Shown here: positions 1 through 64,000 of the stretch, piece by piece
Position numbering within the stretch: position 1 is the stretch's first letter
Layout: each line of letters starts with the position of its first letter
From: Clostridiales bacterium
GTDB taxonomy: Bacteria > Bacillota > Clostridia > Christensenellales > Aristaeellaceae
Length of the DNA stretch: 64,000 nt
Reading direction: 5' to 3'
NCBI GenBank assembly: GCA_015056085.1
Contig: SVHA01000001.1
Coordinates: 372,001-436,000, forward strand
Notes under the pieces: model-generated
The model's input: only the letters and a program-made list of their open reading frames with translations
Told to the model about the DNA's origin: nothing
Database searches by the model: none
Program-made: the position numbers and the translations under genes

Positions 1-580
1 CGCCCGTTTCGTCGGTGACGGTTTCATACACAAGACCGTTTTTTGTGCCGGTCAGGGTGATGACCACGCCGGACTGTCCGCCTTCTTCATCCTGACGAAT
101 GCCGTCGCAGTTGTCGTCCATCCACACAAGGCCCTTGACCTCGCACAGGCGCATCACGCCGATGCCCAGTTCGACAGTCTTGCCCTTGATTTCAACGGCG
201 GCGCTTATCTGCTCCCTTTCAACGGAATTGGTCATGATGCTGTGGCCAGAGGCATTGCGGGTGCCCTTTTCGCCGTAGCCGTAGCCTTCGGGCGCCAGCG
301 TCTTGACCACATACATACCCTCGGGGACGCCTTCCATGGAGGCCTCGCCCTTGCGGTCGGTCACGCCGGATTGCACCACTGTGCCGTCTTCAAGGCACAG
401 GGACACTTCCACGCCAGCAGCCATTTCCTCATAAGTGCCTTTGGTGCCATTATTATTCTGGTCCTCAAAGGCGAAGAAAGTGACCGTCACGCCTTCCGCC
501 TGGGCACATGCCATCGCAAAGAGCATTGCCAGCAAAAGCGCCGTCATCAGAGCTGTTTTTTTCCATAAATGCCTGAACAT
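1..580 (-). CDS. Secreted SdrD-B/Cna-B-like repeat protein (3' end off window)
   Basis: The reading frame is open from an ATG at 580 to the window edge, giving the first 193 codons. GGAGG lies 8 nt upstream of the ATG. Residues 1-28 form a signal peptide (MFRHLWKKTA, a Leu/Ala-rich core, then AQA), probably cut by signal peptidase I. Two prealbumin-like modules follow, near residues 31-145 and 148 onward. Each opens with a Ca-binding-like loop, EDQNNNG at 39-45 and DDNCDG at 155-160. Such modules act as rigid stalks of Gram-positive surface proteins. A sorting motif or anchor cannot be seen because the C-terminus is missing. The fold class is fairly secure; the partner and role are unknown. 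Confidence 0.75.
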   Translation of the reverse strand, partial: MFRHLWKKTALMTALLLAMLFAMACAQAEGVTVTFFAFEDQNNNGTKGTYEEMAAGVEVSLCLEDGTVVQSGVTDRKGEASMEGVPEGMYVVKTLAPEGYGYGEKGTRNASGHSIMTNSVEREQISAAVEIKGKTVELGIGVMRLCEVKGLVWMDDNCDGIRQDEEGGQSGVVITLTGTKNGLVYETVTDETG

Positions 581-642
581 ATTGGGGCCTCCATATCCAT
601 TCCTGCCTGAGGCAGGAAAACACTGCATGATTCCACTCTTCT

Positions 643-671
643 ATGTTAATTCAACCGGCTTGGATTGTCAA
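643..671 (-). promoter_or_regulatory. SigA-type promoter for the secreted protein
   Basis: On the minus strand TTGACA (666-671) is followed after 17 nt by TAACAT (643-648), about 60 nt upstream of the ATG at 580. Confidence 0.65.
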
Positions 672-700
672 CCCATCCCGGCCCGAATTTACATGGGCGT

Positions 701-737
701 AAAAAAACCGGCAAAGCCTTTTTGACTGCTTTGCCGG
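701..737 (-). terminator. Rho-independent terminator after the YcxB-like gene
   Basis: On the minus strand a 10-bp stem CCGGCAAAGC/GCTTTGCCGG is followed by seven T. It sits directly after the stop at 744. Confidence 0.9.
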
Positions 738-743
738 AGAGAT

Positions 744-1298
744 TCACTTGGCTTCCCTGATGACCTTGAGGTTAACGCACTTGTCCTTCATGAAGGCCAC
801 GAAGGCTTCCTGCTGCTCGGGGGACAGGCCCTTTTTGAACACAGGCAGGTAGCTGTGATTTTTGTTGAAGACGGTGAAGTGCTCCGCCGTTTCAATCAGG
901 CGGCTCATGTAGAAGTAAGGCATGGCCGCTTTGATATTGCCCTTGCGGTTGAAGGCCACGCCTTCATCCTCCGTAAACCAGGTGGTGAACCACACGCCGC
1001 CTTCGGGGTTTTCCTTGTTGAACTGCCGGATTTCCGCCTTGCTGACATGGCGGTTGGCCTTGGCAAACAGGGGAAGCATCACCGCCGGATAGGCCACGGC
1101 GCCCGCCAGCAGCCAATAGTTGCCGTTATTGAGGAAGATAATCACCATCACGGCGGAAATCGCCAGGGTCATCACCAGACGAATCCACTTGCTGCCCTTG
1201 CTGGTCAGGTAAGCAGAGAGCGTCTCCAGATAAGCGGCGTCCACCAGACCGGTGGTTTCAAAAAACTTCTCCTGGATCTCAGGCTGATGCTCAGTCAT
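744..1298 (-). CDS. YcxB-like membrane protein
   Basis: A 184-residue protein with two hydrophobic segments near residues 39-57 and 59-78, then a soluble C-terminal half with alternating aromatic strands (VWFTTWF, AMPYFYMSRLIE, HFTVFN, SYLPVF). It ends in a helix containing LSPEQQEAF. This layout, with two transmembrane helices and a PH-like C-terminal domain, fits the YcxB family; no biochemical role is established for it. I chose the ATG at 1298, which overlaps the stop of the upstream transporter gene by 8 nt and has GAGG 12 nt upstream. An in-frame ATG at 1310 is also possible. It is translationally coupled to the CNNM-type gene and shares its terminator. Confidence 0.6.
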   Translation of the reverse strand: MTEHQPEIQEKFFETTGLVDAAYLETLSAYLTSKGSKWIRLVMTLAISAVMVIIFLNNGNYWLLAGAVAYPAVMLPLFAKANRHVSKAEIRQFNKENPEGGVWFTTWFTEDEGVAFNRKGNIKAAMPYFYMSRLIETAEHFTVFNKNHSYLPVFKKGLSPEQQEAFVAFMKDKCVNLKVIREAK

Positions 1299-2622
1299 CT
1301 GTGTCTTCATCCTCTTCTTTGTCCTCCCCGTCATCCTCGGGGAGTTTGGACACCAGGGCGAATTCCACCCGGTGATCCTCGATCTTTTCCACCCGGATAT
1401 TCATGCCAAAGGCGGTCAGTTCCGGCTGGCTGCCATCCTGGGGGATGGTGGTGAACTGGCTGAAGATCAGGCCACCCAGAGTGTCGAAGCCTTCCTCCAG
1501 AGGAAGTTCGATGTCCAGGGCGTCGGACACATCCTCCAGCGCCGCAGCGCCGCTGATGCGCCACCAGTCATCATTAACACGGGTGATCTCGGCTTCCGCC
1601 TGAGGATCAAACTCATCGTAGATGTTGCCCACGATCTCTTCCAGCAGGTCTTCCATGGTCACAAGGCCGCTCACGCCGCCGTACTCGTCCAGCACGATGG
1701 CCATGTGGATTTTCTTCATCTGCATATTGCGGAAAAGCTGGTCCGCCTGCACGGTCTCCGGCACGAAGTAGGCTTCATGCACCAGTTCCCTGAGGGGCTT
1801 GGGATTTTCCGCAATGGCATTCATGAGGAACACGCGGGTATTGAGGGTGCCGATGATGTCATCCATGTCCTCATCGTACACCGGGAAGCGGCTCAGGCCT
1901 GTTTCCCTGATGGTGTTGAGGATGGTCTCGTTATCGTCTTCCACCCAGATGCTGGTCACATCCGTGCGGTGGGTCATCACATCTTCCGCCGTCCTGTTGT
2001 TGAACTCGAAGATGTTCTCGATCATTTCCTTCTCGGTCTCTTCGATGGCGCCGGTTTCGCCGCCCATATCCACCATCATGCGGATTTCTTCTTCCGTGAC
2101 CTCTTCCGTTTCAGCGTTGGGATCAACGCCTACCAGCCGCAGGATAGCGTTGGTGCTCACAGACAGCAGCCACACCACAGGCTTGAAAATCAGCGCACAG
2201 ACAGAAAGCACGCCCATGGCCGCCTTGGCCACCTTTTCGGGGTGCTGCATCGCCAGACGTTTGGGCACCAGTTCGCCCAGCACCAGCGTGAAGTAAGAAA
2301 GCACGAGGGTAATCAGCACCACGCAGAGGGTTTCCGGCAGATGCGTTACAGCCGCCAGACGGCCTGCGAAGGATTCCGCCGCAAAGGCCGAGCCCAGGAA
2401 GCCCGCCAGGGTGATGCACACCTGAATGGTGGACAGGAACTTGTTGGGCATTTCCGACAGGCGCAGCAGTTTTTCGGAGGCTGCATCGCCTTCCTCGGCG
2501 TCATGGCGCAGTTTGGCTTCATTGAGGGACAGCACCGCCACTTCCGTAGCGGCAAACCAACCGTTGATGAGAATCAGCACCAGCTGAAGGATTAGGGGAC
2601 CTCCCCATGGGTCACCGGACAC
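1291..2622 (-). CDS. CNNM/CorC (HlyC) family transporter with CBS pair
   Basis: 443 residues with the standard order of the family. A DUF21/CNNM transmembrane domain covers about 5-190 and opens with INGWFAATEVAVLSLNEAKL. A CBS pair follows at about 205-330 (VMTHRTDV; LVTMEDLLEEIVG), then a C-terminal CorC/HlyC domain at about 340-425 (WWRISGAAALEDV). It ends in an acidic tail of Asp and Glu. Relatives are linked to Mg2+ or Co2+ efflux and some carry the old hemolysin label; the substrate here is not determined. The start is GTG, chosen because AAGGAG lies 9 nt upstream. The gene overlaps the YcxB-like gene downstream. Confidence 0.9.
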   Translation of the reverse strand: MSGDPWGGPLILQLVLILINGWFAATEVAVLSLNEAKLRHDAEEGDAASEKLLRLSEMPNKFLSTIQVCITLAGFLGSAFAAESFAGRLAAVTHLPETLCVVLITLVLSYFTLVLGELVPKRLAMQHPEKVAKAAMGVLSVCALIFKPVVWLLSVSTNAILRLVGVDPNAETEEVTEEEIRMMVDMGGETGAIEETEKEMIENIFEFNNRTAEDVMTHRTDVTSIWVEDDNETILNTIRETGLSRFPVYDEDMDDIIGTLNTRVFLMNAIAENPKPLRELVHEAYFVPETVQADQLFRNMQMKKIHMAIVLDEYGGVSGLVTMEDLLEEIVGNIYDEFDPQAEAEITRVNDDWWRISGAAALEDVSDALDIELPLEEGFDTLGGLIFSQFTTIPQDGSQPELTAFGMNIRVEKIEDHRVEFALVSKLPEDDGEDKEEDEDTDD

Positions 2623-2741
2623 AGATGATCACTCCTTGTCGAATTTACAGGGCGTCCGCTTCCAACAGGGACGCACTGACAGCGGCGGACACGACGTCAG
2701 GGCAGCACAAAAGGCTGGGCATAATCGTCCCATTGTGAGAT

Positions 2742-2770
2742 AGTATACCACAGTTTCTGAAGAAATGCAA
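2742..2770 (-). promoter_or_regulatory. Promoter for the CNNM-type operon
   Basis: On the minus strand TTGCAT (2765-2770), a 17-nt spacer, and TATACT (2742-2747), about 115 nt upstream of the GTG at 2622. Confidence 0.6.
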
Positions 2771-2794
2771 AGATTTCCTGAATTTATGCATAAG

Positions 2795-2822
2795 AAAAAC
2801 CGGGAAGGCATCGCCCTCCCGG
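2795..2822 (-). terminator. Terminator after the 615-residue secreted protein
   Basis: On the minus strand a hairpin with arms CCGGGAGGG and CCTTCCCGG runs into TTTTT, 8 nt after the stop at 2831. Confidence 0.85.
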
Positions 2823-2830
2823 ATAAGGTA

Positions 2831-4678
2831 TTACATCATTCCGCCGAACATCAGCATCATCAGCAGCTCCGGAGGCAGCTTGGTCATCACCTCTGCCATC
2901 CACAGAGCCAGGTCTTCGCTCTTGCCGGCGAAGTAGTCGTTGAGTTCCTCCTGGGTCATGGCGCCCAGGTCAATGGCGTCGGAGGGAATGGCAACGGGCA
3001 CAGGCTCTTCCGTGGCGTAATCCACCTTGACGCTCATCACGGACTGACCCATCATATTGACGTCCGCCTGAATGGTCTGCTGGTAGTCCTCGCCGTCCAC
3101 CACCGTGTTGATGATCACGTCGCTGCCCACAGCCGTGGTGATCTCGTTCTCAAACGCCTGCCAGATCTGCAGGCCGTAGAGGTCATTGTACGTTCCGTCC
3201 GCTTCCTGCTCGTTCACCAGCAGCGTGACGCCCACCATGGTGCCGGCGGCATCCAGCACAGCGGCTTCGTACACGTCGCCATCCTCGGTGAGCACATGGC
3301 CCAGGACGATCTGGCTGACGACCTCGCCCAGCACCAGGTCTTCCAGCTGAATGAGGAGGTTCTGCCGGTCGTTCTGCTCCTGCTCCTGATACTGAATCAG
3401 CATCCCCTTGATGGGCTCGCCGTCCGTTTTGGACATCAGATATGCCTCAAGGCGGTCTTCCATTTCGTAGGCTTCCAGGGTGATTTCATTGTCCACGGGA
3501 AGCATTGCGCCTGTGGTATCCGTGGCGGTGATCAGCAGAGAGCCGGTGTGGCAGATCACATCGCCGTCAGTGAGGCGGCCATAGGTCACCAGCGTGCCGA
3601 CTTCTGTAACGACGGGAGAATAGGTGAAATCCATGCTGAAATGGACCGTTTCGCCCTGATCGTCAAAATACTCGACGATGGTATAGTCGCCGTCCAGTTC
3701 CGCAAAGGTTTCCCGGAGGTAAGCCGCGAACTCCTGCACGAAGTCCACGCCGCCCATTTCCGCCTGCAGCGCCGCCATCATGGGCATGGACTGCAGCGTC
3801 TTTTCCAGCACATCAACAAAGGCCAGCAGATCATCCTGGGTCAGCACCATGGTGTAGGCATAGGCAGCCTTGTCGCAGCCTTCAGGCTGGAGGAAGTCCT
3901 CGGTGACCTGCATTTTGGTCTGCATCCGGGCAAAGAAATCCTGCAGTTCGGTCAGGTCGATCTCCATCGGGTCAGCGGAAACATCGGTGCCGGTGGCGAA
4001 GAGGTCTTCAAACATGGACATACCCAGGCCATAAGCAGCGCCGGGGCCCGCCTGGGCAGAGGGGACAGTCGTCTCTTCTTCTGCAGGCTGTTCTTCCAGC
4101 TCTTCTTCCTGCTGATTAGCCATCAGGTTCGACAGCATGGACTGGCCCAGGCCAGCGGCAGAGTTGGCGCCAGATGTTTCAGTGGCTTCTTCCTCCACGA
4201 GGGCTTCTGTACCACTCATGTCGGTCAGGTCGGTGCCGGTGGCAAAGGCATTTCCCAGCGCCGTGATAACCGCCGGGAGCGTCCTGTCCATATCCTCCTT
4301 GCGGATGACCCACTGGTCTGCGATGGCATTGGTCTTGAGGTACAGTTCGTCCTCAGTCATGATGGTATCCAGGCGCAGGATTTCAGCGTCAGAGAGTTTC
4401 ACAGCGATGCTCTCCTGAATGGCCTCGCCCTGCTGGGAGGAAAACTCCACCGTCAGACACTTGAAGAGTTCCTCCAGAATCTGCATCATGGCAGCGCCTT
4501 CTTCCGGGGCCTCTTCCCCGGCCATCATCGTGATGCCGGAAGCGTCAAAGCTCAGCGTGCCGGTAATGCGCCGGTCCTCTCCGGTTGCAGAGTCCAGCAG
4601 CACATCCAGACCACTGGCCATGGCGAAGGTCGGAATCAGCATCATCACAACAAGCAAAAGAGAAATCAGTTTCTTCAT
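2831..4678 (-). CDS. Large secreted protein of unknown function
   Basis: 615 residues that I cannot place in a family. A signal peptide is clear (MKKLISLLLVVMMLIPTFAMA, cut near residue 21) and there is no lipobox cysteine. The first third has two low-complexity acidic stretches rich in Glu, Ser and Ala (near residues 165-180 and 190-212), which look like linkers. The remainder alternates hydrophobic and polar residues as in beta-rich periplasmic or wall-associated proteins, with several CHTGSLLITA-like strands. It ends in LLMMLMFGGMM, an unusually Met-rich C-terminus. Transcribed alone, with its own terminator; a possible -10 TATGAT lies at 4723-4728. Secretion is well supported; any role would be a guess. 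Confidence 0.7.
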   Translation of the reverse strand: MKKLISLLLVVMMLIPTFAMASGLDVLLDSATGEDRRITGTLSFDASGITMMAGEEAPEEGAAMMQILEELFKCLTVEFSSQQGEAIQESIAVKLSDAEILRLDTIMTEDELYLKTNAIADQWVIRKEDMDRTLPAVITALGNAFATGTDLTDMSGTEALVEEEATETSGANSAAGLGQSMLSNLMANQQEEELEEQPAEEETTVPSAQAGPGAAYGLGMSMFEDLFATGTDVSADPMEIDLTELQDFFARMQTKMQVTEDFLQPEGCDKAAYAYTMVLTQDDLLAFVDVLEKTLQSMPMMAALQAEMGGVDFVQEFAAYLRETFAELDGDYTIVEYFDDQGETVHFSMDFTYSPVVTEVGTLVTYGRLTDGDVICHTGSLLITATDTTGAMLPVDNEITLEAYEMEDRLEAYLMSKTDGEPIKGMLIQYQEQEQNDRQNLLIQLEDLVLGEVVSQIVLGHVLTEDGDVYEAAVLDAAGTMVGVTLLVNEQEADGTYNDLYGLQIWQAFENEITTAVGSDVIINTVVDGEDYQQTIQADVNMMGQSVMSVKVDYATEEPVPVAIPSDAIDLGAMTQEELNDYFAGKSEDLALWMAEVMTKLPPELLMMLMFGGMM

Positions 4679-4841
4679 TCGGATCGCCTCCCGTTCCCGT
4701 AATTCTATCCGGGCATAGCAATATCATAGCACATCTTTGCTGATTTGTCATCATTTTTCCAGCGGGAGAGGCGGTTTTTACATTGATCTGCAAGTGATCT
4801 GCAAGCGCTTTGGGAAATTGCAGCGAACTTGTTTTCACCCC

Positions 4842-4870
4842 TTGCCACAAAAGGAAAAGTCTGCTATAAT
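4842..4870 (+). promoter_or_regulatory. Strong SigA promoter of yajC
   Basis: TTGCCA (4842-4847), 17-nt spacer, TATAAT (4865-4870). The yajC ATG is 52 nt downstream of the -10 element. Confidence 0.85.
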
Positions 4871-4922
4871 GGGAAAAGTTCATTGGACGCAGGGCACACC
4901 CCCTGCCTGAAAGGAGTTTCTC

Positions 4923-5336
4923 ATGATGGAATTTGTTACCAAGCTGCTGGGCGTCGGTTCTGCCCTGGCTGATGAAGTTGCTGACGCTGCCGCCACCACC
5001 GCTGCGGAAGGCGAAGTCGCCGTGGAAGGCTTTGCTGCTGTCGTGCAGGTCATCGGCACCTTCCTGCCCATGATCCTGATCTTCGTGGTGTTCTACTTCT
5101 TCATGATCCGTCCTCAGCGCAAGAAGGACAAGCAGGTCAAGGATATGCTGGCCGCTCTGAAGAAGGACGACCGCATCTGCACCATCGGCGGCATCTACGG
5201 CACCATCGTGTCCATCAAGGACGACACCGTGACCCTGGCTGTGGGCAAGGACAACCTGAGCATGGTCGTGGCTCGCTGGGCGATCCGCTCCGTGGAAGAA
5301 GTGGCCATCGAAAACGACATGGAGTCCCTCAACTAA
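4923..5336 (+). CDS. yajC: Preprotein translocase subunit YajC
   Basis: 137 residues. A transmembrane helix at about 43-63 (LPMILIFVVFYFFMIRPQRK) leads into the family signature MIRPQRKK and a small cytoplasmic beta domain containing TIGGIYGTIVSI. YajC is an accessory subunit of the SecDF-YajC complex in the membrane. The N-terminal 40 residues are Ala/Glu-rich and longer than in many homologues. Start at 4923 with AAGGAG 6 nt upstream. Here it is monocistronic between a strong promoter and a terminator, with no secDF, tgt or queA next to it. Confidence 0.93.
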   Translation: MMEFVTKLLGVGSALADEVADAAATTAAEGEVAVEGFAAVVQVIGTFLPMILIFVVFYFFMIRPQRKKDKQVKDMLAALKKDDRICTIGGIYGTIVSIKDDTVTLAVGKDNLSMVVARWAIRSVEEVAIENDMESLN

Positions 5337-5352
5337 CTTCTTTCGTTCCATC

Positions 5353-5378
5353 AGCGCAGCTTCGGCTGTGCTTTTTTT
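5353..5378 (+). terminator. Terminator after yajC
   Basis: Stem AGCGCAGC/GCTGTGCT with a TTCG tetraloop, followed by a run of seven T. Confidence 0.9.
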
Positions 5379-5447
5379 GTGGCTTGATGGTGCTCACACC
5401 GTGTCTCTTCACCCTGCATACCATGAAGGGAAACGGAGGTGTATGCC

Positions 5448-6029
5448 ATGATGTTTCCTCCCCCAAACCAGCTGCCCTGCACCTGCGGGCACTGCGCCCC
5501 GCCTGGGCCTTCGCCCTGCAAGGGCAGTGCTTTCCTGATGGGGCGTATTCTCTCCAGCGGCAGGCAATGGCAGAAGAATTGCGCCCTGTGCCTGGAAGTG
5601 ACCGGCCTGCCCGAGCACCTTCCCCCGCCGCTGACGCTGTGTCAGGTCAGCGCTGCGGACACCACAGACTGGGAAGCCGCCGATGACGGCTGCGGGCGGT
5701 GTTCGTCGCTGCTGATTGCCATTCCTCTCAAGTGCGTTGTGCGGGATGGCTGCGGATGCCTGCACAAGGGGAATGCGTGCATCACCACGCAGGTGGCGCT
5801 GAGAGGCGCCTGTTGCTTACCGGATGGCTGGCGAACCCGATTGGTGATTCTGCCCAGTGTGCGGCTGATGACGCCCTCCTGTCCGGCAGATTGTCCTGTG
5901 TTTGACGCGCGGTTGGAAGTGCTTACGGAGGTGTACCTGACAAGGTGGGAGGCAGTGACGGTACCACCATCGCCGTGTGAAGGGCAAGGAGACTTGCCGT
6001 TGTACCCGGAGCCTTGCAGGTGCAGGTGA
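5448..6029 (+). CDS. Cysteine- and proline-rich protein of unknown function
   Basis: 193 residues with about 20 cysteines, several in CxC or CxxC pairs (CTCGHC, CGRC, CGCL, CC, CRCR at the very end). There is no signal peptide or membrane segment. The ATG at 5448 has GGAGG 8 nt upstream, which supports a real gene; a second ATG follows at 5451. I do not recognise the family. A metal-binding, redox-crosslinked or spore-coat-like protein would fit the composition, but that is inference only. Its 3' end runs straight into repeat region A, and no promoter of its own is obvious after the yajC terminator. Confidence 0.7.
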   Translation: MMFPPPNQLPCTCGHCAPPGPSPCKGSAFLMGRILSSGRQWQKNCALCLEVTGLPEHLPPPLTLCQVSAADTTDWEAADDGCGRCSSLLIAIPLKCVVRDGCGCLHKGNACITTQVALRGACCLPDGWRTRLVILPSVRLMTPSCPADCPVFDARLEVLTEVYLTRWEAVTVPPSPCEGQGDLPLYPEPCRCR

Positions 6030-6107
6030 TTGCGGGTGCTGCAAAAGGGCCTTGACGTCGCCCGTGAGGGCGAAACCCCACATCGCACAAAGACTTGTTT
6101 TGGAGAA
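6030..6107. repeat. Start of repeat region A
   Basis: The stretch after the Cys-rich gene contains the hairpin TCGCCC-GTGA-GGGCGA (6058-6073). The same hairpin recurs at 6713-6728, 12949-12964, 13113-13128, 23423-23438 and 24084-24099. No gene is supported here. Confidence 0.7.
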
Positions 6108-6606
6108 AAATCGTGCGGCGGCACAAAGAGAAGCCCCCCTCCGGGAGGGGGCTCCGCCGTCAGGCGGTGGAGGAGCCTGCGGTGCAGCGGGTATGATTTC
6201 TTGCAAGTGATAGCATTCGATGGGTGTTCTTTCTCAGGCCTGAGAAAGAACCAAAGAGGGCCAGAGGGGGTGTCTCAATTCATCCCACCCGGAGACACCC
6301 CCTCTGGACTCCCCCCTTTCCCCCGGTCTTGTGAGGGTTATTGGGTTGAGTTACCCTCAAGCGCCTCGCAGGGGCGGCCCGTTTCGGGGCTGCTCCGATG
6401 GAGTCCGTGTGCGGCGACGGAGCGCCGCACGCCGGAACTGTTGTGGAGATACTTGTCTGATGCCTGTTTCACGGTTTTGCCGCAAGTACCAGGGGGCTTT
6501 CCGATCGGTCCGCCTCCGCTTCGCTCCGGAAACTCGCCTTCGGCGACTGCCCACTGGGCAGTTCGTTTCCCCTGGACCCCTTCGGCCTGCATCCTTGTAA
6601 GTAGAC
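6108..6606. mobile_element. Non-coding palindromic element, copy 1
   Basis: Nearly the same sequence occurs at 23475-23923. Shared landmarks in order are: a double hairpin (AGCCCCCTC-CGG-GAGGGGGCT, then CCGCC-GTCA-GGCGG) at 6131-6168; a 24-bp perfect palindrome centred on TCAGGCCTGA (6229-6242); a 16-bp stem CCAGAGGGGGTGTCTC with its complement (6260-6307); and GTGCGGCG/CGCCGCAC near 6409-6430. No conserved reading frame or transposase is seen. This copy carries the 61-bp cassette at 6508-6568 and lacks the right-end double hairpin present in copy 2. It is best read as a non-autonomous element or structured RNA. Confidence 0.75.
6508..6568 (-). repeat. 61-bp three-hairpin cassette, copy 1 (inverted)
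   Basis: On the minus strand it runs from AAACGAACTGCCC to GGCGGAC and holds ACTGCCC-A-GTGGGCAGT, TCGCC-GAA-GGCGA and an imperfect third hairpin. Comparing with the same place in element copy 2 (23863-23890) shows that it is an insertion. By eye it differs from the other two copies at one base. Confidence 0.85.
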
Positions 6607-6911
6607 TTTACCGCAAGTAAAAAACCATTCTCTCAACAAACATGCTAATACCCCTTAATCCGAAGGGGGCCCGAAGGTTTCCAAAGGGCGATCGGAAAGC
6701 CCTTTGGTCGCCCGTGAGGGCGAAACCCACCTCGTATAACAACACAGTTTGAATGGAAAAAAACATACAAACAATCCCCCAAGCCTTCAAGGCTCGAGGT
6801 GATGGGTCAAGGGCCAAATAAGACTACTTGCATCCGAAGGGGTCCAGGGGGCGATCGGAAAGCCCCCTGGTTCTTCCAGCAAAGCCAAGCCAAATCCGTA
6901 AGACTACCCAA
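6607..6911. repeat. Repeat region A, right part: palindrome modules
   Basis: Holds a boundary motif CAACAAACATGCTAATAC (6633-6650) that recurs near 23287 and 24009, and the palindrome CCAAAGGGC/GCCCTTTGG with loop GATCGGAAA (6681-6707). It also holds a terminator-like hairpin (6774-6797) and a variant palindrome CCAGGGGGC/GCCCCCTGG with the same loop (6845-6871). The two palindromes differ by compensatory changes in the stem. No coding sequence is supported. Confidence 0.75.
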
Positions 6912-6947
6912 AACAAGAACACCCCGGAAATCCATCAGGATTTCCGG
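6912..6947 (-). terminator. Terminator at the end of the gdhA 3' array
   Basis: Arms CCGGAAATCC and GGATTTCCGG around TGAT, followed on the minus strand by a T-rich but interrupted tract. The same stem and loop end the pheT array at 12618. Confidence 0.7.
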
Positions 6948-6957
6948 GTGATGGGTC

Positions 6958-7053
6958 AAGGGCCAATGGCCCTTGCGGGGTGCAGGGGCGGAGCCCCTGT
7001 CGGGGTGTGGGGCAGAGCCCCACAAAGGGTTTCCAAAGGGCAAAGCCCTTTGG
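6958..7053 (-). repeat. 3' UTR tandem palindrome array of gdhA
   Basis: Four stem-loops with 3-nt loops, centred at 7043, 7015, 6991 and 6966. Stems on the plus strand are CCAAAGGGC/GCCCTTTGG, GTGGGGC/GCCCCAC, CAGGGGC/GCCCCTG and AAGGGCC/GGCCCTT. The first hairpin begins at the base next to the gdhA stop codon. Confidence 0.85.
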
Positions 7054-8460
<1,407 letters not shown>

Positions 8461-8587
8461 TTACACGCAGGAAATACTGAATACAAGAGCAATCCTGCGT
8501 TTTTAATGTTTTTTCTATCTCTGACGGGAGTGATTTCAGCCGCTGAATGTCCGCCGGAGGGATTCGCCTTTTTTCAGCGAAAAACCC

Positions 8588-8616
8588 TTGCCAGAACACA
8601 AAAAGCGTGGTATAAT
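8588..8616 (+). promoter_or_regulatory. Promoter of the pheST leader
   Basis: TTGCCA (8588-8593), 17-nt spacer, TATAAT (8611-8616). It is the same pair of hexamers as the yajC promoter. Confidence 0.85.
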
Positions 8617-8622
8617 GCTGCC

Positions 8623-8903
8623 ATACTTCAAAGGCGACGACGGAGAACAATGCCGGAAGTACGCTGCGCCTCAGAGAGGGATGCAAACGCTGCAAGCATC
8701 CTGACGCATCGTCCGGAAATTCCCTCCCGAGCTGCGAGGCTTAACGATGCTTGCATCCAGTAGGCCCCGACGGATCAGCCTCCGTTACAGGCAGTGAGCG
8801 CATCGCTACTCCTGATTTTTCATGATTAGCCGTGCGGAAGCAAGGGTGGTAACACGCGGCAGGTTGCTTTCGTCCCTGACAGACAGGGAGGAAGGCTTTT
8901 TTT
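8623..8903 (+). ncRNA. T-box riboswitch upstream of pheST
   Basis: The diagnostic antiterminator bulge AGGGTGGTAACACGCGG is at 8844-8859. It is followed by a terminator whose stem contains TCCCTG/CAGGGA and which ends in seven T (8866-8903). The upstream Stem I region contains AGAGAGGG (8673-8680) and a candidate Phe specifier TTC at 8720-8722. Uncharged tRNA-Phe is expected to stabilise the antiterminator and switch on pheS-pheT. The T-box core differs from the commonest form (GGTAACACGCGG rather than GGAACCGCG). The exact Stem I pairing is not resolved by eye. Confidence 0.9.
8866..8903 (+). terminator. T-box terminator of pheST
   Basis: Stem TCCCTG-ACAGA-CAGGGA extended by GCTTTC/GGAAGGC pairs, then seven T. 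It is mutually exclusive with the antiterminator that uses the T-box sequence. Confidence 0.85.
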
Positions 8904-8952
8904 GTGGCGTGGACTAAAAAAACGAAATCAATCCCGAAAGGATGGTATTTTC

Positions 8953-9981
8953 ATGGACATGAAGGAAAAGATCGCACAGATCCACCAGCTGGTTGACAAT
9001 GAACTGGCCCAGGTGGATTCCATGCAGGCGCTGGACGCCCTGCGGGTGAAGGTGCTGGGCAAGAAGGGCGAACTGACGGCGCTCCTGCGCGGCATGGGAC
9101 AGTTGTCCCCCGAAGAGCGGCCCCAGGCGGGTCAGCTCATCAATGAAGCCCGGGAAGCCCTCACCGCTCAGCTTGACGCCCGTCAGGCTAAAATCAAGGC
9201 CCGTGACCGTCAAAAAGCGCTCATGAGCGAGACCATCGACGTCACCCAGCCTGTGCCCGCTCCCCTGCTGGGCAGCGAGCATCCCCTCACCCTGGCCCTC
9301 AATGAAGTGGTGGACTGCTTCACCGGCATGGGATTTGAAGTGGTGGAAGGCCCCGAAGTCGAACTGGATCACTTCAACTTTGAGCTGCTGAACATTCCAC
9401 AGAATCACCCTGCCCGGGATGCCCAGGACACCTTCTATATCGACGACAACATCGTGCTGCGCACCCATACTTCCCCCATGCAGGCGCGCACCATGCTCTC
9501 CCGCAAGCCCCCCATCCGCATCATCTGCCCCGGCCGTGTGTACCGTGCCGATGAAGTGGACGCCACTCACAGCCCCGTGTTCCACCAGCTGGAAGGCTTG
9601 GTGATTGACGAGGACGTGACCATGGCTGACCTGCGAGGCACTCTCAACGCCTTTGCGGAGCGCCTTTACGGCAAGGGCATCACCACCCGCTTCCGTCCCT
9701 CTTTCTTCCCCTTCACGGAGCCTTCCGCCGAAGTGGACCTGACCTGCGTGGCCTGCCACGGCAAGGGCTGCCGTGTGTGCAAGGGCACCGGCTGGATCGA
9801 AGTGCTGGGCTGCGGCATGGTCAACCCCAAGGTGCTGGAAATGTGTGGCATTGACTCCACCCGCTACAGCGGCTTCGCTTTCGGCATCGGCCTGGAGCGC
9901 ATCGCCATGCAGCGCTACAAGGTGCCGGATATGCGCCTGCTGTACGAAGGCGACGTGCGTTTCCTGAGCCAGTTCAAGTAA
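8953..9981 (+). CDS. pheS: Phenylalanine--tRNA ligase alpha subunit
   Basis: 342 residues. An N-terminal coiled-coil tRNA-binding arm (1-90) is followed by the class II catalytic core. Motif 2 is FRPSFFPFTEPSAEVD and motif 3 is GFAFGIGLERIAM. A Cys-rich insert CVACHGKGCRVCKGTG near 260-275 is typical of many bacterial PheS. It charges tRNA-Phe with PheT as an alpha2-beta2 enzyme. The start at 8953 has AAAGG 9 nt upstream; the longer frame from 8902 begins inside the T-box terminator and is rejected. pheT follows after 31 nt. Confidence 0.96.
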   Translation: MDMKEKIAQIHQLVDNELAQVDSMQALDALRVKVLGKKGELTALLRGMGQLSPEERPQAGQLINEAREALTAQLDARQAKIKARDRQKALMSETIDVTQPVPAPLLGSEHPLTLALNEVVDCFTGMGFEVVEGPEVELDHFNFELLNIPQNHPARDAQDTFYIDDNIVLRTHTSPMQARTMLSRKPPIRIICPGRVYRADEVDATHSPVFHQLEGLVIDEDVTMADLRGTLNAFAERLYGKGITTRFRPSFFPFTEPSAEVDLTCVACHGKGCRVCKGTGWIEVLGCGMVNPKVLEMCGIDSTRYSGFAFGIGLERIAMQRYKVPDMRLLYEGDVRFLSQFK

Positions 9982-10012
9982 TTCATAAGGAAAGTAAGGA
10001 GGGACATTTCCA

Positions 10013-12406
10013 ATGAAAATCCCTATGCAATGGATTGATCAGTATGCGTCCATCCCAGTGGATGCTCAAGTCTATCAGGACAAGATGATCATGATCGGCA
10101 ACGGCGTGGAAGGCTACGAAGAAGTCGGTCATGAGGTGCAGGGCGTTGTGGTGGGCCGTGTGCTGACCTGCGAGGATCACCCCGATTCCGATCACCTGCA
10201 CGTGACCACCGTGGATGTGGGCGAAGAAGTGCCGCTGAACATCGTCTGCGGCGCTCCCAACTGCAAGGAGGGCATTCTGGTGCCCGTGGCCAAGATTGGC
10301 GCCACGCTGCCCGGCGGCATCAAGATCAAGAAGGGCAAGCTCCGTGGCGTGGCCAGCGAAGGTATGCTCTGCGGCGGCGACGAGCTGGGCGTGCCGGTGG
10401 AACTGTATCCCCATGTGGGCAAGGAAGGCCTGCTGATTTTCAACGAAGAATACCCCGTGGGCAGCGACGTCAAGCCGATTCTGGGCATTGACGATACCGT
10501 GATGGACTTTGAAGTGCTGGCCAACCGCCCCGATTGCCTGAGCGTCTGGGGCATCGCCCGGGAAACGGCTGTGGCGCTGGGCACCCAGTTCAACAAGCCC
10601 GAAATCACCGTCAAGGAAGCAGACGGCGACATCCACGACCATGTGAAGGTGGAAGTGCTGGACAGCGACCTGTGCCCCCGCTATATGGCCCGGGTGGTCA
10701 AGAATGTCCGTGTGGCCCCCTCCCCTATGTGGCTTAGGAAGTATCTGAACGGCGCCGGAATGCGCTCCATCAACAATGTGGTGGACATCACCAACTTCAT
10801 CATGCTGGAGACGGGCCACCCCATGCACGCCTTTGACCTGGATATGGTGGAAGGCAACCACATTATTGTCCGCCGTGCGGTGGAAGGCGAGCACATCACC
10901 ACCCTGGACGGCAAGCAGCACGACCTGACCCCCGGTCAGCTGGTCATCTGCGACGCTGTCAAGCCTGCCTGCGTGGCCGGCGTGATGGGCGGCGAGGAAT
11001 CCGAAATCACCGAAAAGACCCACACCATGATGTTCGAGTGCGCCGTGTTTGACAGGGCCGCCACCCGTGTCACCAGCCGTGCGCTGGGCATCCGCACCGA
11101 GTCCTCCGGCCGGTTTGAAAAGGGCGTGTCCGTCAAGACGGTGGAAGAAGCCATGAATCGTGCCTGCCAGATGATCAACGAACTGGACGCCGGCGATGTG
11201 GTGCCCGGTGTGATCGATCTGTATCCCAATCCCGCCGAGGAAAAGGTCATCACTGCTTCCTGCCAGCGCATTGCCCGCCGCACCGGCGTGGACATTCCCG
11301 CTGACGACATCGTGCGCATCCTCAAGGACCTGCACTTTGGCGTGGAGCGTGACGGCGACACCCTCACCGTCACCGTGCCCGATTATCGTCAGGACGTGGA
11401 AGGCGAAGCGGATCTGTCCGAAGAGGCCCTGCGCGTCTACGGCTACAGCCACATCCCCGGCACGCTGCTGCGGGGCGACACCACCCCCGGCGGCCGCTCT
11501 GACCGGATGCGCCTGAAGGATGAAATCAGCCGTGTGCTCACCGGCATGGGCTTCTATGAGATCATGAAGTTCTCCTTTGTCAGCCCCAAGCAGATTGAAA
11601 AGCTGGGCCTGCCTGAAGGCGACGCCCGCCTGAACACCCTGGCCATCCGCAATCCTCTGGGCGAGGACACCTCCGTGATGCGCACCACGCTGGCGCCTGA
11701 TATGCTCTCCACGCTGGCGCTGAACATGAATCACGGCAACGAGGACGCCCGCCTGTACGAAGTGGCGGCGACCTTTGATCCCCTCAACCGCACGGAAGAA
11801 AACCTGCCCACCGAGACCCAGTGGCTGAGCCTGGGCATGTATGGCAAGAATGCTGATTTCTTCGCTCTGCGTGGCGTGGTGGAACGGCTGCTTGAGCATC
11901 TGGGCATCACCTGCCAGATCACCGCCGGCGCCGAGCCCTATCATCACCCCGGCCGCTGCGCTACTCTCACCTGCGGCGAAACGGTAGTGTGCACCATTGG
12001 TGAAGTGCATCCCGATGTGCGGGAGAAGTTTGATATGCCCAGCCGGGCGATCATTGCGGAGGTCAATCTGGCCGCAGTGGCACTTCTGCGCAAGCCCATG
12101 GGCGCTGTGAAGCCCATGCCCCGCTACCCTGCTGTGACCCGTGACCTGTCTCTGGTGATGGACGAGAGCACGCAGGTGGGCCCGCTGATGGCGGACATGG
12201 CTAAGGCTGGCGGTGCGATGCTGGAAGATGCGAAGATGTTTGACGTGTATCGCTCCGCCCAGCTGGGTGAAAACAAGAAGTCCGTGGCGTTCTCCTTTGT
12301 CTTCCGTGGTGCTGACCGCACCCTGACGGATGCGGAGATCTCCAAGGCGATGGAAAAGATCCTGAAGGCTGCTGCTGAAAAGCACAACGCCGTGATTCGT
12401 GGGTAA
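10013..12406 (+). CDS. pheT: Phenylalanine--tRNA ligase beta subunit
   Basis: 797 residues, normal length. Domains in order: tRNA-binding OB fold (about 40-150), B3/B4 editing domain (about 210-390), B5 (about 400-475), catalytic-like core (about 480-690), and a C-terminal ferredoxin-like anticodon-binding domain (about 705-797, MPRYPAVTRDLSLVMD onward). AAGGAGG lies 9 nt before the ATG. Cotranscribed with pheS under T-box control. The stop codon at 12404-12406 is followed with no gap by the longest palindrome array in the window. Confidence 0.96.
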   Translation: MKIPMQWIDQYASIPVDAQVYQDKMIMIGNGVEGYEEVGHEVQGVVVGRVLTCEDHPDSDHLHVTTVDVGEEVPLNIVCGAPNCKEGILVPVAKIGATLPGGIKIKKGKLRGVASEGMLCGGDELGVPVELYPHVGKEGLLIFNEEYPVGSDVKPILGIDDTVMDFEVLANRPDCLSVWGIARETAVALGTQFNKPEITVKEADGDIHDHVKVEVLDSDLCPRYMARVVKNVRVAPSPMWLRKYLNGAGMRSINNVVDITNFIMLETGHPMHAFDLDMVEGNHIIVRRAVEGEHITTLDGKQHDLTPGQLVICDAVKPACVAGVMGGEESEITEKTHTMMFECAVFDRAATRVTSRALGIRTESSGRFEKGVSVKTVEEAMNRACQMINELDAGDVVPGVIDLYPNPAEEKVITASCQRIARRTGVDIPADDIVRILKDLHFGVERDGDTLTVTVPDYRQDVEGEADLSEEALRVYGYSHIPGTLLRGDTTPGGRSDRMRLKDEISRVLTGMGFYEIMKFSFVSPKQIEKLGLPEGDARLNTLAIRNPLGEDTSVMRTTLAPDMLSTLALNMNHGNEDARLYEVAATFDPLNRTEENLPTETQWLSLGMYGKNADFFALRGVVERLLEHLGITCQITAGAEPYHHPGRCATLTCGETVVCTIGEVHPDVREKFDMPSRAIIAEVNLAAVALLRKPMGAVKPMPRYPAVTRDLSLVMDESTQVGPLMADMAKAGGAMLEDAKMFDVYRSAQLGENKKSVAFSFVFRGADRTLTDAEISKAMEKILKAAAEKHNAVIRG

Positions 12407-12609
12407 GCAGGGGCTCCGCCCCTGCACCCTACCAAAGGTCTTTGCCCCGCACCCCACCAGGGGGCTATGCCCCCTGGACCCCCTGTTGGGGGCACTGCCC
12501 CCAACACCCCCGCAAGGGTCTTCGACCCTTGACCCTTCAGCGGGGCGTTGCCCCGCACCCCAGTTGGGGCGCTGCCCCCAACACCCCCGCAAGGGGCATC
12601 GCCCCTTGA
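12407..12609 (+). repeat. 3' UTR tandem palindrome array of pheT
   Basis: Seven clear hairpins plus one degenerate unit (near 12441). Loop centres are at 12416, 12467, 12495, 12522, 12548, 12572 and 12599. Each has a 7-10 bp stem and a 3-nt loop: TCC, TAT, ACT, TTC, GTT, GCT, ATC. The stem nearest the loop is mostly GGGGC/GCCCC, while outer pairs change together (GCA..TGC, TGTT..AACA, GC..GC, TT..AA, CAA..TTG). Units are joined by ACCC-rich linkers. The first unit starts at the base after the stop codon. Confidence 0.9.
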
Positions 12610-12617
12610 CCCATCAC

Positions 12618-12655
12618 CCGGAAATCCTGATGGATTTCCGGGGATTTCTTTTTTT
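12618..12655 (+). terminator. Terminator at the end of the pheT array
   Basis: Arms CCGGAAATCC and GGATTTCCGG around TGAT, then GGATTTC and seven T. It is preceded by the TTGACCCATCACC linker also seen in the other arrays. Confidence 0.9.
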
Positions 12656-12789
12656 AGAGTTGTCTTATATTCGGTCTTGTCTTTGCCGGGGCTACCAGGG
12701 GGCTTTCCGGTCGCCCCCTGGACCCCTTCGGAGTCCCCTCCGTTGTTACTTGTCCGAACAATAAACAAAGGAAAATCCCCTTAACAAAA
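12656..12789. repeat. Repeat region B, left module
   Basis: Contains the inverted-orientation palindrome CCAGGGGGC/GCCCCCTGG (12698-12724) followed by ACCCCTTCGG, as in both copies of the 0.5-kb element. No gene is supported. Confidence 0.7.
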
Positions 12790-12993
12790 AATCCCCCAAG
12801 CCCATCAGGGCTTGGAGTGATGAGTCAAGGGCCAAATAAGACTACTTGCATCCGAAGGTTTCCAAAGGAAACGAACTGCCCAGTGGGCAGTCGCCGAAGG
12901 CGAGTTTCCGGAGCGAAGCGTAGGCGGACCGATCGGAAAGCCCTTTGGTCGCCCGTGAGGGCGAAACCCTGCCTTGCACAAAAGCACAGTTCG
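12790..12993. repeat. Duplicated unit, copy 1 (with 61-bp cassette)
   Basis: Runs from the terminator-like CCCCAAGCCC hairpin through GGGTCAAGGGCCAAATAAG..., the CCAAAGG palindrome and the TCGCCC-GTGA-GGGCGA hairpin. It is repeated directly at 13018-13158. This copy is longer because the 61-bp cassette interrupts its central palindrome. Confidence 0.85.
12869..12929 (+). repeat. 61-bp three-hairpin cassette, copy 2
   Basis: By eye identical to the copy at 23345-23405. It lies between TCCAAAGG and CGATCGG, where the neighbouring unit at 13084-13101 has a single G instead. Confidence 0.9.
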
Positions 12994-13017
12994 AAAGAAA
13001 AAACCCACACATAAACA

Positions 13018-13158
13018 ATCCCCCAAGCCCTTGGGCTTGGGGTGATGGGTCAAGGGCCAAATAAGACTACTTGCATCCGAAGGTTTCCAAAGGGCGATCG
13101 GAAAGCCCTTTGGTCGCCCGTGAGGGCGAAACCCCACCTTGTATAACAGCAAAATTCA
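13018..13158. repeat. Duplicated unit, copy 2 (uninterrupted)
   Basis: Matches 12790-12993 almost base for base apart from the cassette. It gives the empty-site sequence TCCAAAGGGCGATCGG. On the minus strand the unit ends in a CCCCAAGCCC hairpin and a T-containing tract, so it may also terminate transcription. Confidence 0.85.
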
Positions 13159-13179
13159 ACGAGAAAATTCAACTCAAAT

Positions 13180-13207
13180 AAAATCCCCCAAGCCCTTGGG
13201 CTTGGGG
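13180..13207 (-). terminator. Terminator at the end of the gfo array
   Basis: Perfect palindrome with arms CCCCAAGCCC/GGGCTTGGGG (13186-13207), then GATTTTATTT on the minus strand. Confidence 0.8.
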
Positions 13208-13216
13208 TAATGGGTC

Positions 13217-13341
13217 AAGGGCCAATGGCCCTTGCGGGGGTATCGGGGGCAGCGCCCCCGATTGGGATTCCAAAGGGCAAAGCCCTTTGGTGGGGTGCGG
13301 GGCAAAGCCCCGCGAAAGGGGTGCAGGGGCAGCGCCCCTGG
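13217..13341 (-). repeat. 3' UTR tandem palindrome array of the distal gfo gene
   Basis: Five hairpins with 3-nt loops centred at 13332, 13305, 13280, 13252 and 13225. Plus-strand stems are CAGGGGC/GCCCCTG, GCGGGGC/GCCCCGC, CAAAGGGC/GCCCTTTG, CGGGGGC/GCCCCCG and AAGGGCC/GGCCCTT. The array begins 3-4 nt after the stop codon and faces the pheT array across the convergent intergenic region. Confidence 0.88.
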
Positions 13342-13344
13342 TGG

Positions 13345-14442
13345 TTAATACACCTTGCCCAGTTCCAGGGTCTTCCGGGACTGATAGCCCTTGCGGAGTT
13401 CCACCTCATGCCCGCAGTCAGACGCCTCGTGGAAGGCGCACATCAGGTCAAGCACATGGAAGGTCTGCTCATAGCTGCAGCGAGGCATACGTCCCTCCTG
13501 CAGGGCTTCGCACATTTCCACCACGCCCAGGCCGCGGCTGTTGTCCCAATAAGTACCCATGATGGGAACTTCTTCATACTTGCTGATGCCGGGACGGAGA
13601 ATCTTGACGGGACCGCCGAATTCGTTGGGATCAGGAATGAGCAGCGAGCCACGGGAGCCGAACACCTCGACGGTCGCCCAGCGATCATCATAGCAGTCAA
13701 AGGAGGTCGTCAGCGTGGCAATGGCGCCGTTTTCAAAGCGCATGACGCCGGCGATATGGGTGGGCACTTCCACGTCGATCATGGTGCCATTGAGAGGCTC
13801 GGAAGTGATCTTGCGCTGGGGGAAAGTGATGTTGGTGCAGGCAGTGACAGACTTCACGGGGCCGATCAGGTTGATCAGCGCCGTGAGGTAGTACGGACCC
13901 ATGTCGAACATGGGACCGCCGCCCACCTTGTAATAGAAACCGGGGTCGGGATGCCAACTCTCATGACCATGATTACGCATGGAGGCATTGGCAGCGACGA
14001 CCTCGCCGATCCAGCCGTCCTCTATGAGCTTTATGCAGGTCTGGATACCAGCGCCCAGGAAGGTATCCGGCGCACCGCCCAGCATCAGGCCCTTTTCCTT
14101 GGCCAGCGCCACCTGCTTCTCGCCGTCTTCGCGGTTGATCGCCAGAGGCTTTTCGCAATAAGCGTGCTTGCCGGCATTGAGCGCCATGGTGTTCACCAGG
14201 CAATGCTGATCCGGCGTGGTCAGGTTCACGATCAGTTCGATCTCCTCATCCGCCATGACCTCTTCGTCAGTGAAATACGCCTTGGGAATCTTATAGGTTT
14301 CCTGGGCCTTGAGGGCACGCTCGGGGATCAGGTCGCAAACCGCCACCACTTCCACGGCACGGCGGAACTTTTGGGTGAAGTTCGTCAGATAGATGCCGCT
14401 GATATTACCGCAGCCGACAATACCGATTTTCATGCGTTTCAT
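13345..14442 (-). CDS. Gfo/Idh/MocA family oxidoreductase (distal)
   Basis: 365 residues. The N-terminal NAD(P)-binding Rossmann motif is GIVGCGNISG and the family EKP motif appears as YCEKPLAIN. Members oxidise or reduce sugars, inositols or sugar derivatives. Where most members have a catalytic DxGxH stretch this one reads MFDMGPYYLTAL, so the usual histidine is replaced by tyrosine. The start at 14442 has GGAGG 8 nt upstream. It is the last gene of the five-gene operon, 14 nt after the thuA-like stop, and is followed by a palindrome array. The substrate is unknown. Confidence 0.88.
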   Translation of the reverse strand: MKRMKIGIVGCGNISGIYLTNFTQKFRRAVEVVAVCDLIPERALKAQETYKIPKAYFTDEEVMADEEIELIVNLTTPDQHCLVNTMALNAGKHAYCEKPLAINREDGEKQVALAKEKGLMLGGAPDTFLGAGIQTCIKLIEDGWIGEVVAANASMRNHGHESWHPDPGFYYKVGGGPMFDMGPYYLTALINLIGPVKSVTACTNITFPQRKITSEPLNGTMIDVEVPTHIAGVMRFENGAIATLTTSFDCYDDRWATVEVFGSRGSLLIPDPNEFGGPVKILRPGISKYEEVPIMGTYWDNSRGLGVVEMCEALQEGRMPRCSYEQTFHVLDLMCAFHEASDCGHEVELRKGYQSRKTLELGKVY

Positions 14443-14456
14443 GCTTGCATCCTCCA

Positions 14457-15179
14457 TCAATACATTTTTGCATTGTTGACATACTGTTCGGGATCAAGGT
14501 TGTTTTCCCGGAAGATGGTCTTGCTTTCAGCCGCCCAGAGCATACCGCGGCGCATCAGTTCCTCTGCCTCGGGAATGTCGAACACATCGTCGTGATGGCC
14601 CAGGGAATTGTAGAACACGCGGCCGTGACCCCAGCGCTTTGTCCACACCACCGGCACATCCACAGGGCCGTTGGAGGCGTGGAAGTAGTTCACCAGCGGG
14701 AAACGGGTGGTGGCCAGCACTTCGATGGCAGGGTCCACATGGACGTAATACTGCTCGGAGCAGACTTCAAAGTCCTTGATGCCCTCCACCAGGGGGGAAG
14801 ACGAAGTGCAGATGTTGACGGTGTACTTCACGCCGTCGCCGCCGGGATGGGACACCCACTGTCCGCCGGTCATGAACTGCCATTCCGTTTCCGTGCGGAA
14901 GGCGTCGCACATACCGCCGTGGCAGCCAGCCAGGCCCACGCCGTAGCGGCCCACCGCATTGGCAGCGCAGAAGTTCTGCTCCCAGTTCAGGGCGCCGCCG
15001 GTCCACGCTGGCACCAGCAGGTCGATTTCCTTGAGTTCATCGAAGTTCTCCAGCGCAGAGAGGGAATCAAAAATGGTCACCTCAAAGCCTTCGTTGCGGA
15101 GAATGCGGGCAAAGCGTTCCGATACCTTGTCGGGCTCATGGCCATCCCAGCCGCCCTTGACAATCCATGCCTTCTTCAT
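14457..15179 (-). CDS. ThuA-like domain protein
   Basis: 240 residues with a class I glutamine amidotransferase-like fold. Visible features are WIVKGGWDGHEPDKV at the N-terminus, the nucleophile-elbow-like GLAGCHGGMCDAF, and a C-terminal VVWTKRWGHGRVFYNSLGHH segment typical of ThuA proteins. ThuA was named from trehalose utilisation, and related proteins sit beside Gfo/Idh/MocA enzymes in sugar-oxidation loci. The start at 15179 has GGGAGG 8 nt upstream; the longer frame overlaps the upstream gene without a ribosome site. It lies between two Gfo/Idh/MocA genes, which suggests action on the same oxidised sugar. Confidence 0.85.
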   Translation of the reverse strand: MKKAWIVKGGWDGHEPDKVSERFARILRNEGFEVTIFDSLSALENFDELKEIDLLVPAWTGGALNWEQNFCAANAVGRYGVGLAGCHGGMCDAFRTETEWQFMTGGQWVSHPGGDGVKYTVNICTSSSPLVEGIKDFEVCSEQYYVHVDPAIEVLATTRFPLVNYFHASNGPVDVPVVWTKRWGHGRVFYNSLGHHDDVFDIPEAEELMRRGMLWAAESKTIFRENNLDPEQYVNNAKMY

Positions 15180-15198
15180 TGCTGAATCCTCCCGTATA

Positions 15199-16260
15199 TC
15201 AGATTTCGCAGGCAATGCTGCGGTTTTCCTTATCAGCCACAAACATCAGGTCGATGACCTTCATCACACGCAGGGCCTGTTCAGGCTTGATGAACAGTTC
15301 TTCCCTGCCGTCCATGACGGCAACGATGTTTTCGTAGCACTGGCTCCATTCACCAGTGCTTTTCGGCAGCGGCACTTCTTCCATGGTGTATTCCGGACGG
15401 GGCGCCATGGTGCGGGTGGGGCCGGCAGCCGTGTAGACGATGTCATCAGACCAGGTCATCTCCGCATTTTCCTTCAGGCGGCGCAGGGTGCCGTTGCCGG
15501 ACCACTCGTTGATCTCCAGGGTGCCGCCCGTACCCTGAATGTGCCAGCGGGGGCTGTTGATCAGGCAGTTGGTGGTGATTTCAATCTCATAGGATGCGCC
15601 CTTTTCAAAGCGGAGGAACAGCTTGTTGTTGTCGTCCACCTCATTGGCAAAGACCTTGCACAGATGGGCGCCCACGCTGACGACCTTTTCATCGCCAAAC
15701 ATCTGCAGCGCCTGATCCAGCAGGTGCACGCCCCAGTCGTAGAGCATACCGCCGCCGTTGACGGCATAGCCGCGCCAGCCGTGAAGGGACTGGCGGGAGC
15801 CCTGCACCTTGCTTTCCACCATGTACACATCGCCCAGCAGACCCTGTTCCTTGCTCAGTTTGGCCACGAGGAAATCCCGGTCCCAGCGGCGATTCTGATG
15901 AATAGTGAAGATCTTGCCCGTTTCCTTCTGCACGGCCATGATCTCTTCCAGCTCGGCGGCATTCATGGTCACCGGCTTTTCGCACAGGACGTGCTTGCCG
16001 GCCCTAAGGGCGGCAATGGACAGTTCCTTGTGGAAGTTGTTGGGGGTGGCGACGGTCACCAGATCGATGGTCTCATCGCTGAGCAGTTCTTCCAGCGTCT
16101 CATACGCCTTCAGGCCCCGTTCCTTCGCCGTTTCGAGGGCTTCGGGGCGGATATCGTAAGCACCAACCACTTCGATATCCTTGATCTTTTGCCGCACGTT
16201 TTCTGTGTGCCAGCCGGCCATGCCGCCAAAGCCGATGAGGGCCATGCGATACTTAGCCAT
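15199..16260 (-). CDS. Gfo/Idh/MocA family oxidoreductase (proximal)
   Basis: 353 residues with a complete set of family motifs: LIGFGGMAG (NAD(P) loop), CEKPVTMNAAE (EKP), and GGGMLYDWGVHLLDQALQ with the catalytic DxGxH. The C-terminal half is the usual open beta-sheet substrate domain. AAAGGAG lies 10 nt before the ATG at 16260. It differs from its distal paralogue by keeping the catalytic histidine, so the two probably do different steps or one has lost classical dehydrogenase chemistry. A 144-bp gap with a GGATGCC-GCCC-GGCATCC hairpin (16304-16321) separates it from the upstream gene. Confidence 0.92.
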   Translation of the reverse strand: MAKYRMALIGFGGMAGWHTENVRQKIKDIEVVGAYDIRPEALETAKERGLKAYETLEELLSDETIDLVTVATPNNFHKELSIAALRAGKHVLCEKPVTMNAAELEEIMAVQKETGKIFTIHQNRRWDRDFLVAKLSKEQGLLGDVYMVESKVQGSRQSLHGWRGYAVNGGGMLYDWGVHLLDQALQMFGDEKVVSVGAHLCKVFANEVDDNNKLFLRFEKGASYEIEITTNCLINSPRWHIQGTGGTLEINEWSGNGTLRRLKENAEMTWSDDIVYTAAGPTRTMAPRPEYTMEEVPLPKSTGEWSQCYENIVAVMDGREELFIKPEQALRVMKVIDLMFVADKENRSIACEI

Positions 16261-16404
16261 TGAGGGTCACTCCTTTGTTTCATGTGTTTTCAGAGTATAG
16301 TAAGGATGCCGCCCGGCATCCGGGGATACTGAATGAGGAATGAAACGGAATACAGGAGTATAGGTGTAACGTGACTGTCCAGGCGGGGACTCCCCTGCTC
16401 TTCA

Positions 16405-17778
16405 TCACGCCTTGATGTGCTTCATGGTCATTTCAACGGCCTTGTCCACGTGGAGCACGCCCACAGGCAGGAGGGAGGTTTCCACACAGCCGTTGACAGG
16501 GCCGGTCCACTCTTCGCCGATGGCATCGGAGCCCACCAGCATACCCACGATGGAGCCGACGGTGGCGCCGTTGCAGTCGGTGTCGAAGCAGGCCTGCACC
16601 GCCATGCACATGGACTTGCCGAAGTCACCGCCGCCATAGAGCAGCGCCGCCGTGACGATCATGGCATTGGAGATGGTGTGGCACCAGTCATAGCCATCAG
16701 CCTCATTCCAGGTAGCGTGGATGTCCGCAAAGCAGTCATCGGCGCTCACACCCTGATGATACAGGTCCAGGACGTGCTGGATGGACTCATACAGGCGGGA
16801 AGTGGCGGGGATTTCCGCCATGCCGCAGCGGATGATGTCCTCGATGGCGTCGGCGCTTGATTCCACCGCCGCACGGGCATTCATGGCGGCGATGTACATT
16901 TCGCCGTAGATGCCGTTCTTCACATGAGAAATGCAGGCGTCACGCCAGCCGTATTCAGCAGCGGTGTGAGGATCGCCGGGGCAGATGTAGCCGAAGTAAT
17001 CGCCACGAATCTGGGCGCCGATGTACTCACGAAACACGTTCTGATAGGAGCCGCTCAGAGGCGGCTGATAGCCACGGGTGAAGTTGAGGTAGGCTACACG
17101 CTCGGCAGTGCAGTAGGCGCTGCGGGGCTGCTGGGTCTGCCACACGCCCGCCACATCGGAGGGAGTGAAATTGCGGCCGTGCTCCTCGATAAGGAACTGG
17201 GCAAGAGCCGTGTAGTTGGTGTCGTCATCCACGGGGCCGCGGGTCACGGTGTCGCCGCAGGTGTTGCGATGAACGGTGAAGCGGTTGCCCTTGACGTTCT
17301 CCTCCGTCAGATCAGTGGAGAGCATATAGCGGTGCATGGGCCAGTTGCCGGTCTTCTTGAGCAGGGCGTGGAGTTCATCGGTGCGGATGCCCTCCAGGGG
17401 CTTGCCCAGCAGGCAGCCGCAGATGCGGCCCAGCCAGGCGCCTTCCATCTTCTTGCGGAGGGTCTCATCATCGGGAATGTCCCGCTGGGGCAATTCGATG
17501 GGCTTGCACAGGGCACGGATGGCTTCCAGTTCGTCGGGCTCCTGATAGGGATAGCCTTCCCGCATGGGGGCCTTCTGGAACAGGGAGAAGATCTGATCGG
17601 CGATGCGATTCTTTTCCCAGTTGTTTTCCAGTTTGCTCACCGCTTCCACCAGATCACGGTACTTTTCCACGTCCTTGCCTTCGTCCAGGGTCTGGCGAAG
17701 TTCGATGCGGATTTCCTGGGCGTAGTTGTCCCACCACCACATAGAAGTATAATCGGGGGTGTACTTGTTCTGAGACAT
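16405..17778 (-). CDS. ADP-ribosylglycohydrolase family protein
   Basis: 457 residues. The all-helical ARH/DraG domain begins near residue 110 (GAWLGRICGCLLGKPLEG). It carries the metal-binding motif PVDDDTNYT and the second acidic motif CFDTDCNGATVGSIVGMLVG near the end. An extra N-terminal region of about 105 residues (with WWWDNY) precedes it. Classical members remove ADP-ribose from proteins; others in sugar loci are thought to hydrolyse different N- or O-glycosidic bonds. Its place between an SGNH hydrolase and Gfo/ThuA genes favours a small-molecule glycoside over protein de-ADP-ribosylation; this is inference. AAGGAGG lies 7 nt before the ATG. Confidence 0.88.
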   Translation of the reverse strand: MSQNKYTPDYTSMWWWDNYAQEIRIELRQTLDEGKDVEKYRDLVEAVSKLENNWEKNRIADQIFSLFQKAPMREGYPYQEPDELEAIRALCKPIELPQRDIPDDETLRKKMEGAWLGRICGCLLGKPLEGIRTDELHALLKKTGNWPMHRYMLSTDLTEENVKGNRFTVHRNTCGDTVTRGPVDDDTNYTALAQFLIEEHGRNFTPSDVAGVWQTQQPRSAYCTAERVAYLNFTRGYQPPLSGSYQNVFREYIGAQIRGDYFGYICPGDPHTAAEYGWRDACISHVKNGIYGEMYIAAMNARAAVESSADAIEDIIRCGMAEIPATSRLYESIQHVLDLYHQGVSADDCFADIHATWNEADGYDWCHTISNAMIVTAALLYGGGDFGKSMCMAVQACFDTDCNGATVGSIVGMLVGSDAIGEEWTGPVNGCVETSLLPVGVLHVDKAVEMTMKHIKA

Positions 17779-17815
17779 GGTGTTTCCTCCTTAATATGTA
17801 TGCCGGTTGATTTGC

Positions 17816-18826
17816 TTACTTGTTGAGGATCTTGTCCAGTACAGGATACAACACCTGTGCGGTGCGGAACATACCCAGGTCATGGGGATGGCAGCAGTCG
17901 CTGTTGCAGTCGGCGGGATCGCCGGGGCGCCACAGGTCGGCGCCGTTGATGAAGTACACATTCTCGTCCCCGGCAGCCCTGGCGGCATTGTAGGTTTCCA
18001 GAATCACTTCCCGGCGCTCCACGTCATCGGGGCACCAGCCCACGTTGGAGGCGCTCATGAAGATCACCGGCAGCGTGGGGTTTTTCTCACGGATGCGGCG
18101 GAAGAAGGGCGCATGGGTGCGGCGCAGATGCTCTGCGTCAGGGGCGTTGTAGTCGTAGTCCATCACCAGCACCGACTTGTCAATGGTGTTGATGTGATCC
18201 GCCATGGCCAGTTCGCCGTTGGCAGCGCCGGAGAAGCCGAAGTTGATGAAATCGGAGTCCAGCCAGCGGGACACAAGCGCCGTATACGCCAGAGAGGGCT
18301 TGGAGCAGCATCCGCCTTCGGTGACGGAGTTGCCGTAAAAGAGGATAGGCGTGGAATGGGTGTAGGGCGTGGGGGCTTCCACCCTGGCTTCATCGGGAAG
18401 GATGACTTCCACGTTGGTCAGCACCTCGTTGCGGGGCAGGTAGATGGTCACATCTTCCATGTCGGCATTCTTCTTATTGAAGGTGCCGGTGGCTTCCCGC
18501 ACGTCATAATTCTGCGGGGCGACCACGCCCAGATAGCGCATTTCCTTGCGGGGGCCGACAAACACGTTGGCGCCCTGAGCCGCATACATGGACATTCCCA
18601 GGTCCAGGGACATGGTTTCATAGGAGATGCGCAGGGTGATTTCCTGAGCGTCGGTGCGGAAGCACAGGCGGGCGCCGGGCACACGGCGGCTGATGATCCA
18701 CTCGGTGTAGCAAGGAGGGAGCTGCTTCACCACGTCCTCCGGCAGGCGGTGAAAAATGCCGGTTTTCTGGAACAAAGGTGCGCCAAACACGTACAGCGGC
18801 GCATCCCGGAAGGTATAGGTCTTCAT
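17816..18826 (-). CDS. SGNH/GDSL hydrolase with N-terminal beta domain
   Basis: 336 residues without a signal peptide, so cytoplasmic. Residues 1-155 form a beta-rich domain. The SGNH domain then shows block I FYGNSVTEGG (nucleophile Ser), block II NFGFSGAANGEL (Gly), block III SASNVGW (Asn) and block V DCCHPHDLGM (His). Such enzymes deacetylate or de-esterify sugars and polysaccharide fragments. It is the first gene of the operon, with a strong promoter upstream, and likely removes acyl groups before the ADP-ribosylglycohydrolase and oxidoreductases act (inference). Confidence 0.88.
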   Translation of the reverse strand: MKTYTFRDAPLYVFGAPLFQKTGIFHRLPEDVVKQLPPCYTEWIISRRVPGARLCFRTDAQEITLRISYETMSLDLGMSMYAAQGANVFVGPRKEMRYLGVVAPQNYDVREATGTFNKKNADMEDVTIYLPRNEVLTNVEVILPDEARVEAPTPYTHSTPILFYGNSVTEGGCCSKPSLAYTALVSRWLDSDFINFGFSGAANGELAMADHINTIDKSVLVMDYDYNAPDAEHLRRTHAPFFRRIREKNPTLPVIFMSASNVGWCPDDVERREVILETYNAARAAGDENVYFINGADLWRPGDPADCNSDCCHPHDLGMFRTAQVLYPVLDKILNK

Positions 18827-19294
18827 AAGGTCATCCCTTTCTTTGAGGATAAGGATTTGTTAAGTTTACGGGCCATGTAATTTCGCCGTCATGATACACT
18901 ACCCATTGCGAAAAGTCAATGCCTTTTTTGTTTTTTAAATTTCTTTTTGACAGGGGCGATTCTCCCCTTCTCAGCCGTCAAAAACCGCCCGCAGGAAGGA
19001 AGAATTTGACAGCGAATTTGCCGAATCAAACGCCCATTTTTCCCAATTGGGAAGCAGGTTTCCCCGATTGTTCATCTTTGTGTCAAATCAGAAAAAACGG
19101 CGTTGTCAAGAGGGAAAATCACAGCCTCTGACAGCGCAGCAAGAAAAAGGCAATTCATCGCCCTGCAGAAACAGGAAAAATCGCCCATTTTGTATTAACC
19201 GGTATTGGAATTTACCAGATTGCATTGTCAATTACGCAGGCAAGACATAAGTCGCACAACTCGAGACAGAACTTGCTATTTTTCCAAAACCCGC
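18827..19294. other. Long AT-richer divergent intergenic region
   Basis: No gene is supported. The stretch is visibly lower in GC than its surroundings. It holds the minus-strand promoter at 18891-18919, several TTGAC/GTCAA copies, and two copies of CGCCCATTTT (19030-19039 and 19182-19191). The length and composition suit a regulatory region serving the operon on the left and the binding-protein gene on the right. Confidence 0.5.
18891..18919 (-). promoter_or_regulatory. Promoter of the SGNH-ADPRH-gfo-thuA-gfo operon
   Basis: On the minus strand TTGACT (18914-18919), 17-nt spacer, TATCAT (18891-18896). Confidence 0.8.
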
Positions 19295-19322
19295 TTGACA
19301 GAGGCCTCCACCATGGTAAAAT
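19295..19322 (+). promoter_or_regulatory. Promoter of the first orphan binding-protein gene
   Basis: TTGACA (19295-19300), 16-nt spacer, TAAAAT (19317-19322). Confidence 0.7.
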
Positions 19323-19333
19323 GGAAGCAAGAA

Positions 19334-19351
19334 AACCAGTTGCCACTGGTT
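19334..19351. promoter_or_regulatory. Candidate operator (inverted repeat) near +1
   Basis: Perfect 7-bp inverted repeat AACCAGT-TGCC-ACTGGTT placed just downstream of the promoter. This is a usual position for a LacI/GntR-type repressor site; the regulator is not in the window. Confidence 0.45.
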
Positions 19352-19366
19352 GACAACTTCAGTTCA

Positions 19367-19389
19367 TTCCCCTTCATGGGTGAAGGGAA
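19367..19389 (+). other. Leader hairpin before the binding-protein ribosome site
   Basis: Hairpin with arms TTCCC(C)TTCA and TGAAGGGAA around TGGG, ending 9 nt before the AAAGGAGG site. It may protect the 5' end or tune translation. Confidence 0.4.
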
Positions 19390-19411
19390 ATATATAAAGG
19401 AGGCTCTCCAA

Positions 19412-20782
19412 ATGAAAAAGCTGGTTTCTCTGGTCCTGGCCCTGCTGATGGTGTTCAGCATCACTGCTTCCCTGGCGGAAATCGTTCCCACCACGGAAGA
19501 AATCACCCTGACCTACGCCGATTGCGGCGAGGATCTGGAACTGACCATGGCTCTGGCCGATCAGTTCATGAAGCAGTACCCCAACATCAAGGTCGAGATC
19601 ATCGATCTGGCCCCCGGTTTCCTCAACACCGGCTATGACACCGCCATCGGCAACCTGGCTTCCACCCAGGATCTGCCCGACGTGTTCTGGGTGACCCGTG
19701 TCACTGACGCTGTTGGCAACGAATGGTGCATCAACCTGGACAAGTACTACGCTGAAGATCCCGACGCCGCTCTGATCCATGACAGCATCCTGGATGCCAA
19801 TTTGATCGCCGGCAAGCGTTACTCCGTCCCCGCTCAGAGCCGTCCCTACATGATGCTCATCAACAAGACCCTGTTTGACCAGTACAACGTGCCCATGCCC
19901 GAATACACCTGGTCCTGGGAAGAATTTAAGGATCTGGCCTTGGAACTGAACCATCCCGAAGACATGGTTACCGGCTACGGCAACGCCACGACCTGTGACG
20001 CCTTCATCCCCATGTACGGCTGGGACGGCGAATCCTACACCGTGGGCGACCTGTATATCGAAACGGAAGAAATGTTCGCTGAATGGCGCCTGACCCGCGT
20101 CTCCGACGGCTTTGTCGGCCCGGAAAAGGAAGCCCTGTTCGGTGATCCCAACGTTCAGCTCTTCAATGTTGGCCATGCCTGCATGAACGCGGGCGACCTG
20201 CTGTGGGGCGGCACCCAGTACATCGACGGCACTCTGGCTGCAGAGCTGGGCTGCGAATTCGAAGTTTACCCCGTGCCCACTCCCCACGAAGCTGCCATGG
20301 ACAACATGTTCTTCGCCTGCATCGCTGCCAGCTGCGAACATCCTGACGAAGCCTGGCTGCTGGCCAAATGGATGACTTGGGGCAAGGAAGCCACCATGCT
20401 CCGCAACCAGTGGTTCCATGACGAAGAAGTGCTCCAGATCAGCCTGCCCATGATCGACGATGCAGAAGTGAAGCAGCATGCCATCGATTGCGCCGATCCT
20501 GCTTTGAAGAATTTCTTCATGTACTCTAAGCCCACCATGCCTATGGCTGCTCCTCATGCTCCCGGTTTCCAGGACTGCAACGTGCAGTACTTCAACGTGG
20601 AAAACCTGCAGAACAGGTTTGCCGCCGGCGAAGTTTCTCCCTCTGACGTGGCCGACAGCCTGCGCGAGAAGTTCAACTTCTTCCGTGATCGCTGGTTCGC
20701 ACAGAATCCCGAAGTTGCCCCCGAAGGCTTCACGGGTGCTGTGACTCCCACCGACCTGGCAACCGGCACTGACGCCCAGTAA
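19412..20782 (+). CDS. Extracellular sugar-binding protein (ABC family 1), orphan
   Basis: 456 residues. The signal peptide MKKLVSLVLALLMVFSITASLA has no lipobox cysteine, so cleavage is probably by signal peptidase I near residue 22. The mature protein has the two-lobed family 1 solute-binding pattern: FMKQYPNIKVEI in the first strand and helix, LPDVFWV, and the late WLLAKWMTW segment. It would deliver an oligosaccharide to an ABC transporter, yet no permease or ATPase gene is within the window. It is clearly paralogous to the protein at 37108-38481. Promoter, candidate operator and terminator make it monocistronic. It is divergent from the gfo operon, which suggests a shared substrate. Confidence 0.9.
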   Translation: MKKLVSLVLALLMVFSITASLAEIVPTTEEITLTYADCGEDLELTMALADQFMKQYPNIKVEIIDLAPGFLNTGYDTAIGNLASTQDLPDVFWVTRVTDAVGNEWCINLDKYYAEDPDAALIHDSILDANLIAGKRYSVPAQSRPYMMLINKTLFDQYNVPMPEYTWSWEEFKDLALELNHPEDMVTGYGNATTCDAFIPMYGWDGESYTVGDLYIETEEMFAEWRLTRVSDGFVGPEKEALFGDPNVQLFNVGHACMNAGDLLWGGTQYIDGTLAAELGCEFEVYPVPTPHEAAMDNMFFACIAASCEHPDEAWLLAKWMTWGKEATMLRNQWFHDEEVLQISLPMIDDAEVKQHAIDCADPALKNFFMYSKPTMPMAAPHAPGFQDCNVQYFNVENLQNRFAAGEVSPSDVADSLREKFNFFRDRWFAQNPEVAPEGFTGAVTPTDLATGTDAQ

Positions 20783-20832
20783 GCAATTCTCCTCCCGGGC
20801 AGGTTGAACGAGTGCCTTCCCGGACCCCTCCT

Positions 20833-20862
20833 CCCCCTGCCGAGCAATCGACAGGGGGTTTT
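20833..20862 (+). terminator. Terminator after the first binding-protein gene
   Basis: Stem CCCCCTG/CAGGGGG followed by TTTT. Confidence 0.8.
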
Positions 20863-20931
20863 CATTGTAATCTATAAAAACAGGATCCGAGGCCTTTTCA
20901 GCACCAGATCCTGTCTTTTGTTTTCCTATGG

Positions 20932-23070
20932 TTATTCCGCCTGACAGCAGCGCCGGATCACGCCGTCATCATCCTTCCACTGGCGGAAGGTGTAGTTCTT
21001 CCCGGCAATGGTCACGCCGCTGAGGGTGAATTCATCATCTGTGAAGGGATCGAACACCACTTCGCCCTTTTCCACCCGGACGCCCAGATAATACTGGATG
21101 AAGGGGTTGATCCAACTGGAATGGAAGTAGTCGTTGATGATGGACGCCGGGGCGCCGTCATCGGGGCGGTACTTTTCCACCACCAGGGGCGTGGAGCGGT
21201 CGCCGTAGGGAAAGTGGAGTTCCGTCAGGCCGGAGAAGAGTTTCATCCACTTGGGACGCAATTCCGGCTTCTTTGCCGCTGCATGGCCCAGGCCTTCCGC
21301 CACAATGCTGTTGGCATACACCCACACAGGGCCGTTCCAGCAGCAGCCGTAGGGGTGGGGTTTCTGCAGAGAGACCATCACCGGGCCAATGAGGCTGTTG
21401 TCCGGCCAGTACATGATGCAATTCTTCGCCACAGAGGTAGCGCCGAAGTCGGTGCCGAACCAGTCCGGGTCGTCCAGTTTGTCGAAGGCGGCATGGTAGG
21501 TTTCATCCGCCACGCCGTCCATGAAGGGCGCAAAGGCGTCGTAACAGGCGGCCTCATCACACATCAGCCCCTTGACCAGTTCCCTGTCGTAGAAGATGCC
21601 GTCTTCCCCGTGCCAGTGGCTTTCCAGCATGATGCGGGCCAGGTGGTCCGCCGCCCTGCGGAAGGTTTCAGCATCCTCCGTTTTGCCGATTTCTTCCGCC
21701 AGCGCACTGCAGCCCCGGAGGGACAGGATGTTGAAAGTCTGCTCGTCCAGCCGGTACAGCCGGGACACCGGCTTGTGGGGGAACACGTTGTGGCCCTCGA
21801 TGTCGCACAGCCAGTCCCACTTTTCGCCGGTGAGCAGATCGGTGTGCTGATAAAACGCCGGCTGATATTCTGCGCCGGTGTCCCAGCTGCCCACGGTGAT
21901 CGCCGGCTGTGGGTCGGAAAGATCGACGATCTTCTTCATGTAGGCGCAGAGGTTGTCGTAATTCTCCTCCAGCCACTGCTTGTCGGGGTGATGCTGATAG
22001 GCGTGCCAGATGGCCCAGGGCGAGAACTGAATGTAATCCTGGTATTTCACCCGTCCTTCCATCCAGTTGGTCATGTGATCCATCAGGAATTCCGGCTGGC
22101 GCATCCACTTGGCTTCCTCTATCTGCCAGGGCACCGGGAGGCCAATCGGCCCACCGTACCATCCGCCGTAGCGGGATTCATAGATGCAGGAGCGGGGAAT
22201 CTTGTGCTCAGGGATGATTTCCGACGGGTTATGGATGCTGTGGTACACCACATACCAGCGATAGTAATACACCTTGAGCATATCGGTGTTGTCCGTTTCC
22301 AGCCGGGGAACATAGGTGTCAAACCAGCGGTTGAACTGCTGCTCATTATAGAGGAAGGGATCCTCCATGGCCAGCACTTCCTGCACGGCTTGTTGGGCAG
22401 TGACTGCTTCCGGGCGGATGGCCATGCCGTAGCGGAAGGTCACCGAGGCAAAGGCGCCCAGTTCCGTTTCAAACACATATCCGGGCTGACCGTTGATGCA
22501 CACGGCTGCGCTGCCCTCTACGCGATAACTTCCGCCCGCCGCCGCCGTGCACACATCACAGGCAAAATCGTAAGCCTGATTTGCCTCATTCCACGGGAAA
22601 GGCATTTTGATCTCGATGCGCACCTTGCGGGTCTGTCGCAGACCATTTTGCAGGGTGACTTCAGCGGCATAGACGTCCTTGCGGGTGATCATCTTCTTTT
22701 CCCGGAAGGACAGGGTGCCCGCAGCGGGATAGACTTCCTTTTCCACCGGCGTGCGGTAGTAGGTGTCAGACCAGGCGGGCGTCCAGCGGTGGCGGGTGAC
22801 GGTAAGGGTCTCCACGGTGGGAATATCTTTGCCGTCCACGGTCAGGCCAAGGAGGAGGACGTCATTCACGTTAGTGTCATGACCAAGGATGAACGGTCCG
22901 GGCAGACCAGGGTCGGGGCGCTCGAAACTGGACTCCGGCTTGGCGCCGTTTGTGCGGATGTCGGCGTGATCCTGTTCGAAGACCATGCGCTTGCGATCAT
23001 AGCGGTCCATGGACCAGCCGAAGAGATCGCAGCGATGAGAGTTCTCCAGAAAACGGTTGATATTTTTCAT
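20932..23070 (-). CDS. MGH1/GH63-like six-hairpin glycosidase
   Basis: 712 residues without a signal peptide. The N-terminal third is a beta-sandwich. The rest, from about residue 255, is an (alpha/alpha)6 barrel. Recognisable blocks are AITVGSWDTGAEYQP, EGHNVFPHKPVSRLY and PYGCCWNGPVWVYANSIV, the last matching the W-x-GPxW-x-x-N signature of GH63/GH37-type and MGH1-like enzymes. These release glucose, mannose or related units from small glycosides. Being cytoplasmic, it probably acts on imported oligosaccharides, perhaps those bound by the neighbouring binding protein (inference). Exact specificity cannot be read from sequence. Confidence 0.8.
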   Translation of the reverse strand: MKNINRFLENSHRCDLFGWSMDRYDRKRMVFEQDHADIRTNGAKPESSFERPDPGLPGPFILGHDTNVNDVLLLGLTVDGKDIPTVETLTVTRHRWTPAWSDTYYRTPVEKEVYPAAGTLSFREKKMITRKDVYAAEVTLQNGLRQTRKVRIEIKMPFPWNEANQAYDFACDVCTAAAGGSYRVEGSAAVCINGQPGYVFETELGAFASVTFRYGMAIRPEAVTAQQAVQEVLAMEDPFLYNEQQFNRWFDTYVPRLETDNTDMLKVYYYRWYVVYHSIHNPSEIIPEHKIPRSCIYESRYGGWYGGPIGLPVPWQIEEAKWMRQPEFLMDHMTNWMEGRVKYQDYIQFSPWAIWHAYQHHPDKQWLEENYDNLCAYMKKIVDLSDPQPAITVGSWDTGAEYQPAFYQHTDLLTGEKWDWLCDIEGHNVFPHKPVSRLYRLDEQTFNILSLRGCSALAEEIGKTEDAETFRRAADHLARIMLESHWHGEDGIFYDRELVKGLMCDEAACYDAFAPFMDGVADETYHAAFDKLDDPDWFGTDFGATSVAKNCIMYWPDNSLIGPVMVSLQKPHPYGCCWNGPVWVYANSIVAEGLGHAAAKKPELRPKWMKLFSGLTELHFPYGDRSTPLVVEKYRPDDGAPASIINDYFHSSWINPFIQYYLGVRVEKGEVVFDPFTDDEFTLSGVTIAGKNYTFRQWKDDDGVIRRCCQAE

Positions 23071-23176
23071 GATGATGGCTGCCTCCTGTGGGGAATGAAG
23101 ACAAATTTGCCTTCTAATTTAAATCGATTCTAACGTCTCATGGCAAAGTGGTTGATTTACAGGTATAACTATCTGT

Positions 23177-23205
23177 ATAATAATAATCTTTTGGAGATCT
23201 GTCAA
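23177..23205 (-). promoter_or_regulatory. Promoter of the glycosidase gene
   Basis: On the minus strand TTGACA (23200-23205), 17-nt spacer, TATTAT (23177-23182). Confidence 0.8.
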
Positions 23206-23230
23206 GGGGTTTTGGGGGATGGTGGAAGAT

Positions 23231-23474
23231 TTATTTTTGCACCGGGAAATGAAAAAATGAAGGGACCACAAAACAAATAAAACATTCCTCTAACAAACAG
23301 ACTAATACACCTTTATCCGCAGGAAGGCCGAAGGTTTCCAAAGGAAACGAACTGCCCAGTGGGCAGTCGCCGAAGGCGAGTTTCCGGAGCGAAGCGTAGG
23401 CGGACCGATCGAAAGCCCTTTGGTCGCCCGTGAGGGCGAAATCCTCACCTTGCAGGAAAATCCTTGCCTTTAAG
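23231..23474. repeat. Repeat region C, left modules
   Basis: Boundary motif CTAACAAACAGACTAATAC (23290-23308), then the CCAAAGG palindrome interrupted by the 61-bp cassette, then the TCGCCC-GTGA-GGGCGA hairpin (23423-23438). No coding sequence is supported. Confidence 0.75.
23345..23405 (+). repeat. 61-bp three-hairpin cassette, copy 3
   Basis: By eye identical to 12869-12929 and at the same position of the host palindrome. The host palindrome has lost one G just after it (CGATCGAAAG). Confidence 0.9.
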
Positions 23475-23491
23475 AAAAAATCGTGCATCGG

Positions 23492-23989
23492 AACAAACAA
23501 AAAGCCCCCTCCGGGAGGGGGCTCCGCCGTCAGGCGGTGGGGGAACCTGCGCTGCTGCGGGTATGACCTCTTGCAAGGGATATTGTTTGTTGGGTGTTCT
23601 TTCTCAGGCCTGAGAAAGAACCAAAGAGGGCCAGAGGGGGTGTCTCAATTCATCCAACCCGGAGACACCCCCTCTGGACTCCCCCCTTTCCCCCGGTCTT
23701 GTGAGAGTTATTGAGTTGACTGACCCTCAAGCGCCTCGCGGGGGCGGCCCGTTTCGGGGGCGCTCCGATGGAGTCCGTGTGCGGCGACGGAGCGCCGCAC
23801 GCCGGAACTGTTGTGGAGGTTGTTGTCTGATGCCTGTTTCACGGTTTTGCCGATACAACCAGGGGGCTTTCCGATCGCCCCCTGGACCCCTTCGGTCTGC
23901 ATCCTTGTAAGTAGTCTTTTCCGCAGCAGGACAATCCCCCACCGCCTAACGGCGGAGCCCCCTTTACACAAGGGGGCCTTTGTTTGTTT
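23492..23989. mobile_element. Non-coding palindromic element, copy 2, with inverted terminal repeats
   Basis: Closely matches 6130-6606 in sequence and order of hairpins. The ends are inverted repeats of about 50 bp: 23492-23543 (ACAAACAAAAAGCCCCCT..., CCGCC-GTCA-GGCGG, TGGGGG) and 23936-23989 (CCCCCACCGCC-TAA-C-GGCGG..., AGGGGGCC, TTTGTTTGTTTG). Each end read outward is a GC hairpin followed by a T-rich tract, so each could terminate transcription entering from inside. No open frame is conserved between copies. This copy has the empty form of the inner CCAGGGGGC palindrome (23861-23887). Confidence 0.75.
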
Positions 23990-24002
23990 GACTACAAAAT
24001 TC

Positions 24003-24139
24003 GTTCCTTCAACAAACAGGTTAATACTTCTCCATCCGAAGGGGGCCCGAAGGTTTCCAAAGGGCGATCGGAAAGCCCTTTGGTCGCCCGTGAGGGCGAA
24101 ACCTTACCTTGCACAAAAAATCACTTCGAAAGGAAAAAC
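24003..24139. repeat. Repeat region C, right modules
   Basis: Boundary motif CAACAAACAGGTTAATAC (24009-24026), the uninterrupted palindrome CCAAAGGGC/GCCCTTTGG (24055-24081) and the TCGCCC-GTGA-GGGCGA hairpin. The order is the same as at 6633-6728 next to the gdhA array. Confidence 0.75.
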
Positions 24140-24177
24140 CTATATAAAAACAATCCCCCAAGCCCTTGGGCTTGGGG
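24140..24177 (-). terminator. Terminator at the end of the dnaA array
   Basis: Perfect palindrome with arms CCCCAAGCCC/GGGCTTGGGG (24156-24177), then GATTGTTTTTATA on the minus strand. Confidence 0.85.
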
Positions 24178-24187
24178 TGATGGGTCA

Positions 24188-24299
24188 AGGGCCAATGGCC
24201 CTTGCGGGGTGCAGGGGCGGCGCCCCTGCCGGGGTGTGGGGCAGAGCCCCACAAAGGGGTGTCGGGGACGTAGTCCCTGACCAGGGGCAGCGCCCCTGA
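24188..24299 (-). repeat. 3' UTR tandem palindrome array of dnaA
   Basis: Five hairpins with 3-nt loops centred at 24290, 24271, 24244, 24220 and 24195. Plus-strand stems are CAGGGGC/GCCCCTG, TCGGGGAC/GTCCCTGA, GTGGGGC/GCCCCAC, GCAGGGGC/GCCCCTGC and AAGGGCC/GGCCCTT. The array starts within 2 nt of the dnaA stop codon. The unit furthest from the gene is the same in the gdhA, gfo and dnaA arrays. Confidence 0.88.
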
Positions 24300-25631
24300 T
24301 TACTTTCCTTCGACAATCAGGCTGCGCAGGTCGTTGACCACATTGGCCACACCGGCGTCCTTCTTAATGTTTTCCGCAATGATGTTGCAGGCGTGCAGCA
24401 CCGTGGAATGATCTCTTCCGCCAAAGGCCTGACCGATCTGCGGCAGGGACATATTCGTCAGGTCACGGGTGAGATACATGGCATACTGCCGGGGAACGGC
24501 GAATTCCCTGCGGCGGGTGGGACGAATCAGATCATCCACCGTGATGGCGTAGTATTCCGCCACCACCTGCATCACCGCCTGGGCCGTCACTTCCCGCTTG
24601 GCGGGCGTCACGAACAGATCCGCAAGGGCCTCGTTGCACAGTTCCACCGTGATGGGGCGATGCACCAGATCAGCGTAGGCCTTCAGGCGAATCAGGCAGC
24701 CTTCCAGCTCACGGATGTTGTTAGCCACATGGGTGGCGATGATCTCCAGCACGTCATCCCCCACGGCGATATGCTCCTGCTGGGCCTTCTCCCTAAGAAT
24801 GGCGATGCGGGTTTCGATGTCGGGACGCTTGACATCCGCCTGCAGACCCCAGGCAAAGCGGCTGCGCAGACGCTCTTCCAGTCGGGCGATTTCCTGGGGC
24901 GGACGGTCAGATGTGAGGATGATCTGCTTGTGGGCGTTGTACAGGGTATTGAAGGTGTGGAAGAATTCTTCCTGGGTGCTTTCCTTGCCGGCGATAAACT
25001 GAATGTCGTCCACCATCAGCACATCCACATTGCGGAAGCGGGCGCGGAATTCAATGGTGCGCTTGTTCTGAATGGCGTCGATCAGTTCATGAGTGAAGGT
25101 TTCGCCGGGGATATAGAGAATCTGCTTTTCGGGATACTGCTGGCGGATATAGTGGCCCACAGCGTGCATCAGATGAGTCTTGCCCAGGCCCACGCCGCCA
25201 TAAATAAACAGGGGGTTGTAGGCGTCAGCAGGGGATTCCGCCACGGCCAGGGCCGCCGCATAAGCAAAGCGGTTGCCGCCGCCCACCACGAAATTGTCAA
25301 AGGTATACTTGGGATTGAGGGGGCACTGGCTGTCCCCGGACTGCATGACGGCGTCATTGGCGGCCTGCAGCTGGTCCAGCTCAGACTTGGTCAGCAGGGC
25401 CACTTCCACGGGCATACCCGCCGCCTGAGAGACGGAGGCAGCGATCATGGGGGCATACTTCTGGTTGACCATGGTCTTCATATTTTCCAGCGCGACACGC
25501 AAAAGAAGGGTGTTGCCGTCCAGCTTTTCAGCCGTCAGGTTATCCCCGATCCAGGTTCTGTAGGAAACCGTGTTCATTTCCTGCTTGAGCAATTCGCAGG
25601 CTTGTGCCCAAAGTTCCTTGACGTCCATCAT
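24300..25631 (-). CDS. dnaA: Chromosomal replication initiator DnaA
   Basis: 443 residues. Domain I is at 1-80, a linker follows, then the AAA+ domain with Walker A GGVGLGKTHL and Walker B VDDIQFI. The C-terminal DNA-binding domain carries the signature GGRDHSTVLHACN. It binds DnaA boxes at oriC and opens the origin. The start at 25631 has GGAGG 6 nt upstream; the longer frame is not supported. dnaN does not follow: the next features on the same strand are a palindrome array, repeats and a glycosidase gene. A cluster of DnaA boxes lies upstream, fitting both the origin and autoregulation. Confidence 0.97.
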   Translation of the reverse strand: MMDVKELWAQACELLKQEMNTVSYRTWIGDNLTAEKLDGNTLLLRVALENMKTMVNQKYAPMIAASVSQAAGMPVEVALLTKSELDQLQAANDAVMQSGDSQCPLNPKYTFDNFVVGGGNRFAYAAALAVAESPADAYNPLFIYGGVGLGKTHLMHAVGHYIRQQYPEKQILYIPGETFTHELIDAIQNKRTIEFRARFRNVDVLMVDDIQFIAGKESTQEEFFHTFNTLYNAHKQIILTSDRPPQEIARLEERLRSRFAWGLQADVKRPDIETRIAILREKAQQEHIAVGDDVLEIIATHVANNIRELEGCLIRLKAYADLVHRPITVELCNEALADLFVTPAKREVTAQAVMQVVAEYYAITVDDLIRPTRRREFAVPRQYAMYLTRDLTNMSLPQIGQAFGGRDHSTVLHACNIIAENIKKDAGVANVVNDLRSLIVEGK

Positions 25632-25723
25632 TCGTTCCTCCGCCCGGCGCAGCGCTCGCCTGCACCGTATCCTCATTTTTCCCGCCGGGTGAAAAAAGCG
25701 CACGGATCAAAGTGCCCGTGAGC

Positions 25724-26021
25724 TGTGGATAACCGGCTGTGGAAAACTTTTTCTGATTTGTTTTCGCCCGTCTATACTACCACCAAAACGCTGATTTTGC
25801 AAGGGGTTGCGCCGCTGAAAGAGGCCCCAAAGTTGTGGATAACTTTGTCCACAACCTCTTGTGGATGAATGTTTGTTCTCCACAAGAAACTGCGCCCGAA
25901 GGGCCATATTTTCCTTTTTCTTCCTGTGATTTGCCGAAAAATTTGTTTTTCTGCGCCCAAAAAGGTCAAAAATTTTTTTGCAGTTCCAAATTTGCTTCCC
26001 AAAAAGAACGGCTGTGGATAT
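25724..26021. other. oriC-like region: DnaA boxes plus AT-rich stretch
   Basis: Seven DnaA-box-like 9-mers. Two are perfect TGTGGATAA (25724-25732, 25834-25842). Five have one mismatch to TTATCCACA: 25738-25746, 25845-25853, 25860-25868, 25876-25884 and 26013-26021. Two of them form the inverted repeat GTTGTGGA/TCCACAAC (25833-25856). An AT-rich, pyrimidine-tract stretch at about 25907-25990 could be the unwinding element. The position directly upstream of dnaA is typical of bacterial origins. Confidence 0.8.
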
Positions 26022-26118
26022 TTCCTGCCGCTCCCCTGCCCTTTCACAAGGATTTTCCCCTGCCCGTGTCGAAATACCCGCAGGAAGACTATCTCATCAG
26101 CCGTGCAGGAGGTGGCCC

Positions 26119-26607
26119 ATGCCTGTGCCTATTTCGCCCCAAACCGTTCAGCGGATTCTGACGCCCCGGGTGGGCAGCCGCTTGCTGCAAGCGGTGCCCC
26201 TTGCCCAGAAGGCGTCCGAGCTTCTGTCGGGCTTCTCCCCTTTCAGCGCCACGCTGGAGGAGGTCTCCCAGCAGCTGTGCAACACGCTGTTCAACAGCCT
26301 CTACGATTTTCTGGGCCCGGCGATGACGGTCCTTCTGGACAACGGAAGGCAAATGCGCATCAGGATGCAGGACATCCCTGACATCGCCGATGACGTAATG
26401 GGTGCCCTACTGGATGCGCTGCCTGTCACATCCTCCAACCTGCAAATGCTCCGGGAATACGCCCTGCGGCAAACATCCCTGTCCGCCATGCGGGTGCTGC
26501 TGGTCAAATATCCCCAGCCGCCGGAGGAAAAAGCCATCCTCTGTCGGGTCATCCGGGACAACTATCCCCCGTGGCGCTATGAATCCTGGCTGCCTCAAAC
26601 CTCTTAA
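26119..26607 (+). CDS. Protein of unknown function next to oriC
   Basis: 162 residues, not recognised. No signal peptide or membrane helix. It looks mostly helical, with a central SQQLCNTLFNSLYDFLGP segment and a C-terminal RVIRDNYPPWRYESWLP. The start at 26119 is chosen because GGAGG lies 7 nt upstream; the frame is open further 5' but runs back into the DnaA-box region. It ends 21 nt before the ZnuA-like gene, so the two may be cotranscribed. Its location beside the origin is the only clue to function. Confidence 0.65.
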   Translation: MPVPISPQTVQRILTPRVGSRLLQAVPLAQKASELLSGFSPFSATLEEVSQQLCNTLFNSLYDFLGPAMTVLLDNGRQMRIRMQDIPDIADDVMGALLDALPVTSSNLQMLREYALRQTSLSAMRVLLVKYPQPPEEKAILCRVIRDNYPPWRYESWLPQTS

Positions 26608-26628
26608 GCGAAAGGACAAATTCCGCTG

Positions 26629-27534
26629 ATGAAACGCCTCCTGACACTGCTGCTTGCCCTGATGCTCCTCGTGCCTGCATCCGCCGGGGCGCAGACCATT
26701 GTGACTTCCTTTTATCCGATTTATCTGTTCACCCTGAACCTGACCGACGGGCTGGACGGCGTTACGGTAAAAAACCTCACCGCCCCCACCACCGGCTGCC
26801 TGCATGATTATCAGTTGCAAATCAGCGACATGAAGGCGCTGAGCGACGCTGACGCCTTCCTCATCAACGGCGCCGGCATGGAGGGGTATCTGGCGGACGT
26901 GACCAGTGCTTTCCCCGATCTGCCGGTGGTGGACGCCTCTCACAACGTGCCCCTGCTGGAAGCGGACGGCACCCATCACCATGAGCATGAAGGCCACGAG
27001 GGCCATCATCACGAGCACAACGCCCACATCTGGCTCAGCCCGGAAAACGCCTGCATCATGGTGAACAATCTGGCACAGGGACTCGTCAATGCCTGCCCTG
27101 AACACGAAGCTGCCATCCTGAAAAACCGGGATGACTACATCGCCCGGCTGACGGCGGTGCATCAGGAACTGCAGACTTCCCTTGCCGCCCTTCCCCATCA
27201 GGATGTGGTCACCTTCCACGACGCCTTCCCCTATTTCGCTCATGCCTACGGTCTGCACATCGCCGCCGTGGTTAGCCGGGAGCCCAGCGACGCCCTCTCC
27301 CCTGCTGAACTGGCAAACATCGTCCGCACGGTGAAAAAACTGGGCAATCCGCCCCTGTTCACCGAGCCCCAGTACGAGGACATCGCCGCCAGAACCATCT
27401 CGCTGGAAACAGGCGCTCCCGTGTATGTGCTGGACCCCATCGTTACCGGCCCGGCGGAGGACATCCCCCTGACCTACTATGAGGACGTCATGCGCCTGAA
27501 CATGGCGGTGCTGCTGGAAGCGCTGGGGGAATAA
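26629..27534 (+). CDS. ZnuA/AdcA-type zinc-binding protein, orphan
   Basis: 301 residues. The signal peptide MKRLLTLLLALMLLVPASAGA has no lipobox. The cluster A-I metal-binding fold is recognisable from TSFYPIYLFTLNL, a His-rich loop (HHHEHEGHEGHHHEHN, about 120-136), AHIWLSPENA with a ligand His, and FHDAFPYFAHAYG. It is a little shorter than many ZnuA. It would bind Zn2+ (possibly Mn2+) outside the cell for an ABC importer, but no znuB or znuC gene is adjacent, and no Zur box is evident. A convergent terminator separates it from surE. Confidence 0.9.
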   Translation: MKRLLTLLLALMLLVPASAGAQTIVTSFYPIYLFTLNLTDGLDGVTVKNLTAPTTGCLHDYQLQISDMKALSDADAFLINGAGMEGYLADVTSAFPDLPVVDASHNVPLLEADGTHHHEHEGHEGHHHEHNAHIWLSPENACIMVNNLAQGLVNACPEHEAAILKNRDDYIARLTAVHQELQTSLAALPHQDVVTFHDAFPYFAHAYGLHIAAVVSREPSDALSPAELANIVRTVKKLGNPPLFTEPQYEDIAARTISLETGAPVYVLDPIVTGPAEDIPLTYYEDVMRLNMAVLLEALGE

Positions 27535-27546
27535 ACCCAATCAACC

Positions 27547-27583
27547 AAAGACCAGGAATCCATATCGGACGCCTGGTCTTTTT
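27547..27583. terminator. Bidirectional terminator between znuA-like gene and surE
   Basis: 10-bp stem AAAGACCAGG/CCTGGTCTTT with T runs on both strands. Confidence 0.9.
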
Positions 27584-27588
27584 GTTGC

Positions 27589-28344
27589 TTATAAGTCTGT
27601 CAGGATGTGCTCAAAGGCGGTTTGCCCGGCGGTATCCGGCTGAAGCATAGTGACGGTGATGTGCCCCTTTTCCAGCAAGTACAGGTCGGTGTCTTCTTCA
27701 GCGGGGTCATAGCCCTCCACCGGCAGGGACCAGAAGTAGGTCACGCCTCTGGGAGAAATGCGCCGCTCGTAGGAATCGTGATACATCGCCCGGGAGACCC
27801 TGGCCATCACCGGGGGCAGCAGTTCATGCAGCGGGCGGGCAGGGACATTCACATTGCATACCGTTTGGGGCGGCAGGGGCGACTGATGCAGTTTTTCCGC
27901 CAGGGTGATGACCCATTCCGCAAACACGTTCAGGGTTTCATCGGGGGTGTCCACCTCGGCAGAGGCCGCCAGCGCCGCCACGCCGTGACAGACGGCTTCC
28001 CGTGCAGCGCCCACCGTGCCGGACACATCAATGGCCATGCCGGCGTTGTGGCCCTCGTTGATGCCGGAGATAACCAGATCCACCGGGCGGGACGAGAGCA
28101 TTTTCAGGCCCCGTTTGGTGCAGTCCGCCGGCGTACCTTCCACCGCCCAGGCTTCATCGGCGCAGGGCAAATCCACCTGATGCGTGATAATAGGCGCATT
28201 GATGGTCAGGCTTTGCCCCTTGGCGCTCTGCTGGGTGGCCGGGGCGCACACCAGCACATGATGTCCCCGTGCTTTGGCACAGCGGGCCAGCAGGTGCAGG
28301 GAGCTACTGGAAATTCCGTCATCATTGACAAAGAGCAGATTCAT
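27589..28344 (-). CDS. surE: 5'/3'-nucleotidase SurE
   Basis: 251 residues. The N-terminal MNLLFVNDDG carries the metal-binding Asp pair, and VDLVISGINEGHNAG with VSGTVGAAREA complete the active site of the SurE family, which removes phosphate from nucleoside monophosphates and some other substrates. Start at 28344 with GGAGG 7 nt upstream. The open frame extends about 196 codons further upstream but has no ribosome site and overlaps the divergent MATE gene, so it is rejected. Monocistronic, transcribed towards the znuA-like gene. Confidence 0.93.
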   Translation of the reverse strand: MNLLFVNDDGISSSSLHLLARCAKARGHHVLVCAPATQQSAKGQSLTINAPIITHQVDLPCADEAWAVEGTPADCTKRGLKMLSSRPVDLVISGINEGHNAGMAIDVSGTVGAAREAVCHGVAALAASAEVDTPDETLNVFAEWVITLAEKLHQSPLPPQTVCNVNVPARPLHELLPPVMARVSRAMYHDSYERRISPRGVTYFWSLPVEGYDPAEEDTDLYLLEKGHITVTMLQPDTAGQTAFEHILTDL

Positions 28345-28545
28345 TCTTTTCCTCCACATCTGCCGGAATTCCGGCAGGATTGACTCCATCATACCACAGA
28401 GGATGAGCCTTTCGCAACCGCCTGAATGCCGGAGGAAGAAATTTGTTGTTCCCCCTATCATTTCCGGGGAAAATGGTGTATGATGATGCCATGCGGCTTG
28501 CCGCAGACACATCATTTTTCCTAAAAAGAAACGGAGACCCGTCTT

Positions 28546-29949
28546 ATGGCTTCCATCAAAAAGTACCTCCGCTCCTTTATCGGCGACAAGGCCTTCTATC
28601 GCACGGTGATGGCGCTGGCTGTGCCGGTGATGCTGCAAAACGGCCTGACCAACCTGGTGTCCCTGCTGGACAACATCATGGTGGGCAGCGTGGGCACCGA
28701 TCAGATGAGCGGCGTGTCCATTGTCAATCAGCTGCTGTTTGTGTTTAACCTGTGCGTCTTTGGCGCCCTGTCCGGCGCCGGCATCTTCACCGCCCAGTTC
28801 TTCGGCAAGGGCGATCACGAAGGCGTGCGCCAGACGTTTCGCTTCAAACTCATCACCTCTGCCGTCATTCTGGCGGTTGGCCTGCTTGTCTTCACCCTCT
28901 TTTCCGACCCGCTGATTGCCTCCTACCTCCATGAAGGCAGCGAAACCGGCGACATCGTGGCCACGGCGGGATATGCCGCTGATTACGTCCGGGTGATGCT
29001 CTGGGGTCTATTCCCCTTTGCGCTGATGCAGACCTACGCCTCCACCCTGCGTGAAACCGGCGAGACCCTCCTGCCCATGAAGGCGGGCATCGTGGCCATT
29101 TTCATCAACCTGATTCTGAACTATGTGCTGATCTTCGGTCACTTCGGCGCTCCTGAAATGGGCGTGGAAGGCGCCGCACTGGCGACGGTCATCTCCCGCT
29201 ATGTGGAATGTGCCATCGTGGTCATCTGGACGCACCGTCACAGCATCGAGGTGCCCTTCATCATCGGGGCATACCGCACATTGAAGGTGCCGGCGGAACT
29301 GGTCAAGCGCATCATCACCAAGGGCATGCCCCTTCTTGCCAACGAGTTCCTCTGGTCTGCCGGCATGGCCATGCTGACCCAGCGCTACGCCATGCGCGGT
29401 CTGGCGGTAGTGGCTGGACTCAACATCTGCTCCACCGTGTCCAACCTCTTCAGCGTGGTGTGGATGTCCATGGGCACGGCAGTGTCCATCATGGTGGGCC
29501 AGCTGCTGGGCGCCAGCGAGTTCGTCAAGGCACGGCAGACCGCCAAGAAGCTGCTGGCCTTCTCCGTAGCCAGCGCTGCCGTCATCGGCGTGATCATCGC
29601 CCTGTTGTCGCCCCTGTTCCCCCAGCTGTACAACACCTCTGAAGAAACCCGGCAAATCGCCACGGGCCTGCTGCTCATTGTGGCCTCGGCGCTGCCGCTG
29701 CACTCCTTCATCCACGCCAGTTATTTCACCCTGCGCTCCGGCGGCAAGACGTGGATCACCTTCCTGTTTGACAGCATGTACGTCTGGGTGGTGGCCCTGC
29801 CTCTGGCCACCTGGCTGACCAACGCCACCAGCCTCCACATCTTTGTGATTTATGCCCTGGTGCAGTATGTGGACATCATCAAGTGCGTCATCGGCACCGT
29901 CATGCTCAAAAAGGGCGTATGGATCAACAACATCATCGACGCCCGCTGA
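28546..29949 (+). CDS. MATE family efflux transporter
   Basis: 467 residues and twelve predicted membrane helices in two similar halves. The N-terminal half shows ALAVPVMLQNGLTNLVSLLDN and the typical VGSVGTDQMSGV; the second half opens with KGMPLLANEFLWSAGMAM. MATE proteins export organic cations or drugs with Na+ or H+ antiport; the substrate is unknown. GGAG lies 11 nt before the ATG. Divergent from surE and followed by a terminator. Confidence 0.93.
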   Translation: MASIKKYLRSFIGDKAFYRTVMALAVPVMLQNGLTNLVSLLDNIMVGSVGTDQMSGVSIVNQLLFVFNLCVFGALSGAGIFTAQFFGKGDHEGVRQTFRFKLITSAVILAVGLLVFTLFSDPLIASYLHEGSETGDIVATAGYAADYVRVMLWGLFPFALMQTYASTLRETGETLLPMKAGIVAIFINLILNYVLIFGHFGAPEMGVEGAALATVISRYVECAIVVIWTHRHSIEVPFIIGAYRTLKVPAELVKRIITKGMPLLANEFLWSAGMAMLTQRYAMRGLAVVAGLNICSTVSNLFSVVWMSMGTAVSIMVGQLLGASEFVKARQTAKKLLAFSVASAAVIGVIIALLSPLFPQLYNTSEETRQIATGLLLIVASALPLHSFIHASYFTLRSGGKTWITFLFDSMYVWVVALPLATWLTNATSLHIFVIYALVQYVDIIKCVIGTVMLKKGVWINNIIDAR

Positions 29950-29966
29950 TTCCTCATTCGTAAATC

Positions 29967-30008
29967 AGGTCGTCCGGGAAGGATTTTCCTTCTCAGGCGG
30001 CCTTTTTT
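29967..30008 (+). terminator. Terminator after the MATE gene
   Basis: Stem AGGTCGTC/GGCGGCCT using two G-U pairs with an inner AAGGATTTTCCTT hairpin, then six T. Confidence 0.6.
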
Positions 30009-30010
30009 GC

Positions 30011-30039
30011 TTGACAAACAAGCCCTTTCCCGGTATATT
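30011..30039 (+). promoter_or_regulatory. Promoter of the UPF0237-UPF0210-obgE-yhbY genes
   Basis: TTGACA (30011-30016), 17-nt spacer, TATATT (30034-30039). It is followed by a small hairpin CCCCT-GAA-GGGGCA (30059-30072) in the leader. Confidence 0.85.
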
Positions 30040-30100
30040 ATGAAACTGGTATTTTGTGCCCCTGAAGGGGCACAATCACACCCTCAAGGAGGAACGAACC

Positions 30101-30373
30101 ATGACCAAAGCGCTGATTTCCGTCACCGGTCAGGACGCCACCGGCATTATCGCCAAGGTGTCCACCAAGCTGGCAGAACTGAACATCAATATTCTTGACA
30201 TCACCCAGACCATCCTGGGCGGTTACTTCACCATGATGATGGTGGTGGACCTGGACGGCGCCAACATGGCTTTTTCCGCCATTGACGAGGCCCTCACTTC
30301 CGTGCGCCAGGAGCTGCAAATGACCATCCATATGCAGCGGATGGACATTTTCGACGCCATGCACCGCATTTGA
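30101..30373 (+). CDS. ACT domain protein, UPF0237 family
   Basis: 90 residues forming one ACT domain ([25 protein letters not shown] at the start). ACT domains bind small ligands, often amino acids. In Firmicutes this family is nearly always paired with the UPF0210 protein that follows here after 16 nt, so it is presumably a regulatory partner. AAGGAGG lies 8 nt upstream of the ATG at 30101. The biochemical role of the pair is not established as far as I know. Confidence 0.92.
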
Positions 30374-30389
30374 CAGGAGGCGCCCCGAT

Positions 30390-31736
30390 ATGATCGAAAC
30401 AGGTGAAATTCTCCAGACAATGGAGATGATCCGGGAGCAGAACTTTGATATCCGCACCATCACACTGGGCATCAACCTGCTGGACTGCTCCCACCCCGAT
30501 GCGGACGAATGCGCCCGCCGGGTGTATGACAAAATCTGCCGGGTGGCGAAAAACCACGTCCGCACCGGCGAGAACATCGAGCGGGAACTGGGCATCCCGA
30601 TTGTCAACAAGCGCATTTCCGTCACCCCGGTGAGCCTCATTTGCCAGGCGGATCCCCGGCCCATCGCCAAAGCGCTGGACGCCGCCGCAAAGGAGATGGG
30701 CGTCAACTTCCTGGGGGGCTACTCTGCGCTGATGCACAAGGGAGCCACCCGTGCGGACGAGCGGCTGCTTGATTCCATTCCGGAAGTGATGGCCACCACC
30801 GAGCGGCTGTGTTCCTCTGTGAACATCGGCTCCACCCGGGCCGGCATCAACATGGACGCCGTGGCGCAGATGGGCCGCATCATTAAACAGACGGCGGAGA
30901 TGACCGCTGACAACGATTCCCTGGGTTGCGCCAAGTTGGTGGTGTTCTGCAACGCCGTGGAGGACAACCCCTTCATGGCCGGCGCCTTCTGCGGCGTGGG
31001 CGAGCCGGAAGCCGTCATCAATGTGGGCGTGTCCGGCCCCGGCGTAGTCAAGCGTGCGCTGGAAGAAGTCAAGGGCGCGTCCTTTGACGTGGTGGCGGAA
31101 ACCATCAAGCGCACCGCCTTCAAGATCACCCGTGTGGGACAGCTCGTCGCCCGGGAAGCCTCCCAGAGGCTGAACATCCCCTTCGGCATTGTCGATCTCT
31201 CCCTCGCCCCCACCCCTGCCCGGGGCGATTCCGTGGCCCACATCCTCACCGAGATGGGTCTGGACATGGCGGGCGGCCCCGGCACCACGGCGGCGCTGGC
31301 ACTGCTCAATGACGCTGTGAAAAAGGGCGGCGTGATGGCCTCCAACCATGTGGGCGGCCTCTCCGGTGCTTTCATTCCCGTGAGCGAGGACATCGGCATG
31401 ATCGAAGCGGCTGCTTCCGGCGCATTGACGCTGGAAAAGCTGGAAGCCATGACCTGCGTGTGCTCTGTGGGCCTGGACATGATCGCCGTCCCCGGCGACA
31501 CCTCTGCTGAAACCATCTCCGGCATCATCGCCGACGAAGCCGCCATCGGCATGGTCAACTCCAAGACCACCGCCGTGCGCATCATCCCCGCCGTGGGCAA
31601 GAAGGCGGGCGACACGGTGGAATTCGGCGGACTGCTGGGCTATGCCCCTGTGATGCCGGTGAACACCACTTCCTGCGAGAAATTTATCGCAAGAGGCGGA
31701 CGCATTCCTGCGCCCCTGCAATCCCTCAAGAACTAA
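30390..31736 (+). CDS. UPF0210 (PFL-like) protein
   Basis: 448 residues, full family length. Recognisable by [14 protein letters not shown] at the N-terminus, [17 protein letters not shown], and the C-terminal [17 protein letters not shown]. Structures of the family show a barrel related to pyruvate formate-lyase and anaerobic ribonucleotide reductase, but the glycyl-radical motif RVSGY is not present here. The function is unknown. AGGAGG lies 11 nt before the ATG. Downstream are obgE and yhbY in close spacing, so this may be one transcript. Confidence 0.92.
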
Positions 31737-31765
31737 CCGACCAATCATCGGAGGATCAAACCTGA

Positions 31766-33034
<1,269 letters not shown>

Positions 33035-33076
33035 GTGTGACCCCTTCACCGGTTTTGAATAAAGGAGACATAGACA

Positions 33077-33364
33077 ATGACCAGCAAGCAGCGCGCCATG
33101 CTCCGCAGCATGGCCAACACCATGGAAACCATCCTCTACATCGGCAAGGACGGCATCGTCCCCGGTACCATCAAGCAGGCCAGCGACGCCCTGGAAGCCC
33201 GCGAAATCATCAAGTGCGCCGTGCAGCAGGGCTGCCCCCTCACTGCCAAGGAAGCGCTGAACGATATGTGCCAGCAGCTGGGCGCCGAGCCCGTGCAGTG
33301 CATCGGCCGCCGCTTTGTGATGTACCGCCCCAGCGAGGAAAATCCCCGCATCGTACTGGAATAA
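33077..33364 (+). CDS. yhbY: Ribosome-associated RNA-binding protein YhbY
   Basis: 95 residues, a single CRM domain with the hallmark ILYIGKDGIVPGTIKQA (GKxG loop) and a C-terminal GRRFVMYRPS strand. It binds pre-ribosomal RNA of the large subunit. AAAGGAG lies 9 nt before the ATG at 33077. It is the last gene of the obgE group and is followed by a terminator. Confidence 0.95.
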   Translation: MTSKQRAMLRSMANTMETILYIGKDGIVPGTIKQASDALEAREIIKCAVQQGCPLTAKEALNDMCQQLGAEPVQCIGRRFVMYRPSEENPRIVLE

Positions 33365-33392
33365 TCCCGCTGATTGCCCTGAAAAGCAAAAT

Positions 33393-33432
33393 GCCGCAGA
33401 CCCGGTTTTCACGCCGGCTGCGGCTTTTTTTG
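33393..33432. terminator. Terminator between yhbY and gerAC
   Basis: Stem GCCGCAG/CTGCGGC with an inner CCGG pair, then seven T on the plus strand. The minus strand has ATTTTGCTTTT and may work for gerAC. Confidence 0.9.
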
Positions 33433-33446
33433 TTGCTTTTTTCGAT

Positions 33447-34427
33447 TCAATCCTGCCAGAGAAAGTCCAGTTCCACCTGCCAGTTCAGGCTCCGCAGGCG
33501 TTCCTGCCACCTGTCTTCCTGCCACTTAGCAGCGGTGAGGGCCTCCCGGATGGCCTGACGCTTCAGGCCCAGCACGTCTAACCCTGCGGCACTTGTGTCC
33601 ATCATCAGCAGGGTGATTTTCTCTGTCAGCAGGGTCTGTGCCTCCTCCGGCGCAACGCCCCTTGTGGCGGCGGTCACGCTGCCTTTCACCACGGCGGTGT
33701 TTTGGCTGATTTGAGGGCACACACTTGCATCCAGCAGGGTGATTTCCCCTTCGCCCAGCGGGAACGTGCCCTTCTTCCATGCGCCGGTGAGGAGCATCAG
33801 GCAGCGGCAGTCTTCCTCAGAAAACACCATGCCCTGCGCCCAGCCTCCGGAAAAATGCAGGCTCTTCCCGTCCGGCGTGGCTTCCACCAGCGGGAACACA
33901 GGCGTTTGTCTCTCCCCCAGCCGCAGCGCTTCCGACAACGTGCACAGGGGGATGATCCCCTGCCCTGCACCGCTTTCCAGCGCCACCTGCAGGGATTTGC
34001 TCAATCTGCTGCCTGTGGTGGGATTGCTCGCTTCCATCAGGACATCCATGTCGCCTTGCGTCACGCACAGCACCGCCTGAAGACGCAAGTCCTCCCTTGC
34101 TTCCAGCCATGCCAGCGCTTCCGGCATCATCGGGGAGGCCGCAAGGCGCTCCGTCACCACCGTCAGGCGCAACTGACCCAAATCCAACGGCATGGGAGCG
34201 TCCGCAGCCAAAGCAGCCGCCGCCTGCTGAATCGTCTCCCCCTCCCCGGTGCAGGTCATGTATTTCCCCGACGCCACATAACTGGGCATCCGCACGCTCA
34301 TGCGCCAGAGGGAATCCTGCACATCCACCGCCAGCACCACGGCAAAGGCGTGTTCTTCCGCCGGAAGGGGCCCGCAGCCAGTCAGCAGCAGCGCAGATAA
34401 TCCCAGCACAAGGATCCGCCTGATCAT
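33447..34427 (-). CDS. Spore germinant receptor subunit GerAC (lipoprotein)
   Basis: 326 residues. Lipoprotein signal peptide MIRRILVLGLSALLLTGC with the lipobox Cys at 18. The body follows the GerAC family: DVQDSLWRMSVRMPSY early, then a C-terminal domain ending EDRWQERLRSLNWQVELDFLW. It is the C subunit of a GerA-type receptor in the inner spore membrane. Its ATG overlaps the gerAB stop by 4 nt. The sequence is fairly divergent from Bacillus GerAC, as is common in Clostridia. The germinant cannot be predicted. Confidence 0.85.
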   Translation of the reverse strand: MIRRILVLGLSALLLTGCGPLPAEEHAFAVVLAVDVQDSLWRMSVRMPSYVASGKYMTCTGEGETIQQAAAALAADAPMPLDLGQLRLTVVTERLAASPMMPEALAWLEAREDLRLQAVLCVTQGDMDVLMEASNPTTGSRLSKSLQVALESGAGQGIIPLCTLSEALRLGERQTPVFPLVEATPDGKSLHFSGGWAQGMVFSEEDCRCLMLLTGAWKKGTFPLGEGEITLLDASVCPQISQNTAVVKGSVTAATRGVAPEEAQTLLTEKITLLMMDTSAAGLDVLGLKRQAIREALTAAKWQEDRWQERLRSLNWQVELDFLWQD

Positions 34428-35476
34428 CCGCCGTTACGCCCCCTTTCCCTTTTGAAAAATGAAACAAGCAGCAGGATCAGCAGCAAAAACGCCGGAATCA
34501 TCCACCCAAAGACAATCATGGGCCGCAAAACGGCCACCAGTGCGCAGGCGTCCGCCGCCTGCGATGCCGAAGTAACCGCCACCAGCAGCCAGGGCAGCCA
34601 CGGAAAGCGGTTTTCGCCGTCCGCCAGTTCGCTGACGTGATGCAGACTCACGCCGCAGCCCAGGAACAGCATCAGCATCCACAGGCACTGGCACAGCGTA
34701 TGCACCCCCGGGTGAAGATGCCGGATGATGGCGGTGAAGTTTTCCGGCGCATTCTGCAAATTCAGCAGCCATTCGTGGGGAAACATGAGCAGCAGCGCAA
34801 CGGGAAACACCACCCCCGCCGCCAGCGTCAGGGGCAGGGCTGATTTTGTCAGATGCCGCCTCTGCTCCTGATGGAACAAAGTCAGCGGCCATGCCATCCC
34901 GCTGCCGGAGAGCAAGGCCGTCATATTCACCTCGGTGCCTTCTCCGCCAATAGGGAAAATGTGATCCCACCGTGCCATGAGCAGCGCATCCACCGCTGCG
35001 ATCAGACCTGCGCCCACAAGCACCCACCGCACCAGAAAAATCCCCCGGGGCAGGCCGTCCCGGTGCATACAGGCAATCAGCACGCCGCCTGAGAGCAGCG
35101 CCAGCGTCAAAGGAGTGCCCTGGGTGCCGATGCCCCTTGTGAAAAAGGTGATGAGCGCCGTCATCATCATCAGGGCTTCCGCCAGCAAAAGCAGCGCCAG
35201 CGTGGCCTTCCACAGGCTTGCGCCACGCCGACCCAGCATCTTCCGAAAGGCCTCCGGCAGCGTTTGCACCCCGGAACACTTCAGCGCCGCAGACGCAACC
35301 AGCGCCATCAGCACACCGGGTACGGCACACAGGGGAATCATCCACCAGCAGGCAGCACCGCATTCCGGCGCAAGGCTCCACACCGATGTGCGCCAGATGG
35401 CGGCAGCGGTCAACAAGCCCGCCGCGCTCTGGCGTGTGCGGGATTCCGCCTGATGGCGCCTCTCAATTGCCTCCAT
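34424..35476 (-). CDS. Spore germinant receptor subunit GerAB (permease-like)
   Basis: 350 residues with about ten hydrophobic segments, matching the APC-like GerAB fold. The N-terminus SRTRQSAAGLLTAAAIWRTS and the segment ALKCSGVQTLPEAFRKMLGR are typical positions. GerAB binds the germinant. AGGAGG lies 4 nt before the ATG. The gene overlaps gerAA by 14 nt and gerAC by 4 nt, so the three are translationally coupled. Confidence 0.88.
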   Translation of the reverse strand: MEAIERRHQAESRTRQSAAGLLTAAAIWRTSVWSLAPECGAACWWMIPLCAVPGVLMALVASAALKCSGVQTLPEAFRKMLGRRGASLWKATLALLLLAEALMMMTALITFFTRGIGTQGTPLTLALLSGGVLIACMHRDGLPRGIFLVRWVLVGAGLIAAVDALLMARWDHIFPIGGEGTEVNMTALLSGSGMAWPLTLFHQEQRRHLTKSALPLTLAAGVVFPVALLLMFPHEWLLNLQNAPENFTAIIRHLHPGVHTLCQCLWMLMLFLGCGVSLHHVSELADGENRFPWLPWLLVAVTSASQAADACALVAVLRPMIVFGWMIPAFLLLILLLVSFFKRERGRNGG

Positions 35477-36953
35477 GCCGCCTCCTGTCCCAGCCCCGCA
35501 TTCTGCCGGGGAAATTCATCCGCCGCGAAAGGTAACTCCCCGGCCTTTGGAGCCACGCCGGCCCCCGTACCAATACATCCTGATGATGCCTCCGGGGTGG
35601 CGACAGGGGCGCCATCAGCGGCACGCCCAGGCTGGTGAGGCTGCACAGACGAATCAGTCCCGCCACGCAGAACAGCACCATGCCGTACAGGCCGAAAAGG
35701 CAGCCCGCCGCCAGTCCCAGCAGCTGTGCCAGCCGCACTGCCAGCCGCAATGCGTAATCCGGGATGGCATAACTGCCCAGGGACGCCACCGCCACCACGA
35801 TAATCAGCAGCGGATGCACCAGTTTGGCCTCCACCGCCGCCTGACCAAGAATCAGCCCGCTGACGGTGCCAAGCGTGCTGCCGGCAATCCCAGGCACCCG
35901 TGTGCCCGCCTCGTTGATGAGGTTGAACATCATCAGCATCAGAAAAGTTTCCGCCGGGATGGACAGGGGCATGGCCGCCTGACTTTCCAGCACGGCAGTG
36001 AGCAGCGTCACCGGCAGAGCCTCCGGGTGAAAGACGGTGAAGGCCGCAAACAGCCCCGGCAAAAGCAGCGCACATAATAACCCAAAGAGGCGAATCACCC
36101 GCAGAAACGAGCCGTAAATGAAGCGCTCCGAGGTGTCATCCGGCGTATGCAGGAGGTGAAAAATCCCCACCGGCAGCACCAGTGCCTGGGGTGAACCATC
36201 CAGCAGCAGCACGATCTGCCCCTCCAGCATCATGGATACCGCCCTGTCCGGCCGCTCCGTCAGCAGCGACTGGGGAAACAGCGCCCGGGGGCGGTCTTCC
36301 AGCAGCTGCTCCAGCACACCAAGAGACAACACATGGGGCACGTTCAGCTTGTCCAGCCGGTTTTTGAGCCGTTTGAGCATCTCCGGATCGACGGCGTCCT
36401 CCAGATACATCACGCACAGGGACATGGGGATGTCGCTGCCGATTTGCCGCATTTCGCCGATGCATCCAGGCACAGGAAGCATCCGCCGGATCAGGGTGAT
36501 GTTGTCCCGGATGGACTCGTTGAAGCCCTGATGGGGCCCCAGCACCACCCGCTCGGTGAGGGGCGGCGATATGCCCCTGCGGACGAAAAAGCGCACGTCC
36601 ACGCCCAGGGCACACGCCATGCCCTCTACAAACACCACCGCCCGCCCTTCCATCACCTGACGCACGGCTTCGTCATACGTTTCTGCTGCCACAATATCAC
36701 AACCGGGAATATTCTCTTTCAGCGCAAGGGTGATGTCTTCATCGGTTGGCTGCATCTGCTGGCAGGGAGCAATGACGTATCGCTGCAGGAAGTCTGCGCT
36801 CACAAAGCCGTCGGCGTAATACACCGCTGCCTCCCGCCCGGCAATGACCAGGTCACGGCAGTGCATATCGGGATTCTTCCCGGCATAGAGCAGGCGGTGC
36901 ATCACGCTGCGGCTGTGATTTACGCTTGGGGAGATCTTCTCCTTTCCCTGCAT
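35463..36953 (-). CDS. Spore germinant receptor subunit GerAA
   Basis: 496 residues. A cytoplasmic N-terminal half (DLVIAGREAAVYYADGFVS; PHQGFNESIRDNITLIRR, the family signature) is followed by five or six membrane segments from about 285 to 430 (LPVTLLTAVLESQAAMPLSI; NEAGTRVPGIAGSTLG) and a short Arg-rich tail. GerAA oligomerises into the ion channel of the receptor. AAGGAGG lies 6 nt before the ATG. It heads the A-B-C operon. A forespore sigma-G promoter is expected upstream, but I could not identify one with confidence in the short gap to 37060. Confidence 0.92.
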   Translation of the reverse strand: MQGKEKISPSVNHSRSVMHRLLYAGKNPDMHCRDLVIAGREAAVYYADGFVSADFLQRYVIAPCQQMQPTDEDITLALKENIPGCDIVAAETYDEAVRQVMEGRAVVFVEGMACALGVDVRFFVRRGISPPLTERVVLGPHQGFNESIRDNITLIRRMLPVPGCIGEMRQIGSDIPMSLCVMYLEDAVDPEMLKRLKNRLDKLNVPHVLSLGVLEQLLEDRPRALFPQSLLTERPDRAVSMMLEGQIVLLLDGSPQALVLPVGIFHLLHTPDDTSERFIYGSFLRVIRLFGLLCALLLPGLFAAFTVFHPEALPVTLLTAVLESQAAMPLSIPAETFLMLMMFNLINEAGTRVPGIAGSTLGTVSGLILGQAAVEAKLVHPLLIIVVAVASLGSYAIPDYALRLAVRLAQLLGLAAGCLFGLYGMVLFCVAGLIRLCSLTSLGVPLMAPLSPPRRHHQDVLVRGPAWLQRPGSYLSRRMNFPGRMRGWDRRRHGGN

Positions 36954-37059
36954 GAGCCGCCTCCTTGATCAATTGCATGATAGATTCCATACCGCCATTG
37001 TGTCCCCGGGTGCCCTCAAATATGCCGATGCCTGCGAATCGGCGGAAAAATCTTCATAC

Positions 37060-37088
37060 AAAAACCCCTGCCGTTTTACAGGCAGGGG
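37060..37088 (-). terminator. Terminator after the second binding-protein gene
   Basis: On the minus strand, stem CCCCTGCC/GGCAGGGG followed by TTTTTG. Confidence 0.9.
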
Positions 37089-37107
37089 CTTGGATGAGTC
37101 TGAAGGA

Positions 37108-38481
37108 TTATTCAGCAACGTCCAGGTCGGTGGCGGTGGCAATCACCAGATGCTCGGGCACAGCGCCGAACTCAGACGTCTGGATGTACCAGTCGTCACG
37201 GTAGCCGTTGTACTCAGCGCGCAGGGAAGCGGCCATGTCAGCAGGATTGGCTTCGCCGCTGGCGAACTTGCCGGGCACACCGCCGAAGTAGTACATCACG
37301 TTACACCAGATGATGTTGGGAGCATGGGTGTCGATGGAGGGAGAGATGGGCTTGACATACTCGAAGTAATCCTTGAGCTTTTCGGGCGCCTTTTCCTTGG
37401 CGTCAGCCCACACCGCCTCATTGTCGATCATGGGCAGGCTGTTCTGGAGCACTTCGTTGTCAAGGAACCACTGATTTCGCAGCATGGTAGCTTCAGCACC
37501 CCAGGTCATCCACTTGGCCAGTTCCCAGGCTTCGTTGGGATACTTCGTACCCTTGGAGATGCAGGAGAACCACATATCGTCGGGATTGGTGCCCACGGGA
37601 GAAGGAACGGGATAGATCAGGTATTCGCAGCCAGTTTCGGCTTCCTTGGTGCCATCCACGTAGACGGAAGCGCCCCACACGAAGGAGGTGATGTTGACAG
37701 CCACTCTGCCCCGGTCATCAGCGGTAGCGCTGGAATCGCCGAGAATGCTTTCCTTTTCATCAGCGGTCATGTTGTCGGCCACCTTGCGGGCACGCAGGTC
37801 CGCAAAGGTTTCTTCCAGCATGACCCAATTGTCATCGAAAGTGTAGCTGTTGCCGTCCCAGCCGAAGCGGGACATGAAATATTCCACAGACGCATTGTGT
37901 CCAAAACCAAAGTAGTACTCTTCGGGATGAGCAACGGCTTCGATGGAGGTGATGAACTCGTTCCAATCCCATTCGGGAGAGGGCAGTTCCACGTTGTAAT
38001 TGTCGTAGATGGTCTTGTTGACCACGGCGATCATGGGGCGGGACTTGGCGGGGATGGAATAGCGGCGGCCGCCCACCTGAGCCATCTTGAGGATGGAAGC
38101 ACTGATTTCAGCGGCGTCGGGGTCAGCAGCATAGTAGTCGTCCAGGCGCAGCGCCCAGCCGTTTGCCACAGCGTCGGTAATCTGCTGCATCCAGAACACG
38201 TCAGGAAGATTCTGCTCAGAGGCCAGATTGCCCAGGCCTTCGGTGTAGGTGCTGGGGTCCAGCTCCAGGACTTCCACCGTAATGTTGGGATACTGCTCCA
38301 TGAACTGATCGGCCAGTTCCATGGTCAGTTCATAGTCCTCGTCACAGGCAGCATAGGTCAGGGTGATTTCTTCTTCGGTGATGGTCAGCAGGTCGGAAGC
38401 GGCGGCTTCGTCAGCCATCACCGCAGGAACCATGCCCAGCACCATGGCCAGAGCCAGCAGCAGGGAAATGAGTTTCTTCAT
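37108..38481 (-). CDS. Extracellular sugar-binding protein (ABC family 1), orphan paralogue
   Basis: 457 residues. Signal peptide MKKLISLLLALAMVLGMVPAVMA without a lipobox. The whole protein aligns by eye with the one at 19412-20782. Shared blocks include NLPDVFW against DLPDVFW, EITLTYAACDEDYELTMELA against EITLTYADCGEDLELTMALA, and the identical EATMLRNQWF. No permease or ATPase gene is nearby. The ribosome site AAGGAGG lies 7 nt before the ATG. Monocistronic with its own promoter and terminator. The pair probably arose by duplication and may bind related sugars through one shared transporter encoded elsewhere. Confidence 0.9.
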   Translation of the reverse strand: MKKLISLLLALAMVLGMVPAVMADEAAASDLLTITEEEITLTYAACDEDYELTMELADQFMEQYPNITVEVLELDPSTYTEGLGNLASEQNLPDVFWMQQITDAVANGWALRLDDYYAADPDAAEISASILKMAQVGGRRYSIPAKSRPMIAVVNKTIYDNYNVELPSPEWDWNEFITSIEAVAHPEEYYFGFGHNASVEYFMSRFGWDGNSYTFDDNWVMLEETFADLRARKVADNMTADEKESILGDSSATADDRGRVAVNITSFVWGASVYVDGTKEAETGCEYLIYPVPSPVGTNPDDMWFSCISKGTKYPNEAWELAKWMTWGAEATMLRNQWFLDNEVLQNSLPMIDNEAVWADAKEKAPEKLKDYFEYVKPISPSIDTHAPNIIWCNVMYYFGGVPGKFASGEANPADMAASLRAEYNGYRDDWYIQTSEFGAVPEHLVIATATDLDVAE

Positions 38482-38573
38482 GGGGATGCCTCCTTTTTTT
38501 TATATCATCCGCCTTGCATCAGACGGTATGAAACAGTGCCTTTGGAGCATCGCTTCAGCAATTCTCTTTTTCT

Positions 38574-38602
38574 ATTATACCACAGGCCATACCTTTTTTC
38601 AA
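38574..38602 (-). promoter_or_regulatory. Promoter of the second binding-protein gene
   Basis: On the minus strand TTGAAA (38597-38602), 17-nt spacer, TATAAT (38574-38579). Confidence 0.85.
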
Positions 38603-38719
38603 ATGGAATTTAAGGTAGAATTTACATCCTTTTTATCAATCAAAGGACAAAAAGAGCAGGCTCTCGCCCGCTCCCTTTATTTCACTTCGTCACTTCCGGC
38701 TACAGGGTTCATCCCTTGC

Positions 38720-38755
38720 GGCCGTGCTGCAAAGAGTATTCTTCGCAGCACGGCC
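38720..38755 (-). other. Hairpin downstream of the DUF1540 gene
   Basis: 11-bp perfect stem GGCCGTGCTGC/GCAGCACGGCC. It is followed by no T tract on either strand, so it is an mRNA 3'-end structure or weak terminator. Confidence 0.5.
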
Positions 38756-38776
38756 TGGATTTCAACCTTCGTCACA

Positions 38777-38968
38777 TTACCAGCGGCACTTGTAGGAGTT
38801 GCACTGGCTTTCATCCGCCTTGCCCGTACAGCAGGACTTTTTCGGTGCCACCTGGATGTCAGGCAGGGAGCACAGACCGTTGTCAGCGTGATGCTGGCAG
38901 GAGTCTACGCTGCAGTGGATGCACTGTCCCTTTTGCTGAGCGTTGGCATGAGAATTCGCAGACGCCAT
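38777..38968 (-). CDS. DUF1540 domain small cysteine protein
   Basis: 63 residues with eight cysteines. The pattern CSVDSCQHHADNGLCSLPDI followed by CC and later C residues matches DUF1540, a small zinc-ribbon-like domain found in Clostridia, sometimes in sporulation-expressed genes. AAGGAGG lies 8 nt before the ATG, which supports it strongly despite its size. Transcribed alone, divergent from QueT. Function unknown. Confidence 0.85.
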   Translation of the reverse strand: MASANSHANAQQKGQCIHCSVDSCQHHADNGLCSLPDIQVAPKKSCCTGKADESQCNSYKCRW

Positions 38969-39044
38969 GTTGAAACCCTCCTTGTGTGTTTGTCGCCGCC
39001 GGATGTTTCCTGCGGCGCAAGATCATGCTGCCCTGTTTTTCTTC

Positions 39045-39073
39045 TTGCGATACGGGGAAAAATGTGGTAGGAT
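39045..39073 (+). promoter_or_regulatory. Promoter of the QueT gene
   Basis: TTGCGA (39045-39050), 17-nt spacer, TAGGAT (39068-39073), followed by a leader hairpin CCGTGA-CTGTTT-TCACGG (39083-39100). Confidence 0.55.
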
Positions 39074-39119
39074 GATTTCGCCCGTGACTGTTTTCACGGT
39101 GCAGGAAGGAGGCGCTTCT

Positions 39120-39596
39120 TTGTTACGGAAGCTGCTTGATACAAAATCGATGTGCTTGAGCGCCGTCATCGCTGCGCTGTATGCGGCCCTGTGCCTGCTG
39201 CTGGCGCCCATTTCTTATGGCGGCGTGCAGTGCCGGCTATCGGAAGCCATGACACTGCTTCCCATGGTGATGCCGGCGGCCATTCCCGGCCTGACGGTCG
39301 GCTGTCTGCTGGCTAACCTTTTGGGCGGATGCTCCCTGTGGGATATTCTTTTCGGAAGCCTTGCCACGCTGTTGGCAGCATTGGGCACCTATGCCCTGCG
39401 TAAGCGCCCGCTGGCAGCAGCGGCGTGCCCGGTCATCAGCAACGGCGTGATCGTGGGCTGTGTGCTGTCTAAGGTGTATGGGCTGCCCATGGCGCTGACC
39501 ATAGCGCAAATCGCCCTGGGCGAGGCCGCTGCGGTGGCGCTGGGCTTTGGCCTGATGAGCGCCCTCAAGCGTGTGGACTGGTCGAGATTTCAATAA
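39120..39596 (+). CDS. QueT-type ECF substrate-binding membrane protein
   Basis: 158 residues with five or six membrane helices. The block GGVQCRLSEAMTLLPMVMPA corresponds to the QueT signature, and NLLGGCSLWDILFGSLATLLAALGTY follows. QueT is the S-component of an ECF transporter for queuosine precursors such as preQ1. The start is a TTG at 39120 with AGGAGG 7 nt upstream; no ATG is suitably placed. I looked for a preQ1 riboswitch in the 45-nt leader and saw no convincing one. The ECF energy module is elsewhere. Confidence 0.8.
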   Translation: MLRKLLDTKSMCLSAVIAALYAALCLLLAPISYGGVQCRLSEAMTLLPMVMPAAIPGLTVGCLLANLLGGCSLWDILFGSLATLLAALGTYALRKRPLAAAACPVISNGVIVGCVLSKVYGLPMALTIAQIALGEAAAVALGFGLMSALKRVDWSRFQ

Positions 39597-39620
39597 TTTC
39601 CATAAAAACTGCTGCTGATT

Positions 39621-39651
39621 CCGCTCCGGGCAACGCCGGGGCGGATTTTTT
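39621..39651 (+). terminator. Terminator after the QueT gene
   Basis: Stem CCGCTCCGG/CCGGGGCGG around GCAACG, then six T. Confidence 0.85.
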
Positions 39652-39715
39652 GATGGGGAAGTGTGTCATCTTCGTAAATTTTGCGTAAAACCGCTGAAAA
39701 TTTGTCTGGAATCCT

Positions 39716-39744
39716 TTCCCTAACAGGGGATTGTGTGCTATAAT
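39716..39744 (+). promoter_or_regulatory. Extended -10 promoter of the maf-mre cluster
   Basis: TGC immediately before TATAAT (39739-39744) makes an extended -10. The -35 TTCCCT at 17 nt spacing is weak. Confidence 0.6.
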
Positions 39745-39776
39745 AAACGATGGATTGTTATACAATGGAGGCAAGC

Positions 39777-40385
39777 ATGACATCCTGTAAGCAACTGGCA
39801 TCCTGTGGGAGCACTCCCGCCCTGATTCTGGCTTCTGCGTCTCCAAGACGCCGGGAGCTGCTGGCCCTCATCGGTCTGCCCTTCACGGTAGACGCTCCTG
39901 AAGTGGACGAAACCTGCGACCTGCCGCCCAAAGAGGCCGTGCTGGCGCTCAGCCGCCGCAAGGCGCTGGCTGCAGCGAAGCTTCATCCCGGGCAGGTGGT
40001 GCTGGCGGCTGATACGCTGGTAGCGGTGGACAACATCGCCCTGGGCAAGCCAACAGATGAATCAGACGCCTTCCGGATGCTGAAAATGCTCTCCGGGCGG
40101 GGACATCAGGTGTACACCGGCGTGTGCTGCGTGGATTCCGAGGGTACACTGCACGAAGGCGTGGATGAAACCCACGTCCATTTCTGCCCCATGACGGATG
40201 AGGAAATCCTTGCCTACATCGCTACGAAAGAACCCAATGACAAAGCCGGCAGTTACGCCGTGCAGGGCATCGCCGGACAGTGGATTGACCGCCTGGAAGG
40301 CAGCCACACCAACGTCATCGGCCTGCCCCTTTCCCTCACCAGGCAGCTGCTGGCCGCCTGCCATCTGCCCGTGATGGGCACCTGA
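39777..40385 (+). CDS. maf: Maf nucleotide pyrophosphatase
   Basis: 202 residues. The Maf motif ASASPRRRELLALIG is at the N-terminus, then AADTLVAV and the C-terminal GSYAVQGIAGQWIDRLEGSH. Maf proteins hydrolyse canonical or modified nucleoside triphosphates and restrain septation in Bacillus. GGAGG lies 5 nt before the ATG at 39777. It sits immediately upstream of mreB, as in many Firmicutes, and probably shares the promoter at 39716. Confidence 0.94.
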   Translation: MTSCKQLASCGSTPALILASASPRRRELLALIGLPFTVDAPEVDETCDLPPKEAVLALSRRKALAAAKLHPGQVVLAADTLVAVDNIALGKPTDESDAFRMLKMLSGRGHQVYTGVCCVDSEGTLHEGVDETHVHFCPMTDEEILAYIATKEPNDKAGSYAVQGIAGQWIDRLEGSHTNVIGLPLSLTRQLLAACHLPVMGT

Positions 40386-40456
40386 CATTCTCTCCCCTTC
40401 CCTCATTTCCCGCATTGCCTGTCAATGCGTTACGATAGATAAGGACGGATGATCTG

Positions 40457-41479
40457 ATGAATATTTTCGGACCTGATATTGGTATTGACCTGGGCACTTC
40501 CAACACCCTGATGTATGTGCGCGGCCGCGGCATCGTCATCAACGAGCCCACGCTGGTGGTAGCTGACGGCCACGGCAAGAAGAACGTGCTGGCCGTGGGC
40601 GACGAAGCCCGCTTCATGCTGGGCCGCACCAAGGACGCCAGCGTGGTGGTGCGCCCCGTCAAGGGCGGCTATGTGGAAGACTTTGACCGCACCGAGCTGC
40701 TGCTGCGCTATTTTATTCGCAAGGCCATCGGCTCCAGCCATGTGGTCAAGCCCCGTGCTGTCATCGCTGTGCCCAGCGGCCTGCCGGACATCAACCGCAA
40801 GGCGGTGGCCCAGGCGGTGCAGCTGGCCGGCGCCAAGAAGGTTTTCCTGATTGAAAAGCCCCTGGCAGCCGCCATCGGCTCCGGCCTGCCCGCTTATGAT
40901 CCTCTGGGCAACATGGTGGTGGACATCGGCGGCGGCACCACCGACGCCGCTGTGGTCTCCCTGGGCGGTCTGGTCGTTCACAAGTCCATTCAGGTGGGCG
41001 GCGTGAAGATGGACGAAGCCATCATCAATTATATCAAGCGTGAATTCAATATGCTCATCGGCGACCGCACCGCCGAGGACCTGAAGCTGGACCTGGCCTC
41101 TGCCACCGTCAACGGCGACACCCGGCAAGTCACCATCCGTGGCCGTGACCTGCGCTCCCCGCAAGTCATGCAGATCTCCTTCACTTCCGATCAGGCCATC
41201 GAAGCCATTTCCGAGCCCTGCCGGGCCATCATCGCCACCATCAAGTGGGTGCTGGAACGCACGCCCCCGGAACTGGCGGCAGACATCATGCGCAATGGCA
41301 TCCACCTTACCGGCGGCGTGTCCATGCTCTCTGACATTGACCGTTTTATCGGCGAGGAACTGGGCATCCCCGTGCGGATTGCCCGTGAGCCGGAGGAATC
41401 CACCATCCGCGGTTTGGGCTATATCGTGGAGCATCTGAGCGATCTGGTGGAGCAGGGCCGCCTGCCCCAGCCGATGTAA
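40457..41479 (+). CDS. mreB: Rod-shape-determining protein MreB
   Basis: 340 residues of actin fold. Phosphate 1 loop GIDLGTSNTLMYVRGRG, phosphate 2 loop VVDIGGGTTDAAVVS and the adenosine loop LTGGVSMLSDID are all intact. MreB filaments guide lateral wall synthesis through MreC, MreD, RodA and PBP2, all encoded directly downstream. It lacks a clear N-terminal amphipathic helix, as in Gram-positive homologues. AAGGA lies 11 nt upstream of the ATG. Confidence 0.97.
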   Translation: MNIFGPDIGIDLGTSNTLMYVRGRGIVINEPTLVVADGHGKKNVLAVGDEARFMLGRTKDASVVVRPVKGGYVEDFDRTELLLRYFIRKAIGSSHVVKPRAVIAVPSGLPDINRKAVAQAVQLAGAKKVFLIEKPLAAAIGSGLPAYDPLGNMVVDIGGGTTDAAVVSLGGLVVHKSIQVGGVKMDEAIINYIKREFNMLIGDRTAEDLKLDLASATVNGDTRQVTIRGRDLRSPQVMQISFTSDQAIEAISEPCRAIIATIKWVLERTPPELAADIMRNGIHLTGGVSMLSDIDRFIGEELGIPVRIAREPEESTIRGLGYIVEHLSDLVEQGRLPQPM

Positions 41480-41534
41480 GCCCCTTCCTTCCAGGTGTAA
41501 CGATCCCGAGATCAACGAGGAGAACGAAGCCCCT

Positions 41535-43136
41535 ATGGCAAGACGAAACAAGCACTTGACGCCGCACGAGCAGGAAGATACCCTGCTGTCGGCCAAGGAT
41601 GAATTCCAATATGAAGACCTGGACAGCGTTCTTCGGGGCCTGCCTGTCAAGCCTTCTGAAGAAGAGCCAGCCACGGAAGCGGACGTCCCTGAAACGGACG
41701 ATTCCGCCGCCGATGACGGCCACCGCAACAGCGCCGGCGTGCAGATGTTCGGCACCCGCCGTGTCCAGGAAGAATCTCCCCTGACGGACCTGGAGGAGGA
41801 AGAAGCCTCCGACACGCCCCAGGAAGCCCTGCGCAAACTCAAGGCCAGCCGGGGTGTGGAGGATGACGACGAGGAAGATTCCCCCCGCAGCAGGCGCAAG
41901 GCCCGCAAAGCCAAAAAGCGGGACATCCCCGAAGAAGAACGCAATGTTTACCCCATGAACAAGATGCTTCGCAACGTGCTGATCGCCGTGATCACCGTGG
42001 TGATCCTTTTGTCCATGGGTATGATGGTTCTGTCCAGTATGTATCCCAATGTGGAACTGCTGCAAACGCCCCGCAACACCGTCGCCAAGGTGATGACGCC
42101 GGTGCAGTCCTTCTTCTCCTCCATCAGCGAGTCCTTCTTTGGCTATATGCGCACGCTGAAGCTGCGTGCCAATCTGGAAGCAGAATACAACAAGCTCCGC
42201 GCCCAGAACGAGGAGCTGGTTTACCGTGCCATGCTGTCGGAAGAACTGCAAAAGCAACTTTCCCAGTTTGAGGACATGGCCAGCGAAATCTCCACCAATG
42301 AAAACCTGCGTCCCATCGCCTGTCAGATCATCGGCAAGGGCGACGGCAACTATTTCTCCACATTCACCATTAACCGCGGCCGCCGGGACGGCATCGAGGA
42401 ATACATGGCGGTGACCATTTCCGGCGCACTGGTGGGCTACACCGAAACGGTGACGGATAGCCAGGCCACCGTGCGTACCATCATCGACAGCGACGCCTCC
42501 ATCGCCGGCCTGATTCAGTCCAGCCGCGATCAGGGCACCATCCGGGGCACTTTGGGCATCGACGGAAAGCCCATGTGTCGGATGTACTACCTGCCCGACG
42601 ACAACCTCCCCCGCCCCGGTGACATCGTGGTCACTTCCGGCGTGGGTATGTCCTTCCCCAAGGGCATCCCGATTGGCACGGTGCGTGAATCCACCCGTGG
42701 CATGGACGCCAACAAGCAGTACATCGTCGTGGAGCCCCAGGCAGACTTTGAGCACCTCGAGTATGTGATTGTGCTTAGGTATCAGCCGGCGGCCCAGGCT
42801 GTGGAAGGCCGTGCCGACACGGCGGCGTATATGTCCTATGTGCCGCTGGAAACCGCCCGGCCCTATCCGACGCTGAACATGGGCAGCACGCTGGTCTTTG
42901 GCCAGACGCCCACGCCGGTGCCGGAAGCCACGCCGTCCCCCACTCCCACCGCAACGCCCGTGGTCACGGCGTCCCCCACGCCCTCGCCCACGCCGTCGCC
43001 CACACCTTCCGGCCCGGTGTACGAATATCAAGTGGCGCCTTCCGGCCCCACGCCCACACCGTCGCCCACCCCCACGCCTTCTCCCACGCCCTTCATCACC
43101 CTCTCTCCTGACGACATGATTTACGAGGAGGATTAA
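41535..43136 (+). CDS. mreC: MreC with long acidic N-terminus and Pro/Thr-rich C-terminal tail
   Basis: 533 residues, against about 280-300 in typical MreC. Residues 1-140 are a charged cytoplasmic region (many Glu and Asp, then the basic patch RSRRKARKAKKR). The membrane helix is at about 147-168, a coiled coil at about 190-255 (LEAEYNKLRAQNEELVYRAM), and the two beta barrels end near 420. From about 455 to 520 there is a low-complexity TPSPTP tail rich in Pro, Thr and Ser, which lies outside the membrane. MreC scaffolds the elongasome. GAGGAGAACG precedes the ATG. Confidence 0.93.
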   Translation: MARRNKHLTPHEQEDTLLSAKDEFQYEDLDSVLRGLPVKPSEEEPATEADVPETDDSAADDGHRNSAGVQMFGTRRVQEESPLTDLEEEEASDTPQEALRKLKASRGVEDDDEEDSPRSRRKARKAKKRDIPEEERNVYPMNKMLRNVLIAVITVVILLSMGMMVLSSMYPNVELLQTPRNTVAKVMTPVQSFFSSISESFFGYMRTLKLRANLEAEYNKLRAQNEELVYRAMLSEELQKQLSQFEDMASEISTNENLRPIACQIIGKGDGNYFSTFTINRGRRDGIEEYMAVTISGALVGYTETVTDSQATVRTIIDSDASIAGLIQSSRDQGTIRGTLGIDGKPMCRMYYLPDDNLPRPGDIVVTSGVGMSFPKGIPIGTVRESTRGMDANKQYIVVEPQADFEHLEYVIVLRYQPAAQAVEGRADTAAYMSYVPLETARPYPTLNMGSTLVFGQTPTPVPEATPSPTPTATPVVTASPTPSPTPSPTPSGPVYEYQVAPSGPTPTPSPTPTPSPTPFITLSPDDMIYEED

Positions 43137-43140
43137 GCGC

Positions 43141-43764
43141 GTGCGTCTGATTTTCTCCCTGTGGCACGCTATTCAGCGGCAGCTTCGCCTGCTGATCGTG
43201 CTGCTGCTGGGGTATCTGTTCCACGTCTGCGTGATGCCTTATTGCCAGATCGCCGATGTGACCCCCAGCCTGGCCTTCGTGATCATCTCCATCATCACCG
43301 TGGGATACGGCCGCATCCGTGCCCTGTGGGCCGGCGCCTTCTTCGGGATTCTCCTGGAAGTGATGGTGCCCAGCGTGGAGTTTCTCTCTCTGGCGCTGTA
43401 TCCCATTTCCGCCCTGTTCTGCAGCGCTTTCTTTGCGGACAAGAGCGAGACCCAGCTGGAATACGAGCGCTCCAACGGCAAGGCGGGCCGCAACAAGAGC
43501 CCCTACCTGCGCACCATCTTCTGCTGTGCCCTCAACGTCGTGGTGTATGAGATCGTCAATGTCTTCTATATGTACTTGAACGGCTCTCCCATCACCGGCG
43601 ACATCATCGGCCGCAGCATCATCGATGTGCTGTATTCCTCTGCCCTGGCGGCGCTGCTGGCCTATCCCCTCAGGCGTTTCCTGGGCTTCCGCAAGCCGGT
43701 ACAGCTGGACCCCGCGTCCCGCCGGTTTGGGTATGTTTCAAAGCCCCAGCCCAAACGCCCCTGA
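43141..43764 (+). CDS. mreD: Rod-shape-determining protein MreD
   Basis: 207 residues with five or six hydrophobic segments in the MreD pattern (VTPSLAFVIISIITVGYGRIRALWAG, then FGILLEVM). The start is GTG with GAGGAGG 9 nt upstream, and only 4 nt separate it from mreC, so the two are coupled. A hydrophilic loop near 100-120 is Lys/Arg-rich. MreD helps hold MreC and the wall synthases together in the membrane. Confidence 0.9.
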   Translation: MRLIFSLWHAIQRQLRLLIVLLLGYLFHVCVMPYCQIADVTPSLAFVIISIITVGYGRIRALWAGAFFGILLEVMVPSVEFLSLALYPISALFCSAFFADKSETQLEYERSNGKAGRNKSPYLRTIFCCALNVVVYEIVNVFYMYLNGSPITGDIIGRSIIDVLYSSALAALLAYPLRRFLGFRKPVQLDPASRRFGYVSKPQPKRP

Positions 43765-43805
43765 TGTAACCCTCCCCGCACTTTTTCGGAAAGGAGGATG
43801 CCCCT

Positions 43806-46388
43806 TTGCCCCGCTATTCGTCCAATCAGCCCAACCGCAATGTCTGGTGGCGGTATGCCCTGTTTGTGGGCATTCTGCTGCTGATGTTCGGGTATCTTCT
43901 CTCCGGCCTTGTGTCCCTGCAGCTCAGGCAGAGCGACGTTTATCTTGAGGACGCCGAAGAAACCCGCACCAAGAAAATCATCCTCCGGGGCCGGCGCGGC
44001 AATATCACCGACGCCAACTCCGTCATCCTGGCCCAGGACGAACTGGTCTATAACGTGACCTTCTATAAGGACCCCGGTCAGGACACCCGTGCCCAGTATC
44101 TGCAGTTCTCCAATTCCATCGTCAATGCGCTGGAAATCATCGAGCGCAACGGCGGCGAACTGGCCTTTGAATACGACATTGAGCGCAACCCGGAAACCGG
44201 GGAGTGGCAGTTCAACTTCGGTTCCGGCGTGTCTGATTCCGTATTGCAGATCCGTGAAAACCAGTGGCGCTCCAATAACTACGTCAACAGCCTCACCCGC
44301 TTCCCCGATGCTGAAAGCTGCCTGCAGCAGCTGAAAAAGCGCTACCGCATCGCTGCCAGCGAAGAGGAACGCCGTGCTTTCCTGGATGCAGAAGGCTTCC
44401 CGGAGGGCGATGATGACTTCGTGGACATCGTGGTGCTGGATGAGTCCACCATGCTCAAGGTCATGGCGGTATTTGCAGAAATGCAAATGAACGTCTTTAA
44501 CTCCCAGCCCATCGTCATCGCCCGCAACGTCAAGTACGAAACGGTCATCGAGATCGAAACCAAGTCCATGATGATGCCCGGCATGGCCATCGAGGTGGGC
44601 ACACAGCGTGTGTATCCCCGCCAGACGCTGGCCTGTCAGGTCATCGGCTATATCGGCAAGATTCCCTCCCAGAATATGTGGCAGAATCTGCAGCCCAAGG
44701 GATATTCCTACAACGACGTCATCGGCCGTGACGGCATCGAGTCCTCCATGGAGGACTGGCTGACGCCCAATTCCTCCGTGCGCCAGGGCTATCGCCTGGT
44801 GGAACGTGACAACTTCTCCCGTGTGGTGCGGGAACTGGAATACGTGGAGCCCCAGGACGGCAACACCGTGAAACTCACCCTGAATGCTTCCGCCCAGCAG
44901 GTGGCAGAGCGTGCCATCGCCGAAAACGTCAATAACACCCGCAACATTCAGGAAAAATACATGGTCAGCCCTTCCTGGCTGGAAGACAACCGCACCTCCC
45001 TGGCCAACCGTAACTGGGAAAAATACCCCCTGGAACTGGCGGAACATGGCGTGATGGTGGTGCTGGACATGGAAGACCGTGTGCTAGCCATGGCCAACTA
45101 TCCCACCTATGACCTCAATGCGCTGGTGGGCGCCGGCGATGAAGCCCGGGCCATCCTGATGGATGACCGCAACCTCATGCTCAACTACGCCATCGGCTCC
45201 CGTGCCACCCCCGGCTCCATTTTCAAGATGGTATCCGGCTACGGCGCCCTCAACGAAGGCGTACTGACCCCTACGGAGCGCATCTCCGACCTGGGTTACT
45301 ACACCCGCTACAACGCCGACGAATCCACCGCCCCCAAGTGCTGGATCAACTCCAGTTATCGCCACAAGCACTATAATCAGACCATCGTGGAAGGTCTGGC
45401 CCATTCCTGCAACTATTTCTTCTACGAACTGGGACACCGCCTGGGCGAAGAACGCCTCTACCGCTACGCCACCCAGTTCGGCCTCACCAGCCTCACGGGC
45501 ATTGACCTGCCCGGCGAAGTCCGCAGCGTGGTGGGCAGCCAGAACACCCTCTACGACCCCACCAAGGCCGTCAACGAAGCCAATCAGGACACTTCCATCC
45601 CCATCATCGCCTTCAACGCCATCAAGAAGCACCTGCGCAACTGCGGCGCTTCCCGTGGCATGGATTACGATGACGAGCGCCTTTCCATCTGTGCCAAGCG
45701 CCTGATGGACATGGCCGTGAACTACCCTGAAAGTGCCTGGCTGGACAATATGCGTACCATCCTGATGGAAGAGCTGAACATGACCAAGGAAATGGTCTGG
45801 AGCCAGACCGTCATCGGTGATACCTACAACTACATGAACGAGGTCAAGTGGGGCGGCGCTCAGACCATTCTGACCGCCATCGGCCAGTCCGTCACCACCA
45901 TCACCCCCGTGGCCGCCGCCCGCTACGTGGCCGCCATCGCCAACAACGGTTATGTGTACAACGTGTCCATCGTGGACAGCATCATCAGCCCCGAAGGCGA
46001 GATTCTCTCCCAGCGGGCACCCCAACTGGTCAATCAGCTGGAAAACGCCGATCAGTACCTTTCCCTTATCCGGCAAGGCATGAAGGGCGTTACGGACGAT
46101 TCCGGTACCGCCGATAAATACTTCGACGGCTGGAAATACGCCGAAGACATCGCCGCCAAAACAGGTACCGCTCAGGTCACCTCCATCGACCTGGAAAACA
46201 ACGCATGGTTCGTCTGCTTCGCCCCCTATGAAAACCCGGAAATCGCCATTGCAGTGTTCATCCCCCATGGCTATTCCGGCGGTGAAGCCTCCCTGGCCGC
46301 CAAAACCTTCGTAGGCTGGTATCTGGACCAGGAAAGCCTGCGCACCACCAACTATACCCTGCCCGCCGGCAACAGCCTGGCGCCGTAA
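43806..46388 (+). CDS. mrdA: Class B penicillin-binding protein 2 (elongation transpeptidase)
   Basis: 860 residues. One N-terminal membrane helix (about 18-40) is followed by the pedestal/dimerisation domain and the transpeptidase domain. The three catalytic motifs are SIFK with Ser471, SCN with Ser534, and KTG at Lys785. It crosslinks peptidoglycan with RodA during side-wall growth. It is longer than E. coli PBP2 (about 630 residues); the extra sequence is mostly a pedestal insert (about 80-260) and a stretch between SCN and KTG. The start is TTG with AAAGGAGG 7 nt upstream. beta-Lactam target by family. Confidence 0.93.
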   Translation: MPRYSSNQPNRNVWWRYALFVGILLLMFGYLLSGLVSLQLRQSDVYLEDAEETRTKKIILRGRRGNITDANSVILAQDELVYNVTFYKDPGQDTRAQYLQFSNSIVNALEIIERNGGELAFEYDIERNPETGEWQFNFGSGVSDSVLQIRENQWRSNNYVNSLTRFPDAESCLQQLKKRYRIAASEEERRAFLDAEGFPEGDDDFVDIVVLDESTMLKVMAVFAEMQMNVFNSQPIVIARNVKYETVIEIETKSMMMPGMAIEVGTQRVYPRQTLACQVIGYIGKIPSQNMWQNLQPKGYSYNDVIGRDGIESSMEDWLTPNSSVRQGYRLVERDNFSRVVRELEYVEPQDGNTVKLTLNASAQQVAERAIAENVNNTRNIQEKYMVSPSWLEDNRTSLANRNWEKYPLELAEHGVMVVLDMEDRVLAMANYPTYDLNALVGAGDEARAILMDDRNLMLNYAIGSRATPGSIFKMVSGYGALNEGVLTPTERISDLGYYTRYNADESTAPKCWINSSYRHKHYNQTIVEGLAHSCNYFFYELGHRLGEERLYRYATQFGLTSLTGIDLPGEVRSVVGSQNTLYDPTKAVNEANQDTSIPIIAFNAIKKHLRNCGASRGMDYDDERLSICAKRLMDMAVNYPESAWLDNMRTILMEELNMTKEMVWSQTVIGDTYNYMNEVKWGGAQTILTAIGQSVTTITPVAAARYVAAIANNGYVYNVSIVDSIISPEGEILSQRAPQLVNQLENADQYLSLIRQGMKGVTDDSGTADKYFDGWKYAEDIAAKTGTAQVTSIDLENNAWFVCFAPYENPEIAIAVFIPHGYSGGEASLAAKTFVGWYLDQESLRTTNYTLPAGNSLAP

Positions 46389-46406
46389 CAAAGGAGACAT
46401 TTTCCC

Positions 46407-47285
46407 ATGGCAAAAGCAAGCAAGGCCCTCAAAGCTGCCAAGGCCGCTGAAGCAGCCCGCAAACGTTCCCAGGCAAAGGTGTGGCTCATCGCCTCCGGCA
46501 AGGGCGGCGTGGGCAAAAGCACCCTGTCCTCCTCCCTGGCCATGGCGCTGACGGAATCCGGCCTGCGGGTCTGTGTGGTGGACGCCGACATCGGTCTGCG
46601 GGATCAGGATGTGCTGCTGAACCTGGAAAACCGCATCGTCTACGATGTGCTGGATGTGCAAAACGGCGATTGCCTCCTGCCCCAGGCTCTCATCAGCCCT
46701 GCGGATTATCCCAACCTGTCCCTGCTGCCTGCCAGCCAGTTTTCCCGCTGCCGGGATCTGGAGCCCAAGGCCTTCAGGCAGATTCTTTCCACCCTGCGCT
46801 CCATCTTCGATCATATCATCATCGATTGCCCTGCGGGCATCGAGCGGGGTCTCAGAGGCCTGATGAACAACGAAATCGACGAGACGGTGCTGGTGTGCAC
46901 GCCGGATGACGTGTGCATCCGCAACGCTGACCGGGTGGTTCCCCTGATGGAAAAGAAGGGGCTCCCCCGCCCCTGGGTGATCGTAAACCGACTGCAGGAA
47001 GACCTGATCCGCAGCGGCGAAATGTACTCCGCCCAGGTGGTGGCAGACACCCTGGATTTGCCCCTGATGGGCGAAGTGCCGGAAGACCCCAGCGTATATC
47101 GTGCCGTGCTGCAGCGCATCCCCGTGACGGACATTGACTGTCCCGCCCGGACGGCCCTGTACCGCATCGCCCGCCGCATGACCGGCATGACCGTGGCTTT
47201 CCCCCAGATCGGCACCGCCCGCCTCCCCTGGTACAAGCGCATGAAGCGCGCAAAGGTCAAGGAGGTCAAGCGTATTGCTCACTGA
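46407..47285 (+). CDS. minD: MinD-like ATPase
   Basis: 292 residues. The deviant Walker A GKGGVGKST is at 31-39, switch I DADIGLRDQD, and Walker B IIIDCPAG. The first 22 residues are a Lys/Ala-rich extension absent from typical MinD. The C-terminus (PWYKRMKRAKVKEVKRIAH) is basic and could act as a membrane-binding amphipathic helix. MinD positions division inhibitors at the membrane. No minC or minE is in the window. It lies inside the mre cluster, between PBP2 and RodA. Confidence 0.88.
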   Translation: MAKASKALKAAKAAEAARKRSQAKVWLIASGKGGVGKSTLSSSLAMALTESGLRVCVVDADIGLRDQDVLLNLENRIVYDVLDVQNGDCLLPQALISPADYPNLSLLPASQFSRCRDLEPKAFRQILSTLRSIFDHIIIDCPAGIERGLRGLMNNEIDETVLVCTPDDVCIRNADRVVPLMEKKGLPRPWVIVNRLQEDLIRSGEMYSAQVVADTLDLPLMGEVPEDPSVYRAVLQRIPVTDIDCPARTALYRIARRMTGMTVAFPQIGTARLPWYKRMKRAKVKEVKRIAH

Positions 47286-48486
47286 AAACAGGCGCTCCCG
47301 CGCCCACATTGATGTGCCGCTGATCCTGATGGTGGCCGCCATGTGTCTCTTCGGCGTGCTGGCGGTGTGCGTGGCTACCTTTTCCACCGATTCCAGCGCC
47401 GAGAACCTGCTGGGGCACATTGCGGAATCCTCCTTTGCCCTCAGGCAGTGCTTCTTCCTGCTGATTGCCCCCGTGGTGCTGCTGGTCATCATGAACATCC
47501 CCTATGATCTGCTGCGGCGCTTCACTCCCACAGTGTATTACGGCGCCACCATCCTGATTGCGGTGGTGTGGGTCTTTAACCGTGCAGAAGGCGTGAAGCA
47601 GTGGCTGGACATCATCTGGGGCTTCACCATTCAGCCCACGGAGTTCGCCAAGCTGTCCATTATCCTCATGCTGGCCCGGAAACTCTCCATGGCGGAAAGA
47701 CCCATGAGCGACTTCCGGGAAATCGTCCGGGTACTGCTCTTGGTAATGGTGCCCGGCGTCATCATTCTGGCCTCCGGCGAAACCGGCTCCCTGCTGGTGA
47801 TCGTGTTCCTGGCGGCAGTGATGATGTTCTTCTCCAACGTGCCCATGAAGGTCATCCTGACCCTTGCCGCTATTGTAATTCTGGGCGCTTTGGCCCTGTA
47901 TGGCTTCATGGTGGCCACGGGCAGCGACGACTACCGTCTGGCCCGCATCATGGCCTTCGTGGATCCTTCCATGTCCCCCCTGGACGACGCCTATCAGCAG
48001 ACGAAATCCAAAATGGCCATTGGCTCCGGCGGCGTGGACGGCATCGGTATGTTCGTCAACGGCGCCATCTCCCAGCTCAACTATGTGCCTGCTGACTGGA
48101 CCGACTTCATCTATGCCTCCATCGGCGAAGCCTGGGGCTTTGTGGGATGCGTGCTGGTGCTGGCGGGGTATCTTGCCATCATCCTGCGCATGGTGTATCT
48201 GGCCCTGTTCACCCGTGACCGCTACGGAATGCTCATCATCACCGGGGTGATCGGAATGCTTTTGTTCCACGTCTTTGAGAACATCGGCATGACGCTGGGG
48301 CTCATGCCCATCACAGGCATTCCCCTGCCCTTCCTGTCCTACGGCGGCTCCAACATGGTCACCAACATCGGCGGTATCGCCCTGGTGCTCAACGTCACCA
48401 AAAACCGCAGCCTGTCCGGCTCGGTGCTTACGCCGCAGACAAGGGTCAACCCCTATACCTTCGGGAAACGAAAGAAAAGATCATAA
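47275..48486 (+). CDS. rodA: SEDS glycosyltransferase RodA
   Basis: 403 residues with about ten membrane helices. SEDS family blocks are GVKQWLDIIWGFTIQPTEFAKLS and GLMPITGIPLPFLSYGGSNM. RodA polymerises glycan strands together with the upstream PBP2. The start is TTG with AAGGAGG 9 nt upstream, and the gene overlaps minD by 11 nt. RodA rather than FtsW is preferred because of the mre/PBP2 neighbourhood; sequence alone does not separate them well. Confidence 0.92.
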   Translation: MLTENRRSRAHIDVPLILMVAAMCLFGVLAVCVATFSTDSSAENLLGHIAESSFALRQCFFLLIAPVVLLVIMNIPYDLLRRFTPTVYYGATILIAVVWVFNRAEGVKQWLDIIWGFTIQPTEFAKLSIILMLARKLSMAERPMSDFREIVRVLLLVMVPGVIILASGETGSLLVIVFLAAVMMFFSNVPMKVILTLAAIVILGALALYGFMVATGSDDYRLARIMAFVDPSMSPLDDAYQQTKSKMAIGSGGVDGIGMFVNGAISQLNYVPADWTDFIYASIGEAWGFVGCVLVLAGYLAIILRMVYLALFTRDRYGMLIITGVIGMLLFHVFENIGMTLGLMPITGIPLPFLSYGGSNMVTNIGGIALVLNVTKNRSLSGSVLTPQTRVNPYTFGKRKKRS

Positions 48487-48495
48487 GTCAAAAGC

Positions 48496-48528
48496 AAAGC
48501 GGTCCTTTTCACAAAGGGCCGCTTTTTT
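48496..48528 (+). terminator. Terminator after rodA
   Basis: Stem AAAGCGGTCC/GGGCCGCTTT, then further T residues. It closes the maf-rodA cluster. Confidence 0.9.
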
Positions 48529-48533
48529 CATGC

Positions 48534-48563
48534 AAAAAGCCGACAGTCACAAAAACTGCCGGC
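48534..48563 (-). terminator. Terminator after udk
   Basis: On the minus strand, stem GCCGGCAGT/ACTGTCGGC (one G-T pair) followed by TTTTT. It lies back to back with the rodA terminator. Confidence 0.85.
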
Positions 48564-48580
48564 CTTGATGTCCCTGATAA

Positions 48581-49201
48581 TTATTCAGCGCTGCGCTTAT
48601 TCAGTTCATCCGCCACATAGCCGGAGAGAATATCCACAATGCGGGCATTCTTGCCGCCACGGGCCACGATGACGTCCGCCTCGGTGACATAGTTGCGGAT
48701 GTAGGCGTCGTACATGGGCTTGACGGTGGTGAGGTACTGCTCGGAAATGCCGTCGATTTCCCTGCCACGCTCCTTGATATCCCGCTGAATGCGCCGCAGC
48801 AGGCAGATGTCCGGCTCCACGCTCATGTACAGTTTCAGGTACATCAGTTTCCGCAGCCGCTCATCATGGAAGGAATGGATGCCCTCCAGAATCAGCACTT
48901 CCGGCGGCATAATGATCTCGTCCGTGTCCGCCCGGCGGTGCTGGGCGTAGTCGTAGGCCTTGCGGGTGATGGATTTGCCCTCCATCAGCGTCAGCACGTC
49001 CTGCAACAGGGCGTCGTGATCGAAAATCTGCGGTTCGTCGTAATTGAGGTGCACCCGCTCCTCAAAGGTGAGATTCGGATGATCCTGATAGTAGCAATCC
49101 TGCTGGAGCACAAAGCAGTTCTCCCCCAGCCGGGCCGCCAGAGAATCCGCCAGGGTGGACTTGCCGCTGCCGCTGGCGCCGCAGATTCCGATAAACAACA
49201 T
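48581..49201 (-). CDS. udk: Uridine kinase
   Basis: 206 residues. The P-loop ICGASGSGKST is at 5-15, followed by QQDCYYQDHPNLTFEERVHLNYD, the nucleoside-binding stretch of uridine-cytidine kinases. LILEGIHSFHDERLRKLMYLK and RRIQRDIKERGR complete the phosphoribulokinase/uridine kinase family pattern. It phosphorylates uridine or cytidine in pyrimidine salvage. AAGGAGG lies 6 nt before the ATG. Monocistronic. Confidence 0.95.
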   Translation of the reverse strand: MLFIGICGASGSGKSTLADSLAARLGENCFVLQQDCYYQDHPNLTFEERVHLNYDEPQIFDHDALLQDVLTLMEGKSITRKAYDYAQHRRADTDEIIMPPEVLILEGIHSFHDERLRKLMYLKLYMSVEPDICLLRRIQRDIKERGREIDGISEQYLTTVKPMYDAYIRNYVTEADVIVARGGKNARIVDILSGYVADELNKRSAE

Positions 49202-49401
49202 GGTTGCATCCTCCTTATGAATATGGGAGTCCGTGTTTTTCTATGGTAAACGATACCGCACAAACGGCGTGATGTCAAGGCAAAACGCTGTTTTTTTCGG
49301 AAAAATCCGTCAGAATCCGACTTGTTTCCAGCATTTGTCCGTGACAGGCATCCGATGTATATGATATCATGCGTGTATCCTGTTTCGGAGGTGCAAGTGA
49401 C

Positions 49402-50574
49402 GTGGCCAAAACGCCGCTTCTCACCAAAGAAAAATCCCCGAAAGCCACCAAAGCGAAGAAGCCCCGGCGCATCCTTTCCGGGCTGATGGTGCTCACCATG
49501 ACAGCCATCACCCTGACGACCGCCTTTTCTCCGGAGCGTGTCACGGCCCAGGCTGATGTGAAGCGCCGCAGCCGCACGGTGATGTATGTGTCCGATTCAG
49601 CCGACCTGCCCCTGACGGATGCATCCGCCAGGAACATCGACCAGATCAACTACGCCTTTGCGTTGCTTGATGACGGCGAGGCCACCGGCGACCACTGGCA
49701 GGGCATCCGGAAGATGAAGTCCTTCCTGACCCGCCACCCGGAGATTGACGGCGTGCTGTCCGTGGGCGGCTGGGGCGCTGATGGCTTCAGCCAGGCCTGC
49801 CGCACCCAGGAAGGCCGGGAGGTCCTCGCCGGGAGTATCCTGCGCCTAATGGATGAGCATGGCTTTGTGGGCGTGGACGTCGATTGGGAATACCCCGGCT
49901 TTTCCCACGCCGGCATTGAAAGCCACCCGGAGGATACAGAGAACTGGTATGACCTGCTGGCCCTCCTGCGGGAAGGCCTGGACGAGCGGGAAAGGCAGAA
50001 CGGCCGCCCTTATCTGCTCAGCGTGGCACTGGGGGCAGGCAAATCGCTGCTGGAATCCATCGACGCTGCCCGGCTGAACGAACTGGTGGATCAGGCGGTG
50101 GTGATGGCCTACGACCTGTGCGGGTTTGAGAAAATCACCGGGCACCATGCCGGGCTGTATCCTGACAGCGACAAAGCGGATACCGGCGCTCATGCGGTGA
50201 AAATGCTGACGGAAGGCGGAATGTCCCCCGGCAAAATCCTGCTGGGTATCCCCACCTATGGCCGGATGTGGCGGCAGGTGGCATCCGACGGCAACGGTCT
50301 GGGCAGCCGGGCCGAAACCACCGGCAACAAGGTCGTCCCCTACGGGGAGATGCAGGCGCTGGAAGGCAGCGGTTACACCAGGTATTACGACGAAGACGCC
50401 CAGTCTCCCTGGTGGTTTGACGGCGGCCGGTTCGTCAGCGGCGAGGACGCCACCTCTCTGCAGTACAAGGCCCGATGGGTGTCAGAAAACAACCTGGGCG
50501 GCGTGGCCCTCTGGGCCGCCAACCATGACCCGGATGGCGAGGCCGTGAAGGTACTCACCACTCATCTGAAATAA
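49402..50574 (+). CDS. Secreted GH18 chitinase-like glycosidase
   Basis: 390 residues from a GTG at 49402, which has GGAGG 10 nt upstream; an ATG at 49369 lies close to the likely transcription start and is less probable. A Lys-rich n-region (about 25 residues) precedes a membrane-spanning signal sequence (ILSGLMVLTMTAITLTTAF), so the protein is secreted or membrane-anchored. The GH18 barrel shows the strand-3 motif VLSVGGWG and the catalytic GVDVDWEYP with Glu163. Substrate may be chitin or the glycan of the cell wall or spore cortex; family 18 includes both. Confidence 0.9.
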   Translation: MAKTPLLTKEKSPKATKAKKPRRILSGLMVLTMTAITLTTAFSPERVTAQADVKRRSRTVMYVSDSADLPLTDASARNIDQINYAFALLDDGEATGDHWQGIRKMKSFLTRHPEIDGVLSVGGWGADGFSQACRTQEGREVLAGSILRLMDEHGFVGVDVDWEYPGFSHAGIESHPEDTENWYDLLALLREGLDERERQNGRPYLLSVALGAGKSLLESIDAARLNELVDQAVVMAYDLCGFEKITGHHAGLYPDSDKADTGAHAVKMLTEGGMSPGKILLGIPTYGRMWRQVASDGNGLGSRAETTGNKVVPYGEMQALEGSGYTRYYDEDAQSPWWFDGGRFVSGEDATSLQYKARWVSENNLGGVALWAANHDPDGEAVKVLTTHLK

Positions 50575-50599
50575 GGGGCCTCCCCTTTCCCATACAGAC

Positions 50600-50635
50600 A
50601 AAAATCCCCGCCGCTTCCCTTGGGAGGCGGCGGGG
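50600..50635 (-). terminator. Terminator after thrS (convergent with the GH18 gene)
   Basis: On the minus strand CCCCGCCGC/GCGGCGGGG followed by ATTTTTG. The loop carries a second small palindrome, CCCAAGGG. Confidence 0.85.
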
Positions 50636-50656
50636 ACTGTGTTATTTTTGGAAAAA

Positions 50657-52426
50657 TCAGTTGTTGACCCGGTCCTTGATTTCCTGGGCGAGCTTTTCCT
50701 GGAATTCCGCCAGGGTGCAGGTGATGGTCTGATCGGTGGCACGGTCACGCACGGACACGGTGCCTTCGTTGACTTCCTTTTCACCCAGAATCAGCATATA
50801 GGGCACACGGTCCACCTGACGGGCAGAGCGGATCTTGTAGCCGATCTTTTCGTTGCGGTCGTCCAGTTCCACACGGATCTTGGCGTCCTTCAGAGCCTGA
50901 TAGACTTCCTTGGCGTAGTCCATGGACTTATCGGACACGGGCAGCACCTTCACCTGCACGGGAGCCAGCCAGGTGGGATACTTGCCGGCGAAATGCTCCG
51001 TCAGGATGCCGATGAAGCGCTCGATGGAGCCGTAGCACACACGGTGAATCATGATGGGCCGCTTCTTGGTGCCGTCCTCCGCCACATATTCCAGGCCGAA
51101 GTTGATGGGCATCTGGAAGTCCAGCTGGATGGTGCCGCACTGCCAGGTACGGCCCAGGCAATCCCGCAGATGGAAGTCGATCTTCGGGCCGTAGAAGGCG
51201 CCGTCGCCTTCGTTGAGAATATAGGGCATCCCCAGTTTTTCCAGAGCGGTCTTGAGGCCGTTGGTGGCGTCTTCCCAGTCCTCGTCAGAGCCCATCGAAT
51301 CTTCGGGGCGGGTGGACAGTTCCACAAAATACTCAAAGCCGAACTTGCTGTACACCTGGTTGATCAGGCTCACCACGCCGGCGATTTCCTCGGGGATCTG
51401 CTCACGGGTCATGAAGATGTGGGCGTCGTCCTGGGTGAAGCAGCGCACACGGAACAGGCCGTGGAGAGCGCCTTTGAGTTCGTGACGGTGCACCAGACCC
51501 AGTTCGCCGCAGCGCAGGGGCAGATCACGATAGGAATGGGGCTGGCTCCGATAGACCATCACGCCGCCGGGGCAGTTCATGGGCTTGATGCAGAAGTCCT
51601 CGTCGTCGATCTTGGTGGCGTACATATTGTCCTTGTAGTGATCCCAGTGGCCGGAGGTCTCCCACAGGTGACGATTCATCATCATGGGGGTGGACACTTC
51701 CACATAGTCAGCGGCATAGTGGATGTCACGCCAGTAATCCACCAGGGCATTCTTGAGCTGCATACCCTTGGGCAGGAAGAAGGGGAAGCCGGGGCCTTCC
51801 TCGCAGAGCATGAACAGGCCCATTTCCTTGCCGATGCGGCGGTGATCACGCTTTTCGGCTTCTTCCAGCAGTTTCAGGTAGGCTTCCAGTTCGTCCTTGT
51901 CCCGGAAGGCGATGCCGCCGATGCGGGTAAGCATCTTGTTGTTCTTGTCGTTCTTCCAGTAGGCGCCGGAAACGGTGGTGAGTTTGAAGGCCTTGAGGGC
52001 CTTGGTGTAGCACAGGTGGGGGCCGACGCACATATCGGTGTAATCACCCTGCTTGAAGAAGGTCAGCACAGCGTCTTCGGGCAGATCGCCGATGTGCTCC
52101 ACCTTGTAGATTTCACCGGCGGCTTCCATCTGGGCGATGGCTTCCTGACGATCCAGCGTGAAGGGCCGGATAGGCAGATTCGCCTTGACGATGGCTGCCA
52201 TTTCCTTCTCGATGGCAGGCAGGTCTTCCTCGGAAATTTTCACATCTCCCAGGTCAATGTCGTAGTGGAAGCCCTTTTCGGTGGCAGGGCCATAGGCAAA
52301 GTGGGCGTCAGGATACAGGTGCTTGACCGCCTGCGCCAGAATGTGGGCCGCCGTGTGGCGGATGATGTGCAGTTCCTCGTCCTGAGGGCATTCCGCCTGA
52401 TGACCGTCGTTGTAGATGACTTTCAT
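50657..52426 (-). CDS. thrS: Threonine--tRNA ligase without TGS domain
   Basis: 589 residues. The usual N-terminal TGS domain of about 60 residues is missing. The protein opens close to the editing domain, whose HxxxH appears as RHTAAHILA (His24, His28). The class II core shows the zinc-ligand segments PMNCPGG and RHELKGALHG and motif 3 IHRVCYGSIERFIGI. The C-terminal anticodon-binding domain is complete. AGGAGG lies 6 nt before the ATG. A T-box leader precedes it. TGS-less ThrS is known in some bacteria, so this need not be a truncation. Confidence 0.96.
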   Translation of the reverse strand: MKVIYNDGHQAECPQDEELHIIRHTAAHILAQAVKHLYPDAHFAYGPATEKGFHYDIDLGDVKISEEDLPAIEKEMAAIVKANLPIRPFTLDRQEAIAQMEAAGEIYKVEHIGDLPEDAVLTFFKQGDYTDMCVGPHLCYTKALKAFKLTTVSGAYWKNDKNNKMLTRIGGIAFRDKDELEAYLKLLEEAEKRDHRRIGKEMGLFMLCEEGPGFPFFLPKGMQLKNALVDYWRDIHYAADYVEVSTPMMMNRHLWETSGHWDHYKDNMYATKIDDEDFCIKPMNCPGGVMVYRSQPHSYRDLPLRCGELGLVHRHELKGALHGLFRVRCFTQDDAHIFMTREQIPEEIAGVVSLINQVYSKFGFEYFVELSTRPEDSMGSDEDWEDATNGLKTALEKLGMPYILNEGDGAFYGPKIDFHLRDCLGRTWQCGTIQLDFQMPINFGLEYVAEDGTKKRPIMIHRVCYGSIERFIGILTEHFAGKYPTWLAPVQVKVLPVSDKSMDYAKEVYQALKDAKIRVELDDRNEKIGYKIRSARQVDRVPYMLILGEKEVNEGTVSVRDRATDQTITCTLAEFQEKLAQEIKDRVNN

Positions 52427-52480
52427 GTTCGTTCCTCCTGAAGTGTTTTGAGATGGTGTTCAGCCTGTGGTACAGGTATC

Positions 52481-52708
52481 AAAAAAGGCACCCGTCCCAC
52501 AAAATGCGGGGACGAATGCCTGAATACATCCGCGGTTCCACCCTGCTTGTTTTCACAAACCACTTTTCCACGGTTTATCGGCCGTGAGGCGCCGGACGTC
52601 AGGAGGCGGTATCCTTCAGGGGCCCGATGGACTGCGCTTTCAGCCTATGGCGCATTCTCTCTTGACAGGGGCTTCCCCGGGGCGTGTTCTCCGTCAACCA
52701 CCCGGAAT
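52481..52708 (-). ncRNA. T-box riboswitch upstream of thrS
   Basis: The canonical T-box AGGGTGGAACCGCG is on the minus strand at 52531-52544. It is followed by a terminator with arms GGCATTCGTCCC and GGGACGGGTGCC and six T (52481-52520). A candidate Thr specifier ACC lies at 52608-52610 (minus strand), with AGAGAGAATG (52654-52663) in Stem I. Uncharged tRNA-Thr should favour antitermination. Confidence 0.95.
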
Positions 52709-52714
52709 AGCATC

Positions 52715-52743
52715 AGTATATCCCTTTTAGCGGGGAAAGTCAA
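52715..52743 (-). promoter_or_regulatory. Promoter of the thrS T-box leader
   Basis: On the minus strand TTGACT (52738-52743), 17-nt spacer, TATACT (52715-52720). Confidence 0.8.
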
Positions 52744-52781
52744 TCGTTTTAGAGCAGTTTTTCTGCATTCCGCCTGATTTT

Positions 52782-54107
52782 TCACTCCCCGGCGGCAATC
52801 CAGCCCCTGTCCAGCGCCAGGGCATACACGCCGTCCGCAAGACCTGCGGCGATCATCTGCTGATAGGCCGGATGGGCCAGTTTCAGGTCTTCCTCCCGGT
52901 TGCTCATGTAGCCCGTTTCCACCAGGAAGCAGGCAGGCTTTGCCCAGTTGTTGCCGATGAACTGGTCGGTCACCGTCACCCGCCCGGAGTCGTTGCTGAT
53001 GTCGTATCCCACAGCCTGCTTCATGTGGTCCAGAATGATCTGCCCCATGTGAGCGTAGGTTTCCGGGTCGGCCACGGCTTTGGCGTAATCGGAATTCCGG
53101 GGGCAGTACACGCTCATGCCCCATCGGTCGGGGGAATTGGCGTAATCCGCATGGATGCGCAGATACACATGGGCGCCGGCGTCATTGGCTACGGCGGCCC
53201 GCTCCTGATTGGTGAGGAATACATCCACCTCAGTACGGGTCATCAGCACAGTGGCGCCCTGAGAGAGCAGCACGTCCCTGAGTTTCATGGAGATTTCCAG
53301 CACCACAATGTGCTCCCGGCGCAGGGTGTGATTGCCCATGGCCATGCCCACATCGGTGCCGCCGCCATAGCCGTCCAGACCGGGGCCTTTGGGCTCAGAG
53401 ACGGCCTTTCCGTTCTCCTGATGCCCGGGGTCGATGCACACGATCACGCCGCTGAGGCGTCCCGGCGTCTGTTCAGGCGCTTCCGGCGCCTCATAGCCCT
53501 TGTAGCAGATGGCTTCGGCCTTTTTCGCGCCCGTGCCTGTTTCCACCCGGATCGTCATCTGGGTACGGGCATAGGTGAGGGGCATCGTCACACTGCCAGC
53601 AAAATGTCCGGCGTCATCCACAGGATAGGCCACCACGGAGCGGTCCTCCTGCCTGGAGTGACAATCCAGCACCATGTAGTCAGCGCCTTCCGCCGTGAAG
53701 GCATAGTCAAAGCCTTCCGGCGTTTCGGTCAGGGTAAACTCCCGCACCCGCACATTGCTGTTGCCCCGGGGCTTGGCAAAACCCTCCGCCTGGGGGAGAT
53801 TCACCTGCTGTTTCGCCAGCACCTTCCCTATCAGAGACTGCACTTCCACATACACATTTCCACCCTCACCAGAGGAGGTCAGGGCGATTTCGCCGCTGAA
53901 GGCGCCATCGGAGGCATAATCCGTAAAGCAGCCTTTCTCATAAGGCGTCCTGTAGGTGATGACCACGAAGGTCTCGCCGGGAATCTCGGCAAAATAGGCC
54001 GTTTTCATCGCCTCAGGGGTGAGGGTCAGGGTGTTTTCCGCCTGGGCGAAGCAACAGGCCAGCAGCAGTGTCATCAGCACCTCACAAAAAGTCAGCAGTC
54101 GTTTCAT
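52782..54107 (-). CDS. N-acetylmuramoyl-L-alanine amidase (Amidase_3)
   Basis: 441 residues. Signal peptide MKRLLTFCEVLMTLLLACCFAQA. An N-terminal beta-rich region (about 25-215) of unknown class precedes the zinc amidase domain from about 220. The domain shows IVCIDPGHQ (ligand His), a Glu in HIVVLEISMKL, LRIHAD (ligand His) and the catalytic VETGYMSN. It cleaves the amide bond between MurNAc and the stem peptide. A Gly-rich insert PGLDGYGGGTDVGMAMG follows the first ligand. The start at 54107 has AAAGGA 8 nt upstream; the longer frame to 54131 lacks one. Confidence 0.92.
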   Translation of the reverse strand: MKRLLTFCEVLMTLLLACCFAQAENTLTLTPEAMKTAYFAEIPGETFVVITYRTPYEKGCFTDYASDGAFSGEIALTSSGEGGNVYVEVQSLIGKVLAKQQVNLPQAEGFAKPRGNSNVRVREFTLTETPEGFDYAFTAEGADYMVLDCHSRQEDRSVVAYPVDDAGHFAGSVTMPLTYARTQMTIRVETGTGAKKAEAICYKGYEAPEAPEQTPGRLSGVIVCIDPGHQENGKAVSEPKGPGLDGYGGGTDVGMAMGNHTLRREHIVVLEISMKLRDVLLSQGATVLMTRTEVDVFLTNQERAAVANDAGAHVYLRIHADYANSPDRWGMSVYCPRNSDYAKAVADPETYAHMGQIILDHMKQAVGYDISNDSGRVTVTDQFIGNNWAKPACFLVETGYMSNREEDLKLAHPAYQQMIAAGLADGVYALALDRGWIAAGE

Positions 54108-54192
54108 GGGCACCATCCTTTGATCGTTCATTGGAGCGCATCCAGTATATCACACCACCGGGGACAGCCGCAAGCGTGTTTTCAGCTGCGCC

Positions 54193-54221
54193 TTGCTTTT
54201 TCCCTGAGAATGTACTATACT
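54193..54221 (+). promoter_or_regulatory. Promoter of the GH43 gene
   Basis: TTGCTT (54193-54198), 17-nt spacer, TATACT (54216-54221). Confidence 0.7.
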
Positions 54222-54280
54222 GATAACAGATACACACTTTCAGAATCAACAGGCATATAGACCAGAAAGGAACGATTACC

Positions 54281-55195
54281 ATGGCTTATGAGACCCTGCG
54301 ACTGCCCTTCACTGCCGCTGACCCCTTCCTGATGCTTTCCAGCGACGGCTGCTATTATCTCTACTGCACCAGTGAGGACGGTAGCGGCTTTCCCGTGCGC
54401 CGCTCCAAAGACCTGATCGCCTGGGAGGACTGCGGTCTGGCCCTGGCTGCCAAAGAAAGCAAGTGGGGCGAGCATTCCTTCTGGGCGCCGGAATGCTACG
54501 AAATCGGCGGCAAGTATTACCTGTTCTACAGCGCCCACTGGAAGGTCAATCCCCGCAATGATCTGGAAAACTTCCGCATCGGCGTGGCGGTGAGTGACTC
54601 CCCCACCGGGCCCTTCACCGACATGAGCGACGCCCCCATCTTCGACCCCGGCTATCCCATCATCGACGCCAATGTGTATCAGGAAGACGGTCGCTTCTAC
54701 CTGTATTACTCCCGCTGCTGCTACGAGCATAACATCGACGGCCTGGAAGAGAGCTGGATTTACGGCGTGGAACTCAAACCCGATTTCTCCGGCGTCATCG
54801 GCGAGCCGGTGCTGCTCCTGCGCCCGGAACAGCCCTGGGAAGGCCGCTCTGCTGCCGCCACCGGCCGGCGGTGGAACGAGGGCTCCTTCCTGCTGAAAAA
54901 GGGCAATTTCTACCTGATGACCTACTCCGGCAACTTCTTCGGCGGCCCTGATTACGCCGTGGGATACGCCGTGGCTACCTCTCCCCTGGGCCCCTACACC
55001 AAAGCGCCGGAAAACCCCATCCTGGAATGCTACGGCGATGTGACCGGCACGGGCCACAGCTGTATGCTGAAAACGCCGGACGGCCAGTGGCTGATCTGCT
55101 ATCACGGACGCACGGAAAAGACCGGTCACGACCGGGTGGGCTTCATCTCCCCCGCCGAAATCAGCGACAACGGCACCATGGTCATTCACCCCTGA
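54281..55195 (+). CDS. Cytoplasmic GH43 glycosidase
   Basis: 304 residues, a single five-bladed beta-propeller and no signal peptide or carbohydrate-binding module. The three acidic residues of GH43 are visible: Asp in AADPF near residue 14, Asp in YPIIDANV (pKa modulator), and Glu in RRWNEGSFLL (general acid). HSFWAPECYEIGGKYYLFYS is a family block. Members release arabinose or xylose from short oligosaccharides. Cytoplasmic location implies imported substrate. AAAGGAACG precedes the ATG. Stand-alone gene with promoter and terminator. Confidence 0.92.
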   Translation: MAYETLRLPFTAADPFLMLSSDGCYYLYCTSEDGSGFPVRRSKDLIAWEDCGLALAAKESKWGEHSFWAPECYEIGGKYYLFYSAHWKVNPRNDLENFRIGVAVSDSPTGPFTDMSDAPIFDPGYPIIDANVYQEDGRFYLYYSRCCYEHNIDGLEESWIYGVELKPDFSGVIGEPVLLLRPEQPWEGRSAAATGRRWNEGSFLLKKGNFYLMTYSGNFFGGPDYAVGYAVATSPLGPYTKAPENPILECYGDVTGTGHSCMLKTPDGQWLICYHGRTEKTGHDRVGFISPAEISDNGTMVIHP

Positions 55196-55210
55196 TATGG
55201 AGTTTCTCCG

Positions 55211-55240
55211 CAGGACAGGCAAACGCTGTCCTGCTTTTTT
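55211..55240 (+). terminator. Terminator after the GH43 gene
   Basis: Stem CAGGACAG/CTGTCCTG around GCAAACG, then GC and six T. Confidence 0.9.
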
Positions 55241-55265
55241 GATGCCTTACCGGCAAAATGCGCAC

Positions 55266-55293
55266 AAAAAAACCGGAAAGCCATGCTTTCCGG
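55266..55293 (-). terminator. Terminator after tRNA-Val
   Basis: On the minus strand, stem CCGGAAAGC/GCTTTCCGG with a 3-nt loop and seven T. Confidence 0.9.
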
Positions 55294-55296
55294 AAG

Positions 55297-55370
55297 TGGG
55301 GTTAAATGGGCTCGAACCATCGACCTTCACGATGTCAACGTGACGCTCTAACCAACTGAGCTATAACCCC
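55297..55370 (-). tRNA. tRNA-Val (anticodon GAC)
   Basis: Cloverleaf read on the minus strand: acceptor GGGGTTA/TAACCCC, D arm GCTC...GAGC, anticodon stem TCACG/CGTGA with loop TTGACAT, and T arm GATGG-TTCGAGC-CCATT (one G-T pair). Anticodon GAC decodes GUC and GUU. The discriminator is A and CCA is not encoded. Followed 3 nt later by a terminator. Confidence 0.95.
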
Positions 55371-55552
55371 ATGGAGTCAACGTCAGTCATTATAGCATAG
55401 ACTTCACAAAAAGGCAAGAGAAAAATCGCATTTTTCGGAAAAATATTTCCTGCATATCTTTCTCTGTCTCAAAAACAATGCAGCGCCGGAAGAAAGTGCT
55501 TCCGGCGCTGCTGATTGTTTGCCATGAGATTGCCCGTGCCTTTGGGAGGAGA

Positions 55553-56029
55553 TTACTCCTTACCGTTGGCTTCAGCACGGCGATACACCAGGTTCACCAT
55601 GCTCTCCATGGCAGCATTGACGTGCTTGGCTTCGGGGCGGCCATAGAACTCATCCCACTTGTTGACTTCTTCCATCACGGCGGCGTAGATGTCGTCAAGC
55701 ATCTTTCGGCCATCGTCCGTCAGGTGGACGTACACGATGCGGCGGTCTTCCGTAGAGCGGATGCGCTGCACCAGGTTGCGGTCCATCAGGGCGTCCAGCA
55801 GGGGGGTGATGTTGGGCTTAGCGATGCCCAGCATGTAGGAGATCATGCCGATGGACTTGTCGCCGTTAGCGAGCATGATCAGAATCTGGATGTGGGAAAA
55901 GGGCATATGGAAGCTGCGGCTCAGATCATCCATGTGCATCAGTTGACGGGGCAGGAGTACCGATGCCTCGCACAGGTTCTCCGCCAGTGACTTCACCAGC
56001 GCAGTGTCGTCCGTCCAGGTCTTTGCCAT
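55553..56029 (-). CDS. MarR family transcriptional regulator
   Basis: 158 residues. The winged-helix core shows FSHIQILIMLANGDKSIGMISYML, the recognition helix KPNITPLLDALMDR and the wing RSTEDRRIVYVHLTDDGR. It probably binds as a dimer. The start at 56029 has AGGAGG 7 nt upstream. A perfect inverted repeat between its promoter and start suggests autorepression. No obvious co-regulated transporter is adjacent; the hydrolase gene upstream on the same strand is separated by an AT-rich gap. The ligand is unknown. Confidence 0.92.
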   Translation of the reverse strand: MAKTWTDDTALVKSLAENLCEASVLLPRQLMHMDDLSRSFHMPFSHIQILIMLANGDKSIGMISYMLGIAKPNITPLLDALMDRNLVQRIRSTEDRRIVYVHLTDDGRKMLDDIYAAVMEEVNKWDEFYGRPEAKHVNAAMESMVNLVYRRAEANGKE

Positions 56030-56044
56030 AAGAATACCTCCTGA

Positions 56045-56062
56045 TTGAATGTTTCCATTCAA
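56045..56062. promoter_or_regulatory. Candidate MarR operator
   Basis: Perfect 7-bp inverted repeat TTGAATG-TTTC-CATTCAA just upstream of the MarR ribosome site and downstream of its -10. A related half-site GGAAACATT overlaps the promoter spacer and -35 at 56088-56099. Confidence 0.65.
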
Positions 56063-56074
56063 AATGTTGCCTAT

Positions 56075-56103
56075 ATTATAGTACAAAGGAAACATTTATG
56101 CAA
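56075..56103 (-). promoter_or_regulatory. Promoter of the MarR gene
   Basis: On the minus strand TTGCAT (56098-56103), 17-nt spacer, TATAAT (56075-56080). Confidence 0.75.
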
Positions 56104-56297
56104 GAGGGATTGTCCCGCTTTTTTACCAAAATTTTGCAAAATTTTCCGACATTTTCGATGTTTTTGGAGTTCTATCCGCCCTTTTGGCCAATTTTGCGTT
56201 TATTTCACCAAAAGTGATTGAATTTGAAATCATTGCAAATATTTCAAATCCTTCAAAATTTGAAATACTATCCTTGTAAAATCAGTTGTCAGGGATG
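56104..56297. other. AT-rich intergenic patch with repeated palindromes
   Basis: Much lower in GC than its surroundings. Contains AAAATTTTGCAAAATTTT (56128-56145) and repeated ATTTGAAAT/ATTTCAAAT motifs (56222-56230, 56241-56249, 56257-56265). No gene or clear terminator for the hydrolase gene is seen. Confidence 0.55.
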
Positions 56298-57089
56298 TCA
56301 CCGGGCGTCCTTTTCCGCCCTCCTGAACAGCTCGTCAGCGGCGGAAACGATGCGGGGCCGCTCCCTGCTGATGGTGCAAAGATGGGGCACACCTGAGAGG
56401 GACAGCCTGCCTTTGACCGTGCTGGAAACGCCACTCAGGATAACGTCGGCGCTCTTGTGGTCAATGAGACTGTCAGCGTCGGACTGCACCACCAGCAGCG
56501 GGCAGCACACGGCATGGAGGTTCCTGCGGGCTTCCTTGATAGCCAGGTACAGCTGCCAGCCGCTCCTGGTGGGAAAGCCGCCGTATCCCAGATCGTACTC
56601 CTTGTCCAGCAGGGCGTCCCTGGCCGGATTGACTCCCCAGGGAACGGTACGGATCACGGGCCATGCTATGCGGCACAAAGGCAGGAGTTTCGTCTGCACC
56701 GCCATGGGAGTAGCCATGGCCACACATGCGGCGGGGCGCATCTGCTGGGCCAGCATCAGCGCCAGACAGCCACCCATGCTCACGCCCATCACGCTCACCA
56801 GATCACACTTTTCTTTCAGGGTAACATAAGCCTCCTTGGCGGCGGACAGCCAGTCCGTCCATATGCAATCCTTCATATCCTCCATGCGGGTGGCATGGCC
56901 GGGCAGGTTGATGCCCATGACCGTATACCCCAGGGCATGGAGGTCTTCGCCCATGGGCCTCATGTGGGCCACACTGCCGGTAAAGCCGTGAATCAGCAGC
57001 ACGCCGTGGCGCCCGCCTTGCATAAAAAACGGCTGACATAAGGGTGAGGTGAAATCCACCAAAGAACGTCCGTCCTTTGTCTGACTCAT
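56298..57089 (-). CDS. Alpha/beta hydrolase (carboxylesterase/monoacylglycerol lipase type)
   Basis: 263 residues. Fold markers are GVLLIHGFTGSV (oxyanion hole), the nucleophile elbow VMGVSMGG, the acid in VQSDADSLI and the His in SGVPHLCT. The layout matches bacterial carboxylesterases related to Bacillus Est30, which cleave short acyl esters. The start at 57089 has AAAGGAG 8 nt upstream. It has its own probable promoter inside the end of spoIIE. Physiological substrate unknown. Confidence 0.88.
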   Translation of the reverse strand: MSQTKDGRSLVDFTSPLCQPFFMQGGRHGVLLIHGFTGSVAHMRPMGEDLHALGYTVMGINLPGHATRMEDMKDCIWTDWLSAAKEAYVTLKEKCDLVSVMGVSMGGCLALMLAQQMRPAACVAMATPMAVQTKLLPLCRIAWPVIRTVPWGVNPARDALLDKEYDLGYGGFPTRSGWQLYLAIKEARRNLHAVCCPLLVVQSDADSLIDHKSADVILSGVSSTVKGRLSLSGVPHLCTISRERPRIVSAADELFRRAEKDAR

Positions 57090-57145
57090 CTGTGTTTCTC
57101 CTTTCTGTTCAATCATGCGATATTCCATAAATTGGTATCAACTGT

Positions 57146-57174
57146 ATTATACCCCTGTTTGGGGCCCTTGTACA
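57146..57174 (-). promoter_or_regulatory. Probable promoter of the hydrolase gene
   Basis: On the minus strand TGTACA (57169-57174), 17-nt spacer, TATAAT (57146-57151). It overlaps the 3' end of spoIIE. Confidence 0.5.
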
Positions 57175-59462
57175 GACGCCGCAGGGCTTTTTTTCAGCCG
57201 GAGGAACACAGCCATCTGGTCATCCTCCCGGGCCTGACCGTTCCCTGCCAGTCGCAATAGCGTCTGGGCCATTTGGGAGCAGGTCTCTTCTTCCAGCGCC
57301 CGGCGGATGGCGTTTTCCAGTTCCGCCTGAGAGGAAAAGGCGTCCTCCACGCCGTCGGACAAAAGCAGCACCACGCTGCCGGGGTACAGGCGGATGGAGG
57401 CGCTGCGGGCGCACACTGTTTCCAGAATGCCCAGGGGCAGCGTGTCGCCGGAAACGCAGCTCAGGCCACTCCTGTCCCACACCCAACTGGCGGCGGCCCC
57501 CAGCTTGTCCAGCGTGGCATAGCCGCTCCACAAATCCACCGTGAGCAAATCCACGGTGGAAAACCGCTCTCCCCTGCCCGCCAACAGCATCATGCCGTTG
57601 ACCGCCGTGAGCGCCTGAGGCCTTGTGTATCCCGCTTCCAGACACAGGCGGATCAGTTCCGTCGTCTGACGGCTTTCTCTGGCGGCCTGTTTTCCGTGGC
57701 CCATGCCGTCTGACACCACGGTGATGTGCACGCCGCCGGGCATCTGCCCCTGCCAGCAGGTGTCGCCGCTGATGCCCGCTCCGCCCTTGCCCCTGACGGC
57801 TACGCCGGATTCCAGATGATACAGCGGCGTTTGCGCCATCACCAGCTGATCGCCCTGATGGGAAATGACGCTGAGAGGCACTTCCAGCGCATGGGACGCC
57901 AGACGGCACAGTTCCTGCGGGCCATCAGATGCGATTGTCTGCAGGGTGAAAGCCGCCTGAACGTGGCCGGAAATACGCCTGACATACTTCACCTGGGCCG
58001 GAAACGCCTCCCGGGAGAGTATCTTTCGCAGGCGTCTTGCGTCGCCTTCATCCCACCAGGATTCCCCCAGCGCCAGCAGGGCGTGCTTCCTTGCGGCGGC
58101 GGACAGCGCCGTGAGGTGCACAGTCAGCATCTCCCGCTGATACATGGCCCGGAGGGTCTGGCGTTCCTCATTGGCGGCTTCTTCCCGCAGCGCAGAGATG
58201 CTCTCCCGCAGATGATACAGCCTTGCACAGCCCAGGGAGCGGAGGCCGTCGAGGCCGTCCTGCCACACGCTTTCGGGGGCTTTTCTTGCGGCCCAGACCT
58301 GTTCCACCTGATGCACCACATAGTCGGAGGTCATGCAGCCGCAAGCGTCCTTTTCCGGGCACTGGGCACAGAGATGCTCCTGCCACCACAGGCCATTGCG
58401 AGTTTCTTCTTCCTGAAGGGGCGAAGGCACCGCCTGGGCCATTTCGGACACCGTCTTTTCCCAGGCAAGGAGCGCCGCAGAGGCATAACCATCCCCCGCA
58501 GGAACGCCGCCTGAAGCAAACCGCTGCAGAAACCGCCGGATGGTCTCCTGTTTCTCAAAGGGAATCAGCAGGCTCAATACCGGCGCCGCAAGACACGCCA
58601 TGCCCACGCCGTTGCCCCAGCATCCGCCCGCCCCGCACAGAGCCACGCACGCCGCTCCGCAGGCAATGGCCGGGGCCCGTTTCATGCCGGAGAGCTGTCC
58701 CAGCCCGGCAAGAAAACCGCCCATGCCCAGCACCATCGCCAGGGACGCCGGGAGCCCCTGCAGCGCCAGCACCGTACCCGCTGCCACCCCTGCCACACAC
58801 CCTGCGCCCATGCCCAGATACATCCCGACGAAAATCAGCGCAAGCACTGCCGCCAGCATCCCGATGTTCACGCCGAAGACCATCATGCGGCTGCAGCCCG
58901 ACAGGAGCATCATCAGCAGATACCCCACCGCTGCCCTGGCCTCTATGCCCTCCACCGAGCCTTCGCCCTCCAGGGCCTGCATGGCCCTGAAAAACACCGG
59001 CACCGACAGCGCCGACATCATCAGCCCCGCCGCAGCCAGCAGCAAAAGCCCCGGTGCGCCGGAAAGGGCCGTGAGTACCATGGGCACAAGGGCTGCCGCT
59101 GTGGACGCCATCAGCCAGATGTTGCTTCTGCCCCGCAAGAGGGCGCCCAACAGCGCCGCTGCCAAAACGCAAAGCAGCATTTCCAGCCGCAGGGGAAGCC
59201 CCCATATCGCCCGGAGAATCACCGCAAAGGCACATCCGCCAAGGGCATACCGCACAGGCTTCCCCCGGTTGGCACAGGCCATCACATACGCTGCCTGCAT
59301 CCCGGAGGGAATCATGATCACATCCGCAAAGGACAACAGCAGCCCCGGCAGCGCTTTCCCACAGGCGGAAATTCCCAGCCGGATGCGGGTCAAAAACCGC
59401 TCCTGCCGCTCCTTCCACAGCCACCGGGACACCCGGTGATGATGCCGTACCACTTCCGCCAT
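57147..59462 (-). CDS. spoIIE: Stage II sporulation protein E
   Basis: 771 residues. The first 320 hold about ten membrane helices, then a middle region includes a small Cys cluster (CAQCPEKDACGC near 380). The C-terminal PP2C-type phosphatase domain (about 550-760) shows VVSDGMGHGKQAARES and LLSDGVEDAF with the metal-binding Asp residues. SpoIIE dephosphorylates SpoIIAA to activate sigma-F in the forespore and is found only in endospore formers. The start at 59462 has AAGGAGG 8 nt upstream. I saw no convincing Spo0A box in the short upstream gap. Confidence 0.95.
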   Translation of the reverse strand: MAEVVRHHHRVSRWLWKERQERFLTRIRLGISACGKALPGLLLSFADVIMIPSGMQAAYVMACANRGKPVRYALGGCAFAVILRAIWGLPLRLEMLLCVLAAALLGALLRGRSNIWLMASTAAALVPMVLTALSGAPGLLLLAAAGLMMSALSVPVFFRAMQALEGEGSVEGIEARAAVGYLLMMLLSGCSRMMVFGVNIGMLAAVLALIFVGMYLGMGAGCVAGVAAGTVLALQGLPASLAMVLGMGGFLAGLGQLSGMKRAPAIACGAACVALCGAGGCWGNGVGMACLAAPVLSLLIPFEKQETIRRFLQRFASGGVPAGDGYASAALLAWEKTVSEMAQAVPSPLQEEETRNGLWWQEHLCAQCPEKDACGCMTSDYVVHQVEQVWAARKAPESVWQDGLDGLRSLGCARLYHLRESISALREEAANEERQTLRAMYQREMLTVHLTALSAAARKHALLALGESWWDEGDARRLRKILSREAFPAQVKYVRRISGHVQAAFTLQTIASDGPQELCRLASHALEVPLSVISHQGDQLVMAQTPLYHLESGVAVRGKGGAGISGDTCWQGQMPGGVHITVVSDGMGHGKQAARESRQTTELIRLCLEAGYTRPQALTAVNGMMLLAGRGERFSTVDLLTVDLWSGYATLDKLGAAASWVWDRSGLSCVSGDTLPLGILETVCARSASIRLYPGSVVLLLSDGVEDAFSSQAELENAIRRALEEETCSQMAQTLLRLAGNGQAREDDQMAVFLRLKKSPAASVQGPQTGV

Positions 59463-59533
59463 GCATGACGCCTCCTTGCCCTGATGGCACCAGCATACAC
59501 CACGCACGGCTTGTCCGCCGTCGATTTGGGGCG

Positions 59534-59567
59534 CAAAAAAGCACGAAGAATTTCACTTCTTCATGCT
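59534..59567 (-). terminator. Terminator after the hydroxyacid dehydrogenase gene
   Basis: On the minus strand, arms AGCATGAAGAA and TTCTTCGTGCT around GTGAAA, followed by TTTTT. Confidence 0.85.
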
Positions 59568-59579
59568 TTATGGGACTGA

Positions 59580-60527
59580 TTAAACGATATACCGCAGCGG
59601 CTCCCCAGCCAGCCATTTTTGCAGGGATGCAAACACGATCTGCGCCCTGAGGACCATGGATTCGTCGCTGGCAAAGGCGATATGGGGCGTGACGTGGCAG
59701 TTGGGCACATTCAGCAGCGGATGGGCAGGATCCAGCGGCGGCTCCTTTTCAAACACGTCCACCGCTGCACCCGCCAGATGGCCGCTGCACAGCGCTTCCG
59801 CCAGCGCCTGCGAATCCACCACGGGGCCTCTGGCCATGTTGATCAGCAGCGCACCAGGTTTCATCTGCGAAAGGGCTCCAAAGCCGATCATCCCCCGGGT
59901 GCTGTCATTGAGCGGGCAGTGGAGGGACACGATGTCCGAGCGGGAGAGCAGTTCCTCCAAGGGCACATAGGTCAGGTATTGCTTCGCCTCGTCCTTTTGC
60001 CGGGGCGCATAGCCCAGCACCGTGCAGCCAAAGGCGGTCAGCAGCTGCGCCACCCGCTGCCCGATGGCGCCGGTGCCGATGATGCCCACCGTGCAGGCGC
60101 CCAGTTCCCGGCCCACAAGGCCCGCTTTGGTGCCGCCCCGGCGGCAGCTATGCTCTGTTTCCGGCACATGGCGCAGGAGGGAGATCATCTGCCCGATGGT
60201 CAACTCCGCCACGGCCCCGGTGGAATACCCGGCGGCATTGACCACCTTCACGCCCATGTCCCGACAGGCAGCCAAATCCACATGATCCACGCCGGTGAAG
60301 GCAATATTGATGAGTTTCAAGTGCTCACAGGCACGAATGACCTTTCCCGGCAGGGGCATATTCGCCAGCATCAGCACATCTGCATCCTTGCAGCGGCGAA
60401 TCAGTTCGGCCTCGTCCTCCGTGCGCTCCCAGGTTTCAAAGGTGTGCCCGGCGGCCATCACTGGCGCAACCAGTTCGTCCAGCGTTTCCTGAGAAACAGC
60501 CAGGGATTCCAGCAGCACGATTTTCAT
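59580..60527 (-). CDS. D-isomer-specific 2-hydroxyacid dehydrogenase
   Basis: 315 residues. NAD-binding loop GIIGTGAIGQ; catalytic Arg in NMARGPVVD, Glu in VFEKEPPLDP, His in VTPHIAFAS. The family includes phosphoglycerate, hydroxypyruvate and D-lactate dehydrogenases; nothing here fixes the substrate, and there is no ACT domain as in SerA. The start at 60527 has AAAGG 9 nt upstream; an ATG at 60536 sits too close to it. Only 13 nt after copA, so likely a distal gene of the csoR-copA transcript although copper relevance is unclear. Confidence 0.92.
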   Translation of the reverse strand: MKIVLLESLAVSQETLDELVAPVMAAGHTFETWERTEDEAELIRRCKDADVLMLANMPLPGKVIRACEHLKLINIAFTGVDHVDLAACRDMGVKVVNAAGYSTGAVAELTIGQMISLLRHVPETEHSCRRGGTKAGLVGRELGACTVGIIGTGAIGQRVAQLLTAFGCTVLGYAPRQKDEAKQYLTYVPLEELLSRSDIVSLHCPLNDSTRGMIGFGALSQMKPGALLINMARGPVVDSQALAEALCSGHLAGAAVDVFEKEPPLDPAHPLLNVPNCHVTPHIAFASDESMVLRAQIVFASLQKWLAGEPLRYIV

Positions 60528-60540
60528 GTCCGTCATCCTT

Positions 60541-63063
60541 TCAATCCTGCGGGGCGGAATGCTCCACCGCCGTCACGGTATAGTCTTCGTCCTCCACGGT
60601 CTTCTTCAGCAGGTCATCCGCCACATCTTCCGTCAAAGTCACCACAGCCGTGCCCTTTTCGTGGCTGGCCACGGCGCTTTCCACACCGGGAAGGCCTTCC
60701 AGCGCCTCACGCACGGACCTTTCGCAGTGGGGGCACATCATGCCCTCGATGTACATGGTGCGGATGATTTTCTTCCGCTTGGGGGGCGTGAGGTCAGGCA
60801 AAACCACCGGGGTGATTTTCCTGTCCCGTTTGGCGTTACGCACGTCCGTCAGGTTCAGCCTGAGGGCATTGGACACCACGCAGAAGCTGGACAGGCTCAT
60901 GGCTGCTGCGCCGAACATGGGATTCATGCTCCAGCCCAGCAGGGAGATAAACGCCCCTGCCGCCAGCGGAATGCCGATGAGGTTATACCCGAAGGCCCAG
61001 AAGAGGTTTTCATGAATGATCCGCAGCGTGCGCCGGGACAGGCGGATGGCCGCCGGAACATCCAGCAGGCTGGAATTCATCAGCACCACGTCAGCGGCGT
61101 CCATGGCCACATCCGTGCCGGCGCCGATGGCCATGCCGATGTCTGAGCAGGTCAGCGCCGGGGCGTCGTTGATGCCGTCGCCCACCATGGCCACCTTGCC
61201 CGCCTGCTGCAATTGGCGGATAATTTGCGCCTTTCCGTCGGGCAGAACGCCAGCCACCACCTGATCCACCCCGGCCTGTTTGCCGATGGCAGCGGCGGTG
61301 CGGGCATTGTCGCCGGTGAGCATCACCACACGCACGCCCATGCGCTGCATCTGGGAAATGGCCTCGGCGCTTTCGGGGCGGATCGCATCCGCCACTGCCA
61401 CCATGCCCATCAACTTGCCGTTTTTCGCAAAGAACAGGGGCGTGCGGCCTTCTTCCGCCAGAGATTTTGCTTTATCAAGGATTTCATCGGGTACATTCGC
61501 CGACTGGGTGATAAAGTCCAGGTTGCCACCCCGCAGGTCATCGCTGCCCCGGCGGGCGCACAGGCCGTTGCCCGGCAGGATGCGGAACTCCGTCACGTCC
61601 TGAACAGAAACGCCCTTTTCCTGCCCCCAGGCCATGATGCCGTGGGCGATGGGATGCTCGCTGCGGCTTTCCAGATCACAGGCGCACTGCATCAGTTCTT
61701 CCATCGTCACGCCGGGAGCGGGAACGGCGTCCGTCACCTGCATTTTGCCGGTGGTGATGGTGCCCGTCTTGTCCAGCGCCACCACCTGCACCCGGCCCGT
61801 TTCTTCCAAAGAGACCGCCGTCTTGAACAGCGTGCCGTGGCGGGCGCCTACGCCGTTGCCCACCATGATGGCCACAGGCGTCGCCAGCCCCAATGCGCAG
61901 GGGCAAGAAATCACCAGCACAGAGATGCCCCTGGCCAGCGCCATGCCGACGGATTCACCCACCAGCAGCCAGATCACAATGGTGAGCAGCGCCAGAGACA
62001 TCACCACCGGCACAAACACGCCGGACACCCGGTCGGCAATCTTGGCAATGGGCGCTTTGGTCGCCGCGGCGTCAGACACCATGCGGATGATCTGCCCCAG
62101 GGTGCTGTCCTCCCCTACCCGGGTGGCCCGGCAGCGGATAAACCCGGTGCGGTTGATGGTGGCGCCGGAGACTTCGTCGCCTTCCGCCTTGTCCACCGGC
62201 ACGGATTCCCCCGTCAGGGCGGATTCATCCACCGCCGTTTCGCCGGAAATCACCACGCCGTCCACAGGGATTCTCTCGCCGGGGCGGACAATGAACACAT
62301 CCCCCGGCTTCACCTGTTCCAGCGGGACTTCCGTTTCCACGCCATCAATGTCTAACACGGCCGTTTCCGGCGAAAGATTCATCAGCCCCCGTAATGCATC
62401 GGTGGTCTTTCCTTTGGCACGGGCTTCCAGCATCTTGCCCACGGTGATCAGCGCCAGAATCATGGCGGCGGATTCAAAGTACAGTTCGTGCATCAGGTGA
62501 GCCGCATCCGCCCCGGGGGCCGTCATGCGGTACATGGTCACCACGCTGTAGAGGAAAGACACGCCGCTGCCCATGGCCACCAGCGTATCCATGTTGGGGC
62601 TTTTGTTCATCAGCCCCTTGAAGCCATTGATGAAGAACTTGCGGTTGATGATCATCACGGCGATGCAAAGCAGCAGCTGCGTCAGCGCCAGGGCGATGTA
62701 ATTGCCGGTGAAAAAGGCAGGCAGGGGCCAGCCCCACATGCCGTGACCCATGGACACATACATCAGCACCACAAGGAAGCCCAGGCTCGCTATCAACCGG
62801 CGGCGCAGACGGGGCGTTTCCTTGTCAGCCAGGGCGTCTTCTTCTGATTTTTTCGGGGCAGCGGCGCCCTTTTCGCTGGCGCCGTACCCGGCAGCCGTCA
62901 CGGCACTGATGATGGCAGCCGCATCCGCCGTGCCTTCCACGCCCATGGCGCCGGTGAGCAGATTCACCGACACGCTGCTGACGCCTTCCACGGCGCTGAC
63001 GGCCTTTTCCACCCGGGCGGAACACGCCGCACAGGACATCCCCGTTACAGAGAATTGCTTCAT
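60541..63063 (-). CDS. copA: Copper-exporting P1B-type ATPase with N- and C-terminal HMA domains
   Basis: 840 residues. The N-terminal heavy-metal domain has GMSCAAC (Cys10, Cys13). After eight membrane helices come CPC in [13 protein letters not shown], the phosphorylation site DKTGTITTG, the HP dipeptide in [18 protein letters not shown], and the [16 protein letters not shown] segment that defines Cu+ transport. A second heavy-metal domain with GMMCPHC sits at the C-terminus (about 770-830), an unusual place. It exports Cu+ to the outside. It follows csoR by 10 nt and should be derepressed by copper. Confidence 0.95.
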
Positions 63064-63073
63064 GTCAGATTCC

Positions 63074-63370
63074 TCACTTCATCAGCATCTGCAGCACTTC
63101 ACACAGTTCCTGCGCCGTATCTTCCTTGCCGTTTTGCAGGTCCTGCGCCACGCAAGTGTGGATATGGTCGCTGAGCAGCGCCCGGTTGAAGGCCTTCAAA
63201 GCCGCCGCTGCCGCTGCAGACTGGGTCAGCACATCGGTGCAGTAGGCGTCCTGCTCCACCATGTTGCGGAGACCTCTGATCTGCCCCTCGAGGCGGCTGA
63301 GACGATTGCACAGCGCCCGCTTTTCCTCCGGGGTGCGCTGCTTTTTCCTGTTGGTGCAGCAAGTATCCAT
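63074..63370 (-). CDS. csoR: CsoR-type copper-sensing repressor
   Basis: 98 residues of the DUF156 four-helix fold. The Cu+ ligands of CsoR are all present: Cys in [11 protein letters not shown], and His and Cys in SDHIHTCV (spacing H-x3-C). An extra N-terminal Cys pair (MDTCCTN) is seen. Start at 63370 with AGGAGG 7 nt upstream. Apo-CsoR binds the palindromes in its own promoter, and Cu+ releases it. It heads the csoR-copA operon. Confidence 0.94.
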
Positions 63371-63422
63371 GTTATTTCCTCCTGTCAAGGCTTGTTTGCC
63401 TGTTGATTTTCCGCTTGATAGC

Positions 63423-63439
63423 ATACCCCTTCCGGGTAT
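63423..63439. promoter_or_regulatory. CsoR operator 2
   Basis: Palindrome ATACCCC-TTC-CGGGTAT, typical of CsoR sites (A/T-rich ends flanking C and G runs), located just downstream of the promoter. Confidence 0.75.
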
Positions 63440-63443
63440 TGAT

Positions 63444-63473
63444 ATGATACCCCACGGGTGTATGTTTTGTCAA
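63444..63473 (-). promoter_or_regulatory. csoR-copA promoter with overlapping CsoR operator 1
   Basis: On the minus strand TTGACA (63468-63473), 18-nt spacer, TATCAT (63444-63449). Palindrome ATACCCCACGGGTGTAT (63447-63463) covers the spacer and the edge of the -10, so bound CsoR would block RNA polymerase. Confidence 0.85.
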
Positions 63474-63483
63474 GGAATGCAAC

Positions 63484-63510
63484 AAAAAAGGGAGGGAATT
63501 TCTCCCTCCC
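63484..63510 (-). terminator. Terminator after the SH3-domain gene
   Basis: On the minus strand, 8-bp stem GGGAGGGA/TCCCTCCC with a 5-nt loop, then six T. Confidence 0.9.
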
Positions 63511-63549
63511 CGCAATGTATCGCAAAAGTGCTGAAGGCGCTTTTTTTGA

Positions 63550-64000
63550 TTACTTCAGGAATGCCGACATCATATACCCGGCATGACCGTTCCACAGTAC
63601 CTTCGTCCAGATGTCACCCGGCACCAGCACCACCACTCTGTCGCCGTGGGGGACGGTGGCCTGTATGTTGGCCGGATTCTTCATCGGCTCGGAACGCAGG
63701 TACACAAAGGTTCTGTCGGGGTGCATCACCGTTTTGTAGGGGATGGACGGCAGGTTGTTAAGCGACAGGTACTCGGTCATCATGTAGCCTGCCACGCCGG
63801 ATTGATTCACCACCTGGCACCATTCCGTGCCCTGGGCAAGCACCCACAGTTTGGCGCCGTTCATGTATTGCCCCAGCACCCTGCTGGTGGTGGATGCGCT
63901 CTGGCGGAAGTTGAGCACCTGGGTGGGTTTGGGGTTGTTGACCAGAGCGTAGGCTTCCGTGCTTTGGGTGGCGGAAGTCCCCTGCTGCTGATGAATGACC
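63550..64000 (-). CDS. Bacterial SH3 domain protein (5' end off window)
   Basis: The frame is open to the window edge, giving the last 149 residues. There is no ribosome site at the internal GTG (63918), so the gene continues upstream. Two SH3b modules are visible: VLNFRQSASTTSRVLGQYMN...AGYMMTEYL and VYLRSEPMKNPANIQATVPH...AGYMMSAFL. They are joined by a short linker. Such domains bind cell-wall peptides. A Gln/Thr/Ser-rich stretch (HQQQGTSATQSTEA) precedes the first module. Probably a secreted wall-associated protein, but the signal peptide is not in view. Confidence 0.85.
   Translation of the reverse strand, partial: VIHQQQGTSATQSTEAYALVNNPKPTQVLNFRQSASTTSRVLGQYMNGAKLWVLAQGTEWCQVVNQSGVAGYMMTEYLSLNNLPSIPYKTVMHPDRTFVYLRSEPMKNPANIQATVPHGDRVVVLVPGDIWTKVLWNGHAGYMMSAFLK

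Follow-up and report, generated by a model that had tools for sequence, protein, structure and literature searches.

REP-like tandem hairpin arrays begin directly at stop codons in a Christensenellales-like genome

REP-type repeats are a long-standing puzzle, viewed either as selfish DNA or as 3'-end regulators. REPs lie predominantly in the gaps of convergent and codirectional gene pairs, and those of the GTAG type often provide the stop codon (PMC3733652). In E. coli, REPs less than 16 nt from the stop (within 15 nt) stall ribosomes and lower translation, as stated where PMC12306157 cites Liang 2015, and REP hairpins stabilise RNA 3' ends (PMC13289151). BIMEs alternate REP orientation at regular spacing (PMC2817692). 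Hairpin clusters near stop codons have been reported as terminators, which are commoner in GC-rich genomes (Gupta and Pal 2021, PMC8355165). Here we describe rows of GC hairpins that begin directly past stop codons. The earlier note on this DNA knew of no such arrays. For tandem, stop-anchored arrays the open-licence literature gave us no description beyond REPs; stop-adjacent palindromes as such are already familiar from REPs (PMC3733652 and the quoted part of PMC12306157).

The window, by which we mean the whole stretch of 64,000 nt that was analysed (G000:C10:372001-436000), belongs to a Christensenellales-like MAG of 2.08 Mb that is 94.8% complete. The closest relatives of its pheT gene are found in Clostridia/Christensenellaceae MAGs, many of them from the guts of deer and other ruminants. 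The sample of this one MAG was read in stretches and covers 1.198 Mb of the 2.08 Mb (58%); all array counts (n=102) refer to this 1.2-Mb sample. Genes were called by our own simple hexamer-based caller, for which starts and very small genes are approximate and the stop positions of long genes robust. The following features of the window are needed below.

12404..12406, plus strand: pheT stop codon TAA, ancestral, with the C-terminus aligned in congeners
12407..12609, plus strand: pheT 3' array of 7 intact loop-3 hairpins and one degenerate unit
12590..12608, plus strand: terminal unit of the pheT array, CAAGGGGC-ATC-GCCCCTTG, of the type that closes 95 of 102 arrays
12617..12655, plus strand: intrinsic terminator past the pheT array, hairpin CCCGGAAATCC..GGATTTCCGGG and then a T-run
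12656..13214, no strand: middle of the convergent gap pheT/gfo, made of other dispersed repeats with tens of copies in 1.2 Mb
13215..13342, minus strand: opposing array, directly after the stop (13345-13347) of a Gfo/Idh/MocA gene
6956..7053, minus strand: array directly after the stop (7054-7056) of a Glu/Leu dehydrogenase (gdhA) gene
24185..24299, minus strand: array directly after the dnaA stop (24300-24302)
24146..24178, minus strand: terminator-like hairpin CCCCAAGCCC..GGGCTTGGGG with T-run, closing the dnaA array

The pheT array starts at the first base past the stop. All seven loop centres given in the earlier note (12416, 12467, 12495, 12522, 12548, 12572 and 12599) proved exact, and the further arrays that it named are indeed there, after the stops of gdhA at 7054, of the distal gfo gene at 13345 and of dnaA at 24300. 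The 51-nt first gap of the pheT array contains the eighth, degenerate unit, near 12431-12453. With a predicted folding energy of -147 kcal/mol (z -8.5), this 3' region is highly stable. When the window was searched with the Rfam covariance models at gathering thresholds, a tRNA was the sole match and the hairpins had none; a known Rfam RNA family was thus rejected.

The gaps of the window hold other sequence as well. At 5439-6029 on the plus strand, a 196-aa cysteine-rich ORF without Pfam match lies in a gap that has an array on one side only. At 6671-6711 and in other gap middles we found a dispersed hairpin module, CGAAGGTTTCCAAAGGGCGATCGGAAAGCCCTTTGGTCGCCCGTGAGGGCGAAACC, whose loop often holds a longer palindromic insert; human-gut phage contigs contain short near-identical stretches of it, and other genera have modules that are similar (L025, L122). 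A repeat of ~400-470 bp, present at ~6130-6600 and 23500-23900, is intergenic only and has a flat coverage of ~31 copies per 1.2 Mb; it resembles a separate mobile unit, non-coding and nested between the arrays.

We counted 14 copies of the core GGGGCNNNGCCCC in the window, where 0.5 are expected, and 666 genome-wide, compared with 4 for the reversed control pattern; 296 order-mates mostly contain 0-5 and at most 118 copies. The 1.2-Mb sample contains 102 directional arrays of 2-10 units (mean 5.2 loop-3 hairpins), with all units of one array in a single orientation and their centres almost always 24-29 nt apart. The hairpins are separated by less than 15 nt, with linkers of a few nt and the array start at 0 nt from the stop. 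Stop-abutting starts read, in sense, TGA-CCAGGGGC.., TAA-GCAGGGGC.. and TGA-CCAAAGGGC... About a dozen stem types are reused across loci. The unpaired positions of the sense strand are poor in G (~10% overall), with 61% C and 11% G in the linkers and 83% pyrimidine in the loops. At the distal end, 95 of the 102 arrays close with a near-invariant hairpin, CAAGGG(C/T/G)C..CCCTTG, typically followed by ACCCAT(C/T)ACCC, and an intrinsic terminator (hairpin and T-run) is present within 90 nt past 97 of the 102. Stop codon and terminator thus bracket the array. The initial description of the arrays stands; it had missed the constant last hairpin, the terminator, the inward-facing pairs and the repeat-filled gaps. 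The convergent gap C10 527593-527904 has no middle, and its two facing arrays join into a single long palindrome, CCTCTGGACTCCGCTTGTGGGGC-AGA-GCCCCACAAGCGGAGTCCAGAGG.

For 79 array genes the first hairpin lies at a median distance of 0 nt from the stop, compared with 16 nt and a broad spread for 101 ordinary terminators of other genes. The distance is 0 nt in 27 of the 79 genes and -2 in 17; the latter value is probably 0 in reality, one mismatch having been allowed. Where the distance is 24-30 nt, a degenerate first unit mostly appears to occupy position 0. Ten arrays start after a T-run rather than at the stop and may lie beyond an older terminator. We found 78 arrays to be anchored in sense on a stop of their own strand and 0 that are anchored only in antisense, so that the claimed regard for stop codon and strand is borne out.

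Of the 122 convergent gaps 38 contain units, as do 16 of the 696 codirectional and none of the 124 divergent ones, and the median length of convergent gaps is 1128 bp with arrays versus 69 bp without. Arrays occupy the two ends of the same convergent gap 30 times, where independence of the ends would predict 9.5. The usual arrangement is two inward-facing arrays that flank other dispersed repeats, usually hundreds of bases apart. Genes of the sample contain 31 unit-like matches versus ~560 in the gaps.

Exact 45-mers are common to different arrays, with 95 of the 102 involved, and exact 100-mers are common to different gaps (42 of 62). Three window gaps used as queries furnished 1222 repeat HSPs in 1.2 Mb, 0 of them in genes, and the space between two opposing arrays is repeat sequence too. 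The shared words and the dispersed HSPs show copying between loci. Plasmid or phage relatives were rejected: the plasmid matches of a 133-nt array query were all weak and short, and the gap repeats gave no plasmid matches and only 36-71-bp matches in human-gut phage contigs.

A separate observation concerns C10:1-339000 (loci L042-L058), upstream of the window. These 339 kb contain no array or gap repeat (0 of the 1222 HSPs), arrays occur in 0 of 29 convergent gaps versus 38 of 93 elsewhere (Fisher p 4e-6), and between 150 and 200 kb GC3 falls to 0.70. The stretch could be an exclusion zone of the kind found at a terminus, the result of a recent replacement, or part of a chimeric contig.

Pairing was analysed in 323 distinct intergenic cores, for whose selection only the inner four pairs were used. 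At pairs 6-8, a fraction of 0.81-0.88 of the cores is Watson-Crick versus 0.29-0.33 expected. All four pair types are represented, and the pairing weakens towards pairs 9-10; for cores within genes there is no excess. For 60 distinct units we counted 116 two-sided versus 5 one-sided pair changes (cells), numbers that overstate independence, since a dozen stem types recur and the independent events are far fewer. The covariation score of these units is 0.433, compared with 0.116 for shuffled and at most 0.111 for slid structures. The excess of compensatory over one-sided changes on which the earlier note had built its case is hence present. If the fold of a transcript were selected, G-U should be tolerated over A-C. 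Among the non-Watson-Crick cells of 149 distinct units, read in sense, G-U is not enriched over A-C (22 vs 42), and the congeners give the same result (4 vs 7). Part of the A-C count at pair 6 likely reflects arms of unequal C-run length; there is no G-U excess regardless. This counts against RNA-fold selection, which we rejected as far as it would be seen in a G-U excess. With stem types and 45-mers shared and no G-U excess, copying and palindrome maintenance explain the covariation as well as RNA-fold selection does; judged from the units, templated palindrome correction or plain module copying would account for it at least as well. Of the two origins originally proposed, a selected fold finds no G-U enrichment on its side, while units copied and diverging under a pairing constraint fit best.

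The C-terminus of DnaA aligns in 17 of 17 genomes with an ortholog. The array is present in 2 of these 17 (this genome and G310), both times at the stop, and the 15 other orthologs run on into other sequence, mostly ordinary terminators. A pheT array was found in 4 of the 9 genomes with a close ortholog (G000, G302, G306 and G299), at the stop, and the stems differ. The first stem of G302 and G306, CCTAAGGGG..CCCCTTAGG, takes in the end of the last codon and the stop, and in G299 the first stem is an imperfect version of it. By these alignments the dnaA and pheT stops are ancestral and only some congeners have the array. An element that supplies the stop codon was rejected for both genes because their C-termini align with those of array-free orthologs. 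The architecture recurs in 180 kb sampled from G302 and 218 kb from G310, although the arrays are shorter there and the stems are others; 21 of 25 first hairpins have a distance of -5 to +7 nt to the stop.

The exact tandem-pair pattern occurs in 35 of 200 family genomes and 14 of 50 genera. This genome has 315 tandem pairs, its 199 family-mates at most 32 and the congeners listed 0-15. Of 397 further genomes from across the phylum, 1 gave a single match, which resembles one long palindrome, and we rejected a wide distribution across the phylum. The array pattern is a family-level trait that is strongly amplified in the source species. Similar units may exist in Desulfovibrio and Acetobacteraceae. 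As a side observation, the best PheT match in G297, G298, G300, G301, G303, G305, G307, G308 and G312 is 29-37% identical to the PheT of the window, and that in the other congeners 80-86%; judging by the former group, pheT was possibly replaced within the genus.

The sequences directly show the architecture with its terminator, the anchoring at stops, the strand, the bias to convergent gaps, the sharing among loci and the gain or loss between species. On this basis we favour, with a probability of roughly 0.6, a lineage-specific family of interspersed palindromic repeats that forms 3'-end cassettes, is copied between gene ends and serves as a 3'-UTR barrier. In sense, a cassette consists of the stop, a head-to-tail row of 2-10 GC hairpins whose linkers are C-rich and whose 3-nt loops are rich in pyrimidines, the near-invariant last hairpin (CAAGGG..CCCTTG) and an intrinsic terminator. 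Whole or partial cassettes would be copied between gene ends and displace what natively lay between stop and terminator, chiefly at convergent junctions, where two cassettes would then face each other. The stems would diversify with pairing kept, either through intrastrand palindrome correction or through selection for the hairpin. Because the array precedes the terminator, we infer from this position that it is present in the 3' UTR of the mature mRNA. It could there form a structural barrier where the reading frame ends, limiting both the entry of 3' exonucleases and read-through into the gene opposite. Such a barrier between convergent genes would be the most economical reading, and the arrays may function as 3'-UTR barrier or as termination insulator. 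We offer this account of transcription, function and copying mechanism as a proposal.

The 0-nt boundary is the least explained feature; ordinary copying does not account for it. The type of the boundary unit tracks the stop codon (CCA-type after TGA 30:7, GCA-type after TAA 8:3, Fisher p 0.002), yet the orthologs show that the stop itself is old. One may speculate about a mobile palindrome system that recognises gene ends and is gained repeatedly, exactly past pre-existing stops, on the sense strand and without RAYT, an idea that we consider rather unlikely. If true, it would call for a novel mechanism of insertion or gene conversion that is linked with translation termination or with the 3' ends of mRNAs, and Christensenellales would possess a modular 3'-UTR architecture of their own. 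Concerning known enzymes, this 94.8%-complete MAG gave no PF01797 (Y1_Tnp) match, and thus no RAYT, and RVT_1 is absent from the genome. Y1_Tnp matches occur in 6 of 17 congeners; that of G310, the one protein read, resembles IS200-type TnpA, and the loci of G310 and G297, the two read, are not flanked by arrays. Mobilisation by a RAYT or a retroelement was rejected on these grounds.

The main rival to the barrier reading is a selfish or neutral repeat tolerated in a safe place. Palindromes would spread by recombination and templated copying and persist where they are least harmful, without benefit to the host. A patchy and explosive copy number (315 tandem pairs here vs at most 32 in 199 family-mates), entire gaps filled with repeats and none in genes, the absent G-U signature and array starts at a boundary of functional sequence (the stop codon, or the T-run in 10 cases) agree with this. 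We nevertheless hold it to be unlikely on the whole: strict sense orientation, the near-constant last hairpin and the terminator past 97 of 102 arrays resemble a maintained unit, and neutral insertion would leave remnants of the native 3' UTR between stop and array, which most arrays lack.

A hairpin that abuts the stop might instead slow or stall terminating ribosomes and so tune output and mRNA cleavage. The first hairpin at 0 nt would suit such a translation-coupled element, and stalling is published for REPs <16 nt from the stop (PMC12306157, where it cites Liang 2015). The first hairpin alone could act in this way, however, which leaves the other units and the conserved last unit unexplained. 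The RNA-fold signature is absent and the array genes identified (pheT, gdhA, the Gfo/Idh/MocA gene and dnaA) are diverse, so that we regard this role as improbable. Doubtful, too, is Rho-dependent or clustered-hairpin termination, in which C-rich, G-poor linkers between the hairpins would recruit Rho or slow the polymerase and insulate convergent genes. The composition of linkers and loops, restricted to the sense strand, the enrichment of convergent gaps and the known hairpin clusters near stops (PMC8355165) are consistent with it, but with an intrinsic terminator already past 97 of 102 arrays, the arrays would be redundant. For a role at the DNA level, cruciforms or gyrase-type sites would absorb supercoils between convergent genes, as proposed for BIMEs. 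The enrichment of convergent gaps and the absent RNA-specific pairing signature fit this picture, which we nonetheless judge very unlikely, as strand-specific loops and linkers and sense-only anchoring are unexpected for a strand-symmetric DNA site. Chance, assembly artefact or contamination we dismiss, for although the genome is a MAG in which some contigs end in or near arrays and 339 kb of the same contig lack them, the core counts (14 vs 0.5 in the window, 666 vs 4 genome-wide), the covariation (0.433 vs 0.116 shuffled) and the same architecture in separately binned congeners speak against them.

The lineage is an extreme case among REP-type repeats, with a readable grammar of stop, variable hairpins, constant last hairpin and terminator. 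It offers states with and without the array at the same ancestral stop in sister species, and a genome without RAYT. Two questions thereby become testable: how palindromes arrive at gene ends without a RAYT, and whether a row of hairpins abutting the stop has an effect on mRNA stability, termination or translation.

Compared with known systems, the arrays share most with REPs. Both are short GC palindromes, hundreds per genome, extragenic and lineage-specific, and both lie downstream of genes in convergent or codirectional, not divergent, gaps; some REPs are also within 15 nt of the stop or supply it (PMC3733652 and the quoted part of PMC12306157). The arrays differ in being directional, head-to-tail rows that begin 0 nt past the stop; they use a dozen stem types and 3-nt loops, and a constant last unit and a terminator close them. 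When the unit catalogue was inspected, a GTAG/CGTC tag at the palindrome end was absent; the unit ends are of CCA/GCA/GTC/TGC types, followed by ACCCC-like linkers. With BIMEs and REPINs the arrays have in common a composite with inverted halves and a mosaic of modules, but BIMEs alternate REP orientation, whereas here each array keeps one orientation, and opposite orientations are seen only between the two arrays that share a gap. Clustered-hairpin terminators (PMC8355165) likewise place hairpin clusters near the stop codon. They are, however, predicted per gene and form no repeat family, while here the stems are common to loci and a separate U-tract terminator lies downstream. The TAACTGA direct repeats of Beggiatoaceae (PMC4679880) are also intergenic repeat arrays able to overlap stops, but they are heptamer direct repeats that mostly face start codons, not GC hairpins. 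Since tag, RAYT and alternating orientation all fail, we do not file the arrays as REPs sensu stricto. They are a REP-like 3'-end cassette, a new form that is akin to REPs in location and copy number.
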